From Diploptera punctata (lineage: Eukaryota; Arthropoda; Insecta; Blattodea; Blaberidae): DNA of 64,000 bases. The notes beneath the pieces are model-generated. The model made no database searches. It saw nothing but the letters and a program-made list of their open reading frames with translations, and had not been told where the DNA came from. The DNA is taken from assembly GCA_030220185.1 (NCBI GenBank), contig JASPKZ010010277.1:310001-374000 (forward strand), read 5' to 3'. Shown piece by piece: positions 1-64,000 of this stretch (positions are counted from its first letter, which is position 1; each line of letters starts with the position of its first letter). Both the position numbers and the translations under genes were made by a program.

Positions 1-60
1 TTATCGGGGTTTTTCGTCACCTGTAAGACAGGAAACATTTGGCCATCGCAATCACCATCA
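1..60 (+). repeat. SINE family S1, internal fragment cut by the window edge
   Basis: The first bases match the body of the SINE called S1 here, the stretch reading GGGTTTTTCGTCACCTGTAA, which lies just after the tRNA-like head in the full copies at 13028-13353 and 48583-48886. The head is outside the window. The following 1.1 kb (61-1232) holds no gene or repeat that I can recognise; short open frames there look random. Confidence 0.5.
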
Positions 61-1219
61 TTCATATTCATCTTGGATTAAGCTTAGGATTAGGGACTCT
101 CCTGGCGCACCACTATCATCATCATCCATCATCATATCATCGGTGCAAAGTAAACCTGCCTTCCAGGCGCCCCAATCTCAGAGGTGGGTTACAATTACGC
201 CAATGCCAGGAGAGAATATCAAAAATATCCAAAAGGATAAAACTGGGGCATTAAAAAATATTTAAAAAGTTTTCTTTCTCTTCCAGAGAGATCTAATTAT
301 TGATCAATATCGATTGCATGTAGTTTTGTGGTACCCCATAGGTTGTGTGTTGTTTAATTAAATGGAAATTGTACAGAAATGTTTGATATTTCTTTCAGTG
401 ATTGTAATGTGATATTCAATAACGATTAAATAAATTTGTTCAGTGAACGAAATGGTTCTCCAAAGTTTAAGTGAATAAATTTAACAACAATTTTAGATTA
501 AATTCAGTTATGCCTAGAATATTTACGAAGTTTCGACCTAAATTAATGATTCATCAAATGTCCTAGTTCTAATCGGCATACGGTAAATGGGAGCATACAT
601 AGCTGCTGCTGAATATGACAGGGAAGAGTCAAAATTTTGATTTTCGCTTTTTGCATCTTTTACGAGATGTCGTCTTGGGAAATAGAGTACTATATATCGT
701 GTAAATTAACTATTCGTGTAAGGAAAAAGCTGAAATATACTATTGTTAATTTAACTCAAAGATAGGATTGTTTAATTCAAAAGGAACATTTTATACAAGA
801 ATTTAATAGTTTTTTTTGTGAAGGTGGAGTCGATGATAGTTCTTACCGTAACTGGCACTGAATCTCGCAGGGTGTGATAGATCACAAGATATATAAATCG
901 GTATTTATTACCTCAGAATTTAGAACCATTCATCATGTTAACATATCACCACGTACCTGCCTACTTCTGACATCAAGACATCAATTTCGCTGCTACATTC
1001 CTTTTCACTGTCCACATAAAATATTAAACTTTCCATATAATATTAAGAATTGGGATGGGTGTGTATTTTAAGAAATTATTGTGTGATAATGTAGGGACCT
1101 GACTGATCGACTTCAAATTAATGGTAGCAAAATTATGTGTTTGTTATAATTCAAAATATCATTTGTTTAATTGACTATACTTGAATTCCTGGAAATCTGG
1201 AATGAAAGAAGAAATTTAA

Positions 1220-1481
1220 AAATATATATGCAAATATGCATTATGTTAATTGATTTCAGGCTATATGGCCGTGGTTCATCATTGGTGTTCCTACCAGACG
1301 TTTTTCCTTCAACTGCGGAGGGCATATTGAGTGGCGAGTACTTCTAGGTGTTGTTTCCTAGTCGGAGGCTCGACCGTGAAATATCCGAGTCTCCGACCAG
1401 GAAAAAATACCTAGAAGTAATCGCCACTGAAGATGCCCTCCGTAGTTGAGGGAGAAAGCCATGCATTCAAATATATATGCA
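1220..1481. mobile_element. Palindromic hammerhead-bearing mobile unit, old copy, with 13-bp TSD
   Basis: A unit of 236 bp (1233-1468) lies between two identical 13-bp direct repeats AAATATATATGCA (1220-1232 and 1469-1481). Its core is an imperfect palindrome, arms about 1305-1372 and 1386-1453. The right arm has a hammerhead-like order: CTGAAGA (1427-1433), a stem CCCTC/GAGGG, then GAAA (1454-1457), but the expected CGTC after GAAA is lost. The left arm, read on the minus strand, keeps the stem and ACGTC but has lost CTGANGA. It is the decayed relative of 21608-21897. The TSD is AT-rich, so on its own it is weaker evidence than at the other two copies. Confidence 0.7.
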
Positions 1482-1690
1482 TTTTTTAAAATAATGTGGT
1501 ATATGAGGAAAATTAGATATCACAGAAATCGGATTTTTTCTAGAATGATAAAGCAGTAAAATGATTTATTTTACATTTATAGGGAATTAATGCATTTAAT
1601 TTATTAATGTTATTGATGATCAATAATTTAAGTTTCTACAAACAGCTACTGTCTCTAAGTGTATTACAAAATAAGTATTATATCATGCTG

Positions 1691-2006
1691 TAGATAGATA
1701 GATAGATAATGGAATTTATTGCCTTTTTTCAGAATAAAGAAAATACATATGCATTTACATTGCGCACGGGCCTGCTTGGCCGTACATGCATTATTTTTCC
1801 ATGAATAAAAAAAATAGAACTAATAATATAAACAAATACCTACAAATACACCTGTATCAAAAAACAATAACAGGCTACATATAGGCCCTAAGTAAAATCT
1901 ATGTCTACACTAAATCACAATAATACATATCTACATTCATCCATATTCCGTACATTAATATAAAAAAATGCTAGAAAACAAATTAGAAAAAAAAAACACA
2001 CACTAC
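1691..2006 (-). repeat. Retroposon 3' end (minus) with GATA tail
   Basis: A short (GATA)n run at 1691-1709 is followed by sequence reading GAATTTATTGCC and a GC-richer patch (GGGCCTGCTTGGCCG), the same layout as the 3' ends at 14526, 20329 and 31240, where a microsatellite is followed by TTTATTTAGCC and GGCCATGTGGCC-like sequence. I infer the 3' untranslated end of a minus-strand non-LTR element. The mariner at 2009 appears to have inserted into it. Confidence 0.35.
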
Positions 2007-2008
2007 TA

Positions 2009-3316
2009 CAGTCGTTAAGTTCTGAGACTTTACGCCTGGAGGGTAGACACCCACAAGAATCAGGACGTCTCACAAGATGCCGATAACTCGGCGTACATTT
2101 AAAACAGAACCACATCCTCCCTCAAAATAATCGCCGTTGGCCGTTATGCACGTTTACTAACGATGGTATAGCTGTTGGAAGCACCGCTAAAAGTTGATGG
2201 CGGGAAGGTCCCGTTTGGCTTCTCTTGTGGCAGTCATGACTTCTTCGGAAGAATGAATCATACGCCTATGTAGGATTGCTTTCATGCGAGGAAAAAGAAC
2301 AAAAATCGCATGGTGTGAGATCAGGTGAATATGGAGTGTGTGGCAAAACTGTCACCTGTTGCCTTGCAAGTTACTCTTGAACAAGGACAGAACGATGTGC
2401 GGGGGACGTTGTCGTGTAGCAAAAGCTCAGGTCGCTTACGCCGAATTGAATCGCGTAAACAGCCAAGGATCTCTTTGTAGCGGGTTTTGTTTACAGTTGC
2501 ACCTTCTGATATGAATTCCATGTGAACAATTCCATTTGAATAAAACACAGTTCAAAACACCTTGCCTTTTGTCCTGTCTTGTCGCGATTTTTTCTGTCGT
2601 GGTAACAATGGCGTTTTCCAGTTGCGGATCTTGAAGGAAATACCATGTTTCGTCTAGAGTTTTTAACCGGTTGAGAAACGTCGGATCATCGTCAGCACTA
2701 CTGATGAAGTCATCACAAATCGTCATGCAATCATCACGTTGGTCTTGCGACAGGATTCCTGGCACACTGTACTGGGTAACACGAGACATGAAGAGGTCAT
2801 GAGACAAAATTTTGTAGCAAGTACCATGACCAACCCCTACCGCTGCTGCCAGATCGTCTACTGATTGGGAGCGGTTAGCACACACCAAATGTTACAACTT
2901 CTTCGATCTTGCGTTTAGTTCGAATTATTTGTGGCCGCCCAGTATGCGCATCATCTTTCAAACTGTATCTTCCCTGCAAAAATGTCGATGCCACCAAAAT
3001 ACAACACTGCGACTCAATGCGTTCTCGCCGTAAAACTGTTGCATCATTTGAAACGTTTCGGCAGCGGTCTTGCCTAATTTCTGACAGAACTTTGTTAGCC
3101 CGTTGCTCAAACTGTGACATATCGAGTTCCTACGTGCACATTCAAATCACCGTCACAGCAAAGACCCTTAGTTTAGTTCTGCTTTGCAGTGCATGTACTC
3201 AACTGTTTCTTGCTGGGACGAGAGACTAACGGAGAAGGTACCATACCACGGCGTCATCTATGCGCTAGAGTGCATCACAGCGCCACTATGCGCTCATTCT
3301 CAAAACTTAATGACTG
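2009..3316 (-). mobile_element. Full-length mariner-like DNA transposon, 1.3 kb, inactivated
   Basis: The element is bounded by TA dinucleotides (2007-2008, 3317-3318) and inverted repeats starting CAGTCGTTAAGTTCTGAGA at the left and, reverse-complemented, CAGTCATTAAGTTTTGAGA at the right. Length of 1308 bp is typical of mariner. It carries a minus-strand transposase broken by several frameshifts. Single differences in the inverted repeats and many frame breaks show an old copy. Confidence 0.85.
2110..3120 (-). pseudogene. Mariner transposase, several frameshifts
   Basis: Cut-and-paste transposase of the mariner type. Reading on the minus strand from the ATG at 3120: an N-terminal helix-turn-helix region beginning MSQFEQRANK, with a frame change and return before DDAHTGRPQIIRTKRK; then a second frame (2436-2888) with NRSQSVDDLAAAVGVGHGT and the first catalytic Asp in DETW; then a third frame (2321-2548) with HMEFISEGATVNKTRYKEIL and the second Asp in LLHDN; then the third Asp in YSPDLTPCDF in another frame near 2325-2345. 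All three catalytic acidic positions are recognisable but in different frames, so no functional protein is made. Insect annotations often list such genes as SETMAR-like because of the mariner domain; no SET domain is present here. Confidence 0.85.
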
Positions 3317-3318
3317 TA

Positions 3319-3836
3319 CCACGTATTTATTCATCCAGAAATGCCTCATCCAAACTATAAACGTTATAAGTTAGATTGTCGATAAAAATATGTAGTAAAT
3401 TATCATATAATAAATAATATAATTTTACATATTTCATGTATTCACAGTTGGCTCACATATCTTACGAATATCAAAAGTACACTGAACATCGCTGCGATAT
3501 TTGTTTCTTAAATAATAGGCCTGAGTTTGACTCACGGCCGATAACATAACATTGTTGTTCGAGATTTTTCGGGTTTTCTCACCTGAAGATAGCTAGAGAA
3601 TTCGACGTCCTTGGAACATCATCGGTCTCATAATTAACATGAAACATATTTATTAAAAAAAAACAATTTTAGACAATAAATCCTTCTAGTTTTATATAAT
3701 GGGTTAACGTGAACGTCTCTAGAGCGAGGATTTATATATGTTTTATCATGTGATAATAATAATGTTTATATTTTTCCTCTAGTTTAAAAGGGATATTTTC
3801 CATTCATATATAAAATGTGTTTCCAAAAGCACATTC
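3319..3836. other. No gene or recognisable repeat
   Basis: AT-rich sequence. I see no coding frame, RNA gene or repeat with another copy in the window. Confidence 0.5.
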
Positions 3837-4905
3837 ATTTGTCATAAGTAATGCCACGAGTGATTTACAAATTACCGATAAATTCATGACTCACGAAGTG
3901 AGGAGTGAATTTATCTAGAGAATTTGGAAATTAAGATTGACATTTGTTAGGACTATTTAACGAATAAAATTAAGCTGTTTACTCACAAATCATTATTTAA
4001 CTATAGTTATTTTAAAATGTTTACATATTTAATGTAAACGACGATGTTTGAAAACAAATGAGAAACGATCGATATGCTTTATTTGCTTCTTTTGTTCATC
4101 ACTGCAACCAGATCATATTATTTATTACCAAAGGATGGCAATATTGTAGGCATGCACCCTAGTGGAGAAATTTATAACAAACATTATAGGTATTAATTAA
4201 TTTCTGATGTCCTATGATGTAAATATGTCAATTATATTTTTCTGTAACGTCGTTTCCTGGAAAATAATTCGTTTAAGGAAGTGCATACAGTGGTTTCTTT
4301 TTATGCTGATATAATCAACTGCTACAAATGTTTTTATTATTATCTCCCGCAAGCGCTAACTGCTGACATTCATGTACTATATATACAATCTGGTAGCCGT
4401 ATCTCTTAATGAGTCAGTCACTGAAAAATAATTCAGAATGTTAAAAAGGAGGCGCTTTCTTTAATATGATAAACTTGTTTGATAAATTCGAGGTGAAACA
4501 TGACTGTGATTGGTTGTAGTTAAAAAAGTCATTGATATGTGATTGGTCATTGAACCCCATTTGGGGAATGAGTTAAATAGTCATAAGTAATGTCACTAGT
4601 GATTTCCTAATCATTGATAAATTCAAGAGTCACGAAATGACTCGTGAATTTATCTCGAGGACTTGGAAATCAATGATGACATTTATTAGGACTATTTAAC
4701 GAATAAAATTTAACTGTTTACTAAAAAATAATTATTTAAATATAGTTACCACTATTTTAAAATATTTATATTTTAATGTAAACAGCGATATTTGAAAACA
4801 AATCATAAATGTGAGGTTATGTATATTCACTGCAACTTGATCATATTACTTATTGCCAAATAGGATCACAATATTGTAAGAATGCACCCTACCGAGAAAT
4901 AATGA
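3837..4905 (+). repeat. Dispersed AT-rich repeat R, one long unit plus a second partial unit
   Basis: The unit begins GTCATAAGTAATGCCACGAG (3837) and restarts at about 4578 with GTCATAAGTAATGTCACTAG. Each start contains a short imperfect hairpin whose arms end in a GACTATTTAAC motif. Other copies are at 43545-44205 (minus, the long form) and 63645-64000 (plus). No protein is encoded. Hairpin ends shared by all copies suggest a non-autonomous DNA element, but the outer limits and a TSD are not clear. Confidence 0.6.
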
Positions 4906-5199
4906 AACACATCAAACTGTACATTATGACTAGGACTAGGATTTTTATGTAATAAAATATAAGATTTGCAATACAGATAACATATATTATTAAACTGTTT
5001 GGAACCAAGATAAAAGACAGTCATAAGTCTTACTTCTCATAATATTATTCAACTGTTTGTATGTGAAACTAAAACAAAAGACAGTCATGAGTCTAACATC
5101 ACATTATACAAAGCATTCTCCAATTGAATCTGTAGCGCCTTACTAAGAAGAAGATGTTTATTGGTTAATGTTACTAATAAAGTAGGCTACTATATACTA

Positions 5200-6180
5200 T
5201 CCATGGATTGAAGATATCTACAGAGAAAACGAAAATTATAGCATTTCAAGGTGTAGATCCTGTCAGAAGTAAAATTGTATTTGACAATACAATTTGTCCC
5301 GCGCCGTAGCCGAGCGGTTAAGGTAGGAAGCCTTGGCGCAGAGCTACGGGACTTGCGCTGGTTCGAGTCTCCATGGGGTAAGAAATTTTCTCATGGTATT
5401 TCGGCCAGTATGGGACCGGTGCCCACCCAGCATCGTGAGGCAATTGGGTAGCTACAATAAATAGCGGCTCCGGGTTGAGGAACCAGCTATAACGGCTGGG
5501 GGACTCGACATGCTAACCACATGTCACCCCTACACTGGCTGTTGATCATCTACCTCTGTGATTGACACATGTGGATGTGAAGGGCCAGCAGCCGGCTGGT
5601 AAAAGGGCAACCGCTGAAAAGTGGAAATACCCTCAATCGGAATCAATACAATTTTGGAACAGGTGAATAATTTTACATATCTAGGATGCAATATCTCATA
5701 TGAAGAAAAAAATTATGTAAATGCAAAAATAGATTTTTAAGAATTTTAGGGTTAATAAATTATATCTTCAAGCAACAATTAGTCCAAAAACATTCAAGAC
5801 TAAATGTGTATAAAACACTGGCTCTTCCAACTCTTTTGTTTGGTAGCGAACAGGATATACAGGGACTTAGATCTGCTGAAATGAGATACCTTCGGAGGAC
5901 TGCAGGATACACACTACTAGATCACAACAAATGAAGACATCTTAGAAGAATTATACATGGAACCTTCAGAAAACAAAATATCTGATTATAAGTCAAGATG
6001 GACGCAACATCATCATCGAATGGAAGATCACAGGATACCCAAACAAATGTTAAGATATCAACCTACAGGAAGAAGAAGACCAGGACGTCCACTCAAAAGA
6101 CTTCTGGACGGTGTTTCTCTTGAGGCCGAAACAGGTCAACAAATGGTCTAAATTCGTGGATGTACTATGATGATGATGAA
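5200..6180 (+). pseudogene. Non-LTR retrotransposon reverse-transcriptase C-terminal fragment, split by a SINE
   Basis: Before the SINE (5200-5284) the frame reads STEKTKIIAF and DPVRSKIVFDNTI; after it (5655 on) it continues QVNNFTYLGCNISYE, then YLRRTAGYT and finally MEDHRIPKQMLRYQP followed by GRRRPGRPLKR. This order (thumb region, FxYLG motif, RRTAGYT, RIPK, GRRxxGRP) is the C-terminal part of the ORF2 protein common in arthropod non-LTR elements. Stops and frame changes are frequent. A short GATGAT run near 6170 is the likely 3' tail. Confidence 0.75.
5296..5643 (+). repeat. Complete tRNA-derived SINE (family S2) with 11-bp TSD
   Basis: The insert is flanked by CAATACAATTT at 5285-5295 and 5644-5654. 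Its 5' head looks like a tRNA with internal RNA polymerase III promoter boxes: box A in TAGCCGAGCGGTTAAGG and box B in GGTTCGAGTCTCC. The remaining 250 bp are a tRNA-unrelated body containing GCATCGTGAGGCAATTGGG and CACATGTGGATGTGAAGGG. It interrupts a retrotransposon pseudogene, so it is younger than that fragment. It needs an autonomous element's enzymes to move. Confidence 0.85.
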
Positions 6181-6344
6181 TATATACTAAGCGAGTAGAC
6201 TCAAAGGTTAGAAATTGAGATTCGCATTCGGAAGGTTCTGATTTAAAAACCCGGAGCTGACAAAACTGATCAGTTTTTTTTCTTTTTTTTTTCCAAGGCA
6301 TATTATAGGTGGGAAGTTCATTACCAAGACTCATTTCACTATAT

Positions 6345-7087
6345 TGACTATTTCACTTTTATTATTATTAAGAGTATTGTTGGTTTGGCGCTACAATAAA
6401 CATTATTATTATTAAGAGCCCCACCACCATCCCCCTGGGTTTCCTCGGGCTTAATGCCCATATCCCCAGGTCTGCTCTTGTCCCTAATTACTCTCTGCTG
6501 TTTTTATTATGTTCATTTTCAGGATACAAGTTTCGGGTGTTTGTTCTTAATACTACTTATATACAGTTATTTTTACATATTAATCCTTAACCTAAGTCTT
6601 AAATCTACCACCTAATCTAGTAACATTTACATGGTGTTGTGTTAAAACTAATACTTAATTTACTAACTTACAACTAACTTATTGCTAGATTACATATAAT
6701 CCCTTCTTCTATGTCTGCGGATGTCCTCCTCTTGGCGTAAAATAAGGACCCATCCGACGAACTTTCTCACTGCTTGATATGGCTGTTTTTCTGTCCAAAA
6801 CCGTAGAGGAGGCGGCCAGTTCATATCACCATTTAGTGCAGCCTCATGTAAGTCCCTTCGTCTGGCCTCATATTTGATGCATTCGTACAGGACATGTTGT
6901 ACAGTGTCCAGCTCTGTTCCGAAGCAACCGCAATGAGGCGTTCTTGAGAGGCCTCTTTCATGGAGTTTGACTTTGAAAGAGACGTGGCCGCTCAGGAGTT
7001 GCGTGATATGGTGACTTGGTTGGATCCAAGTTTTCTTTAGCCTTTCCTTGATGTTAGGTAGAAATTCATATGTTATGCGACCATGTT
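6345..7087 (-). mobile_element. 5'-truncated R1/I-like non-LTR retrotransposon with 12-bp TSD
   Basis: ATTTCACTATAT is duplicated at 6333-6344 and 7088-7099, giving exact limits. On the minus strand the insert starts inside the ORF2 coding region and ends with a 3' untranslated region and TAA-rich tail (TTATTATTATTAAGAG on plus). The insertion is a classic truncated target-primed reverse-transcription product. Confidence 0.85.
6690..7087 (-). pseudogene. ORF2 C-terminus with zinc-knuckle-like motif (R1/I-like)
   Basis: One open frame without stops covers the whole coding part, ending at TAA 6690-6692. It reads YEFLPNIKERLKKTW, then QLLSGHVSFKVKLHERGLSR, then a Cys/His motif C-G-C with a later H-x4-C (HCGCFGTELDTVQHVLYEC), then RFWTEKQPYQAVRKFV and VGWVLILRQEEDIRRHRR. 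A cysteine/histidine finger followed by LYEC near the C-terminus is usual in R1-, I- and LOA-type ORF2 proteins, downstream of RNase H or the thumb. It has no start codon because the copy is truncated. The absence of stops suggests a fairly recent insertion. Confidence 0.75.
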
Positions 7088-7099
7088 ATTTCACTATAT

Positions 7100-8720
7100 A
7101 ACTAACCGTTACACACTACACTACTACGTATTGGAAATTGTGTCACTTTCGAACATTTGTTTCCCTTTTATATCCGCCAAGGAAGACATCCATTTTTAAT
7201 GGAAGCTTCCCTGACCAATGGGAATCGTTCAATCGTGGACAGCAATTTCCGGCCACTTTAGGGATTTCTGACCCTCTTTAGCCCTTGTGATTAATTTTTA
7301 TTCGTCGTTGGTAATTGATGATATTTCTTCTACGAACTTTAATTGTTCGTCATTGATTTTTAGTAATATATATATCCATCCTCTGCCAACGATAACTAGC
7401 CGTAGTCCGGTGTCAAAGGTCCAGCGGTAGGGCATTCCAGTCCTGCTATCAGTTTCTGCGTGAATTTATTAATTTTTCTATGATATTCTTATGTACACTG
7501 AGACATACGACAAGACATGACGCACCCTCTCTAGCTTTGGAAGTAAAAATTCAATGGTTTGAATTAATGTATATCAGAGGTATTTTAATCTCATATAAAT
7601 GTATCTGTGTTATTGTGATTTCTATTGTTATTGCAATTTTTATCAATATATAGGTATAGATGGTTTCTTCTGCTTGAATATTATGTTAATAAGAATATTG
7701 GTGATAATTTCATTTTGTTGTAATTTTATTTTCTATGTCTGTTAGTTATTTATTATTTTTATAATACCTTGAGTTTAAATGCTGTGGTATTAATGGGTGC
7801 ATTTTGAAAAATTTGCCATAGAGCAAATATTTAGGTTTGAAAAATGGTACCGACCTTGGAAGGTCTTGACCCAATATTTTATGTGCTTTTAATGAAGTGT
7901 TTTTTTTTTTTTTTTTTAGATTTGATATGATGACAGGGAGAGTGTTCCTCTCACTGTTTTTTGTGGCTTAGAGTGTCTTGTTTGTATAAGTTTAAATTAG
8001 TGTGTAGAACATTTTGATTATTTTTGTATGAGTGTCTTAAATTACTTTTGTCGACGAGGAATCTTTAAAGCTCGAGTAGAAAGCATAGGCAAATCAATCT
8101 TAAAAATTTCTTAATGTGTTCTGAAGTGTGTTGTGAGTTAAAGTGTAATGTGCATAGGTGTAAAATACAAATTTATCGTGTGTTACTTAAATGAAACGGG
8201 CCGCAGTGAAAATTAAATTATGCATAACTGTTATTATATTGGACTCGATATTTTAGTATCCAGTCGGCATAAAAGGCAACTGTTTCTTTCTGGTTTAAAA
8301 AAAATACATTGTTACTGGCAGGCAGAGCCGGAGAGTTGTTGTTAGAGGCTTCTAAGACGCCTCTCCAATCACCAAAAACTGAAAAAAAGTTTTCTGCCAA
8401 TAATGTCTTCGCATTATAATTAACGTATAAAATGGCGTTTCCATGTCAACTCCACGTGGATATAATTATCTTAACAGCGTTGCAACTATTGTCTTTTGCA
8501 GCATTATTATAATATAGTATGTTAGTGCCAGTGAATAATACGTGTCAACGCCGCTTGATATACTAAATACTTATCCGTACACGATACACCTACTTAATCA
8601 CAAAGCAAAGTGCCTGAAAATTAAAATACTGAGTCCACTATATTAGGTTTATTGTGTAATTCGACTCATATTTAAGTAACTTATACGCGTTTGTTATCTT
8701 CTGTTTTATGAGAAATATTA
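7100..8720. other. No supported gene; one unassigned small open frame
   Basis: Mostly AT-rich sequence with a T13-16 run near 7903. A 60-codon minus frame at 8218-8400 (MAENFFSVFGDWRGVLEASN at its start) has no family I recognise and no flanking evidence. I do not call it a gene. Confidence 0.4.
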
Positions 8721-9240
8721 ATTTACTTACTTACTTACTCACTGGCAATATCGAACCCGTAGGTTCATGGCCGCACGGACATACGCTCTCCATACATCCC
8801 TATCCTGAGCTAATGATTTCCAATCATTCCCTGTATAATCTACTTCCCTCAAATCATAGTTAATGTTATTTTCCCACCTCATTCTTGGTCTACCAACTGG
8901 GCGTCTTCCCTCTGGCTTTCCTACAAGAAGCTTCCATGCAAGTCTTTCATTCCCCATACGTGCAACATGTCCTGCCCATCGCAGTCTACGAGACTTAACT
9001 GTTCTTATTATATGTGGCTTCCTATAAAGACCATGTAGTTCATTGTTATGAAGTCTTCTCCATTCACCTGTCTCTTCATCTCTCTTTGGTCCAAAAAATT
9101 TCCTAAGTACTTTATTCTCAAATACTTTTAATCTCCTTTCCTCCCTTAAAGTAAGAGTCCATGTTTCGCATCCATATAATATAACTGGTAGAATAATAGT
9201 TTTATATATTTTCAGTTTAACGTTTTTTGAAAGGAGTATC
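8721..9240 (-). pseudogene. Non-LTR retrotransposon (GTAA-tailed family L1), 3' fragment
   Basis: On plus the fragment starts ACTTACTTACTTACTCACTGGC, so on minus the element ends in a (GTAA)n tail. The minus frame encodes MGNERLAWKLLVGKPEGRRP, then RPRMRWENN and AQDRDVWRAYVRAAMN, the C-terminus of the reverse transcriptase protein also seen at 41210-41896 (about 90% alike by eye). Upstream frames give RTVKSRRLRWAGHVARMG-like and FGPKRDEETGEW-like segments. Homology stops at about 9240, a 5' truncation. Confidence 0.85.
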
Positions 9241-9249
9241 TTATAGGGT

Positions 9250-9645
9250 TAATTGCAATTTAAGGGTTAATAATATTATTTTTATTATATACAACTTTCC
9301 TCATTAAAGCATTGCCACAAGGAAAAAGTGATATAGACAATTGCTTTTCGAAATTGATTAGGTGTCGGTTTTACCAACAGAGGTAACTGTATTACACCAG
9401 TATAAGCTATGCATTATACACGGAGAAAACTGGCGTAATACATTTACCTCTATTGGTGAAATTGACCCTAAATATATTTTGCAAATACATTTAAAATTTT
9501 CAAATTGTAATTGATGTATACATACTATAAAGTAGAAATTTTGTAAAGATGGTTTCTTAAATTTGGAATTGATCCTCTAATGGCAGCGATGGCAATTTTA
9601 GAAAGATACACCCTGAAAAGGATCTCATTCATGAATATCATGTTT
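9250..9645. other. No gene seen
   Basis: AT-rich sequence with no recognisable repeat or frame. Confidence 0.4.
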
Positions 9646-9867
9646 TAATATATTTCACTTCTAGAAGCAAAGTCTGAATGCATGTTGGACACACAATGTA
9701 ACAGGATTGTACAGTCACAACACTGTAGTGCATAGTAAATACATTGAAGCTCACAACTCTCTTCTGGTTTGGGTTCAGGATCTTGAAAACACATTCCATC
9801 TGGTTGATCGATGTTCCAAAATTTAGCTAAGAATCCTGGTATAGTACCTCTTGCCCGATCATCAATC
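9646..9867 (-). CDS. Candidate terminal exon of an unknown host gene, Cys-rich
   Basis: On the minus strand a possible acceptor (CTGTCACAG, before 9867) is followed by 73 codons without a stop to TAA at 9646-9648. The peptide contains ARGTIPGFLAKFWNIDQPDG, then MCFQDPEPKPEESCELQC and IYYALQCCDCTILLHC. Seven cysteines in about 35 residues, a CCDC cluster and PEPKPEE look like real protein rather than random AT-rich translation. No other copy is seen in the window, so a transposon origin is not indicated. I do not recognise the family. There is no ATG, which fits an internal start by splicing. A TATTAAAAC stretch follows the stop but no clear AATAAA. Confidence 0.45.
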
Positions 9868-10583
9868 CTGTGACAGTTATACTATCTAATTGGCATTTAT
9901 CTTAGTAATAATCAATTGTTGGCTCAAATATGACTTTCTTTTCAGAGTCAAGTTCCTCAGGTTGGCCACTATCAGTCTCAAAACGGATTGTGTCATAACC
10001 TTAGATCTTGAAGAGTCTATAAAAGTGAAATAAAGAAGTAACATAACATTTTGGGCAGTTTGAATGAGCTGCATGAAAACAAAAACGATAAATAAAAATA
10101 TTTTCCTTTTATAAAATAGCAAATCTTTCTGAAAAGAAAGTCGAGAGAAAGGTATTAACCTCTAAACTTTAAATGTAGTGAATTTTCGGTTGAATACATT
10201 CAATTTATAAACTTTTAAAGTGGGTCATCTGTAACCCTGCCAACTCTACGAATGATGATTCAAACCTGTAGCCTTAAATCAAACTTTTTAAATATATTTT
10301 TACACATTCGTACTAAAAACGTATTCCATAATTGTTGCTGTCTTACTTTTCTCACATATACGCAATGAAAGTTTCGTCAAAATACACACATTATAGATGT
10401 CGGCAGTGGATGAGTTGTTGAAAATTATCCTGCTGCTTATAAGGAAGAAGGCATGATTTGGCTACATTTTTACTTCACTAGTCACTTGTATTATTCTATA
10501 CTTTCTTGAACGTATATTTTCTACTGGGAAAGTATAGACCCTAGTAATTTAAAAATAAGTATGAAGAATTTTGAAAATCTGGG
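9868..10583. other. No gene seen
   Basis: AT-rich. If 9646-9867 is an exon, this would be intron. Confidence 0.35.
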
Positions 10584-10757
10584 ATGGATCCATCCATCCA
10601 TAGTAATTCTGCCCGAAGGCAGGTCTTTCACTGCAATCATAGCATTTTCATGCTATGCTTTGCAGCTTTACTAGGGAATTGTAGGTGTGGTAGCTTCCCG
10701 TTGCTTTCCACACCGGTGAATGATGATGATGATGATGGCCATATGATTTCGAGGACC
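10584..10757 (-). repeat. SINE family S1, 3' part
   Basis: On plus it reads CCATCCATAGTAATTCTGCC, CAGGTCTTTCACTGCAATCA and GCTTTGCAGCTTTACTAGGG, the reverse complement of the end of the full S1 copy at 13028-13353, then CACCGGTGAATGATGATG. The tRNA-like head is missing and a retrotransposon fragment follows directly. Confidence 0.8.
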
Positions 10758-11097
10758 GTTTCTAGGATGGATAGAATACGAAATAAAGAAATAAGGGAAA
10801 TGAAGGGTGTACAAGAGGAGCCGGACATCAGGCATTATAGAAAAGAAAATATTACAGTGGTATGCAGCGTCGAAAGAACGCCAGAGCAAAGATTGCCTAA
10901 ACTTTTTGTGGAATGGTTCTCACAGGTAAGGAGGAAGAAATGAAGACCAAAGAAAATCTGGATGGAAGGTGTGCAATCGGCTGTGATTATATCAGAAGAT
11001 TGGAGGAAGATCAATGGATGGACAGAGAGGAATGGCGTTTGGTTTCTGGAAGACGGTGTAGTTGTCATGATACCGGATGATGATGAATTTTGCAGTA
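10758..11097 (+). pseudogene. Non-LTR retrotransposon ORF2 C-terminal fragment (family L2)
   Basis: The plus strand encodes RIRNKEIREMKGVQEEPD, a degenerate ERTPEQRLPKLFVEWF, then KKIWMEGVQSA and DWRKINGWTERNGVWFLE, ending in an ATGATGATG tail. The same C-terminus occurs at 23776-24056, 39765-40290 and 53575-53668 on minus. Several frame breaks. It is not a host gene. Confidence 0.75.
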
Positions 11098-11965
11098 AAA
11101 ATATCATAATCATGAACTTATTTATATTTAGATCGTTTGAGCCCGCTCCTATCAGATCTCCAGATTTGATTGGTCAGTCCATCTTAATTTTGGTCTTCGT
11201 CTATCTCGAACTCCCTTAGGTTGATATTGCAATTCTAATTTAGGAAATCTACTTTACTTAGATGGGCCCATTCTTTTGACATGGTGTAATCAATTGCTTT
11301 GATAATTCTCAATTCCTTCAACTATAATTTGAACATTTAATTTATCGTGAATATCTGTTTTTTAGCTTGACCATTTTTGTCATTTTGGGCATTTGTAATC
11401 AATTGCTTTGATAATTCTGAGTTTCTTCAGCAATGCTTTGAACTTTTAATTTATCGCGAATAGCTGTTTCTTAGCTTGTCCATTTTTGTCAAACCTAGGA
11501 GTAGACCTAAAAATCTCATCTGTGCTGCTTGTAATTCTGATTTGATTTTAGAATTTAGTATCTAATTTCCACTGCTATATTTCATTCTTGGATTTGCAAT
11601 TACATTGTGTAATCTTAATTCGGTTGCGGTTGGCATTTGTTTACCAAAATTTATTTTTGACTCCATTTATTGCATTTAATTTCTGTAATTTTATCTACGT
11701 ATAATTTCTTAAAGGCTATCAAATGTTAGGCACCGAGGTAATTAAATTAAAAAACGTGTTCTATGATCATTTCTAACTAATTATATTTTAACTCTCCCTA
11801 CGGTGTTTTCCTCACATACCCATAAATTTTGTTTTTTGGGAAGAGATTTTCAAATCGGATTGGCTACTTAATTTTATGTGCTCCCATTTGTAATTTATCA
11901 TTTGAGGTTTCGAACAGTACTAAATCCTCTGCGTACAAATGTGATTGTATAACGTAGTTTCATTT
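11098..11965. other. No gene; weak internal duplication
   Basis: Two segments near 11285-11375 and 11395-11490 share TCAATTGCTTTGATAATTCT and TTTAATTTATCGYGAATA, a diverged tandem duplication of about 105 bp. Nothing else is recognised. Confidence 0.5.
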
Positions 11966-11968
11966 ATA

Positions 11969-12487
11969 CAGGGTTAACAGTAATCACACCGGCAAACTTC
12001 AGGGACTGATTCCTGACTGAAAATGAAAGAGAAAAATGTCCTATAAAGACGTGTCCGGAAATGAACGATGTGCGTGCAACGACAACAAATCGTTCCGGCA
12101 CACAGTACACTGCATAATCGCTCACAATAGATGCTCAAAGTGGCCTCCATGGGATGTAATGCACGCGTTCACACATCGTATCATGGATTGCCTCACTCTT
12201 TCGCTTGTTCTGACCTCTCTCCGAATAGCGGCACAAGCGACGTGGACACGCTGTTGAAGGGTAAGCACATCAGAAACAGGTTCATCATACGCAACCCTTT
12301 TCAGATGCCCCCATAAATCCGGTGATCTAGCAGACAATGCAATAGGGCCAAGAGAATAATGCCATTCATCAGTGCCATCTACCGTTGCAATGATACATGA
12401 TGGGCTCTTATTCATAGGACTTTTTTTCCTTCATTTCCAGTTGGAATCGATCCCTGCAGTTTGTCAGTGTAATTAAAATTCACCCTG
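11969..12487 (-). mobile_element. Internally deleted mariner-type element (519 bp)
   Basis: TA dinucleotides flank inverted ends: left CAGGGTTAACAGTAATCACA, right (reverse complement) CAGGGTGAATTTTAATTACA; the similarity continues through ACAAACTGCAGGGA for about 45 bp. Between them only the last quarter of a minus-strand transposase remains. A second, older copy of the same family is at 39345-39720. Confidence 0.8.
12122..12415 (-). pseudogene. Mariner transposase C-terminal remnant
   Basis: The frame contains IIATVDGTDEW joined to SARSPDLWGHLKRVAYDEP and then QRVHVACAAIRREVR and CITSHGGHFEHLL. SPDL followed by WGHLK is the third catalytic Asp motif of mariner transposases, here with the usual few residues after SPDL deleted. 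The N-terminal domain and first two acidic positions are gone. Confidence 0.75.
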
Positions 12488-12489
12488 TA

Positions 12490-13025
12490 TAAAGTATAAA
12501 ATGTTGTATATAGTGGCACTTTACCGGCACACTTTTAAAATAAAGTTAGTTTCCTTATAAATAAGTAAACTATTAATTATTAAATAGTTCTCAAACTTAT
12601 TATGTATTTATTTAATTTAATGTATTTTTTTTCAAATAATTAGTAAAACAATTATAAATGTATGTCCTAGCTTCGCTATATCTGGCAACCTTATTAGAGC
12701 TAAATAGTGCAGGGCAGTATTGAAGCAGGAGTTGTCCATTCTTTCGTTCTTGTCACAGCTTGCTGACAGACATTAGTAAAAGTCCAAAATGGTGTATGTC
12801 GTTTGCAAGGAGATCTTGCTCCGTGTGTAAGCCAAGAGAAAGCGAGTAATTGCTGTCTTTATCAAGCTAACTAGGATGTTCCTAATTCATAATTCCAAAG
12901 TTTTCCCGATCTTTTGGGTTCACATCTTGTGATAACGATTTTCTTATTTTATCCTTAATAACAGAATAACATTCTATATAAACTAATATATACATACATA
13001 CATATACTCTTATTAAGTACGTACA
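12490..13025. other. No gene seen
   Basis: AT-rich; a short frame MVYVVCKEILLRV at about 12789 is not supported as a gene. Confidence 0.4.
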
Positions 13026-13027
13026 TA

Positions 13028-13353
13028 GTCCACCGCTGTGGTTTCGAGGTAGCGTGTTGCCTTGTCACGCAGCGGTCCCCGGGTCCGATCCCTGTTCGGG
13101 ACAGTTTTTCTGGGTGAGGTTTTTATCGGGATTTTTCCTCATCTGTAAGACAAATGTCAGGAAAACGTTAAGGCCCAAACGGTCCCCGAAATCATATGAC
13201 CATTATCATTATCGTCATCAACCTTCACCGGTGTGGAAAACAACGCGAGTTACCACACCTACAATTTCCGAGTAAAGGTGCAAGCATAGCATGAAAATGC
13301 TATGATTGCAGTGAAAGATCTGCCCTCGGGCAGAATTACTATGGATGGATGGA
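13028..13353 (+). repeat. Complete SINE, family S1 (tRNA-like head, CATCAT-rich body)
   Basis: Begins GTCCACCGCTGTGGTTTCGA with box A-like GGTTTCGAGGTAGCG and box B GGGTCCGATCCC, so a polymerase III promoter derived from a tRNA. The body has TGGGTGAGGTTTTTATCGGG, CAAACGGTCCCCGAA, a CAT-rich middle and CACCGGTGTGGAAAACAACG, and ends CTGCCCTCGGGCAGAATTAC then (TGGA)n. CTGCCCTCGGGCAG is a perfect self-complementary motif near the 3' end of every copy. Other copies: 10584, 22101, 26245, 28200, 30290, 43205, 48476, 48583 and 54505. Confidence 0.9.
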
Positions 13354-13354
13354 A

Positions 13355-13600
13355 GTACATACATCGCGAATGGACTGAATATTCAACCAATTACGACAAT
13401 GACCGAAACATATAGGACTAATTGGAGAAACCATGTTCAACGCATGTCACCTACTAGAATAGCAAAAGCAGTCCTGAATTATAATCCTATAGAAAAAATA
13501 TGTGTGTTGGGCGACCTATGAAGAGATGACGTGACCTGTTTTATACCGGAACAGCCAAAATACCCAAACCTTGATGTAGACGATTGAAATATAGTAGTGA
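13355..13600 (+). pseudogene. Non-LTR retrotransposon fragment
   Basis: Degenerate plus-strand frame reading WRNHVQRMSPTRIAKAVLNY, matching the (Q)RM..RIPKA(I/V)L.Y motif of the family at 16483-17040 and 53977-54200. Stops interrupt it. Confidence 0.6.
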
Positions 13601-14525
13601 AAATTAGATACTAAATATTATTGCAGGACATTTATTATTGACCCTTTTAGGCAATACTGGTCCTTCCCTCTCAGCCTCTTTTATATATAAAATCTACAGT
13701 TTTTTGTTAAGTATGACATACAGGAAAAAATAGTTAGGCCTATGTACGCAACAAGGGAATTAAGTAGGACTTTATAGGACATTTTTAGAACGGAATTAAG
13801 TAGTACATACTAGTCGAGGACGTGTTTGAGCCCGAACTTTAACGAGGGCTAGCAAATAAGTTTGAGACTAGTAATGAACTTACTGAATTGCGTATAATTT
13901 TATTCACTCCTGTACTAATAATTAAGTTTAGTTTTTATATTTCGTGTGAATTTATATATTGATTTGAAGAGTTCAATTATTTGATAGCAAGGGAATGTTG
14001 ATAAAACAACTGCAATTGTTTATTGTTGCCTGAACTGCAGACATTTTAAATAACAGTTTCAGACTGCATGTTAATTACATATATGATTAATTGCGATGTA
14101 GAGGAAGCGGCGAATGCTGCGATTCATTTTCAGTTACTAGAAAAGTCGAAAAATATATATGAAAGTATACAGACTATTTAAGAATGTATTATTCAACATT
14201 AGAGAAACATATTGAAATAAATAAGAAAAATACTAATGAAAATCAAACAAATTATGTGGCTAATGCTAATAATTGTAACAGCTGTTTAATCACTATAAAT
14301 TTGAATTACCGAAGTGAGAAGTAAGTGTGATACAATAAAATTGTATTGTATTATTCAATAAAATTTTAAGTAGGTAACATTTTTACATTATTAATTAAGG
14401 CGACTACTTTTCTCCCCTAGGGAAGTAAGTTAAGCAATTACATGCCTTTGCCAATGGATACCAAGGCCTCTCTGGTAAATTCAATTTACTTACCTAAAAA
14501 CAGAATCATAATTAGGGCATCATTA
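13601..14525. other. No gene seen
   Basis: AT-rich sequence without a recognised repeat. Confidence 0.4.
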
Positions 14526-15048
14526 GTATAGATTAGATTAGATTAGATTTATTTAGCCTGGTGAAGTTAAGGCCATGTGGCCTTCTCTTCCACTCATCAG
14601 GACAAACATATATTACATCAGAATATAACAACATCAATTAACTCTAATATTAAATACTAAATGAAGATTTGATCAATAAGACATCTATTATATTAGAATC
14701 TATAATGCAACCAGTTAATGTTAGTTAAAATTAAGACTAAAACTAATAATAAAATGTATATAAGCAAGACATATTAAATTGTCCCTGTCTAATGTATATA
14801 TAAAACAAATGAAAATTATGAGATATAGAAAACTAATTTTACGATTATACAATATTTAAAACAAAACAAAAGAAAATATTTGTTAATCTTAATATTATTT
14901 TCATAAATAATTAAATGTATTAATTGTTAAAAGAATACTGTCAGTGAGGTGTATACGTTAGTTTATTATTAAATAATTATTTAGTTTGATTTTGAAGGAT
15001 GTTATAGTTAGACAGTCTCTGACATAGGTCGGAAGTATAGGAGTCAAC
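14526..15048 (-). repeat. CR1/L2-like retrotransposon 3' end (family L3) with AATCT tail
   Basis: Plus strand starts (AGATT)n then TTTATTTAGCCTGGTG and AAGTTAAGGCCATGTGGCC, continuing nearly identically to 31240-31740. On minus this is the 3' untranslated region plus the last codons of the ORF found at 31662-31979. It is truncated at about 15048, exactly where another repeat begins. Confidence 0.75.
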
Positions 15049-15050
15049 AA

Positions 15051-15632
15051 TAGTATATTACGATACGAGGTTGGGAAATCGTTTTTACAGAAGCGAGAAA
15101 ATGTTTAAAAACCGAGCGATAGCGAGGTTTTAATTTCCGAGATTCTGTAAAACACTTCACAAACGTGCGTGTACATTATGTTTTTGCGCGATGGTGTTTT
15201 CAAAATAATAAATAAGAGTAAAATAATATTTTTGTTGGAAATATTTTCGTTCATTATGAGCAACTGAACAACGTTATCAGCGTGGGAAATGTTTATTAGT
15301 TGAAACTACAGGAGGCCGTGACACCAATCAGTTTTAAAATGGCGGTCAAGTACGTATTTATTGTTTTATATTGTTTCAAATAAAGTTTAGTTCATTTAAA
15401 ATGCAGTGATTTGTTTCGTATAATGTATATTAAGACTAATATTGGATATATTTTTGTATATACATTGTACGCAGTATACATAGAGGGCAGTGGTTTTACT
15501 TCCCGCACGAGGTTTATAATATGCAATATTGCAGTATAGTTATTTAGGTTGGCAACCGCGAAATGCAGGACGTTGAACTTTCAATCATGGTCGCCATTGC
15601 TGTAAGTACGACAAAACGCACTATCGCGCAAA
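15051..15632 (+). repeat. Dispersed 0.6-kb repeat Q, copy 1 (partner inverted at 51834-52431)
   Basis: From TAGTATATTACGATACGAGG to GCACTATCGCGCAA the sequence matches 51834-52431 in reverse orientation. Ends are roughly inverted (TTACGATRCGAG and TT(R)CGCGATAGTG), which suggests a DNA transposon. It contains AAAATGGCGGTCAAGTACG and ATCATGGTCGCCATTGCT followed by GTAAGTACG, a start codon context directly followed by a splice-donor consensus, kept in both copies. Confidence 0.6.
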
Positions 15633-16410
15633 ACATTTATTTTCTGTCATTTTATTATACTTTTGGTCCTAATAGGTGACGTATCGATATTTACATTCGA
15701 CTGTAGTTAGAGTTAATTTCCACTGTATTTTACTTCACCTGATGACTGGGTGCTCAGTCTACGTCATCGAACGTAATATTGTAAGGCAACTAATTAATTT
15801 TATTAGAGTGTGGAATTTACTGTACCATCCACATAAGTGTATGGTGTAATATTAATACAAGCAAATGTCTCCTGTAAATGCATTAACAAGAGGAGCCGGG
15901 CTGAAGGTAAATTGAATTAGGCCTAATTAAATGACAGACATCCGGGTTCCATTAGTACTTCAACATATAATAAGATATATGACAGTCCATTAGCCCTGTT
16001 AAATGAAAATAAACACTGCCAATCTTCGTTTTTGCGAGTATGGAAATATTTTAGTAAAGGATATGCATATTATTCTTTATTGAAGATCTGAGTAAGCGGA
16101 AGTAAGAGGTACAAAGGAAATATTTTTAAAATGAACTCAACTTGAAAAATACTGTATTTTTGTTACAATTTTTTATCATCATACAGTGGTAAATTTATGT
16201 ATATAATAAGTGTGCTTAAACGTAAAATATTTAAAAATAAAAGTGACTTTTTTAATTTCAGGAATTTTGCTAATTTTTTTAATTTTATGTTTTATATAAA
16301 CGGAGATGCTAGACGTGTACAAATTAATGACTCGAGCTCGGAAATTGAGGAAAAATCCTGTTTTAATGTTATGTCTGAAGAAGAGGATTTCATATATATT
16401 TATATAGGCC
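15633..16410. other. No supported gene
   Basis: A plus-strand frame near 16292-16395 (NGDARRVQINDSSSEIEEK) is acidic and more protein-like than its surroundings, but short and unassigned. Confidence 0.35.
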
Positions 16411-16480
16411 TATGACATGAAAAGAAAAGTAAGTGCCTGAGTCGGAATTTGAACTCAAGATCTCTAACTTTCATCATTAT
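16411..16480 (-). repeat. tRNA-like SINE 3' part (family S5), minus copy
   Basis: Reverse complement reads GTTAGAGATCTTGAGTTCAA then ATTCCGACTCAGGCAC, containing a box B-like TTCAAATTCC and the tail ACTTTTCTTTTCATGTCAT. It is the mirror image of 17113-17190. Confidence 0.6.
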
Positions 16481-16482
16481 CA

Positions 16483-17040
16483 TCCATGCAAGTATTAGGC
16501 CGTGTGGCCTGTTACGGTCTCAAAGAGGAATTTTCCATCCAGCGCTTTTTTGGACGTCCCAGCGATCTTTTGCCTTGGGGGCAGTAGCGAAGTATGGCTT
16601 TTGGAATTCTATGAGATGGCATTCGTTGAAGATGGGCTTTCCAGTTGTTCTGGTAGTTTTGTATATGGTGAAGAATGGGTTCTACATCCAACTCTTCCAT
16701 AATTTCCTCATTTCTTTTATGGTCCCACTTTGTGTAGCCTGCTGTACGGCGCATAAATCGCATCTCATTTGCTGTTATTCGGCTTTCATCTCTTCTTCGT
16801 ATTGTCCATGCTTCACTACCACATCTTAATACTGGTCTTGCTAGTACCTTATAAAGCCGTAATATTGTCTTATTGTGTACTAAAGATGGTTTAATTATAC
16901 TGTTAATTATCCCCGTTGTTTTTGTAAAATTTGTGATTTTCTTTGATATATCAGCTTCATCTTGAAATGTTAAATTATAATCCAAATAATTGAATTCGTT
17001 TACTCGTTCTAAAATTTCATCATCCAAAACAATTTTGCAT
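16483..17040 (-). pseudogene. Non-LTR retrotransposon ORF2 C-terminal region (family L4)
   Basis: A 171-codon minus frame (16512-17027) reads ERVNEFNYLDYNLTFQDEAD, then KPSLVHNKTILRLYKVLARP, GSEAWTIRRRDE, RRTAGYTKWDH and HRIPKAILRYCPQGKRSLGR. These are the YLG, LRLYK, RRTAGYT and GRPKKRW motifs of the C-terminal part of arthropod ORF2 proteins. It ends in GGCCACACGGCC and a GATGATAATGATG tail at the left edge. The reverse transcriptase core is missing. Confidence 0.85.
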
Positions 17041-17112
17041 CTCTAACTTTATAAGTAGAGATAGAATCTATGAGACCGGAACAAGCCACATGGGCTTAAT
17101 CCGTCATTGTTG
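17041..17112 (+). repeat. Family L4 extreme 3' end, plus orientation
   Basis: TGAGACCGGAACAAGCCACA and TGGGCTTAATCCG followed by TTGATGATGATGA match the end of the insert at 62669-62845. Only the last 50 bp of the element are present. It faces away from the minus-strand copy at 16483-17040. Confidence 0.7.
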
Positions 17113-17190
17113 ATGATGATGAAGTTAGAGATCTCAAGTTCAAATCCCGACTCAGGCATTTATTTTTCTTTTCATGTCATAATATTTGCC
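17113..17190 (+). repeat. tRNA-like SINE 3' part (family S5), plus copy
   Basis: GTTAGAGATCTCAAGTTCAA then ATCCCGACTCAGGCATTT: a box B-like GTTCAAATCC followed by TTATTTTTCTTTTCATGTCA. It is near-identical in reverse to 16411-16480 and related to 59005-59090. Confidence 0.6.
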
Positions 17191-17844
17191 TTCGTTGCTA
17201 AATGTCAAAAACATAGTTACACACACATATATATATATATATATTTTTTCACTGTAGGCCAGAAAATGGTGGGTTGTATTTGTCCTTTTTCGACTTTTTG
17301 GGCTTATTGGTGCTTTTTAGCTTTTTTCAGATTTTAACGTTTTCTTCCCCAACTCGACCTTCTTTTGGCAACATTTATAGGCCTACCATTTATGTAATTC
17401 AAGAATCCGCAAAGCGAGTCTCAATTAGCAATCCTATAGTATATTTATATACATAGGAAATCTTTATAGATTATTTTATAGATTTTTAACTACTATTAAG
17501 ATTATTTTAAAAATGTTTGTTAATATTTTCAGACAGACCTAAATATCCAGCTTTAACGCATCCTTTACCTGCCGATTTTTTTAGAAACGAACATTAAACC
17601 TCATAAAATCATCACCGAAATAAAAGGCCATCCCTCTCTCAAAACACGGACCGAACATAAATAGCTTATTTTAGTTAGATGTAAGTCCTATTTAGCGTGT
17701 GAAATTCCAAAATTGTAAGACAGAGTATTTATACATTTATAAGAGGGAAAAACGGGAGGCCAGCAGTTGACCAAAATTACTAATTAATTATATATCATCA
17801 TTTCTCTTCCCTTTAATTTTAGGGACGTGGATAATTGAAAATAA

Positions 17845-17846
<2 letters not shown>
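17191..17846. other. No gene seen
   Basis: Contains a short (AT)n run at 17228-17246; otherwise unremarkable AT-rich sequence. Confidence 0.4.

Positions 17847-17911
<65 letters not shown>
17847..17911. repeat. (AAT)n microsatellite
   Basis: About 21 uninterrupted AAT units. It abuts the reverse transcriptase frame at 17914, marking the 5' truncation point or an expanded target site. Confidence 0.95.
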
Positions 17912-17913
17912 TA

Positions 17914-19043
17914 TTGAAAGAACAAGGTTTAGACCGTAAAACTCTTGCACGTATTAGACAGACAGTAACAGATAAAAGGGCTAAAGTTAAATTCATGGGG
18001 GAAATTTCTGAATCCTTTGAAATTAAGACAGGAGTAAGACAAGGACATGGACTTTCTCCACTACTCTTCAATTGTGTTCTTGATAAAGTAATACAAGAAT
18101 GGTGTAAACAGAAAACAATTTTTAAATGTAATCAACAAATCATATTAGGAAGAGGAAAATTGAAGATTGATTGCCTAGCATATGCTGATGATCTAGCAAT
18201 TTTATCCCGTGACATTGTAACAGCACAAAAACAGATTGAATTATTAAATGACATTGCAGAGAAAGTTGGTCTTCAGATTTATTTTGAAAAAACGGAATAT
18301 ATTTCATGCAATAAACAAGCAGCAAAATACCTGGAAACCAAATATGGAAAAATTAAACGAGTTTCACAATTTAAATATCTTGGTGAAATAATTCAGGAAA
18401 ATGGAATTGAAACTAAAGCCAATAAAAGTAGATGCCAAAAAATGAAAACAGTATTTCGGCTTACTCACAATATTTATAATAAAAAATGCTTATCTTTACA
18501 TACAAAATTACGACACTATAACACTGTAATTAAATCAGAATGCCTTATGGAGCAGAAACATTAATTTTGAACAGAAAAAAAGATATCGAAAATATAGTGA
18601 AAAAAGAATGCAAAATTATAAGAAAAGGTTTAGGTCCACAAGTCATAGGTGAAGCATTTAGACTCAGAAGTAAAAAGTAAATAAAAATATATACAGACAA
18701 TCATAGTGATATTAGAAAACGAAGGTTAAAATTGTATGGCCATATTAAACGAATGAACTCAAATAGGCTTACAAAACAGATAATGGAATTCTACGAAAAC
18801 AGAAGTAAAGGTCCAGTGGATACTATGAAGTGGATTGATGAAGTCAAAAAGGACTTAAAATTGGCAAGAATTACTAAAGAAGATATCCCAAACAGAGATA
18901 TATTTAGAATTAAGGTGAATAAGTGGCAAGTTGACCAAGAGGACAAACCGAAGAAAACAACTGGAACAACTTTGACAGATGGTAGAAAACAAGCTCATAG
19001 CAAAAGAATGAAAGAAATTTGGGCTCAAAGGAAACGCCTCTAA
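17914..19043 (+). pseudogene. Non-LTR retrotransposon reverse transcriptase, C-terminal half (family L5)
   Basis: The first frame (17914-18564, 216 codons) carries KTGVRQGHGLSPLLFN (RT motif with RQG and LSPxLFN), the catalytic YADDLAIL, then ISRDI and FKYLGEIIQENG. A frameshift near 18550 leads to YGAETLILNRKK, KLYGHIKRM and, in 18732-19043, a basic tail ending KRMKEIWAQRKRL with TAA at 19041. A sequence AACATGGGCTCATCCGCAAT and A10 follow as the 3' end. The catalytic YADD is intact, but the fingers domain, endonuclease and ORF1 are missing and the frame is broken, so it is not autonomous. Confidence 0.88.
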
Positions 19044-19234
19044 GTACTTTGCGTAGTCAAACATGGGCTCATCCGCAATCAAAAAAAAAATATGTAATTT
19101 CAGTTATTGTTATAGTTAACATTTTTAACGTTCATTATTATTATTGTTATTTTGGCAGTTAAAATGGCAACAAAAAATAAATGATTAAGAAAGTGGTCAG
19201 GAAACAAAAAAGAAGAAACCAATTTAATAAATAT

Positions 19235-19830
19235 AAAAAAATTGGAAAAAGAAGATAATATAAATGCTACAAACAGGATTAAACTTACTTATACAGGAAA
19301 ACACACAATTAAATTAGCCAATTCAATAAAAAACACGACAAAAACATAAAATCGGCTTTAAAACTAACTTTAAACTTAACAACATCATATCAAACATAAT
19401 AGAAGAAACTGATAAATATCAAAATAAACACCTTTATAAACTCAAAAGCAATAATTGCGACAAATTTTACGTCTGAAAAACAACAAGAAATTTTTAGCAC
19501 AATATACAATGAACATTCTAAAAATTGCATTAATAACGAAAAAAATCAAGTTTGAAAAACACCTACTACAAATGGATCATCAATTTAACAGAATTGAAGA
19601 TACCACGACAATCATACACAAAGAGAGTAACAACAACAAGATTATGATCTTAGAAAACATGGAAATTTTAAGAGAAGCAAATAATATAAACATCTAAACG
19701 AGAACACACCCACAGACCTAAACCCATTATATAAACTTTACGCCGACATCCGTACGATCAGTACCAAATGTCATGCCGGAGATTAAACATGTTTTTGAAA
19801 GGCCTTCATGCTTTAATAATTCAACGAAGT
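19235..19830 (+). mobile_element. Penelope-like element remnant: endonuclease region plus terminal ribozyme motif
   Basis: The plus strand shows, with frame breaks, KLTYTGKHTIKLANSIKNT (linker), then YKLKSNNCDKFYV (the GIY-YIG strand pair, here YKL..FYV, with a CNNC-like cysteine), TRNF, a YNEHSKNCI-like segment, and an open C-terminal stretch KHLLQMDHQFN, then ESNNNKIMILENMEILREAN where the Glu matches the conserved metal-binding Glu. Penelope-like elements join a reverse transcriptase to a C-terminal GIY-YIG endonuclease; only the latter remains. A hammerhead-like motif follows at 19772, as expected for these elements. Confidence 0.7.
19772..19810 (+). ncRNA. Degenerate hammerhead ribozyme motif, GGCC class
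   Basis: Order: stem I strand CATG (19772-19775), core CCGGAGA (19776-19782; consensus CTGANGA with T4 to C and A6 to G), stem II AAAC/GTTT, GAAA (19797-19800), self-complementary AGGCCT, cleavage position after T19806, stem I return CATG (19807-19810). Two core transitions predict no activity. Position just after the Penelope-like endonuclease supports the identification. Confidence 0.6.
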
Positions 19831-20328
19831 TTATTGAATAAAAATCAATTCTAATTGAGGAAGACGGATCAAAAAAGGTAGTGTATTATTATTTAAAACA
19901 TATTATCTTCATAGACCAGGGAATTGTTTTTTATAATCATGCGGACATTACATTTTAGATTTTTTTGTTTTACACCATTTGTTTCACAATTTTTAGAATG
20001 AATATCAACTTCCTACTGATCTGTTTTATATACATACATTTTAGTATTTAATGAGAGAACATGGGAATTTATATGACATGTAGTTTTACAGAGTACAATG
20101 TTCATTGCGGAGGTATCTCGTTCTACAAGTGGAGGTGTTTAAACATAACTTTAATTAAATTTACTGCAAAGTGCAAGCGGCGAACTTCTTAACGCCGTCA
20201 TAATATTCAGGAGCTTGATGAAGATTGCCTCACGACCTTGTACTACTATAGACACGGTTGGTGCCATGTCAATGTTTCTTTTGTGTGAGATTCGTAAATG
20301 TAGAATTACACACAGAAGCAACATTTAT
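19831..20328. other. No gene seen
   Basis: AT-rich with no recognised repeat. Confidence 0.4.
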
Positions 20329-20377
<49 letters not shown>

Positions 20378-21090
20378 TATTTATTCTGGCAGAGTTAAGG
20401 CCATAAGGCCCTCTCTTCCATTCAACCAGCAAAAATACAAATAAATATTTGACAAATATAGATATACACTATACTAATTATAAACAGTTAAAGATACAAT
20501 AAATGTAGCAATGTAAATTGCATGTACAAACAACATTTTATAGGGTAATAACAATAATGATACGATAATAATAATAATAATAATATAAATGATACATTAT
20601 ACGAGAAACACCAATTAATATATATACCTTACACTGGATAATAATGAAGTCGAGTTTAGAGCAAATATAAATTTAGATTTCTTTTAAAAGATGCCAATGT
20701 CCGGCAGCCCCTTATTTCTTGTGGTAGGGAATTCCAGTTGCGAGAAGTGGAGATGGTATATGACATGGAGTGATGTGATGTCCTATGTTGCGGTATATTA
20801 AGTAAGAGACTATGTTGTGATCTTGTGTTTAAGTTATGGTTTGAGGATATATACTGGAAACGGGATGATAAATAATTGGGAATCGAGGTATGTAGGATCT
20901 TAAATAGGAGAATTAGACAACGATTTTCTTCTCTCTTTTAGATGTAGCCATGACAATTCGTGGAATAATGGAGAAATGTGATCGTATTTTCGAACATTAA
21001 ATATGAATCTAATATATATATTATGGACACGCTGCAGTTTGCCCGACAATCCGTCACTTATGTCAGTTAGTAGAACGTCACAGTAGTCAA
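20329..21090 (-). pseudogene. CR1/L2-like retrotransposon 3' end (family L3) with AAT tail
   Basis: Plus starts with (AAT)n (20329-20374), then ACTTTATTTATTCTGGCAGA and GTTAAGGCCATAAGGCC. The minus frame upstream reads CLILLFKILHTSIPNYLSSR, then NHNLNTRSQ and RNWNSLPQEIRGCRTLASFK, matching YKILHTASPNYLSRRF and WNSLPPYVRDCQTITSFKN at 31662-31979. The WNSLP and SFK..L motifs are typical of the C-terminus of CR1/L2/jockey-type ORF2. The 3' tail differs from the other two copies. Confidence 0.8.
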
Positions 21091-21274
21091 AATGCTATTA
21101 GTCTATTATAATGTACGGTAATGAAAATAGTGTCATACACACAAATACATTTCGATAGGCCCCTATAGAGGCAAATACATAAATATTAATTTGTTAATTA
21201 TTGGACCAAATAGTACAACTTTTTTAATATCATCGTTGTATTAATTATAATCTATCTATCTTCGATTTTTTTTA

Positions 21275-21594
21275 CAGCTGTTGTCGACTTCCCGTGTCAA
21301 ACCTCCAAAGCCTGCGATCTTGGGCACCTTCAGTTCTTAACTCTCTTGCTTGCATTGCTATCCTCATGCTTTCCTTCCGTTAACTTTGGTCTCCCTTTTT
21401 TATTCTTTCTGGTCGGTTGCCATTGATATAGTTGTTTCGGCCATCGCTCATCTTCCATTCTTAAAATATGTCATAATCATCTTAATTCCTTCTCCTCAAT
21501 GCTTTCAATTATGCTTTCTTTAGCTTTCATTATATTTATAATTTCCTTATTTGTGACATGTTCTAATTTTAACTTTCTGGTACATCTGTGTAAA
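21275..21594 (-). pseudogene. Non-LTR retrotransposon fragment interrupted by the palindrome at 21608
   Basis: The minus frame contains INGNRPERIKKGRPKLTEGK and similar pieces (GRPK motif of ORF2 C-termini). It resumes after the palindrome at about 21911-22035 with sequence on minus giving YLVNQ and WSGMDQ-like residues. Strongly decayed. Confidence 0.45.
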
Positions 21595-21675
21595 TATTTC
21601 TAGATCTGCAGGCTTTCACGGCCGGTAATCATGGTTATAAAAGATTCCGGGCTATGTGGCCGTGGTCTATAACTG

Positions 21676-21732
21676 GCGTTTCTTCCAGACGTTTCTCCCT
21701 CAACTGCGGAGGGCATCTTCAGTGGCGAGCGC
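21676..21732 (-). ncRNA. Hammerhead ribozyme, mirror copy on the minus strand
   Basis: The reverse complement has CTGAAGA (21716-21722 on plus), the same CCCTC/GAGGG stem, GAAAC (21691-21695) and GTC (21688-21690). All core bases are conserved. With the plus-strand copy it forms a head-to-head pair 65 bp apart. Confidence 0.75.
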
Positions 21733-21798
21733 TTACAGCTGTTGTTTCCCTGTCGTAGACTCGCAGTCGAGTCTACGACAGGGAAACAACAGCTGTAA

Positions 21799-21855
21799 GC
21801 GCTCGCCACTGAAGATGCCCTCCGCAGTTGAGGGAGAAACGTCTGGAAGAAACGC
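21799..21855 (+). ncRNA. Hammerhead ribozyme, type I, intact core, CGTC class
   Basis: Stem I has GCG (21799-21801), an internal loop, and CCA (21806-21808), pairing with TGG (21844-21846) and CGC (21853-21855). Core CTGAAGA is 21809-21815. Stem II is CCCTC (21818-21822) with GAGGG (21830-21834) plus a T21816-A21835 closing pair. GAAA is 21836-21839. Stem III is only ACGT, self-complementary, with predicted cleavage after C21843. Such a short stem III cannot form a stable hairpin in one molecule, so two copies are expected to pair as a dimer, as described for minimal hammerheads of Penelope-like elements. Confidence 0.75.
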
Positions 21856-22036
21856 CAGTTATAGACCACGGCCACATAGCCCGGAATCTTTTATAACTAT
21901 TTCTAGATCTATTAGTCTATTCTTATAGTATTTATTGATTGGTCCATACCTCACTTCCATAAATTGCAACTGATTCCACAAATATTTTACCAACATATTT
22001 TCAGGTGTCTTTTCAAATGTGCTTAATCAAAGCCGG

Positions 22037-22038
<2 letters not shown>

Positions 22039-22100
<62 letters not shown>
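22039..22100. repeat. (AAT)n microsatellite
   Basis: About 20 AAT units, directly followed by an S1 SINE fragment. Confidence 0.95.
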
Positions 22101-22106
<6 letters not shown>

Positions 22107-22227
22107 GTCGAGAAGCTTTGAGGCCCAAACGATCCACGAACATCATCTGGTCATCATCATCATCATCATAATTATCATCAACAGTGTGAAAAACAACGGG
22201 AAGCTACCTCACCTATAATTCCCTATT
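22101..22227 (+). repeat. SINE family S1, internal fragment
   Basis: ACAAATGTCGAGAAGCTTTG, CATCATCATCATCATAATTA and AACGGGAAGCTACCTCACCT match the S1 body. Head and 3' end are missing; it abuts repeat unit A. Confidence 0.8.
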
Positions 22228-23465
22228 GTGTGTCCAGCCTAAGAAACACATTTTGACATTTAACTTCTGAATGAATTACTCCGCTCAGCACGTGTAAAAG
22301 TACATGCGTACTCTGTCAGCTGTTTGTTACAAGCTGATAAATTAATGCGCAAAAATAGTTTTAATTTTTAATGTTGCAGGTCGTATTAACACATACAATT
22401 AAATTATAATTGTTAATATTAAACAAATTATTTCAAATCAAACATTTAAATTAAAATAACTGTGCTTACAGTAATAAAATATAAAACTATGCACTTTATA
22501 TACACTCCACAAAATCATCCATCACTCTTAAAATATGTTTAGGCCTTTTCCTATTTTTATTGGGCGTTTTGATGTTTCTAACACGATTCTCTCTTAATTA
22601 AGAAAACATGTAGGCATAAACCGAGCGAAAAATTAAAACGGAAAACGGGGTGAAGGAAACAAGAAGTGTGCGATAATTGCATTCTATATTCATTTCTCCG
22701 AGAGTCTGCCATGTTGTCTTTTTCAATACCTTATGAATCATTACTATAGTAACGGGACAATGTAAAATATTAGACTAGAGTTTGTATGTGTGAGCATTCC
22801 TATAAAATCTGTAATCCTGGTATATAATGATTTAAATAAACAGCTATTGTCTGTCCAGCCTAAGAAACACACTTTGGCATTTAATTTCCGAATGTATTAC
22901 TCCGCTCAGCACGTGTAAAAGTACATGCATACTCTGTCAGCTTGTTTGTTACAAGCCGATAAATTAATGCACAAAAATAGTTTTAATTTTTAATGTTGCA
23001 GGTTGTATTAACACATAAAATGGTACGTCGAAATATAATTAAATTAAAATTGTTAATATTAAACGAATTAATTCCAATCAAACATTTAAATTAAAACAAT
23101 TGTACTTACAGTAATATAATAAAAACTATGCATTTTATATACACTTCACAAAATCAGCCACCACCCTTAAAACCGTTTTAGGTTGTTTCTAACACGATTC
23201 TCTGTTAATTAAGAAATCATGTAGGCCTAAATCGAGCGAAAAATTAAAAACGAAAATTGGGTGAAAGAAACAAAAAGTGGGAAGAAACTGCACTGTGGGA
23301 GAATTGCATTCTATATTATTTTCTCCGAGTCAGCCATGTTGTCTTTTTCAGTACCTTATGAATCATTACCATAGTAACGGGACAATGTTAAATATTTCGC
23401 TAGATTTTGTATGTGTGAGCATACGTAGGTTCGGTAGTGCGAGTGAGTTAGAATTCTAAATATTC
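22228..23465 (+). repeat. Repeat unit A, two tandem copies of about 0.6 kb
   Basis: Copies start TGTCCAGCCTAAGAAACAC at about 22233 and 22852. Shared blocks: CGCTCAGCACGTGTAAAAG, AAGCYGATAAATTAATGC, CTAACACGATTCTCT, CCGAGCGAAAAATTAAAA and an imperfect 14-nt palindrome like ATTACCATAGTAAC followed by GGGACAATGT. Further copies at 34310-34640 and 34680-35345. No frame is conserved. Confidence 0.8.
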
Positions 23466-23775
23466 TATTGAGGAAAATGAAAATCTTCAGTTTGAAGGTC
23501 GCTGCAAGGGCAACATAAAATATTTTGCCTCGTTTTCCAAAACCTTCAGTGCACAGTCAAACGCCATTATTACGATCGTTGGAAATTTTAGGATACCAAT
23601 TTCATTAAATAAGATTTTAATTATATTATTTTTAATATAATATAATAAAAATAACCTCAAAATGTAACTTCCTAAAAATTAAATATTAAGATTTAATGTA
23701 AGGAAATACTGGTATTAGCTCAATTTAGCTATCTTTTGGATATCGTTTTAGAAATTGGTACTTGCAAAAAAATCA

Positions 23776-24290
23776 CTAGATACTGAAATTCACATGATTT
23801 GCATTTAATTTATATGTTGCCAGATTTAAATCAATCAAATCTGGTTTCATAACATTTGTCGCCGTCTTTCGGAAAACAAACATCGTTCCTCTCTGCCCAT
23901 CCACTGGTTCGATTCCAAATCTCGAGTATTCATGGCTCTTTGTACTCTCTCCATCCAAGTCTTCTTCGGTCGTCCCTTTCTTCTTCTCCTCTCTGTTGGT
24001 ATCCAGTCCTTAATAATTTTTAATTTTTTCTTCTGCCATTCTCTTAATATAGCCATACCATTGTGGCCTTCTCTTTTTTATTACACCTTCTATATCTGGT
24101 TCATTTTGCATTCACATATTTCTTTTGTCTCCTTATTTTTTATTTTTTCCAGCTGATCTTCGAAAAAACATCGATTTCTGTACTTAATTATCTCTTTTTT
24201 ATCTGGTAGGAATTTGTCAACATTTTAACCATATATTAAAAATCATTCTACAAATCTGTAGTTTTCTGTTTTTTTATAAATGTTTTTGTT
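23776..24290 (-). pseudogene. Non-LTR retrotransposon ORF2 C-terminus (family L2)
   Basis: Minus frames read MAILREWQKKKLKIIKDWIP, then GRPKKTWMERVQRAMNTRDL and NQWMGREERCLF, matching 39765-40290 (GRPKKNWTEGVQATT). Upstream decayed pieces continue to about 24290. The 3' end near 23776 has no clear tail. Confidence 0.75.
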
Positions 24291-24540
24291 TCATCAAATA
24301 GAATTTAGAGATCAAAATTAATAGGCTTACTATTTATGTATTGCCTGTGTAATTAGGCAAACTCTAGAAGGAGTTGGATTAAAATTACTTCTCTTATTCA
24401 ATTACAAATTTAATTATATTTAGGTCAAGTAGTATGGAGTTTTTGAACTGAGATAATGGATTAAAATGGTCATTGATTACGTTTAATCCTAATTTTATAC
24501 TTAAGAACATATACAAGTATAATGAAGTCTAAAACATGTT

Positions 24541-25075
24541 TTTTTTTCATAGTGTTCTGCCCAAGAGCAGATCCTTCACTGCAAACTCAGCATTCTCCAC
24601 TCTTACCTTAACTCAGCTTTCCTTTCTATATCTGCATACAAACCATCCATTTTAATATTGTCTATCATTTGATGTCTTTTTCTGCCTCTAACTTTCTTTC
24701 CGTTGACCATTCCTTCTAGGGCATCCTTCAGCAGGCAGTTTCTTCTTACCCAGTGGCCAATCCAATTTATTTTCCTCTTCTTTATGAATTCCAGCATTGT
24801 TCTTCTTTCACCCACTCTGTTTAGCACATCTTTATTTCTTACTTTGTCTGTCCATTTTATACGTTCCATTCTTCTCCATATCCACATCTCAAAAACTTCC
24901 AGTCGCTTTCCTCATTCCATCGTAATGTCCAAGTCTCTGCACCATACAATGCTACACTCCACACAAAGCACTTCACTAGCCTCTTCCGAAATTATTTTGT
25001 CAAAGGTCCGCAGAAAATGTTTCTCTTCTTGTTAAACGCTTCTTTTGCCTTTGATATCCTCTGCTTTACTTCGTC
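24541..25075 (-). pseudogene. Non-LTR retrotransposon ORF2 C-terminus (family L6)
   Basis: Minus frame 24603-24887: MWIWRRMERIKWTDKVRNKD, KKRKINWIGHWVRRNCLLKD, GRKRHQMIDNIKMDGLYADI. Further upstream (to 25075) come SIVW/YGAETW-like remnants and KQRISKAKEAFNKKRN. INWIGH and GRKRxQMIDNI define a recognisable non-LTR subgroup. Several frameshifts. A2-rich tail at 24541-24550 on minus. Confidence 0.75.
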
Positions 25076-25129
25076 ACCGCAATTCAGTAAAACATGATAG
25101 TGAATTAAATTTAAATTAAAGGTGCATTG

Positions 25130-25440
25130 GTCTGTCATAAGTCCAAGAGTAACTTTATGGGAAACCGGATATAAGAAGAATAGTCAAGTCTCGTAGGGCA
25201 GGACATTGGAAATTAAAGAGGGGCATGTAAACTCCTTGTAGAAAAGTAAGAGAGAAAGCGTTCAGTAGGCAGACCAAGAATGAGCTGATTTGCGAGATGT
25301 GAATTTACTGTTATACAATCTCCTCCATTCGCCTGCCTGTCCATCTCTCTTTGATAAAAAAATCCTAAGACCTTGATTCTCAAATACATGTAATCTTTCT
25401 CCTTCCTTAAAGCAAGAGAGGCAGAGAGATAGTCAATTAG
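25130..25440. pseudogene. Two facing fragments of the L1 retrotransposon family
   Basis: 25150-25300 (plus) keeps AACCGGATATAAGAAGAATA and AGTCAAGTCTCGTAG, the GKPDI/RTVKSRR region; 25310-25430 (minus) keeps TCTCCTCCATTCGCCTGCCT, the RRMEE-like region. Opposite orientation and heavy decay. The same inverted arrangement recurs at 28665-29470. Confidence 0.6.
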
Positions 25441-26244
25441 ATAGTACCATATAAACAGATCTGGATTTAAACTAGGGACTCCAGAATACGAGGAAAGTCA
25501 CTCGGTTTCAGCGATTTTTCCACCAAGGTTCTCATTAAGTAAGAATAGGCCTACATGTTAAAGCGAGGAAAAAGGGAGAATGAAAATGGGGCTAAAGAAA
25601 TAAAGAGCTACAAATAATTGCATTATGGAGGTAGGCCCCTACTGCATTAGAAATTCTCTTCTCCAAGTGTCACCCATATCATCTCCTTCAACGTATTTAA
25701 CTCATTTCCATGGTGATGTGACAGTGCTAAATATTATATTTGTTTTTTTCTGAATGAACATACACCTCCTCCAAAAATATGTAATCCTGATACTTAATCA
25801 TTCCTGTTAATGCCTATTGTCTATCCAGTCTAAGAAACACACTATTAAATTTAACTTCCGAATGTATTAATCCGCACAGAACGTGTATTTTAGCCTCACA
25901 ATGATGGTTGTTCAGCGGATTGCTTTGTTTCCGGGCAGCTGATACATATAATTAAATATGAAGATGCCGACTACCGCCACTATAATAATTCCGAATGTTA
26001 ATCATTCTCAAGAACTGTTGCCTGGCACCGGCTTTTATATAAACGGACAACAATCATAGTGAGGATATACGACCTCTCTAAGCTGCTTGTTAGATGCCGA
26101 TAAATTAATGCACAGAAATCGTTTTAATTTTTAATATTGGGAATTGTATTAAGACAAAGAAAACGAATTAAATAATAATTGTTAATATTAAACAGATTAA
26201 TTCAAAAATAACATTTATATTAAGATAACTGTAGGCCTTTTTCC

Positions 26245-26505
26245 AGTAAAACCTATTCCCGGTCAGGACTAGCTTTCTGGGAGAGTACTTTTTCGGGGTT
26301 TATCCTAGCCTGTAAGACGAATGTAGGAAGCTTTCTGGCCCAAACCGTCCCCGAACATCATCTGAATATTTTTATCCGTATAATCGACAGTGTGGAAAGC
26401 AAAGGGAAGCTCCCACAACTATAGTTCCCTAGTAAAGATGCAAAGCATGGCATGAAAATTATATGATTGCAGTGAAAGACCTGCCCTAGGGCAGAACACT
26501 ATAGA
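26245..26505 (+). repeat. SINE S1 in unit B1
   Basis: Head truncated (CCGGTCAGGACTAGC); body and CTGCCCTAGGGCAGAAC end present. Equivalent to the S1 copies at 28200 and 30290. Confidence 0.75.
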
Positions 26506-26699
26506 ACAGATTAATTGTATGGTGGGAAAATACATTATAAGTTATTTCCTTCCCAGTCAGCCATACCATTTTCTTCAGCGTCTTCTAGATCATTTCCATG
26601 GTAACGTAATAACGCTAAATATAAGAATAGTATTTTTATGTATGAACATACAGCTCTTACAAAAATGTGTAATCGTGCTACTTAATCATTCCTGTTAAC

Positions 26700-27230
26700 C
26701 GAACTAATAACTAAGTTACGGACACTATCGACCCCGGAGGTTCATGGCCGCGGGTAAATAAGCTCTGCATGCATTCCTCTCTTGCACATTTTTTTAAAAT
26801 CATTCCTCAAATAATAATAAAATAATTCTCCCACCTCAGTCTTCGCCTATCTTGGGTGATTTACCTCTGGTTTTCCTGCAACGAGTTTCCAAGCCCCTCT
26901 GTTATTCCGCATTCTCTGCACATGTCCTACCCATCATATTATACGAGATTCAATTGCTATTATTATATATGGTGTCCAATAAAGATAATGTATTTCACTG
27001 TTATGTAATCTCCTCCATTCGCCTGTATGTCCATCTCTCTTTGATATAAAATATTCCTAATAACTTTTGTCTCAAATACTCGTAATCTTTCTCCTTCCTT
27101 AAAGTAATAGGCTCTGTTTGGCATCCATATAATACCACGGGATGTATAACTGTTTTATATATTTTCAGTTTAACTATTTTGAGAGAAGTTGGGATGACAA
27201 GAATCCCTGTAAATACAGAGAGAAAACTGG
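26700..27230 (-). pseudogene. L1 retrotransposon tail in unit B1
   Basis: Starts on plus at GACACTATCGACCCCGGAGG; TTCATGGCCGCG is the L1 3' end. Minus frame 27001-27276 includes KIVKLKIYKTVIHPVVLYGC, RKEKDYEYLRQKLLG, the LKIYKT..LYGCE motif of ORF2. Heavily mutated. Confidence 0.75.
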
Positions 27231-27386
27231 CCGATGAAATATAAGTGGAATGAATTACATTACGTAAGAACTGCAATCAGGATAATTTTCTCCGGGAGTC
27301 AGACATTTTTTCTTCTTCAGGTTCCTGAGGATCATTACCATGGTAACATGACAATGCCTAATATTAAGCAGGTGCTAGTAAATGTG

Positions 27387-27704
27387 AGAATATAAAGTAA
27401 AGTAAAGTAAAGTGATCCCACAACAGGCCCGGAGGCCCTTGGGGTAGTAGGAGGTTAAGGCTCCCACTTTTTCTAGACAATCGGCACTTAATGTCAGCCG
27501 GGTTGTCAGCCCTGCGTGACGGCCGCCTTTACCCCAGAACAGGCGTCTGGTACTCATTTCCGTTAGAGGCTGAGTCGACCCCAGGGCCATAGTGCCGCCA
27601 GAGGGTTTGGGTCAGTTTAAAAATCCTGACCCCAACGGGACTTGAACCCTCGACCCTCCGGCTTGTAGCTCAGTGCCTTAACCACTACGCTACGGCGTGC
27701 CCCA
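27387..27704 (-). repeat. Complete tRNA-derived SINE (family S3) with AATGTG duplication
   Basis: On minus it begins GGGGCACGCCGTAGCGTAGT with box A (GCGTAGTGGTTAAGG) and box B GGGTTCAAGTCCC, then a GC-rich body (GGCGGCCGTCACGCAGGGCT) and ends in a (TTTAC)n tail at 27391-27412. AATGTG flanks it (27381-27386 and 27705-27710). It is absent from unit copies B2 and B3, so it inserted after the unit duplicated. It is more GC-rich than its surroundings, hinting at a younger age. Confidence 0.85.
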
Positions 27705-28199
27705 ATGTGTACCTACTATAAATGTAATAAACCTGTTTCCTAATAAAATCTGTTAACCTAACTAATTAACTATACTCTGACTAGTCTATGAAACACACTT
27801 GAGGAAAATAAATGGGCGAGCAATCTAAAAGGCACATAACTGTTGTGGTTGTCCAGCGGATCGCTTTGTTTCCGGGCAGCTGATACATATAATTTAATAT
27901 GAAGATGCCGACTACCGCCACTATAATATTTCCGCATGTTAATCATTGCCAAGACCTGTCGCGCGGCAACCGCTTTTATATAAACAAGCAACAATTATAA
28001 TGAGGCGATAATATAAGGATATACGACCTCTCTCAGCTGCTTGTTATAAGCCGATAAATTAATGCACAAAAATCGTTTTATTTTTAATATTGCAGATTGT
28101 ATTAACACAAAGAAAACGAATTATATAATAATTGGTAATATTAAACAGATTAATTCAAAAATAACATTTACATTAAGATAACTGTAGGCCTTCTTTAAA

Positions 28200-28462
28200 T
28201 AAAACCTATTCCCATTCAAGACGAGCTTTCTGGGAGAGTATTTTTTCGGGGTTTATAGTCGCCTGTAAGACAAATGTTAGGAATCTTTCTGGCCCAAACG
28301 GTCCCCGAACATCATCTGAACATTATTATCATTATAATCGACAGTGTGGAAAGCAAAGGGAATCTACCACAACTATAGTTCCCTAGTAAAACTGCAAAGC
28401 ATAGCATGAAAATCATATGATTGCAGTGAAAGACCTGCCGTAGGGCAGAACACTATAGAACC
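28200..28462 (+). repeat. SINE S1 in unit B2
   Basis: CCATTCAAGACGAGCTTTCT, CAAACGGTCCCCGAACATCA and CTGCCGTAGGGCAGAAC. Same position in the unit as the copy at 26245. Confidence 0.75.
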
Positions 28463-28664
28463 GATGAATTGATTGGTGGGAAAATACATTATATCTTATT
28501 TCCTACCCAGTCAGCCATACAATTTTCTCAGCGTCTTCTAGATCATTTCCATAGTAACGTAACAATGCCTAATATAAGAATAGTGTTTTTATGTATGAAC
28601 ATATACCTTTTCCAAAAGAATGTAATCGTGCTACTTAATCATTCCTGTTAACCTAACTAATAAC

Positions 28665-29470
28665 TAAGTGACGGACACTATCGATCCCGGAGGGTCATGG
28701 CCGCGTTGAAATAAGCTCTCCATACATTCGTATCTTACACTGATGTTTTTAAATCATTCCTCGATAGTAACTTATTAATGTAATTCTTCCACCTCATTCT
28801 TCGCCTTACCTGGGCGGTTTTCCTCTGGTTTTCCTACAAGGAGTTTCCAAGCACCTCTGTCATTCCCCATTCGTTCCACATGTCCTACCCATTGTAGTCA
28901 ACGAGACTTAATAGATCTTATTATATCTGGTGTCCCATAAATATCATGTATCTCACTGTTATGCAATCTCCTTCATTAGTCTGTCTCTCCTTCACTCTTT
29001 GTTAAAAAAAATCCTAAGAACTTCATTCTCAAATACTCGTAATGTTTCTCCTTCCTTAAAGTAAGAGTATGTGTTTAGCATCCATATACTACCACTGGAT
29101 ATATATCTGTTTTATATATTTTCAGTTTTAACTATTTTGAAGAAAAATTGGGATGACAAGTGCCCCTGTAATTAATAATACTTATGGATCAATTTGGCAA
29201 ACCATATATAAAAAATATATTAGGTCTCGTAGAATGTGAAGGGCTAGATGTATTACTTGAAATGGGAAAGAAAGAGGAACATTGATCAGTTTAGTAGTAG
29301 ACCCAGGGGGAAAGCGCCCGTAGAAAGACCAAGAATGAGTTGGGAGAATTAAAATGTTAACCGTACTTTGAGAGAGGTAAATATTAGAAAATACGGCTGC
29401 GGGTAGGGATGTGTGGAAAGCCCATGTCTATGCGGCCATGAACCTTCGTATTCTATAGTGGCAGAGAGAC
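28665..29470. pseudogene. Facing L1 retrotransposon fragments in unit B2
   Basis: 28665-29185 is minus (GATCCCGGAGGGTCATGGCC at its 3' end on plus); 29195-29470 is plus, ending GCGGCCATGAACCTTCG. Both are L1 3' regions with tails pointing outwards. Decayed, no frame over 60 codons. Confidence 0.7.
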
Positions 29471-30289
29471 AGTTAATTAGATAGTACCATATAAACATAT
29501 ATTGATTTAAGCTAGGAGATTCCATTATACAGGATAGTCACTCGATTTCAGCGATTTCTCCTCCAAGGTTCTCTTTAAGTAAGAATAGACCTACATGTTA
29601 AAGCGAGGAAAAAAGAGAGAATCAAACTGGGTCGAAAGAAATAAAGAGCTAGGAAGAATTCTAGGACTCTATCGCATTATAGATCCTCTTCTCCAAGTGT
29701 CAGCCATATCACCTTCTTCAACGTCTTTTAGATCATTTCCATGGTAATGTGACAATGCTAAATATTAGGCTAGTGGTTTTACGAATGAGCAAATAACTCC
29801 TCCAAAAAATGTAATCCTGATACTTAATCATTCCTGTTAATTCCTATTGTCTGTCCAGCCAAAGAAACACAAATTTAAATTGAACTTCCTGATGTATTAC
29901 TCCGCGCATCACGTGTATTATAGCCTCATTATGATGATTGTTCAGCGGCTCGCTTAGTTTCCCAGCAGCTGTTATATACTATGAAATACAAAGATGCCGA
30001 CTACCGCCACTATAATAATTCCGCATGTTAATCATTGTCAAGAATTGTCGCGTGGCAACCGCTTTTATATAAACTGACAACAATCATAGTGCGGCGATAA
30101 CATAAAGATATACGACCTCTGTCAGCTACTTGTTACAAACCAATAAATTAATGCAGAACATTGGTTTTATTTTTTAATATTGCAGATAGTATTAACACAC
30201 ACAAAACGAATTAAATTATAATCTTTAATATTAAACAGATTAATTCAAATCAAACATTTACATTAAAACAACTGTAGACCTACTTATAG

Positions 30290-30562
30290 TAAAACCAACT
30301 CCCGGTAAGGACAAGCCTCCTGGGTGAGTTTTTTTCAGGGTTTTTCCTCAACTCTAAGGCAAATTTCAGGAAGCTTTGAGGCCCAAACGGTTTCCAAACA
30401 TCATCTTGACATCATCATCATCGTCATCCTTATAAACCACGGCGTGGAAAGCAATGGGAAGCTACCAGAACTAGAGATCCCTAACAAAGCAGCAAAGCAT
30501 AGTATGGAAATGCAATGATTTCAGAGAAAGACCTGTCCTAGAACAGCATACTATAGAATAGA
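30290..30562 (+). repeat. SINE S1 in unit B3
   Basis: CCCGGTAAGGACAAGCCTCC, CAAACGGTTTCCAAACATCA, CATCATCATCGTCATCC; ends near CTGTCCTAGAACAG, a decayed form of the terminal palindrome. Confidence 0.75.
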
Positions 30563-30764
30563 AGAATCGTATGGTGGGAAAATACATTATACGTTATTCT
30601 ACTTCCAGTCAGCCATATAATTTTATTCAGCGTCTTTTAGATCATTTCCATGGTAACGTGACAATACTAAATATAAGAATAGTGTTTTTACGTATGAACA
30701 TATACCTTTTCGAGGAAAATGTAATCGAGCTATTTAATCATTCCTGTTAACCTAATAATTAACT

Positions 30765-31085
30765 AAATGACGGTAATTTTCGATCCCGGAGGTTCATGGC
30801 CGCGGGGAAATAAGCTCTGCATACATGCCTATCTTGCACTAAAGTTTTTAAATCATTCGTCAAATAATATTAACGTAATTTTCCTACCTCATTCTTCGCC
30901 TACTTTGAGCGATTTTACTCTGGTTTTCCTGCAAGTTGGTTCCAAGCCCCTCTGTCATTCCCCAGTCGTTTCAGATGCCCTATCCATCGTATTCTAGGAG
31001 ACGTAGCTGTTTTTATTTTATTTGGTGTCCCATAAATATAATGCATTTCACTGTTATTCAGTATCCTTCATTCGTCTAAGGTTAT
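30765..31085 (-). pseudogene. L1 retrotransposon tail in unit B3
   Basis: GATCCCGGAGGTTCATGGCC at 30782 on plus is the L1 3' end; homology to the minus frame continues to about 31085 and then stops. Confidence 0.7.
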
Positions 31086-31239
31086 AATTATTATTATAAA
31101 GATTATTTATCTTGCAAATACAAACTTTTTGATTGGAAGTCAAATATACTTAATATATTAGATAAATATATGTATATATTATATTATCTTCCTCATCAGT
31201 AAATTGAAATATAGAGGAATAATCATAAGATTTAAGATT

Positions 31240-32005
31240 TTAAGATTTATTTAGCCTGGTGGAGTTAAGGCCATGTGGCCTTCTCTTCCACTCACCAGGA
31301 CAAACATATATTACATAAGAATATAACAATCTTAATTAACTCTAATATTAAACACTAAGTAAAAATTTGATCAAAAGATAATATCTAATATACATATTAC
31401 GATCTATAATACAACCAGTTAATATTAGTTAAAATTAAGACTAAAACTAATAATAAAATGTATACAAGCAAGACATATTAAATTGTCCCTGTCTAGTGTA
31501 TATAAAAACAGGAAAATAGTGAGATATAGAAAACTTATTTTACGATTATACAATATTTAAAACAAAACAAATTAAAAATATTTGTTATTCTTAATATTAT
31601 TTACATTAATAATTAAATATATTAATATTGCTAAAAGAATACTATCAGTGAGGTGTATAAGTTAGTTTGTTATTAAATAATTCTTTAGTTTGTTTTTGAA
31701 GGATGTTATAGTTTGACAGTCTCTGACATAGGGTGGAAGGGAATTCCATGTTTTGGTAAGTGACACCGTAAAAGATAATGAATAATATACAGTGTGATGA
31801 GGCGGGATATAAAGGACAATGTGCTGATGGGATCGAGTGTCAAGATTATGTGTGTCGGATAGTCTGATGAAGCGGCGTGATAAATAATTAGGCGATGCTG
31901 TGTGAAGTATTTTATAGAGAAGGGATAGGGAATGGACAGTTCTACGATCTCTTAGACGAAACCACGATAATTGTTCCACAAAATGTCAATATCAAGCTGC
32001 TGCCT
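31240..32005 (-). pseudogene. CR1/L2-like retrotransposon 3' end (family L3), longest copy
   Basis: A 105-codon minus frame (31662-31979) reads WFRLRDRRTVHSLSLLYKIL, then SPNYLSRRFIRLSDTHNLDT, then SFTVSLTKTWNSLPPYVRDC and SFKNKLKNYLITN. This is the C-terminal domain of CR1/L2/jockey-type ORF2 proteins. The 3' untranslated region runs to 31240, ending on minus in AGGCTAAATAAATCTTAAAA with an (AAATCTT)n-like tail. Compare 14526 and 20329. Confidence 0.82.
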
Positions 32006-32009
32006 CAAA

Positions 32010-32345
32010 CCCAAAATGGTGGGTCTCTCTTTGATAAAAAAAAAATAAATAAATAAAAAAGAAAGAAATATCCTAAGAACTTGGTTCTCAAATACTCGTA
32101 ATCTTTCTCCTTCCTTAGAGTAAGAGTCTGTGTTTCGCATGCATGTTATACCAATGGATATATAACTGCTTTATATATTTTCAGTTTAACTATTTTGAGA
32201 GACGTTGGGATGACAAGAGTTCCTGTAATGCATAATAGCATGTATTTTATATATTTAAACCTAAGCGTATGTTTAATTTCTTTATGCGCCTCATTCCAGT
32301 TGGTCTGAATATTAGGCAAGAAGTCCTTCACTATCAACAGTCGGT
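32010..32345 (-). pseudogene. L1 retrotransposon fragment
   Basis: Minus frame 32146-32337 includes NWNEAHKEIKHTLRFKYIKY and KIVKLKIYKAVIYPLV, the EIKHRL..KLKIYKT region of L1. An A-rich insertion (AAAAAAATAAATAAATAAAA-like) lies at 32036-32060. Confidence 0.7.
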
Positions 32346-32360
32346 GTCAACCTTTCGTTC

Positions 32361-32470
32361 CGTTAAGTCGGCAGGGATCGAATAAGCGATCTCTTGCCTA
32401 GGACTGTTCGTTTATCGTTAAGTCGGCAGGGATCGAATAAGCGATCTCTTGCCTAGGACTGTTCGTTTAT
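32361..32470. repeat. 55-bp direct tandem duplication with tRNA-like box
   Basis: CGTTAAGTCGGCAGGGATCG starts at 32361 and again at 32416; both copies end TGTTCGTTTATC and are identical by eye. The reverse complement holds TTATTCGATCCCTGCC, like a tRNA T-arm (box B). Identity suggests a recent event. Confidence 0.85.
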
Positions 32471-32945
32471 CAAGAGTATAGCTTTTGGAAAAAAATATAT
32501 TTTGTTTTGGGAGTATGAATGGGTATGAATGGACATGTATTATTAATGTATGCTAACGACTGTTCGTTTTGTTTACTATGTTTATAGTTAATTTGTTTAA
32601 AATAGGTAACTATTTGTTTATTATTCCTGACTTATTTATATTAAATTTGTTAGCTAAAGCTTACATTCCTTGCCTCTGTTATTTATATAGCTATTAGTGT
32701 GTAAACTTAACCTAAGTTTTGTGCTTATAGCGATCCTCTTCCTTCTCATGATTGACGTAAAGAAAAGTTAAATAATGATTAGCATTCTTACTATATTATG
32801 TCAAGTAAAACACTAGAGGTGCTTCATTACTGGAAATATGAATTTAGTCTGCATTTGGGCCCAGCTGCAGACTGTGTGGTAACTTGTGTGTCCCACAAGT
32901 TCATTTCGAGTGTAGCGTTAGGTTCTGTTGATTACATTCATGAAA

Positions 32946-33030
32946 GATTTGAACCAGGAATCGAACCGTGGACCTCTAGTTCTCCAGACTAGTGTGCAGC
33001 CCACTACACCATTCCACACCTGGCACAAAC
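32946..33030 (-). repeat. tRNA-like sequence T1
   Basis: Minus strand: TGTGGAATGGTGTAGTGGGC (box A-like), an anticodon-type arm CTAGT-CTGGAGA-ACTAG (5-bp stem, 7-nt loop), and GGTTCGATTCCTGG (box B). The T-arm stem mispairs and the acceptor ends do not pair, so this is a tRNA-derived pseudogene or SINE head rather than a functional tRNA. A second copy is at 33495-33582. Confidence 0.65.
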
Positions 33031-33235
33031 ACTATTACCCGTTTAAGGAGTAAGCGCAGTTGTTGACGGAGGGCACTGCAGTCGTGTTTATGCAGGAATA
33101 GAACACGTGCCACTGCTATCTATGAGCGCAGAGGGGAATGGGACGTGGGACACTGACAGTGTACACTGCCTTATATGACGTCACGTGTAGCAACAAACAG
33201 AGCTTCGTAATTCTTCCGCCTGCAGAGATATTTTG

Positions 33236-33345
33236 AATGACTTATAACAATTCTTTCCACATATACAAATCTATAATTCTCGTTTCGTCCGCTGTCAGGT
33301 AGATGACACTGCCATCGCCAACGGCCGGCTCGTTTAGAAGTATCT
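33236..33345. repeat. Duplicated segment D (partner 33587-33672)
   Basis: AACAATTCTTTCCACATATA to GCCATCGCCAAC recurs about 345 bp downstream with few changes. Both copies are near a T1-like sequence, so the whole block (tRNA-like plus D) was duplicated in tandem with an intervening deletion or insertion. Confidence 0.8.
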
Positions 33346-33494
33346 ATATTTGAAAATTTTACATCATCACTTTTATAAGTAGTAAACGATGTTATTTAAC
33401 ATTTTCCAATACTTTTATTTTAACACAGTTCCAACAATGGATCATATTATAATATTAAATATTATAATGATATTGTGAAAAGAAAAATTAATGT

Positions 33495-33582
33495 GTGAAC
33501 CAGGAATCGAACCGTCGACCTCTAGTTCTCCAGATTAGTGTGCACCCTACTACACCATTGCACACCTGGCACAAACACTAAC
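33495..33582 (-). repeat. tRNA-like sequence T2
   Basis: Same as T1 with few differences: CTAAT-CTGGAGA-ACTAG and box B GGTTCGATTCCTGG on minus. It is directly followed by the second D segment. Confidence 0.65.
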
Positions 33583-33864
33583 AATTCTTTCCACATATAC
33601 AAATCTATAATTCTCGTTTCGTCCGCTGTCAGGTAGATGATACTGCCATCGCCAACAACCGGCTTCGTTTAGATCACAATATCATTATAATATTATTCAT
33701 GAAAGAGAATTATAGGCCGACGGTATTTAAGTATCCTCTGGTTAAGTTATTTGCATCGTCTGGTAAATGCTAGATGATACGTTATAGTATAAAAACGGTG
33801 CAAGTTGCCTACAGACCAACTAAAGAAAAATCAAGACACCGGCCGTAAAAGCCTACAATTGTAC

Positions 33865-34255
33865 GTAATAGGAACAGTTAAGTCTCGTAGACTGCATTTG
33901 GCAGGACACAAGACACGAATGGGAAATCAAAGAGGGGGATGGAAAAGTTTTTTTTAGGAAAGCCAGAGGGAATGCAATCAGTATATATGGGAAACCGGAT
34001 ATAAAAGGAACAGTTAAGTCTCGTAGACTGCTTTTGGCAGGAAATTTGACACGAAAAGGAAATGAAAGAGGGACATGAAAACTTCTTTAAGGGGGAAAAT
34101 AAGAATGTGGTGGGAGTATATGTAATATTAACTGTGATTTGAAAGAGAAAATTAAAGATTGAATTATTGGAAAATATGAGCTGAGGATATGGATGTTGAA
34201 TAGGTCATGTCTGCTCTCCAGGTTCAATAGTCACAGTATATATTTTGTTAGTTAG
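33865..34255 (+). pseudogene. L1 retrotransposon fragments, partly duplicated
   Basis: TTAAGTCTCGTAGACTGC occurs at 33879 and 34015, each followed by GGCAGGA and ACGAAWRGGAAATSAAAGAG. These are the RTVKSRRLRWAGH region of L1, repeated once, then decayed sequence to the 3' end. Confidence 0.65.
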
Positions 34256-34309
34256 TACCATATAAACATACTTGGATAAGAGATAAGGAATGCAGTATGT
34301 GAGACGACT

Positions 34310-35345
34310 CACGATGTTTCAACGATGTTTCCAACACGATTCTCTGTTAATTAAAAACACATATAGGCCTAATCCGAGCGAAAAATTAAAAAGGAAAACG
34401 GGTGAAAGAAACAAGAAGTGAGAAGAAACTGCATTGTGGGAGAATTACATTCTATATTCTTTTCTCCGAGAGTCAGACGTTGTCTTTTTCAGTACCTTAT
34501 GAATCATTACCACAGTAACGGAACAGTGTTAAATATTAGGCTAAAGTTTGTATGTGTGAGCATAAACCTCCTCTAAAGATGAGTAATCCTGCTATATGTT
34601 AGCCTAACTAAAACTCTATTGTCTGTCCAGCCTAGGAAACACAAGCTATTGTCTATTCAGCCTAACAAACCCAAGCTATTCTCTGTCTAGCCTAAGAAAC
34701 ACACTTTGACATTTAACTTCCGAATATGCATTACTCCGCGCAGCACGTGTAAAATTACATGCATACTCTGTCAGCTGTTTGTTACAAGCCGACAAGTTAA
34801 TGCACAACAATGGTTTTAATTTTTAATGTTGCATTTTGTATTTACACATAAAATGGTAGGTCGAAACCTAATTAAATTATAATTGTTAATATTAAACAAA
34901 TTAATTAAAATCAAACATTTAAATTAAAATACCTGTACTTGCAGTAAAAAAATACAGAAAAATCGTTGCTCCTTATTCACACACTTCACAAAATGTCTAC
35001 CGCCCTCAAAACAGGTATATGTATTTTCCTCTTTTTATTGGCCATTTTGATGTTTCTAACACGATTCTCTGTTAATTAAAAACAAACACATAGGCCTAAA
35101 CCGAGCGAAAAATTCAAATGGAAAGCGGGGTGAAAGAATTAAGAAGTGAGAAGAAACTGCATAGTGAGAGAATTGCATTCTATATTCTTTTCTTCGAGAG
35201 TCAGACATGTTGTTGTTTTCAGTACCTTACGAATTATTACCATAGTAATGGGACAATGTTAAATATTAGGCTAGAGTTTGTATGTGTGAGCATATACCTC
35301 CTCTAAAAATATGTAATCCTGCTATATGTTAGCCTAACTAATTAG
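34310..35345 (+). repeat. Repeat unit A, further copies
   Basis: Partial unit 34310-34640 and a fuller unit 34680-35345, with TGTCCAGCCTAGGAAACAC (34622), an interrupted repeat of that start at 34660 and TGTCTAGCCTAAGAAACAC. Conserved palindromes at 34506 and 35236. Confidence 0.75.
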
Positions 35346-35565
35346 CTATTATCTGTCCAGCCTAAGAAACACACGTTGATATTTAACTTCCGAATATATT
35401 ACTCCAAGCAACACGTGTAAATGTACATGCCCACTTTGAATTGTATTTAAGGTAGATAGTTAGTACACAAGCTTGAATTTGAGTTTGGAACTCCTGAGTA
35501 GAAGGCAACTCTCTCGGTTTCAACAATGATTTAACGATATTTCGTTATTAAGAAATCATGTAAAT

Positions 35566-35570
<5 letters not shown>

Positions 35571-35640
<70 letters not shown>
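35571..35640. repeat. (GA)n microsatellite
   Basis: About 33 GA units with one interruption (GATAGA). It lies inside a unit-A/B-like stretch (35346-35880). The long Ser/Leu frame on minus at 35548-35790 is produced by this repeat and is not a gene. Confidence 0.95.
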
Positions 35641-35641
<1 letters not shown>

Positions 35642-35879
35642 GGCGAAATAAATAAAAAGCGAGAAGGAATTGCATTGAGGGAGAATTGCATTCTTGATTC
35701 ATTTCTCCGCGAATCAGAGATATTGATCATTACCATGGTAATAATTACGACAATGTTAAATATTACATTAGTATTTTTATATGCAAGCATATACCTCGTA
35801 TAACCCGGGTTACTTAATCGTTCTTCTTAACCTAACTAATTAACTAACGGACACTATCGAAACTGGAGCAGATTCGTGG

Positions 35880-36300
35880 ACGCGCGGATATCAGCTCTTC
35901 GTATAATCGTATCCTGAGCTAATATTTTCCAGTCATTCTCTGTACAATTTCATTTTATCAAATCTGATTTATGTTATTCTCCCAAATAATTTATGGAATG
36001 GCTATTGGGCGATGTATTTCAGAGGTCCTACAAAATGTTTCGATGACCTAATCCTTTCTGTTACAAGTTCCATAAATGCTGTATTTACAATTAAAAATTA
36101 CTTATAACGATGTTGTATAAAGCGTGTGAACTGAGTTACTGTATTAAAAATAGCCACCAGTCATATTTATACAAATTCTTACACAATGAAGACTAAAATA
36201 TATTTATGCAGTAAAACTTATCTATGAAGGAACATGATGGTTCCTTAAATATTTTTACGCCTTGACAATTTCCTTCTTATAAAGGGCTCCCAAATTACAA
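35880..36300. other. Retrotransposon-like traces, no gene
   Basis: 35850-36060 keeps traces of the L1 3' end (ATCAGCTCTTCGTATAATCG), then unassigned AT-rich sequence. Confidence 0.4.
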
Positions 36301-36366
36301 GCAAATTATTTAGAGTACTCAGTATCTGCACCAGAAATACAGTGAATAAAAAGAAGAAAGATATTA

Positions 36367-36706
36367 CTCACATTTTTAGTTAATTTCATTCCTCCATAGC
36401 TGTAGTATGGTGGCTGCCTTGTTTTAGTCACAGCAGGGCCAAGTACTTCTTGAAGGAGGTCCATCAAATCAGGATTGTTGTGCGAAGTAGCAAATTCTTG
36501 GGGATCATTCACATTCAACAAAGCTTTTTTGTAGCTAAATATATTCAGCTCTCGTGAGGTGTCATTTCGAGGACTTCCCTCTCGTTTCATTTAAAGAATC
36601 GACGGATCGTTCTATATTTTGTGTTCTTGCCAAATCATTGTCGAAATTGATAACATCTTCAATCTCAATTGCAGGTTCCACGTCTTTAATTAGGTCGGCA
36701 GTGACT
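36367..36706 (-). pseudogene. Exon-like segment of an unknown gene with a frameshift
   Basis: Minus strand: an acceptor-like tract (CTTTTCCTTGCCTGCTTACAG, ending at 36707) precedes an open frame TADLIKDVEPAIEIEDVINF, DNDLARTQNIERSVDSLNET; near 36575 the frame changes and goes on NDTSRELNIFSYKKALLNVN, SHNNPDLMDLLQEVLGPAV, TRQPPYYSYGGMKLTKN, then GTGAGTAAT, a good splice donor. The acidic and polar composition is unlike the transposon proteins here and there is no second copy. A weak resemblance to the N-terminal part of M13 (neprilysin-like) peptidases (VxxFxxxLA) is my guess only. The frameshift could be a pseudogene or a sequencing error. Confidence 0.4.
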
Positions 36707-36719
36707 GTAAGCAGGCAAG

Positions 36720-38180
36720 GAAAAGCGAGGGATTCCCCGCTGTCACACATAAGGAAGGGTATCCCCGCAAAACAATGGCAACACAAGAAGGTAAAACGAT
36801 TAAATGCAGAAGTATCATATGCAGAATTTACACGTGTGGTCAATAATATTGTAATTAGAACGTCCTTAAGAATAATTTTCCGTCTTACGGAGGTAAAAAT
36901 TAAGTGTTGGTACTTTAAAAACCATCCCGTTTCCGCGTTAAGAAGGTTTCCGGCTTATACACAACGATTTTACATATAAAATCGTACCGTTCTGGATATT
37001 TTTTTCCCGTCTCTACAGGTTTATTTCTTATAATGATAGGTTTTACTATATATAATATAATTCTTCTGTACGCGTGTTTGTCAGCGAATTCCTTCTAAAC
37101 GACTGGAGTAGTATGATGATTTTTTATGTGTCTGATTGGGTCCCTCGATGGTTTACATTCACATTGGACCCTGTAAAACCATTAAGAGTGGGTGTTAACC
37201 TGAAGTGAAAATTTTAAAATCATTCTAGGGGTCACAATTTCCGAGGTTTCACAACGAAACTCAGTATATAACATTAAAATAAACCGAGGCAGGTATTATC
37301 CAAAAATGAGAGAATCAGATTATTAAAAGTGGTTTGCTTGAAACCAGAAATTAAAACTGCCTAAACGACTGGACCGATTTTGGTGATATTTTTTGTGTGT
37401 GTTCGAGTGATTCTGTGGATGGTTAAAATTGAAAATTGGACCCGGTAGGTAGCGCTGCGATCGGGTTATAATAACTTTTTATGTGAGATGTGTAGTAATG
37501 TGCATTACTGACATATTACACGCGACAACAATGTGAGGTCATAATGCACGCTTCTCGAGCCACAACAGATGACAGTGAGGAGTTTTCTTGCGAACTTATT
37601 AATAAGTGAATTATATGGTAAAAAAGTAACATATTTTTATCGTTCGGCCAGAACACGACAATTGAACCCTAGTTGAGTATAAATTTTAAATTAATGTTAT
37701 CTTATTCTGCTATGATACCAACAGTTACTGGACAATGGCTGTTAAAGAAAGGTCATTATTTAGAACTTTTGAGGAAAAATTCTTTATTTATTACTTTACC
37801 ATCTTTTTATAGAATAAGATCTGATGACACATGAATAATTTTAATGTACAAAGAAATTGTAGAACTCATGAGAATGCGGATATAACACGATTTTTGAAGA
37901 AGCGACAGATTGCCTGGATGGAATAAAACGGGTGAGAGCAAGGGAAGTATAAAATAGCGAGGAATGGAGAGTGCTTATAGGATCTTGAAATAGGAACAGG
38001 GAAATGTCAGACAAAGTGAAACCAGAGAATAAGAAGTGTACACAGTATAAACAATCTTTGTATTATCCTTAACTCTTCCATTTCTGGTAGTTTGAGCTGC
38101 ATGTTGGAACTTAAGTTTAGGATAATTGAGCAGGTTTGGATTTAGTTACCCATTAAATAGTCCCCCTTTCGGTTTTCCCG
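36720..38180. other. No gene; a motif repeated twice at 37090-37480
   Basis: TAAACGACTGGA at 37097 and 37371 is followed in each by GATGATTTTT/GTGATATTTT, GTGTCTGATTG/GTGTTCGAGTG and GGACCC. The phrase resembles the conserved repeat of some arthropod Helitron-like elements, from memory. No hairpin end or CTRR terminus was identified. Confidence 0.35.
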
Positions 38181-38200
38181 GAGATGGACAATTACAGGGA

Positions 38201-39174
38201 ATCCATGGCAAAGAAGTCTACATTAACCCTTAAATTCGTAATGTATCCTTTTGGATACATCAGTTGGTTCAGTTAATGTAATATTTTAAATAAATCAGAA
38301 GAAAACGAACAAAAATAAACCACTTAAATTTGTGTCAAATTATACAATATACCTAATAATAACAGTTATACAAGATTCCGTTTTCACTGCGGTCCGCCAT
38401 ATTCAAATAACTAACAGAAGAAATCCATGGCAAAGAAGTCTACATTAACCCTTAAATTCGTAATGTATCCTTTTGGATACATCAGTTGGTTCAGTTAATG
38501 TAATACATTAACCCTTAAATTCGTAATGTATCCTTTTGGATACATCAGTTGGTTCAGTTAATGTAATATTTTAAATAAATCAGAAGAAAACGAACAAAAA
38601 TAAACCACTTAAATTTGTGTCAAATTATACAATATACCTAATAATAACAGTTATACAAGATTCCGTTTTCACTGCGGTCCGCCATATTCAAATAACTAAC
38701 AGAAGAAATCCATGGCAAAGAAGTCTACATTAACCCTTAAATTCGTAATGTATCCTTTTGGATACATCAGTTGGTTCAGTTAATGTAATATTTTAAATAA
38801 ATCAGAAGAAAACGAACAAAAATAAACCACTTAAATTTGTGTCAAATTATACAATATACCTAATAATAACAGTTATACAAGATTCCGTTTTCACTGCGGT
38901 CCGCCATATTCAAATAACTAACAGAAGAAATCCATGGCAAAGAAGTCTACATTAACCCTTAAATTCGTAATGTATCCTTTTGGATACATCAGTTGGTTCA
39001 GTTAATGTAATATTTTAAATAAATCAGAAGAAAACGAACAAAAATAAACCACTTAAATTTGTGTCAAATTATACAATATACCTAATAATAACAGTTATAC
39101 AAGATTCCGTTTTCACTGCGGTCCGCCATATTCAAATAACTAACAGAAGAAATCCATGGCAAAGAAGTCTACAT
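38201..39174 (+). repeat. 222-bp satellite array, four monomers plus a 63-bp internal duplication
   Basis: ATCCATGGCAAAGAAGTCTA occurs at 38201, 38423, 38708, 38930 and 39152; spacings are 222, 285, 222 and 222 bp. The 285-bp step contains an extra 63-bp copy of the hairpin part. Monomers look identical by eye. Each has ATGTATCC-TTTT-GGATACAT, a perfect 8-bp stem with 4-nt loop, inside a wider inverted pair ACATTAAC/GTTAATGT. No coding frame. Confidence 0.92.
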
Positions 39175-39340
39175 TAAAATTATCTTCATGATCTTTATGG
39201 GAAACTAAATGTAATAGAAATGGTTACGTCTCGTAAACGGAAGCTCGTTGTAGGTAAACCAGAGAGAAAGCGTCCAGTAGGTAGGCCTAGAATGAGGTTG
39301 CAGAATAAAATTACGTAACTGTGATTTGTGGGAAGTAAAT
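39175..39340 (+). pseudogene. L1 retrotransposon fragment
   Basis: TTATGGGAAACTAAATGTAA, GTTACGTCTCGTAAACGGAA and GTAGGTAGGCCTAGAATGAG correspond to YGKPNVI, VTSRKRK and VGRPRMR of L1. Flanked by the satellite and a mariner remnant. Confidence 0.6.
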
Positions 39341-39344
39341 TATA

Positions 39345-39720
39345 CAAGGTGAGTTTTAATTACACCGACAAACTGCAGGGACTGATTCCTGAGTGTAAAT
39401 AGAGGAAACAATGTCCTATGAATAAGTGTCCATAAATGCATCGTTGTCACTGTAGATGGCACTGACGAATGACATTATTCTCTCGGGCCTGTTAAATGAC
39501 ATACTAGATCAACGGACTTAGACCCCCCCCCTGGATTTTTACCTCTGAGGGCATCTGAAAAGTATTGTGAATGCTGAACCAGTTCCGGATGTGCTTACCC
39601 TTCAATAGCATGTCAACGTCACCTGTGACGCTATTCGGAGAGAGGCCGTGTGAACGCGTTCATTGCATATATCTCAGTGAATGTGGGATATTTTTCACTG
39701 CATTGAACATTTTCAGAATT
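39345..39720 (+). mobile_element. Truncated mariner-type element (relative of 11969-12487)
   Basis: Left end AAGGTGAGTTTTAATTACACCGACAAACTG matches the right inverted repeat of 11969-12487. The plus frame keeps decayed VDGTDEW, SPDL and VLTLQ-like remnants, with a C9 run near 39524. No right inverted repeat is seen, so limits are approximate. Confidence 0.65.
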
Positions 39721-39764
39721 TATTGTCCATGCTGACATAATATTTATATATTTTTATTTATATA

Positions 39765-40290
39765 TCATCATCATCCGGTATCATGGCAGCTGCCGCCGTC
39801 TTTCGAAAGCCAAATGTCATTCCTCTCTGTCCATCCATTGATCTTCCTCCAATCATCTGAAATTAATACGAGTAGTTGCTTGTACCCCTTCTGTCCAATT
39901 TTTCTTCGGTCTTCCTCTCTTCCTACGTTCTATTGGGATCCATTCCATAACGATTTTAGGCAATCTTTGCTCTGGCATTCTTTTGACATGGCCATACCAC
40001 TGTAATCTTTTCTTTTCTATAATGTTTATGATGTCCGGCTCCTCTTTTCTACACCCATAATTTCCCTTATTTATTTCGTATTCTATTCATTCTAGATTTT
40101 CCAGCTGATCTTCTTAAAACATCCAGTTCTGTACTTACAATTCTTTTCATTTCCCTGGTAGGAATTTGCCAGACTTCAGCAACATATGTTAAAATGCTCT
40201 GAATTGTGGTTTTGATATATTTGTAATTTTCTTTTCTTTTTTGTAATATTTTTGCTCCACCAAACAGAGTTTAAAGCATTTATTGCTTAT
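39765..40290 (-). pseudogene. Non-LTR retrotransposon ORF2 C-terminus (family L2)
   Basis: Minus frames give LVEQKYYKKEKKITNISKPQ, a decayed LQWYGHVKRMPEQRLPKIVM, EWIPIERRKRGRPKKNWTEG and QWMDREEWHLAFERRRQLP, ending in an ATGATGAT tail at 39765. WYGHVKRM...RLPK is the hallmark of the ORF2 C-terminal region. Broken in several places. Confidence 0.8.
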
Positions 40291-40300
40291 ATTGTTTGTG

Positions 40301-40303
<3 letters not shown>

Positions 40304-40352
<49 letters not shown>
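40304..40352. repeat. (AT)n microsatellite
   Basis: About 24 AT units, at the 5' truncation edge of the L2 fragment. Confidence 0.95.
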
Positions 40353-40354
<2 letters not shown>

Positions 40355-40740
40355 GTTATTTTATTTCCTGTAAATGCTTTGCGAAAGAGTGAGGCAATCC
40401 ATGACACACCTTTTCAAATTGCATCCCATGGAAAATAACAAGCAAGTTAGAAATTTTAGTTCGCTATAGGCCAATACCTCGTCCGAGATACGTTCCAGTT
40501 GTAATGTAAGTAAAGCAGTTCTATGACTGCAAATTCCACGTCACAGGAGATGTTAAAAATGTTAGAGAGAGATCAGAAACGAGGAATATTCCCAACTTGT
40601 TTTTAGTTTTCCAGATCTCCTCCATCCGCTTTCCAATGTTTAAGAAATTCTACAGAAACTTTGACACTTTAATACAATCTAATTTCCGAAGTATTCTGTA
40701 TTGCGCATGCGTAAGGATAAAACAATGCCTATTTAATTAT
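40353..40740. other. No supported gene
   Basis: Includes ATTCCCAACTTG and weak unit-A/B similarity from about 40560. No gene. Confidence 0.35.
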
Positions 40741-41183
40741 ATATATATCGCCATGGTAATGGTGACAATGCTAAATATTATACTTGTTTTTATGTATGAA
40801 CATATACCTCTTTCAAAAATATGTAATCATGATACTTAATCATTGCTCTTAATTCCTATTGTCTATCCAGCCTAAGAAACACACTTTGAAATTAACTTCC
40901 GAATGTATTATTCCGCGCAGCACGTGTATTGTTGCCTCACTATGATGGTTGTCCAGCGGCTCGCTTTGTTTCCCAGCAGCTGCTATATATATAAGTAAAT
41001 ACAAAGATGCCGACTACCGCCACTGTAATGATTTCGTACGTTAATCATTGTCAAGAATTGTCGCGCGGCAACCGCTTTTGTATAAACGGACAACAATCAT
41101 AGTGAGGCGATAACATAAGGATATACGATCTCTGTCAGCTGCTTGTTTACAAGCCGATAAATTAATGCACAACATTCGTTTTA
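40741..41183 (+). repeat. Repeat unit B4, left part
   Basis: Contains the CCATGGTAAT palindrome (40748-40760), CTATTGTCTATCCAGCCTAA (40857), AAGATGCCGACTACCGCCAC and GATAAATTAATGCACAACAT, as in units B1-B3. It is interrupted at 41184 by an L1 retrotransposon and resumes at 42839. Confidence 0.85.
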
Positions 41184-42838
41184 CTTACTTACTTACTTAC
41201 TCACTGGCACTATCGAACCCGTAGGTTCATGGCCGCGCGGACATAAGCTCTCCATACATCCGTATCTTGAGCTAATGCTTTCCAATTATTTCCTGTGTAA
41301 TCTACTTCCTTGAAATCATAGTTAATGTTATTCTCCCACCTCATTCTTGGTCTACCAACTGGGCGTATTCCCTCTGGCTTCCCTACAAGAAGCTTCCATG
41401 CAAGTCTTTCATTCCCCATACGTGCAACATGTCCTGCCCATCGCAGTCTACGAGACTTAACTGTTCTTATTATATCCGGCTTCCCATAAAGACCATGTAG
41501 TTCATTATTATGTAGTCTTCTCCATTCATCTGTCTGTTCATCTCTCTTTGGACCAAAGAAAATACTAAGTACTTTATTCTCAAATACTCGTAATCTCCTT
41601 TCATCCCTTAAAGTAAGAGTCCATGTTTCGCACCCATATAATATAACTGGTAGAATAATAGTTTTATATATTTTCAGTTTAATATTTTTTGAAAGGAGTT
41701 GGGACATCAAGAGTCTCTGCAATGCATAATAGCACGCATTTCCAGAATTGAGCCTATGTTTAATTTCTTTGTGCATCTCATTCCTATTTCTGATTATTGT
41801 TCCTAGGTATTTGAATTCAGCCACTTCCTCAAAATTTCCCTCATTTGTCATTAGCTGTCCATTTCCATTATATAATGTATTTCTACGTGTGACCATATAT
41901 TTAGTTTAATTGATATTTACTTTCCAGTCCTAATTTTTTAGTGTTACTCAATAGCGTGTGCGTGTTGTCCTTTAGTATCTCCTCTCCATCAGCCAATAGT
42001 ACTACATCATCAGCATAAACTAAGAGCTTATTAATACCATTGAGTTGTAAGCCTTCCTCATTCTCTAAGATTTAATGGATCATCAGCATAAACTAAACAG
42101 CTTATTAATACCATTGATTGTAAGCTTCCTCTTCTCTAAAGAATTATGGCCTGCTCCTAAAGTACAAAATTAAGAGGAGATAGTGCATCTCCTGCTTCAA
42201 CCATTCTGGATTTCAAAAGTGTCCGAAAACTGTTTTGCCTACACGCACCCTACTCTTTGTGTCATTTATACACATTCGTATTAGTCTACCTAACTTTAGG
42301 AATTCCGAACTCCAGTCAGGATACTATAATAATTCTTCTCCTCCTTAATTGAATCATATACGTTTTTGAAGTCTACTTATAGTTGATGTACAGTACCATT
42401 ATATTCCCATTTCCTTTCTAAAATTAGTTTCTTATACCAAAATCTGATCTGTTTGTAGACCTGTTTCTTCTAAATGCACATTGAATGATCTCCTAGAATG
42501 TCATCAATGTAGGGAGTAAGTCTGCTGACTAATATATTTGTTAGAATTTTGTACGAAGTTGAAAGTAATGAGATGCCCCTGTAGTTGTTGCAATCAGTTG
42601 TATCTCCTTTCTTAATAATTGGTACGATAATTGATTCTTTCCATTCATCTGGAAGAGCTTCTTTTTCCCAAATCATACTAAGCAATCAGCGTAATCTTGT
42701 CCATCAATTTTTCTCCCCCTTATTTTATCAGTTCTGCTGGGATCTCATCTGAACCTGATGCTTTATACATCTTCAATTTTTCAATCGCCATTTCAACCTC
42801 TAATGCACTTGGTTCTGCGACTAGCATTTCTTCTGTCT
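41184..42838 (-). mobile_element. L1 non-LTR retrotransposon, 1.65 kb, 5'-truncated, inside unit B4
   Basis: The insert has a (GTAA)n tail at its 3' end (41184-41200 on plus). The host unit reads ..CGTTTTA before and GTTTTTAATATTGCAG after, so GTTTT or TTTTA is duplicated. This is the longest L1 copy in the window and shows reverse transcriptase, thumb and C-terminal regions in order. An internal 50-bp duplication of the YADD region (TCATCAGCATAAACTAA at 42011 and 42081) is also present. Confidence 0.85.
41210..42815 (-). pseudogene. L1 reverse transcriptase, RT core broken, C-terminal 228 codons open
   Basis: Upstream pieces: ALEVEMAIEKLKMYKASGSD and EIPAELIK (42720-42815), then in 42470-42685 EWKESIIVPIIKKGDTTDCN and NYRGISLLSTSYKILTNILV (RT fingers), later a broken RLIRMCINDTKSRVRVGK and the catalytic YADD (near 42010). 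Codons 41210-41896 form one frame: EVAEFKYLGTIIRNRNEMHK, LKIYKTIILPVILYGCETWT, RRLRWAGHVARMG, GRPRMRWENN, WRAYVRAAMNLRV. The motif set is RTE/jockey-like; I leave the clade open. The RT core has many stops, while the last 228 codons are clean. Confidence 0.88.
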
Positions 42839-43204
42839 GTTTTTAATATTGCAGATTGTATTAACACACACAAAACGAAATAAATTCTGTGTCACCATGC
42901 ATAAAACCCATAACCCTCAAATTAAAAAAAAAGAGTTAATATTATTAATGTATATTGGAGCTGTCATTTATCATCCCTCAAATTGTGATATGCTGTACAA
43001 TTAGTTAAACAGAAGATCCAGATGTGGCAACACATTGGATGTTCACTTCAGATAGGAAACCACCATGCATGGATCTTCATTTTCTCAGAACTACTTAAAT
43101 GAGGGTTGTTGGTTTCATGCATGGTGCCACAGAATTATAATTGTTAATATTAAACAGATTAATCCAAGTCAAACATTTACATTGAAATAACTAGGCAGAC
43201 ATAG
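42839..43204 (+). repeat. Repeat unit B4, right part
   Basis: TTTTAATATTGCAGATTGTA and, after a MITE, AATTATAATTGTTAATATTA match the units B1-B3. Confidence 0.8.
42887..43132. mobile_element. 246-bp MITE with 33-bp inverted repeats and AATT duplication
   Basis: Left end CTGTGTCACCATGCATAAAA and right end (reverse complement) CTGTGGCACCATGCATGAAA, similarity running on through ACCCTCA. AATT is at 42883-42886 and 43133-43136, where uninterrupted unit-B copies have one. No coding capacity. Confidence 0.85.
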
Positions 43205-43340
43205 TAAAACCTAATCCCGGTCAGGGTAACCTTCCTGGGTGAGTGTTTTCGGATTTTTCCTCGCCTAGATGACACATGCCAGGAAGCTTTGAGGCCCAAA
43301 CGGTCCCCGAACATCATCATCATCATCATCATCATTATAA
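43205..43340 (+). repeat. SINE S1 in unit B4, truncated
   Basis: TCCCGGTCAGGGTAACCTTC, GAAGCTTTGAGGCCCAAACG, GGTCCCCGAACATCATCATC, ending in an expanded (CAT)7-8. Same position as in units B1-B3. Confidence 0.8.
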
Positions 43341-43544
43341 TGATAGTAGAGTAATAATTACAATCCGCCTCTGGTTTATATCCACGAATCTAAAAAATGA
43401 AAATTCATAAAAGGACTATCTTGCTATAATATTTGGTGTGAATCGTAATCACTTACATTAAGAGAAGAAAATATTTTGAATATATGATCCTGATCGAATA
43501 TTCGTTGTCATTAAGGAAAATAATGGAGATTGAAGGAAGCTTAA

Positions 43545-44205
43545 CAAAGATTATTTAACTCATGCCCCAAGTGGGAGTCAATGGCCAATCGCGTTTCAAT
43601 GAATTTTGATTTAAAACCAATCACAGTCGTGTTTCACCTGGAATTTATCAAATAAGTTTATCATATTAAAGTAAGTTACTCCATTTTAACATTCTAAATA
43701 TGCCAGAGCATTATTTTGCAGTGACTGACTCTCTGAGAAATACGGCTAGCAGATTGTATATATAGTGCACGAATTTAAACAGATAGTGCTTGCGGGATAT
43801 AATAGAAAAACAATCATAATAATTGATTATACCACAATAAAAATAAACCACTGTTTGGACTTTCTTAAACGTATTATTTCCCAGGAATTTACGTTCCAGA
43901 AAAATATAATTTACATCATAGGACATCAGATAATAATTAGTATGTTGGTTTTATATGTTTAATTTTTTTCTCCACTAGGGTGCATTCTGACAATATTGCG
44001 ATCCTTTGGCAAAAAATAATATGATCTGGTTGCAGTGATAAACAAATGAAGCATAACAGACGTTTCTGGTTTGTTTTCAAACATCACCGTTTACATTAAA
44101 TATATAAATATTTTAAAATAACCATATTTAAATAATGATTTGTGAGTCGTGAATTTATCGATAATTTGGAAATCACTCGTGGCATTACTTATGACAACTC
44201 CATAA
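43545..44205 (-). repeat. Dispersed repeat R, long form, minus copy
   Basis: Reverse complement runs GTCATAAGTAATGCCACGAG to GAGTTAAATAATC, parallel to 3837-4575 with the block CTATATATACAATCTGCTAG and GAGTCAGTCACTG. The short frames here are shared by chance. Confidence 0.75.
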
Positions 44206-44885
44206 TTTGTATCATTGTTCTAATATTATAGGGTTATCAAGTCTAGAGATTGAGAAGGACAGGTCAGGTAGGAAAGTTCTTGGTAAAATTGTGATTATGA
44301 AGACCTAGACTGATATTCCATGAAGTTTTGAGAATTGGATATTGGCAATATGTAATGACTTCAGATTGTTGAGGGCTGGAATCAATGGAGGGCCAAAAGA
44401 TCCAGAATAAATAACTGGTGTTTTGATGGGACAAGTCCCGAAAGCGCTAGAGTTAAATAGCTAATTAAGTTGAGGAGACGGACCTTTCAGATGAATATTC
44501 CATAATTTTATATTTTAATTTTGAATAATACATCAACGGAACACATCATATATCTTATAAAAATTAAGTGGATTGGAGCTGGTAGAAAAATACACGAAAG
44601 ACTAACAAGGGAACTGCAACCATTACCTACCGAACCTTATCCTGAAAATTCTCCCAGAAAAGCGTTATGATGTACCAATGTCGTGTCCAAAAAAAAATAT
44701 ATATTTGCCGTTCTTAACTGCTTACCACAGGAATCGAAACTAGACTTCAGCGATGGCAACCCATTGTATGGATCAGATGCACTCCCTGCATGAGTACGAG
44801 TGTAGAGAAGTTAAGCCAGACGCGACGCGGACGGTACGTAGTGAGTGTTATCCATTATACCAATTCACTGATTTAATTACTTCCT
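44206..44885. other. No supported gene
   Basis: A plus frame from ATG 44753 (MATHCMDQMHSLHEYECREV) lies in a GC-richer patch (GACGCGACGCGGACGG) ahead of the mariner; function unknown, not called. Confidence 0.35.
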
Positions 44886-44889
44886 TATA

Positions 44890-45561
44890 CAGTGTGATTA
44901 TAAAGTCTCAGTACATTTTAAAGAAATCGCTTACATATCGTATTTCTGTTACAGCCATTCGAAAGATACAAATATGTTCACCACCAAAGAGCGGATAGAG
45001 ATTGTTACTGCGCGTTTAAGAGGCCAATCGTACGAGGAAGTTAGAGACAGATTGCAAAGGAAACCATCACGGGAGATGTGTATCTTGATATGTTGCAACT
45101 TTTCTTACAGCCACGGTTAAAGCAAGATGGTATCATTGATACAGTGGTGTTGCAACAAGATGGAGCACCTCCACACTTTGCTCTGGCTGTACGCGGGTGT
45201 CTCAATGACAGGTTTCCCAAAAAGTGGATTGGAAGGGCATCTCCTCGTATCTGGGCACCTCGTTCGCCAGACCTCACACCCCTGGACTTATTTGCTTAGG
45301 GGTTCATCAAGCAACAGGTGTACAGAACCAAGTTTCCTAATCTGCAAGTGTTGAAAGAACGCATACGCCAAGCGAGTGAAATGATTACAGAGGATATGTT
45401 GGTGCATGTTTTCCGGGCGACGGTGCGTCGTTGGGAAACATGTTTTGAGATTGATCGAGGTCATGTTGAACACTAACTTGAGAGTAGAAACTACCTTATA
45501 ATTTTTGTTTTATTTGCGCTACGTTATCCACAAAATGTACTGGGACTTTATAATCACACTG
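44890..45561 (+). mobile_element. Internally deleted mariner-type element (672 bp), near-perfect 30-bp inverted repeats
   Basis: Flanked by TA (44888-44889, 45562-45563). Left CAGTGTGATTATAAAGTCTC and right (reverse complement) CAGTGTGATTATAAAGTCCC: one mismatch in 30. The transposase is reduced to about 35 N-terminal and 130 C-terminal codons. Confidence 0.88.
44974..45476 (+). pseudogene. Mariner-type transposase with internal deletion and frameshift
   Basis: From ATG 44974: MFTTKERIEIVTARLRGQSY and EEVRDRLQR, then an abrupt join at about 45060 into another frame, ITGDVYLDMLQLFLQPRL, VLQQDGAPPHFALAVRGCLN, GRASPRIWAPRSPDLTPLD, a TAG where Trp is usual, then FIKQQVYRTKFPNLQVLKER and RRWETCFEIDRGHVEH. 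Second and third catalytic Asp (QQD, SPD) are present with 36 residues between; the first Asp and DNA-binding helices are deleted. Confidence 0.82.
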
Positions 45562-45980
45562 TACAATGTTAAAATTCTAAAATAAGTCCTGATATATCAG
45601 TCGTCCTCAGCTAAATTAAATTTTTGTTTAAAAAAAACTTCGTCAAGTAGTTAAAATTATGTAGGCCTTTAAGAAACAAGTTTCATATTCCGCATTTTAT
45701 TTGACATCCTTATTTATAGTTTAAATGAGATATTTAGCGCTGGATTTTCATGCCTTGCGGTTAAACACGGTAGATATTTTTTTGAGATACGGCCTTAGTA
45801 CATCACAACACTTATATGGAAGAAATCTCAAGGTAGGATTCGGCATATAATTGTTGACAGTTCCCTTGCAAGAACCATGGGAGATTTTAGTGCCATAAAT
45901 GATAAATAAAAATAAAGTAATATGCCAAGATTCAGTTTCTATATGTTGATTTATCTTATCTGTGGTACAGTACGAATATA

Positions 45981-46485
45981 CAGGGTGTAACAGGGCCTAA
46001 CCGACAAAATGATAGGGATGATAGGTCATGCAGAGAGGATCATTTTTTGTTAAGGAACATATTGTCGCAAACACGTCGTTTATAAGTTATGTGCAGATCC
46101 TGTAAGGGTCAGAATTGAATACAAACAATTCTACACGTATACGTTTATTGAAAAATACATGTTCACACAATAAGTATTTTGACGACGTCAGAAATAATTC
46201 TGTCATGATCGGCCGTGCTGGCTGATCGTTGCTGCGACGGTATCAAACATGAAATGAGGCACAGTCGACTATTTGAACAGTTATTGTAAAAAATATGCCT
46301 TTTTCAATAAAATTATATGTGAACAATTGTTTGTATTCAATTCCGACCCTTACGGATGAACACATTCATCTGCGCATAACTCATAAAGGACGATTTTGCG
46401 ACTATATGTTCCTTAACAATTTTTTCCCCCCTCTGCATGATCTAAAATCCCTATCATTTTGTCGGTGAGTTCCTGTTACACCCTA
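45981..46485. mobile_element. 505-bp MITE with long inverted repeats, TA target
   Basis: Left CAGGGTGTAACAGGGCCTAA, right (reverse complement) TAGGGTGTAACAGGAACTCA, then CCGACAAAATGATAGGGAT on both; similarity extends about 190 bp with gaps. TA flanks both sides. No transposase. TA target and CAGGG-type ends fit a mariner/Tc1-driven element. Confidence 0.8.
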
Positions 46486-46855
46486 TATATTATCTACCAT
46501 TGTTGCTAAATGAAAAGTTGACAGGTGTTGATTTGTCTTATGATGAAAGAAGTACGGGAGTTACATGTATAAATATCTTGAATGTAGCAGAACACTGTTT
46601 GTAGAATTATTTCTCATTCCCCATCTGTGACACATGTCACGTTAGCATCCTCATATTACTTGTGATATCTCCACCTTAATGTGTCTCACATCTCGAGAAG
46701 CACTTGTATGTTTCCATTCCACAATCTATGCGAACTTTCACCTCGATAACTCTCACTCTTAAGTCATTTTCGATTTTTCGCTTACGATGCGTAAATTATA
46801 CCAGCATTTTTAGAATCTATTTTAGATAAAAGTGAGAATTCAACTGTATAAATTG
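46486..46855. other. No gene seen
   Basis: No recognised feature. Confidence 0.35.
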
Positions 46856-46857
46856 AA

Positions 46858-47350
46858 AGAAGAATAACTAATGGAATAAGAATCATTGGTATGTTGAACT
46901 CAGTACGTTCGAATGGAAATATAATATACAGAAGGAAGAAAACTATATTTCAAGCCCTGTGACAAAGCATTTTATTATATGGGTCCCAAACCTGGACAGT
47001 AAGTACACAACCAGCCAGCAATCTGTTAGGAGTGGAAATGGATTTTTGGAGGTGATCGACAAGAATTTCAAGAAGGGATAAGGTCAGAAACAGCACAATA
47101 AGGAAAATTATGCAAGTTGAAAAAAACATGTTAGGAAAAATATAAGAAAAACGTTTGAAATGGTATGGGCACCTCATAAGAATGGAAGAAGAGAAAATAC
47201 GAAGGAAGATCATCAATTAGAAATCTAATGGAAGAAGTGGAATAGGCAGGCCTAGAGAACGATGGATGAATGGTGTAAGAAAAGTATGGAAGCCAGAGAT
47301 TTGAGGGAAGAAGATGCTTTAAACAGGAATCTCTGGCGACAAAACACTTT
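46858..47350 (+). pseudogene. Non-LTR retrotransposon ORF2 C-terminal fragment
   Basis: Plus frames: GIRIIGMLNSVRSNGNIIYR, ILLYGSQTWTVSTQ, RRDKVRNSTIRKIMQVEKNM, KRLKWYGHLIRMEEEKI and GIGRPRERWMNGVRKVW. The LYGSxTW, RLKWYGH and GRPRxRW motifs place it with ORF2 C-termini. Stops interrupt it. Confidence 0.78.
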
Positions 47351-47432
47351 GGGTTGAAGGAGAAAAACTGTATTGTGGAATATTCCTTTAAACATTTTCT
47401 AACAACATGCCAACAAAATAATTACAGTTGAA

Positions 47433-47670
47433 ATGGAGTTTTGGAGAAAAGCTGAGAGAAATTCTCGACTGGAAACAATTAGAAATACAGAAATAAGAAA
47501 ATGGATGGATGCAGAAAGAAGTATAATGGATGAGATTGAACACAGAATGCTAAAATGGTATGTGCACGTAAGAAGAATGCAGGATGGGAGACTACCAAAG
47601 ACCGTGTGTGCATGGAAAGTTGAAACAAGGAGCAGAAAAGGAAGACCAAGAATAACCTAGAAGAATATTT
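47433..47670 (+). pseudogene. Non-LTR retrotransposon ORF2 C-terminal fragment
   Basis: EFWRKAERNSRLETIRNTEI, RMLKWYVHVRRMQDGRLPKT, RSRKGRPRIT. Same region of ORF2 as the previous fragment but a different copy; 50401-50640 (minus) is a relative. A hammerhead-like motif follows at 47681. Confidence 0.75.
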
Positions 47671-47680
47671 TTTTTTCAGG

Positions 47681-47722
47681 ACTGTTTCGGTTATATACAT
47701 ATACATATGTATCATCAGCCAA
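47681..47722 (-). ncRNA. Hammerhead-like motif, doubtful
   Basis: Minus strand has GGCTGATGAT (CTGATGA at 47712-47718), a TACATATGTATATGTA stretch and ACCGAAACAGTCCTG (GAAA at 47685-47688). The order CTGATGA, stem, GAAA, AGTC fits the motif, but the bases next to GAAA (TATAACC) do not pair with those after CTGATGA, so stem II is not convincing. Confidence 0.3.
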
Positions 47723-47735
47723 AATATTCAATGGC

Positions 47736-47758
47736 TATATATATATATATATATATAT
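47736..47758. repeat. (AT)n microsatellite
   Basis: About 11 AT units. Confidence 0.9.
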
Positions 47759-47799
47759 ACATACATAGAGCATTAAGTTTTTTTTACAATGTATGTGGA

Positions 47800-48065
47800 G
47801 CTGGCCCATAGCATGAACCCACAACTTGGAGGACCAAAGACTTTTTCAGGAGTCCACCATTGATCAGTTGCTGTCACTGCAGCTAAGAGTCTGATCCAAC
47901 CCTTTATTGCCTCATCCGCCATCTGCACGATACCGTTGGTCTCCTACTCTGCTGTATCCGCCGTTAGGGTCTTCACCGTAACCCTCACAAGGTACTATCA
48001 GCCGGGTTTTTTTAACGAGGTGTTACTCCTCCCTCTCCTCCTTTCTTATCCGGGACCGGCAATGT
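47800..48065. repeat. GC-richer block, probable old repeat end
   Basis: CTGCTGTATCCGCCGTTAGG, CCTCACAAGGTACTATCAGC and CTTATCCGGGACCGGCAATG stand out from the AT-rich surroundings. No frame and no second copy here. A repeat origin is a guess. Confidence 0.3.
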
Positions 48066-48475
48066 TAGCAGAATAGCATTCAGAATTCAATGAGGAAATT
48101 TGGTGTAACGGATGAAGGCACAGAGAACGATGGAGAACTTTAATTAAGGGAAATTTGTGAATGTTTGTTACAAACTGATAGTATATACGTCCGCAGTCAT
48201 TTATGTATTTTTTTAAAAACTAATGCTAATTATTAAGATCCGTTGGAGAAACCCCTCAATGATGAGGAAAATTATCAAAATGAATGAAATGTTTATATTA
48301 AGAGAAGAATGAAATTTTCACACTGCTACCTTGTGCCTATTAAATTTTGTTTTTGTTAACTTTTCCATTCATTTTAACAAGTATGTCCACAAGCTTATGT
48401 TCTGAAAATCTCATTCACAAGTTACATGTTTCGCTCATTATAGCACAAATCAATGTTGATCAAATTTAATGTAAT

Positions 48476-48551
48476 ATGGTACGACCGGGAATCGAACCCG
48501 AGCCCGCTGCGTGACAAGACAGCGCGCTACGTCGAGACCACAGCGGTGGAC

Positions 48552-48552
<1 letters not shown>
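48476..48552 (-). repeat. SINE S1 tRNA-like head, minus
   Basis: Reverse complement of the S1 head: AGTCCACCGCTGTGGTCTCG ... GGGTTCGATTCCCGGTCG, with box B intact. Only the head is present; it faces the plus copy across a TA repeat. Confidence 0.85.

Positions 48553-48582
<30 letters not shown>
48553..48582. repeat. (AT)n microsatellite between two opposed SINE heads
   Basis: About 15 AT units. Confidence 0.95.
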
Positions 48583-48586
<4 letters not shown>

Positions 48587-48886
48587 TAGCGTGCTGCCGT
48601 CTCACGCAGCAGGCCCGGGTTCGATTCCCGGTCGGGACAGGCTCCTGGGTGAGGTTTTTTCGGGGGTTTTCGTCGCCTGTAAGACAAATGTCAGGAACCG
48701 TACGGCCCAACGGTCCCCGAAAATCATCAGGCCATCATCATCATTATCATTATCATAATCATCTTCACCGGTGTGGAAACACCGGGAAGCTACCGAACTT
48801 GTAATTCCTTAGTAAAGCTGCAAAGCATAGCATGAAAAAGCTATGATTGTAGTGAAAGACCTGCCCTCGGGCAGAATTACTATGGA
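48583..48886 (+). repeat. SINE S1, nearly complete
   Basis: GGTAGCGTGCTGCCGTCTCA, box B GGGTTCGATTCCC (48617-48629), GTAAGACAAATGTCAGGAA, ATCATCTTCACCGGTGTGG, ending CTGCCCTCGGGCAGAATTAC then an AT run. The first 20 bp of the head are replaced by the AT repeat. Confidence 0.88.
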
Positions 48887-49635
48887 TATATATATATATA
48901 TAAGGAAGAGAGTATAAAATATATATAAGGGAAGAGAGTATAAAATATTCAATAAATTAACTTCTAGATTTTTAATTATCTTTAGTACATTCAGTGTAAT
49001 GGTAGATCCATTTCTGAAATAGGCCAGTATTACAAAAAATAAACATGTAAAAACCAGATTATATAAAAAAAACATAAAACCAAAGATAATTAATTATATC
49101 CAAAAGGTGCGCTTAACACTGCTAGGTACGAGGTCAGGGACGAAGTCTCGTTAATATAGATTGGAATTGCTACACTTGAAATATAAATCAAATATACATA
49201 ATGATTTGTATATGACTTTGATTGATGGAGTAATTAGCTGTGAGATTTACCCAAGACAGTGAGTTATTTAAATGATATTAGCAAACACAAATAACTTTAT
49301 AATTACCACAGTTAATACACATGTAAATTGATGTGTGAATTCAAAGCTATTGCGTCATTTTGTGCAAAGGGATTGAAAAATGTTTAACTTGCAATTCAAT
49401 ATCCTGAATGGCATTGCTTACGTCATATCAGCTTGGATATGTTGTAATGTATAACACACTTGTGCTATGTGGAAAGCACTGTTGGGAGGTATGTTATATT
49501 TTAACACGGCTGACACTTTTTAAAGTTAAAATTAAACTCTTAGATATTCATTACTATTTAAAGGAAGTGACACCATTATATTTATTTTAATTAATGAGTT
49601 CGATTTTACGACTCACCTCATAATTGCAGATAACA

Positions 49636-50175
49636 CTGAGCAACAAAAAAATATTTTTTTTTTGTCTCAGAGAGAAAAATATGTGATTCTGAGTATATTT
49701 TCTCCTGAATTCAAATATGATATAGGTTTTTCTCTATCACGCAAGGTTTCCGAGAGAGAGGAATTTATAATTTCAAACATTTTAATATTTTCTTCATTCG
49801 TAACTACACAATATTCGAACATTTTGACTCACCTAGAAAGTAATAAATGTCGATTTTCTGCTATATTTCGCCTGTGGACCATCCCTCTTGATGGTCCAAC
49901 AATAATAGGCCAGTATATTAGGATTCCAATTGCATTTATATCTCTTTTCCATAGCTTAAATCTCCTGAGTTAGCTCATTTGGTTTTATTTAAAATGGACA
50001 AATGGACGAAAAAACATTTATTAAAAATTAATTATTTAAATCCATTAATTGAAATTGAAATAATAAACAAATTGTGGGTGATGGAGAAATTACGAATACA
50101 TATTTGAAAACACGATAAAAACTGCATTAAGTACAACTATTGGTACTCATGAGAGAAAAATCATGTTGACCAGTG
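49636..50175 (-). repeat. Dispersed repeat P, copy 1, with coding remnant
   Basis: Parallel to 61550-62095. The minus strand keeps a coding trace: KPNELTQEI, a stop, then MEKRYKCNWNPNILAYYCWT, IKRDGPQAKYS and an AG/GTGAGT donor-like site at 49836. The Trp-Asn-Pro-Asn and Tyr-Cys-Trp motif is kept in both copies, so the repeat once encoded a protein. I do not recognise its family with certainty. Confidence 0.6.
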
Positions 50176-50400
50176 TAATCTTAGATATTATTTACTAAAT
50201 ACAACTTTCAATGTTTTATATAATTTTCATAAATATTTATTTTATTTAGCATTTGTAACAGCTTATTCATTACACTGTATCTTCAGACGAATATCAGATA
50301 CAATTATTAATTAGTCTAGTTACTAAACCCAATTTCGTAACATGTTGTCTATAATATTTTATCTACGTTCAGAGTATTTTAGTATATAGAAGATCATCGG

Positions 50401-50640
50401 TTGATTAACATCTTTGACATCGTTCGATTCCTAATAGCCAATATTGTAGGTTCATCCAATCTCCAGGTTGTAGATGTTTCTCCTTGTTGTATAAATATAT
50501 TCCCTGATTCCAGGAGGTGTTACGTCTTCCTCTGTCTCGTCTTCCCTCAGGTTTCCATTCCAAAACACATTTTGGTACCGATCCTCTTCCATTCGCTGGA
50601 CATGTCCGTACCATGTTAATTGCTGAGTTTTAATATACTA
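50401..50640 (-). pseudogene. Non-LTR retrotransposon ORF2 C-terminal fragment
   Basis: Minus frames: WYGHVQRMEEDRYQNVF, EWKPEGRRDRGRRNTSW and LYNKEKHLQPGDW. Matches the L-type C-terminus at 47433 (RMQDGRLPKTV, GRPRIT). Confidence 0.7.
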
Positions 50641-50713
50641 TAAAATAGCGTCTTGAATCTTCATTTTCTACTTTATAACTGAGTTTAGTATAATATGCTG
50701 TACATTTATTATA

Positions 50714-51263
50714 CAGGGCTATTCGAAAATAAGGAACAGACTTCATAGATTTATTATTTCCAAGCTACAAAAAATATAAACAGAATGCTAACGTTCCTGG
50801 AAAGAAAAGTTCAAATTTCACTATTTCATGCATTCAATATGAGCACCATGTGTTATACGACAAATACCAAAACGGTGGCCCATTTATTGCCACACTCGAA
50901 TCAGCTCGTCTCTTGTTGTCGAATTTAGAACTTCAATAATTTGATGTCGCAGATTTTCAAGAGTGTCAGGCACAGGGTGATAAAAGCACGGTCTTTTTCG
51001 TAAACCCACAGATAAAAATCGCACGGAGTTAGGTCTGGTGATCTGGGAGGCCACCGACAATGAAGTTGATCTTCTGTTCCTCTTCTTCCAATCTAACAGT
51101 GCCAATGCAACTATGATCGCAACTTCAAGCAACAGCGCCAATGTGGCTATGATCGGAATTTGAAACTTTTCTCTTTCTAAGAACGTTGGAATTGTTTTTA
51201 TATTTTTTGTAGTTTGGAAGAAATAAATGTTTGAAGTCCGTTCCTTCTTTTTGAATATCCCTA
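50714..51263 (-). mobile_element. Deleted rosa-like mariner derivative with about 100-bp inverted repeats
   Basis: TA-flanked. Left CAGGGCTATTCGAAAATAAG, right (reverse complement) TAGGGATATTCAAAAAGAAG; similarity continues through CTACAAAAAATATAAA to AAAAGTT, about 100 bp. A transposase C-terminal remnant lies inside on minus. Ends and protein resemble the element at 59140-60526. Confidence 0.78.
50830..51075 (-). pseudogene. Transposase C-terminal remnant (rosa-like)
   Basis: Minus: RWPPRSPDLTPCDFYLW-like trace, then KDRAFIHPVPDTLENLRHQI, EVLNSTTRDELIRVWQ and GICRITHGAHIE. SPDL is the third catalytic Asp motif; RVTKGAHIE is the matching C-terminus at 59260. Only this quarter is left. Confidence 0.7.
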
Positions 51264-51833
51264 TACATAATGAGATTTGTTTATTACTGAAACGATAGTC
51301 CTATGTTTAAAGGAAGATCAATGTGGGCTTTGAAAAAAGAAAAGAAAAGAAAAGAAAAATTACGATAAATTAACAAACATTGTTGTTATAATCTGCAATA
51401 TAACTATCAATCATCATTAAAGAGTATTTTACGTTTTGTTGAACCTATATTGTATGTGTTGATAGCGTGTTTTGTTTTTTTGTTAGAATATAAAGTACGC
51501 ATGGGTATTGTTGCCTAGTAACTACGAACTAAAGCGTCACTGATTGTTACAGTAATAGATGAATACATTTTCTATCTATACGTATATTCAACTGTGTAAA
51601 CAAATATTTTATTTCAGATTTTAACGTTTTATATGTTTGTAACAAAAGGAAAAAGCTAGATCTTTTAGAAACTTTAGAAATAAGTAAATTATAGAAAAGT
51701 AATGTAATTAAATTCCCAATTAGATTTAAATGGTTCATCTCTATTCAATTTATAAAAACAATTGTATGTTTTATACATTACTATATAATTTGTTTACCTT
51801 ATATTTATATTGTATTGTTTAGTTACATTTGTT
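51264..51833. other. No gene seen
   Basis: AT-rich, with an (AAAGA)n run near 51337-51358. Confidence 0.4.
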
Positions 51834-52431
51834 ATTACGCGATAGTGTGTTTTGTCGTACTTACAGCAATGGCGAGCATGATTGGAGGTTCAACTTCCCA
51901 TATCTCGGGGTTGCCAATCCAAATAGCTATACTGTATTATTACATAGTACAAACCACTTGTGGGAAGTAAAACTACTGCTCTCTATGTATATTACGTACA
52001 ATGTATATACAAAAATATATCCAAAAGGTAGTGTTAATATATATTATATGAAACAAATCACTGCATTTCAAATGAACTGAATTTTATTTGAAACAATATA
52101 AAACAATGAATACGTACTTGCCGTCATTTTATCACTGATTTGGTGTCACGTCCTCTTGTACTTTCAACTAATAAATATTGCCCACACTGTTAACGTTAGT
52201 CAGTTGTTTATAATAAACGCAAATATTTCCAACAAAGATGTTATTATTTTACTATTATTTATTATTTTGAAAACACCATCGCGCAAAAATAATGTACAAC
52301 GCACGTTTGTGAAGTGTTTTACATAATCTTGAAAATTAAAAACCTCGCTATCGTTCGGTTGTTAAACATTTTCCTCGCTTCTCTAAAAACCACTTCACAA
52401 TCTCGCATCGTAATATACTATTACGCAGTTG
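51834..52431 (-). repeat. Dispersed 0.6-kb repeat Q, copy 2 (inverted)
   Basis: Reverse complement of 15051-15632 with scattered differences: TTACGCGATAGTGTGTTTTG at the left edge and CTCGCATCGTAATATACTA at the right. The donor-like GCT/GTAAGTACG is kept. Confidence 0.65.
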
Positions 52432-53269
52432 AATATAGAGAAAAAGTATTTGTATTTATGAAATTCTTGTGAAGATTTATGAAAATTATATAAAACTTTT
52501 GATATTTTTGTTTATTAAATATATCATGGATTTTCATTAAGTAAACACTAAATTAATTGATTTCTTAGATATTAAATGAATTACGACGCCGGTAAGTTTT
52601 CAGAATAAAATGATGATGACGATGGTAATGATGAAAACTTTGAGTGGGCGTAAAGGTGATGCAAGTTCCTTTATAAATATTCACGAATGAAAAGTTATAA
52701 AAGCAAATGGAGAGCGCTGTGAGAAATTTGGCTCAAATCCTTTAAAAAGTGAGTTAGTGATGACCAGTGGCCTGGAAGATATGTGAATCTCAACTGAGCC
52801 CATCCAGTTTTTCTGAATGAACGTTCTTCTTCCCTCCTATTTTATCGCTTTAAGCTTTCTTGTGGAGGCGTAAAACTTGTGGTTGTACATCACAACGTAA
52901 CTGCGATCCAGTTGGCTCTGATGAAAACATTCAAGAATCGTAATCGGGATATTCCTATATTGAATCTCTGCGCGAAGGGAATGCAATACAATTAATTCTT
53001 AATAATTCTACATAACTTAATGTATAATGTTATTGTATTATTATGTAATTTTAATATTATTGTGTTTCCTTATGTCACTGTAATATTATTGTTTTCTTTT
53101 TTCGTTTTTCTTTATACTATTACCAAATATTACTTTATTGTAACGGACTGTCAACAGCACGTACGGCTCACTGCCCGTGCTACCCATATTTGTATATAAC
53201 ATTGTATATATCTTACTTTTAGTCTAATAAAGTCCTATTACTACTATATTGAATCTCGAAATCCGCTCC

Positions 53270-53270
<1 letters not shown>
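52432..53270. other. No supported gene
   Basis: 53150-53260 looks like a retroposon 3' end on plus (GCCCGTGCTACCCATATTTG then GTCTAATAAAGTCCTATTAC, with AATAAA) followed by a microsatellite, but no coding part is recognised. Confidence 0.35.
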
Positions 53271-53360
<90 letters not shown>

Positions 53361-53373
53361 TTATTATTATTAT
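53271..53373. repeat. (TTA)n microsatellite
   Basis: About 33 TTA units with one TTC interruption at 53360; the longest simple repeat in the window. Confidence 0.95.
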
Positions 53374-53574
53374 GTGCGTTTATTTATTTTTTCTGTCGAA
53401 TTTTTAGTGTGTGAGTTATTTTAATACTAATCTCGGGACTATTTAACTGTTTTTGTTACTTGTTCCAGTTCTTAAAGGAATTATAGTTTTAAAATTTATT
53501 TTTCATAAATAATTTTATTAAAAAAGTAGAGTATTAAAATTAATACCTGGCATGTGCCGTTGTCCTCAATAGGT

Positions 53575-53668
53575 TATCGTCATCATCATACGGTATCATG
53601 GCAGCTGCAGCCGTCTTCCGGAAACCAAACGTCATTCCTCTCTGTCTATCCATTGACCTCCATCAAAT
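53575..53668 (-). repeat. Family L2 retrotransposon extreme 3' end
   Basis: TATCATGGCAGCTGCAGCCG, TCTTCCGGAAACCAAACGTC and CTATCCATTGACCTCC match 39783-39850. Only the last 95 bp are present. Confidence 0.75.
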
Positions 53669-53692
53669 AGGTTAATTTAAAACAAATTAAAA

Positions 53693-53732
53693 ACTGTAGG
53701 CCTTTCGGAAACCGGCTTCCATCATCAGCAGT
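53693..53732 (-). ncRNA. Hammerhead ribozyme, type I, intact core, GGCC class
   Basis: On minus: stem I ACTG (53732-53729), CTGATGA (53728-53722), stem II GGAA/TTCC with loop GCCGGT, GAAA (53706-53703), self-complementary AGGCCT, H17 = A at 53697, stem I return CAGT (53696-53693). All essential core bases are consensus; predicted cleavage follows A53697. Stem III is again palindromic, so a dimer is expected. AACTGTAG also recurs about 56 bp downstream (53748), hinting at an incomplete repeat of the unit. Probably from a Penelope-like element. Confidence 0.7.
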
Positions 53733-53849
53733 AGGATGTGCGCTACTAACTGTAGTTTTTGTTGTTTTGCAACACTTTTGACATCAGCGGTGTAATAATT
53801 TTATTTATTGTAATTTATATGTAAGAATACTTATTGTATTTATGTTCCA

Positions 53850-53921
53850 ACTTGGTTGAGTGGTAGATAAGGCCTTAAGGCCTTAACACTGCCAGGTAAA
53901 ATAAAGCTGTTATTATTATTA

Positions 53922-53976
<55 letters not shown>
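53850..53976 (+). repeat. CR1/L2-like (family L3) 3' end, plus, with (TTA)n tail
   Basis: GATAAGGCCTTAAGGCCTTA and ACACTGCCAGGTAAAATAAA followed by (TTA)n at 53911-53976: the plus-strand mirror of 20329-20420. Confidence 0.7.
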
Positions 53977-53977
<1 letters not shown>

Positions 53978-54213
53978 CACCGATATCGTAAAAGAATTGA
54001 AGACTATGCCAATTTTGGAATATATTAAACAGTACCAACTAAATTAGAAACACCATCTTCAAAGAATGAGTTCAAATCGGATCCCCAAAGCTGTTCATAA
54101 TTATATACCAAGAGGACGAAGATCTCTCGGCCGTCCTATGAAACGCTGGAGGGAAAATATCCTCTAAGATCGTAACAGGCCTTGGCCTAATACTTAGAAG
54201 GAAGAAGAAGAAT

Positions 54214-54264
<51 letters not shown>
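53977..54264 (+). pseudogene. Non-LTR retrotransposon fragment (family L4) with (TTA)n tail
   Basis: KHHLQRMSSNRIPKAVHNYI, PRGRRSLGRPMKRWRENIL and DRNRPWPNT match 16483-17040. The 3' end carries GAAGGAAGAAGAAGAATAG and then (TTA)n (54212-54264). Confidence 0.78.
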
Positions 54265-54268
<4 letters not shown>

Positions 54269-54504
54269 TCAGATACTGTACATTTATATCACGAGAACCA
54301 TAGCTTCACGTCCCTTCCGAAAAAATGAATCAATGCGCATGATTCTTACGCCATTAAAAATTCATCAACCCTAGATAGGTTTTGAACACACGAACCTCAA
54401 ATCAGAGGCGAACATGGCAATAATTGTTCCTCAGGATCGACCAAATAAGTGGTGCTATGAGTAAAGAAAAGGAAGAACTCTGATACATGGTATTTTTAAA
54501 CGAT

Positions 54505-54820
54505 TCATCCATAGTAATTCTGCCCGAGGGCAGGTCTTTCACTGCAGTCGTACCATTTTCATGCTCTGCTTTGCAGCTTTACTAGGGAATTATAGGTGTG
54601 GTAGTGTCCCGTTGCTTTTCACACCGGTGAAGGATGATGATTATGATGTCCGGATGATTTTCGGGGACCGTTGGGCCCTAAGCTTCCTGAAATTTGTCTT
54701 ACAGGTGAGGAAAAACCCCGAAAAAACATCACCCAGGATCCTGTCCCAACCTTAAATCGAACTCGGGCCCATTGCATGACAAGGAAGTACGCTACTTCGA
54801 GACCGCAGCGGTGGACGTTT
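54505..54820 (-). repeat. Complete SINE S1, minus
   Basis: From CTGCCCGAGGGCAGGTCTTT at the 3' end to AGACCGCAGCGGTGGAC at the head. Box B is altered (reverse complement GGTTTAAGGTTGGGAC: ATCGAACTCGGGCCC region on plus). Confidence 0.85.
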
Positions 54821-55028
54821 AAACGATAGTTCTCTTATAAGTGTGAAGGACGGACTGAATAATTAATCGAAGAGCACCGTTAAACTTATCCGAGAACTGT
54901 CACTTACTCTGACAATAAACTCCAACTAACTTCGCCTCATAACATGCGAATTCAACTTAGTCATTTATAATTCATCTACGTTTATTTAGGAATAATATAT
55001 TAATGCAATATTTTTATTTCTGTTTCAG

Positions 55029-55058
55029 TGAAGAAGGCAAGATACGTCGGTGCCCCAG
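55029..55058 (+). CDS. Candidate 30-nt micro-exon of an unknown host gene
   Basis: A strong acceptor (TTTTTATTTCTGTTTCAG, ending 55028) is followed by 30 nt, TGAAGAAGGCAAGATACGTC plus GGTGCCCCAG, then the donor GTAAGG. The exon is far richer in G+C than its surroundings. It is open in two phases (KKARYVGAP or EEGKIRRCP) and closed in the third. Length divisible by three suits a cassette exon. No repeat copy is visible. The gene itself is not recognisable from ten codons. Confidence 0.5.
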
Positions 55059-55654
55059 GTAAGGATACAACTCATTTATTATTATTATTATTATTTTGAG
55101 AAATTATAAACTAATTTAAATATTCCTTTGTACGGTGCGTTATATATATATATAAAACCACTCTGACTGCTACCATTTGTGCAGTTTTCTTTTGGATCGT
55201 CTTTTGTTTCCGTTGTATATACTAGCGTAGAGTTCATAACATCCGAGGTTATTAATCAAAAACCTTTGCCCGGGCCCATAGGAGGCAAAGACTGATTCAT
55301 CTTTCTTTCCTAAACACTTAAACATGAATCAACAATAGATCTCAAAACACTAGATTATGATTCTGATTTAAACTGAATGTATCATTATTGTTATTAATCA
55401 TGAAAGCTAGACGGAAAATAAAGGAAGCTAGAATGATCTCCTAAATAAGTAAGTTTCAGTACAGAAATATCAAACAGCAGCATGCACATAAATAACTCGA
55501 ACATTAACCAGGATATATAGATAAATGATGTTTAATATAAACAAGACGTCTGAAGTGGATGAAAAATATAACAAATGTAAATACTTGATCATTCAACAAA
55601 AAGAAAATAAATAATAATCCTTAACATCACAAAACTATATCATACCTCACACAA

Positions 55655-55990
55655 CATTCATACCACGGTCCAAGCCAGGGTAGTCTTTCCCCGGTCCTCA
55701 GGACCAAAACTTAAACCACGCCACTCGCGGCTCCAGACGACGTTGTCTCAACTCAAAGTTCCGATCGAATGATAATGTTCAGCATGTGCATTGCGTATTT
55801 GAGCGTTCCGAGGTGGAAGGGGAGATGCGCAGCACAAACAGCGCAACAGGAGAGGCAAAAAGGAGAGTAGGGGCAGATGCACAGAGAAAGGATATTGGCA
55901 TAGTTCACGAATCTTTCTGTTCAGGGAGGATAACGGCACTGCAGTAGCGAACCGAAAATCGCACTTTCGGTTCACCTTCTTATTAATAAT
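55655..55990. repeat. GC-richer block, possible DNA transposon end
   Basis: CAAGCCAGGGTAGTCTTTCC, CACGCCACTCGCGGCTCCAG and CGCAGCACAAACAGCGCAAC contrast with AT-rich flanks. The first part is reminiscent of hAT-type ends, from memory, but no matching inverted repeat was found. The minus frame at 55748-55975 is not supported. Confidence 0.3.
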
Positions 55991-56182
55991 TCTGATGAAA
56001 CATACGGATTTGGGCGTACAACGTCGATGAAAATTAGGCTAATGAGTGGGTGATAAAATTTCTGCTTGCGCGTACCAAGACTTTATGTTATGCAAAATAA
56101 AAACGCAATAATTATAATAATTAAACATGAAGTGCTAAGATTTCATTAGGATACTTGAAACAAAATAAACATTGCCGGTTTG

Positions 56183-56269
56183 TTTGAAGAGTTTTCGGAA
56201 CATTTTCCAACATCAGCAGTTAAACAATGTAACTGCTAATGATAAAACATGTTCCGAAAGGCCTTCAAA
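56183..56269. repeat. Palindrome with two degenerate hammerhead motifs, GGCC class
   Basis: Arms 56183-56222 and 56230-56269, about 85% complementary. Plus: CTAATGA (56236-56242; G5 to A), GAAA (56256-56259), GGCCTT. Minus: CTGATGT (56210-56216; A9 to T), GAAA (56193-56196), then ACTCTT instead of AGGCCT. Neither core is intact. Same class as 53693-53732. No clear TSD. Confidence 0.6.
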
Positions 56270-56766
56270 GTTTTTTAATGCAAATTTTACTATGTTGAGG
56301 ACTACTGAGATCTCAGGTAAATATTTTATTATGTTAACCTTTCATATAGTAACCTAAACTGTGGTTCAGATTGACATATAAAAGAGTTATATTAACTTCA
56401 GGGGACCTACTGGTGAAAATTTTAAAAAATGGCGAAAAGTGTATTTTTTGTTTATTTACTTTTTAATAACTCTGATTTTTTAGGATCATTTTCATGTAAA
56501 ATTTTTTATTGTAGGAGCAAAATTGAGTCCGTGACATTAGGCTTTAATTAACCTTCCACGTATGGTCAGCATTATTACTTAAATTTTAATATGCGTTTTT
56601 TTCTGTTTCCATTTTTTTTACATTTTCCAAAACTTAAAATGCTCCTTACGATGCAATGTTTATGCTACCAATGTGAGGTTTTGAGGTTAGACTTTCCAAT
56701 ATATGCTAATTGAAATTATAATACATTAATTAAACACAATGTGTACATCAAATTAAATTTAGCTTT
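56270..56766. other. No gene seen
   Basis: AT-rich. Confidence 0.35.
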
Positions 56767-57199
56767 TTACCAGTCTTTAATTAAATTGTTTAGAGGCAGA
56801 GTCCTGTTTTTACACTTCGCTAGATGATATTTTGGACATGGATAGTTGCATAATTTACAGATGCAGTCTTCCTTGGGTTCATGGTACATGTTGTTCAGGC
56901 ATATATTCCCATGAAATCCATGGGCTGCGAAACGTGTGTACAGGTGCCGAAGTTCGAAATTCGGTTGCTTCCAGGTTTCTGTTTTCATTGCGTCTGTTTC
57001 CATAATTTCTGTCGGTATCTGGGCGGCTTTGTTCTGTCTCTCCTCGATGACGATTCTGTATGCTTGCGTTTCCGGTAGTCTGAAACAGTGTCTGATATCT
57101 TCGATGAAGAAGGATTCCTGGGCTATTGTATAGGCATAACTATTTCTTGTATATTTTGAAATTGACAGTGCTCTTTTGAGAAACCTTGATTTAACTAAT
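56767..57199 (-). CDS. Candidate terminal exon of an unknown protein with C-terminal Cys/His cluster
   Basis: On minus a possible acceptor (TAATTTCAATTAG, ending about 57200) leads into about 143 codons without a stop, to TAA at 56767. Sequence pieces: SRFLKRALSISKYTRNSYAY, TIAQESFFIEDIRHCFRLPE, IVIEERQNKAAQIPTEIMET, QPNFELRHLYTRFAAHGFHG, then EDCICKLCNYPCPKYHLAKC, a C-x-C-x2-C-x3-C-x4-H-x3-C cluster that could bind zinc. An open frame this long in AT-rich DNA is improbable by chance. It has no second copy in the window. It may be a host gene or the C-terminus of a retrotransposon not otherwise represented; I cannot name it. Confidence 0.55.
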
Positions 57200-58097
57200 T
57201 GAAATTAGATATGTTGTTACTAGTCTAAAACGCATGTTTTCTTTTAAATTGAGATGAAAAAAATATTGAGAGTGATAATTTTTTTAAAAAATGAACAATT
57301 ATCAGTATCTTCCCTTTATGAATATGTTTTGCATAGCAAATATGTTTACTGGAATCATGAAGACTTTGAATCTCAAATTTCATCAGAAAATATTTAAAAA
57401 TGCAACCTAAGGAGCATTTTTACAAAATATTAAAAATATAGTTGTAAAAAATCATAATTCTGAAACTATTCTAATTATAAACACCAAACATTATAGACAC
57501 GCTACTTTGAGCATATAATGTATGTGATAAAAATTTCAAAAAATGGGATGAAAACTAAAAAAAAAAAAAATTGAAATTCACCAGTCGGTCCCCTTAACCA
57601 AAATTAAATTTTTAATTTTTAATAAAGACGGATTTTCATTTGTTTTCGTTTTACTATCACTTAAAACATTGATTTTAAAATCGGTAAAGGAGTAAGAGGT
57701 TTTGTTTGTTGTCATTTTTGACAGAATTTTATCTCTATTGTGTTTATTATCACTAAACGTCTTCGGTTACTTCAATTTGTTCTTCTCCACACAACCTATA
57801 ATCTCAGCGATTAGTTTTATAATTATGTTACATAACTACGCTTCTTGCTTATATTTTTAAGGGCAGCCAGTACTTATTTGGGTTAAAAAAAATTATTTTT
57901 GCTTCAAAACATCCAGGAAAGTCTATTTTATCCCTGTTTAATATTATTTTGTCGATTTTGCACTCTTAAACGCACAAAAATTGATTTTTAAAAATAGCGT
58001 GTCCGTGTTCTGCTATTGTGCATATTTTTGTTTTTTCCATTTTCCCGTAACTTGTGTTTTTTCATATTTTGGTACACTCTTCTCCGAAACTATAAAC
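57200..58097. other. No gene seen
   Basis: AT-rich with A13 at 57557; no recognised repeat. Confidence 0.4.
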
Positions 58098-58326
58098 GAT
58101 AGGAGAATAATGTATTCACGTAGACTTTCACGGCCAGAGTTGCTATGATGATCTTGATGAAGATTTTCAGGCTGTAGGCCGTGGTCATGAGGCTTGTAGT
58201 TCCCCGACATTTCGCCAAAGACTGTGGATGCCAGACACGGTCTCTGGCGAAACGTCGGGGAACTACAAGCCTCACGACCACTGCCTACAGCCCGAAAATC
58301 TTCATCAAGATCATGATAGGAGAATA
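58098..58326. mobile_element. Palindromic hammerhead-related mobile unit, 205 bp, with 12-bp TSD
   Basis: GATAGGAGAATA at 58098-58109 and 58315-58326 bounds 58110-58314. A leader holding CTTTCACGGCC, as in the unit at 21608, is followed by a palindrome centred near 58231 with outer arms from ATGATCTTGATGAAGAT to ATCTTCATCAAGATCAT. The right arm has GCCAGA/TCTGGC and GAAACGTC (58249-58256), but CTGANGA is CTGTGGA (58222-58228) and the upstream stem I strand is lost at the palindrome centre; the left arm has GAAATGTC. Different sequence from 21608 but the same plan. Confidence 0.78.
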
Positions 58327-58329
58327 GTT

Positions 58330-58964
58330 TTGGCATGGATATGAGGTTTAAAGAGCTATATAATAATAACGTAAATTTATCTTTGATAGTGTTTGAAATT
58401 TAAATAAAATGTATGCACATTTTTTTAAATTTTGGTTTCGAATTTTTAAAAAAAATAATTCAGAATCCATATCTGAACACAAGAAAACATTATTATTGTC
58501 AAATGAAATATGGACAATAACATACTGAATTTTGGAAACAACTGGATAAGTAGTTTTGAGAAAATTTTACCAAGACAATACTTTTAAGAAGTTGGATTAT
58601 TTATTTTCCTTTTTTCTGTATTTTAAATTACTCATGAAAAAAATGTCTAAAAAGTTAACCAGAGTGTCATTATGTTGAGGAAGACTTATTTAATTAGTGA
58701 CAAATTTTCATGCACAACATACTCGTAAGTTGAAAAAATGATTTTTGTATGTTGCATATTGTTAAACCAATTTGCAAGAAAATTAGTACCGGGTGTTCAT
58801 AATGTATTTGTAACTGTTACGATTAGGTGACAGCACTGTAAAAACATATTACAAACGTAACTCTCAACTCCACACATTTACCCTCTTTTTTTAATGTAAA
58901 TAATCTTGTTACTTAATCACTCACGTAACGAATACAAAATTATAACCCATCAAATCAATGTTGG

Positions 58965-58967
<3 letters not shown>
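58330..58967. other. No gene seen
   Basis: AT-rich; CCGGGTGTTCATAATG at 58796 resembles a mariner-type end but no partner was found. Confidence 0.35.
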
Positions 58968-59006
<39 letters not shown>

Positions 59007-59092
59007 TCCGGGTTCGAATCCCGTCCAGGCATTTATTTTTCTTATCATTCCATATTAAGCTTGCATTGCTCAATGTTAAACATTTAATTATA

Positions 59093-59139
<47 letters not shown>
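58968..59139. repeat. Two (AT)n microsatellites around a tRNA-like S5 fragment
   Basis: AT runs at 58968-59004 and 59098-59139 enclose GATCCGGGTTCGAATCCCGT followed by CCAGGCATTTATTTTTCTTA, a box B-containing S5 fragment related to 17113-17190. The mariner inserted at the edge of the second AT run. Confidence 0.8.
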
Positions 59140-59142
<3 letters not shown>

Positions 59143-59259
59143 GGCAAGTCAAAATGTTGTGCAGGTTTTCAGAAATTTATTATGTGAAATGTAATGAACA
59201 TATAATATTGTGAGACATATTGTATGAAAGGTAAACTCTCAAAGTTTTTTTTTAAATAT

Positions 59260-60354
59260 TCACAGATGTTCTATGTGAGCGCCTTTTGTTACACGATAGA
59301 TGTCAAGCCGATATTCAATCTCCTGCCAAACTTTCTGTAGCAGTCCGCGGTCGATATCAGCAATGGCTGCTGTGATGCGGGCACGCAGTTCATGCAGTGT
59401 TGTTGGAAGTGGTGGTACGTAAACATGATCCTTTACAAGACCCCACATGAAGAAATCACACGGGGTTAGATCTGGTGAACGAGGTGGCCAATGAATGAGT
59501 TGTTGATCACCCTGAGATGCACGGCCTATCCAGCGTTGTGGTAAAGCCGTATTCAAATGGTCTCGAACACTGCCATGGTAATGTGGAGGGGCACCATCCA
59601 ACTGCAGAATGAAATCTGGACTATCCGCTTCAAGCTGCGGAAGGAGCCATTATTTTTATTTTTTATTTTTTTTTATTTTATTTATTTAGCCTGGTGGCAT
59701 ATCAAGGAAAACATGTCCGTTCACAGTACGTTCATGAAAGAAAAAGGGCCCATAAACCTTTGCATGGGAAATGGCACAAAAGACATTCACTTTCGGAGAA
59801 TCGCGTTGATGTTCCAGAGTTGCATGGGGGTTACCAGTTCCCCAAATCCTTACATTGTGTCTATTCACTTTTCCTGAAAGGTGGAAAGTCGCTTCATCAC
59901 TGTAAACTACCCTCTCATGGAACTCATTCTCTTCCATTAATGCGAGAAAATCAACACAGAAGGACGCTCGCAAAGCATAATCGGCGGGTTTTAAGGCTTG
60001 AACCAGTTGCAAGTGGTAGGGTTTCATCTGTAAACGTTTCCGGAGAATCCGCCATACAGTTTTTTGTGGTAGTTGAAGTTCTGTCGCTCCCCGGTAGGTG
60101 GATTTCTGTGGACTCCGCACGAAGCATGTGCGAACGCGTTCGACTGTCTCTTCACTCGTCGACGGACGGCCAGTCGATTTTCGTTTACAGATACAGCCTG
60201 AATCCCTAAATTGTGTGTACCACTTACGAATGCATCTCCCATCCGGCGGGTCTTTGTCGTATCTGGTACGGAAATGTCGTTGAACACTAGTCACAGAGTT
60301 GTTTACATGGTAATCAAGCACACAGAAAGACTTCTGATCCCCAGTCAACGCCAT
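59260..60354 (-). pseudogene. Rosa-type mariner transposase, open except for one insertion
   Basis: From ATG at 60354: helix-turn-helix (SVTSVQRHFRTRYDKDPPDG, CIRKWYTQFRDSG), linker STGRPSTSEETVERVR, second helix set (LPQKTVWRILRKRLQMKPYH), first Asp in VYSDEATFHLSGKVNRHN, then GHVFLDM where a 46-bp A-rich insert adds a stop (59686-59688). After it the frame continues LLPQLEADSPDFILQLDGAP (second Asp) and IHWPPRSPDLTPCDFFMWGL (third Asp), ending TKGAHIEHL. There are 41 residues between the second and third Asp, the spacing of the rosa group. All three catalytic Asp are intact, about 355 codons in total. A plus-strand 171-codon frame here is the antisense shadow. Confidence 0.9.
59651..59697 (-). 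mobile_element. Minimal retroposon insertion (family L3 tail) inside the transposase
   Basis: On minus it is CCACCAGGCTAAATAAATAA and an A-rich tail. CCACCAGGCTAAATAAAT is exactly the 3' end of family L3 (compare 31240-31265 in reverse), so only about 10 bp of element body plus tail inserted. No clear TSD. Confidence 0.65.
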
Positions 60355-60528
60355 TTTCCTTTACTGCTCTGCTGTTGACATCTTGCGGGTGAACGCGGAA
60401 CTTTAGAAGTGGACAACTAAACTTTGAGAGTTTGCCTTTCATACAATATGTCTCACGATATTATATGTTCATTACATTTCACATAATAAATTTCTGAAAA
60501 CCTGCACAACATTTTGACTTGCCCTGTA

Positions 60529-61545
60529 TATATCCATATTTAGAGCCCAATAACAAATGATTCAGAGATTGTATGTTATGCTACCACCTATATAAATTCA
60601 AATTATGAGAAGGAGAGATCCGTACTATACGAATAATTACCTGGGATAAATATGTGCGTTCTTGTTGTTTTATATAAAAAGATTGAGAAATGCCTTAAAA
60701 TGAAGTGGGAAATTGAGCCGAAAATAACCTACAATTACCATATTTACAATGTAACATATGTATTAGCCACTGCTCATACAGTGTAGCCAACTTATGAAAA
60801 AAATATAACAAACAAGTGAACGCTAAACTAATCTGGTATACACTAATTCGCATATTTTCTCATCCTAACTTGCTCAAATTAATGTGGTGTAGTCCATAGA
60901 CGAGGTGTATGAAAGCAGAAGGTATTTCATACTCAGCACATTATATTATGAAGGATTGTACTATAATTTACCTTCATTTAGACGCTGATCGGGCGTATTA
61001 ATTCCGAGTCTGGCGGACACACTTCAAAATTTTAAGCATCACCCTTACCTCACAGTGATCTACGAAACATTAAAATATAAAGTAACTAAACTGAATAAGA
61101 AGAGCAAATTTAATTACCGTAAAACACAAAATATAAAACATAAAATTGAATACGCCTGAAATAAATTACGGATGAGAGTGACATCATGACTGTTCCTATA
61201 TTCTCAGGTAGTAACCCATTGTATCGTTTGCAATTCCCCGTGCCCCCCTTCGATCCTTGCTTTCATTCTACTCGTCTGTGAACTATAACTAAACCATTTT
61301 CTCGCACTAATTTGCTCACTAATGTAGATTGACTCCTGGTAGGATCCCCTTATATGTGAGTAAACGTGTTGGCTATTGGTTCTAGCGGGAACATGTGTTA
61401 GCACGTTGGCCAATATAACACTAGCAGTCACCAATTCTCCAATCGAATATTCATAAGTGATATCCTGACATAGATTACCAATACTTCTGTAAACTTAATA
61501 TTATTTTGTGCTCAAAAATCCACTAAACACAAACATAAAATGTTG
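60529..61545. other. No supported gene
   Basis: AT-rich with some GC-richer parts (61200-61440). The 76-codon minus frame at 61204-61434 is unassigned. Confidence 0.4.
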
Positions 61546-61549
61546 TCGT

Positions 61550-62095
61550 AACTGAACAACAAAAAAAAAACTGTTTTGTCTCAGAAAGAAAAATATGTGA
61601 TTCTGACAGTTTTTTTTTTTCCTGAATTCAAATATGATATCGGTTTTCTCCATCACGCAAAGTTTCCGAGAGACAAGAATTTATAATTTCAAACACTTAA
61701 TATTTTCTACATTCGTAACTACACAATATTCGAACATTCGGACTCACCTAGAAAGTAAAAAAATGACGATTGTCTGCTATATTTCGCCTGTGAAACATCC
61801 CTCTTGATGGTCCAACAATAATAGGCCAGCATATTAGGATTCCATTTGCATTGAAATCTCTTTTCCATAGCTGAAATCTCCTGAGTTAGCTCATCTGGTT
61901 TTATTTTACAATGGACAAATGGATGAAAAAACGTTTATTAATAAAATGATTATTTAAATCCATTAATTGAAATTTAAACAATAAACAAACTCTGGGCGAT
62001 GGAGAAATTCCGAATACATATTCGAAAACACTATAAAACTGCATTAAGTACAACTATTGGTACTCATTAGACAAAAATCATGTTGACTAGTATTA
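61550..62095 (-). repeat. Dispersed repeat P, copy 2, with a 70-codon open coding remnant
   Basis: Same as 49636-50175. Minus strand (about 61935 to 61725) is open: FHPFVHCKIKPDELTQEISA, then MEKRFQCKWNPNMLAYYCWT, IKRDVSQAKYSRQSS, up to TTTCTAGGTGAGTCC. The stop seen in copy 1 is absent here. No initiating context; unknown family. Confidence 0.6.
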
Positions 62096-62254
62096 TTAAG
62101 TAGAAAGAATAAATTGAGTTTTCTCTCCAATATTCAGATCATAACTCTAACGAGTAGAAAAATATTAAACTCTGGGTTCTTGCCCGTTATCGTTGCTCGC
62201 TGATATAATCCCTCTTAAACTTCTACTATTTAGTTTTGTATTAGATAATTTAGT

Positions 62255-63315
62255 GGATATTTAGTGGATGAAGAAGGCCTTGAATTCAATAGCGCCATTC
62301 AGATGTTAGTTTATGCTGATGATGTAATGTTATTAGGCGATAGCGACGAGATACTAAGATTCATCAAACACACTCTATTGAGTAACACCAAGAAATTGGG
62401 ACTGGAAGTAAACATTTATTAAAACTAAATATATGTTCACATTAGAAATACATTATATAATGGAAGTGGACAGTTAATGATAAATGAGGGAAATTCTGAA
62501 GATGTGGCTGAATTCGAATACCTAAGAATAATAATTACAAGTAAGAATTAAGTGCACAAAAAATTAAACATAGGCTCAAATCTGGAAATGTATGCTAAAA
62601 TGCATTACAAAGACTCTTTGTTGTCCCAACTTCTCTCTAAAAAAACATTAAATTCAAAACATATAAAAGAATAGAAGATGATCGCATTCCCAAAACTATA
62701 CTTAAATATAAACCAAAAGGACGCAGGAATGTTGGTAGACCGAAGAAGAGATGGATCCAACTTTTGAATGAGAATAAATGAGACCGGAACAAGCCACATG
62801 GGCTTAATCCGGGATTGTTGATGATGATGATGATGATGATGAATGACATATAAAACTGTTATTCTTACAGTTATAGTATGGATGCGAAACATGGACTCTT
62901 ACTTTAAAGAGAATTAAGGTTAAGAGTATTTGAGACTAAATTTCTTAGGGAAATTTTGGCCCAAAGTGAGATGAATAGGTGAATGGAGAGGATTACTTAA
63001 TAGTGACCTATATGATATTTATAGGAAACTAGATTAATAAGAACAGTTAGGTCTCGTAGCCTGTGATGGGCAGGACATGTGGCACAAATAAGGATTGAAA
63101 GAGGGGCATGGAAGCTTCTTGAAAGAAAACCAGAGGGAGAACTCCAAGTTGTTAGACCAAGAATGAGGTGAGAGAATAACATTAACCATGATTTGAGGGA
63201 AGTAGATTATACAGAGGATGATTAAAAACATTAGCTCAGGATAGAGATGTGTGGAGAGCTTATGTCCGCGCGGTCATGTACGTACGAGTTCCAAAGTACC
63301 AGTGAGTTAATTAGT
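62255..63315 (+). pseudogene. L1-related non-LTR retrotransposon, decayed, with nested insertion
   Basis: Plus frame EEGLEFNSAIQMLVYADDVM and LLGDSDEILRFIKHTLLSNT (catalytic YADD), NTKKLGLEVN, later decayed NGSGQLMINEGNSEDVAEFE, YGCETWTLTL, RTVRSRSL-like and GRPRMR segments and the 3' end GTCATGTACGTACGAGTTCC. Stops are frequent. At 62669 another element is inserted. Confidence 0.8.
62669..62845 (+). mobile_element. Family L4 3' end nested in L1, with 10-bp TSD
   Basis: ACATATAAAA at 62659-62668 and 62846-62855 flanks 177 bp encoding EDDRIPKTILKYKPKGRRNV and GRPKKRWIQLLNENK, then TGAGACCGGAACAAGCCACA and a (GATGAT)n tail. Without the insert the L1 sequence reads through the site. Confidence 0.88.
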
Positions 63316-63640
63316 TATTAATTAGTAGTTGAGGTAAATATAAATTAGGTTTAAAAAGTGTATAAAACGGTATTCTCTCTATTTTTAAATGTTTAATTTC
63401 GCCACACTACGTTGTACTGGAGCGTTGTTTACACATTTCAAACTGGTTAGCTGCTGTTTTATCATTTCATTTGGCAGCGCTGATTAAATTACTTATAGCT
63501 CCTCATACTACACAATCCGATGTGTAAATATTGTCTGCTGTGTGGCAAGGAAGCATCCACTAAGTGATTGCCAGCTACTTCGTGGAATCATATCACAACG
63601 TAATTCCATAATTTCTTATCGATTTCTCCTACCAACATGG
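63316..63640. other. No gene seen
   Basis: AT-rich; contains TGGCAAGGAAGCATCCACTA and similar unassigned sequence. Confidence 0.35.
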
Positions 63641-63644
63641 GAAT

Positions 63645-64000
63645 TGTCATAAGTAATGCCACGAGTGATTTCCAATTTATCTAGAGAATTTGGAAATCAA
63701 GAGTGGAATTTGTTAGGACTATTTAACGAATAAAATTAAACTGTTTACTCACAAATCATTATTTAAATATAGTTATTTTAAAATATTTATATTTAATGTA
63801 AACGGCGATGTTTGAAACAAATGAAAAACGATAGATACGCTTCATCTACTTTTTTTGTTTATCACTGCAACCAGATCATACTATTTATTGCCAAAGGAAC
63901 GCAATATTGTAAGAATGCTCTCTAGTGGAGAAAAAATTAAACACATCAAACTGTATATTAATTCATTTCTGATGTCGTATGATGTAAATATGACAATTAT
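63645..64000 (+). repeat. Dispersed repeat R, copy cut by window end
   Basis: GTCATAAGTAATGCCACGAG at 63651 through TGATGTCGTATGATGTAAAT at the edge, parallel to 3837-4230. Confidence 0.8.

Follow-up and report, generated by a model that had tools for sequence, protein, structure and literature searches.

In the twin priming of LINEs, both ends of the target use a single RNA as template and an inversion results; such 5' inversions are occasional and are primed at varied places. Several related findings concern Penelope-like elements (PLEs). The purified protein of PAc, a PLE of Anolis, cuts and extends both target strands in vitro, and reverse transcription starts inside the RNA near the start of the ORF, at two adjacent sites between which the genomic tail (30-40 bp) is found; one of the start regions is 111-118 bp downstream of the beginning of the ORF, and the start sites of the top and bottom strands were not seen to differ (PMC11167929). 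Penelope copies of Adineta vaga were described as having an inverted pLTR beside a direct pLTR, an optional 31-bp tail on one inverted pLTR and TSDs of 8-10 bp, and the palindromes and inverted pLTRs were attributed to self-priming on an antisense template (PMC3846280). The hammerheads of PLEs were characterised as "lacking the helix III" (PMC6155905), and the metazoan non-LTR retrozymes are built of directly repeated tandem units that carry canonical type I hammerheads, and they give circular RNAs (PMC7229834).

The window that we analysed is a stretch of 64,000 nt of the Diploptera punctata genome (contig JASPKZ010010277.1), and it contains a palindrome whose arms (21631-21763 and 21768-21900, 133 nt each) are 99% complementary and separated by a 4-nt loop. 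The features of the locus are listed in Table 1. A sequence-only reading had described a palindrome between 13-bp direct repeats with hammerhead core letters on both strands, all of which were confirmed in the window; it was also right that the unit is a real insertion with a TSD, is present in many copies and is tied to the hammerheads of Penelope-like elements. Moreover, its expectation that a transcript of the whole palindrome would form a single hairpin agrees with the predicted folding energies, -284.5 kcal/mol as against -40.4 for one arm alone. The TSD TATTTCTAGATCT is exact over 13 nt and reaches 17 nt if one mismatch is allowed, and the leader (21608-21630) is present at the left end only. 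The two arms carry just 83 and 109 nt of the PLE ORF and the RT/EN ORF is absent; the unit is therefore a PLE-derived insertion, not an element itself. We consider it very probable that the palindrome represents a "two-ended 5' stub" left by an endonuclease-type PLE, i.e., that both 3' ends of the target primed on the same RNA and that the resulting cDNAs were joined.

Table 1. Features of the palindromic insertion (positions in the window)
Feature	Position	Strand	Basis
Left TSD TATTTCTAGATCT	21595..21607	.	direct-repeat comparison
"Leader", a PLE tail between two presumed RT start sites	21608..21630	-	copy comparison; comparison with the PAc tail
Tail (site-2) arm, putative antisense copy of the PLE mRNA 5' end from RT start site 2 to the centre	21608..21763	-	copy comparison; in-frame homology to PLE ORF start
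First 109 nt of PLE ORF, open; ATG at 21716-21714	21608..21716	-
Hammerhead-like core, left arm (CTGAAGA - stem II - GAAAC GTC); predicted cut between 21688 and 21687	21688..21722	-
Junction of the two cDNA arms CTCGCAGTCGAG, adjoining the presumed mRNA 5' end; varies among copies, here 3 nt common to both arms	21760..21771	.
Site-1 arm, putative sense copy of the same mRNA 5' end; ends at RT start site 1 (..TTATAAC, +83 of ORF)	21761..21897	+
Hammerhead-like core, right arm; predicted cut after 21843	21809..21843	+
First 83 nt of PLE ORF; ATG 21815-21817 overlaps hammerhead stem II	21815..21897	+
Right TSD TATTTCTAGATCT	21898..21910	.	direct-repeat comparison

Elsewhere in the window, a tRNA match above the Rfam gathering score (32951-33014, minus strand, 39.6 bits) represents either a gene or a tRNA-derived repeat, and open stretches at 8739-9248, 17845-18564, 41210-41905 and 59260-60360 resemble, by eye, the C-termini of retroelement RTs and a mariner-like transposase.

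The comparison of copies showed that each arm corresponds to the 5' end of a PLE transcription unit, comprising the 5'UTR, a minimal hammerhead and the first ~28-39 codons. The left arm is open from an ATG in the hammerhead stem II (CTGAAG-ATG) and reads MPSAVEGETSGRNASYRPRPHSPESFITMITGRESL; in three related loci, L055, L064 and L114, the frame runs past the tail into the PLE ORF (..MITGRESLHSTIKRLYGEESYLR..; in L055 ..HSTIKRLYGEESYLRIRRLETLRKKK..). One piece of L055 matched RVT_1 (9.9e-8), and a Pfam scan of two other pieces of this locus gave no match. When the genome was searched with the 103-aa N-terminus of the PLE, all 150 candidates that were scored among 1,604 first-look candidates matched at E<=2.6e-50, many of them in uninterrupted frames of 847-874 aa and some spaced ~2.58 kb apart, as is expected of tandem PLEs. 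A continuation from the tail into the ORF was found at no fewer than 321 places (<=2 mismatches), a lower bound owing to the mismatch limit that amounts to ~3.5% of the tails and includes the satellite array at C8326.

One insertion of a donor-type element can be followed from end to end at the locus L128, which has an 858-aa open frame with an RVT_1 match (5.2e-14). Its residues 717-753 matched GIY-YIG (PF01541) with E 0.0021 and 18.7 bits, below the Pfam cut-off of 22.6 bits, a point that counts against an endonuclease-type donor. To describe positions in the arms, we used a sense-RNA coordinate, q, in which q1 is ATTCGCAG, the ATG lies at q57, the predicted hammerhead cut follows q85, site 1 is at q139 and site 2 at q172 or a few letters further. 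The order in L128 is a TSD (AAACTATAAAT), an inverted arm that begins with the tail, a direct arm with the ORF, a TATA-bearing pLTR and the second TSD; the inverted arm is 98% identical to the arm reference and continues past q1 into the promoter, and the terminal pLTR, with its TATA box, ends at site 1 (98%). The palindromes have the geometry of L128 minus the body. The donor PLE can be characterised by an ORF with a presumably telomerase-like RT domain, found in L128 and in the L055 piece, by a pLTR with the ORF start and a minimal hammerhead without helix III, and by a TSD and two inverted pLTRs of which one bears a tail of 30-40 nt, as seen in L128 and the sampled pairs.

Another locus, L078, was put aside as proof of a GIY-YIG donor, its GIY-YIG match being on the strand opposite its pLTR, and L128 was used instead. 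None of the 30 GIY-YIG loci that were fetched (L078-L107) could be assigned to the PLE family of the palindrome, which likewise counts against the model. Inverted repeats of >=60 nt, self-palindromes included, were present in 26 of these loci, and in several a further hammerhead-like motif (CTGATGATGGAGATAAGCTCCGAAACTGCAGTC type) lies close to the GIY-YIG match; they may represent other PLE families with similar inverted structures.

Further insight came from the copies of the palindrome in the genome (3.12 Gb). A DNA search gave 794 first-look candidates, of which 40 were scored and ranked according to their identity with the window copy, and the window copy was compared with 39 others. Among them, L021 and L034 share flanks and represent one insertion, and L017 and L027 lie within microsatellites. 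The expectation that the copies would share both ends and have TSDs held for the outer ends, which were common to all 40 except that the GTGGAAT stretch at the left end varies in length, and for the direct repeats, which scored >=9 in 34 of the 40 (a raw, uncalibrated score). The centre was not shared. Most copies have GTGGAAT as the outermost part of the leader and the window copy does not; GGAAT precedes the leader in 38 of 40 copies, the exceptions being the window copy and L020. The left end of the window copy is a slightly shorter variant. As for the centre, 26 distinct forms were counted in 39 copies (L031, whose centre lies inside the search motif, was left out), in which the arms overlap by 1-3 nt, abut bluntly or are separated by a filler of 1-6 nt. 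The commonest form was that of the window itself, in 10 of the 39, as is expected of copies that had been ranked by identity to it.

These results bear on whether the palindrome is a compact, non-autonomous element, foldback/MITE-like or self-transcribing, that transposes as a fixed unit. The number of copies, their TSDs and their near-identical ends are what such an element would leave, and the sequence-only reading had concluded that the palindrome moved as this unit. In a foldback element or MITE, however, the termini and the interior are inherited together, and this was not the case here: the centre varies, and in the unselected sample of tail sites described below the positions of the inner ends are spread across >100 nt. 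Additionally, the relatives extend beyond both ends of an arm, reaching the PLE ORF in frame on the tail side and the TATA promoter on the inner side, which that reading had itself named as evidence against its view. The promoter segment was absent from all 40 best copies and present in only one (L124) of the 35 inverted pairs of the sample, so that, L124 excepted, the stubs have no promoter of their own. Since a TATA box is found 32 nt before q1 in L052, L070 and L128, q1 is the likely cap site; exactly half of the 70 inner ends of the 35 pairs fall at q1-q13, and the centre of the palindrome lies near this presumed cap site. We therefore regard a fixed transposing unit as extremely improbable. 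Because the centre is not inherited, the palindrome must be rebuilt at each insertion, and, as far as can be judged from the copies, it is most likely made anew at each integration from the RNA of the PLE.

One copy, L011 (C9314), has four arms, two antisense and two sense, in one TSD, with the outer repeat AATTTAAGTTGA. Its tail-to-cap-site junctions are as expected of end-to-end template jumps; a circular RNA template was considered for this tandem junction and was not adopted, as an end-to-end jump explains it equally well.

In order to characterise loci that had not been ranked by their similarity to the window copy, we used the tail, GGCCGTGAAAGCCTGCATTCCAC, which occurs 9,200 times in the genome (<=1 mismatch; reversed control 0). 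The sample consisted of the first 50 of 100 tail places in contig order, all of them exact matches, and BLAST pieces below 30 bits were dropped. Head-to-head inverted pairs were found at 35 of the 50 loci, L064 and L114 being counted among them although their sense arm continues into the ORF. The antisense arm started at q135-147 in 33 pairs, the others being L053 (q119) and L063 (a 28-nt piece, q29). The outer ends were found at two positions, +83 and ~+116 of the ORF, ~33 nt apart, which resembles the arrangement of the two internal RT start sites of PAc (PMC11167929). A TSD score of >=8 was reached by 25 of the 35 pairs and by 9 of 1,190 swapped flanks of different loci. The 10 pairs with no TSD at this score count against the model of a two-ended stub, as do the 15 loci that were not scored as inverted pairs, which comprise single arms, of which L122 is clean and has a TSD, copies that are decayed or rearranged, complete promoter-bearing pLTRs (L052, L070) and one ORF copy (L055). 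Extrapolating 35/50 to the 9,200 tail sites suggests an estimate of several thousand head-to-head pairs genome-wide. Moreover, of the 4,234 places with an exact hammerhead core, 100 were listed, and neighbours at a distance of up to 300 nt were head-to-head in 23 cases, tail-to-tail in none and direct in three; close opposed copies were thus shown to be head-to-head, 23 of 23 among those listed.

The pairs also made it possible to weigh two primings on one RNA against fold-back, i.e., a single priming after which the 3' end of the cDNA snaps back and copies itself. Fold-back would account for the best copies, which are perfect palindromes with small loops, and for the overlap of 1-3 nt at many centres; the blunt joins and the filler of 1-6 nt at other centres speak against it, as does the second arm, which ends at a fixed site and does not run on into the target. 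Sorted by inner ends, both arms reached q13 or less in nine of the 35 pairs, only the tail arm was truncated in 13, only the site-1 arm in four, and both were truncated in nine. In the 13 pairs with a truncated tail arm (12 without L063, which lacks a proper site-1 start), the partner reaches q1-10, and the arms differ by >=24 nt in 10 of them (9 of 12 without L063), for example in L050 and L056. The antisense arm of these pairs holds sequence that is missing from the tail arm, and the tail is missing from the antisense arm. Because each arm holds sequence that is absent from its partner, neither can be a fold-back copy of the other.

At the same time, the arms of a locus share their template. 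There were 76 variants common to both arms of a locus; when arms were exchanged between loci in 2,000 swaps, the number averaged 15.7 and never exceeded 41, from which we conclude that both arms derive from one template sequence. A further 104 variants were confined to a single arm, as expected of mutations that arose later. In the set of the 40 best copies, 38 of which were parsed, the subfamily variant at +81 was present in both arms or in neither. In the parsed copies, the four distinct shared variants (+9, +21, +24 and +81) are all at third codon positions and three are synonymous, and 18 lone substitutions (indels left out) are scattered over the arm. When both arms were truncated, they stopped within 13 nt of each other in eight of nine pairs (permutation p 0.00015). 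This concordance can be read in favour of fold-back, especially in the two pairs that end at stem-loop II (q60/q72), which could be fold-backs; it is also as expected if both arms read the same broken RNA. The nine near-full-length pairs and the concordantly truncated ones would likewise fit the fold-back of one cDNA. As the sole route, fold-back is contradicted by pairs such as L050 and L056, and we consider it unlikely as the explanation of the palindrome; it could account for a minority of the products.

With regard to the hammerhead, the claim of two intact, opposed ribozymes was borne out for the core letters, CTGAAGA...GAGGGAGAAACGTC, which occur once per strand, the core of the tail arm being on the minus strand. 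Exact matches to the 35-nt core number 4,234 across the genome, and they are not due to chance since the reversed control gave none. The word "intact" could not be upheld: helix III has no loop, GAAAC being followed directly by GTC, the base of stem II has a possible U-A pair and a bulged G, and no Rfam hammerhead family was found at the gathering score in the window or at E<=10 in 21500-22000. The Rfam matches at the palindrome that were set aside are miRNA families, caused by the hairpin, and one weak lncRNA match. The lack of a helix III loop is shared with the PLE hammerheads as described earlier (PMC6155905).

A core in each arm raises the question of a metazoan retrozyme, in which the hammerhead cuts RNA into circles that are later reverse transcribed. 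The non-coding, hammerhead-bearing arms and the TSDs, where present, resemble the small repeats of that class, and the same sequence also forms tandem arrays at other loci (L129, 88-bp period; L130, ~251-bp period). Additionally, the single-arm insertion L122, which runs from q86 to the tail within a 13-bp TSD, begins exactly at the predicted cut. However, retrozymes are described as direct tandem repeats with type I hammerheads (PMC7229834); the arms here are inverted, and their hammerhead is not of the canonical type I. Half of the inner ends lie beyond the cut site, and exact 5' ends across the genome (all four preceding letters off-template) had no clear peak at it, with 14 at q82, 6 at q84, 24 at q86, which is the cut, and 31 at q88, counts for which the anchors were unequal in length and in which 12 of the 31 at q88 resemble small indels. 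Ends two letters beyond the cut were at least as frequent as ends at the cut itself, so that the counts give no clear indication of cut RNA as a preferred template. The idea prompted by L122, that the hammerhead cut sets the template end, was dropped on the same counts, and the direct arm of L128 starts near q88, not exactly at the cut. A retrozyme origin of the palindrome is very improbable in our judgement.

Tandem arrays related to the arms were observed at several loci. In L129 (G000:C9:407100-408300), an 88-bp unit is repeated 9.8 times with 95% matches, to near the end of the fetched stretch; the unit spans ~q14-q105 of the PLE arm, head to tail, with a hammerhead-like core in each unit, some of them changed. 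By its unit, this is a very small hammerhead satellite, apparently derived from the PLE 5' end. The array at G000:C8326:573170-581709, of which L130 covers 361 bp, has a period of ~251 bp and a unit that runs from q1, the presumed cap site, through the tail and ~80 nt into the ORF; the spacing between places in the list points to further arrays at C1591 (179 bp) and C1588 (244 bp). These three look like retrozyme-type satellites seeded by PLE cDNA.

For the two-ended stub, which remains our preferred explanation, the following course of events can be proposed. The PLE protein, bound to its own mRNA, would make a staggered cut in the target, and both 3' ends of the target would serve as primers within the RNA, each of them at one of the two start sites of reverse transcription. 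Both cDNAs would soon run off at the cap, because the start sites are near the 5' end of a single-unit mRNA, or would stop early, and they would then be joined by microhomology or filler into an inverted pair without the body. If the long arm started in the downstream unit of a tandem transcript, the product would be a classical ORF-bearing PLE with one inverted pLTR. As it lacks a promoter, the stub is most likely dead on arrival.

Both starts of the stub have a fixed position close to the 5' end of the RNA, which distinguishes it from the twin priming of LINEs. PAc shares several features with it: both have the ORF ATG at the hammerhead stem II, AT-rich targets and two internal start sites, with site 2 at ~+116 here and a start region at 111-118 bp there (PMC11167929). 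In contrast to PAc, the two ends of the palindromes nearly always use different start sites, a difference that counts against the model, and ORF-less head-to-head products, which are abundant here, are unmentioned in the parts of its report that were surveyed (PMC11167929). The elements of Adineta vaga share the inverted pLTRs, the tail, the TSDs, the junction palindromes and a pLTR with the first ORF codons, whereas the pair there flanks the ORF or captured sequence and the body is missing here (PMC3846280). Our data favour two primings on a sense RNA, unlike the self-priming on an antisense template proposed for Adineta. In the titles and abstract openings that we surveyed, ORF-less head-to-head PLE insertions were undescribed, and priority is uncertain.

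It may be that two-strand priming on one RNA is the normal way in which PLEs integrate; we see the chances for and against this as even. It would then be no accident: every insertion would be a head-to-head pair of cDNAs, with the inverted pLTR as the short partner and the tail as the distance by which the start sites are offset, and the commonest product in this genome would be the ORF-less palindromes. For annotation, the results are a warning that such palindromes are not independent MITE-like elements. The integration of PLEs is poorly understood, and the footprints in the genome record how this class inserts. The stub is modest as an object, but, as a mass record, it is informative: thousands of short, TSD-flanked products provide a statistical readout of the PLE integration reaction, with its two start sites, one RNA, sense template, cap-limited ends and end-joining at the centre.
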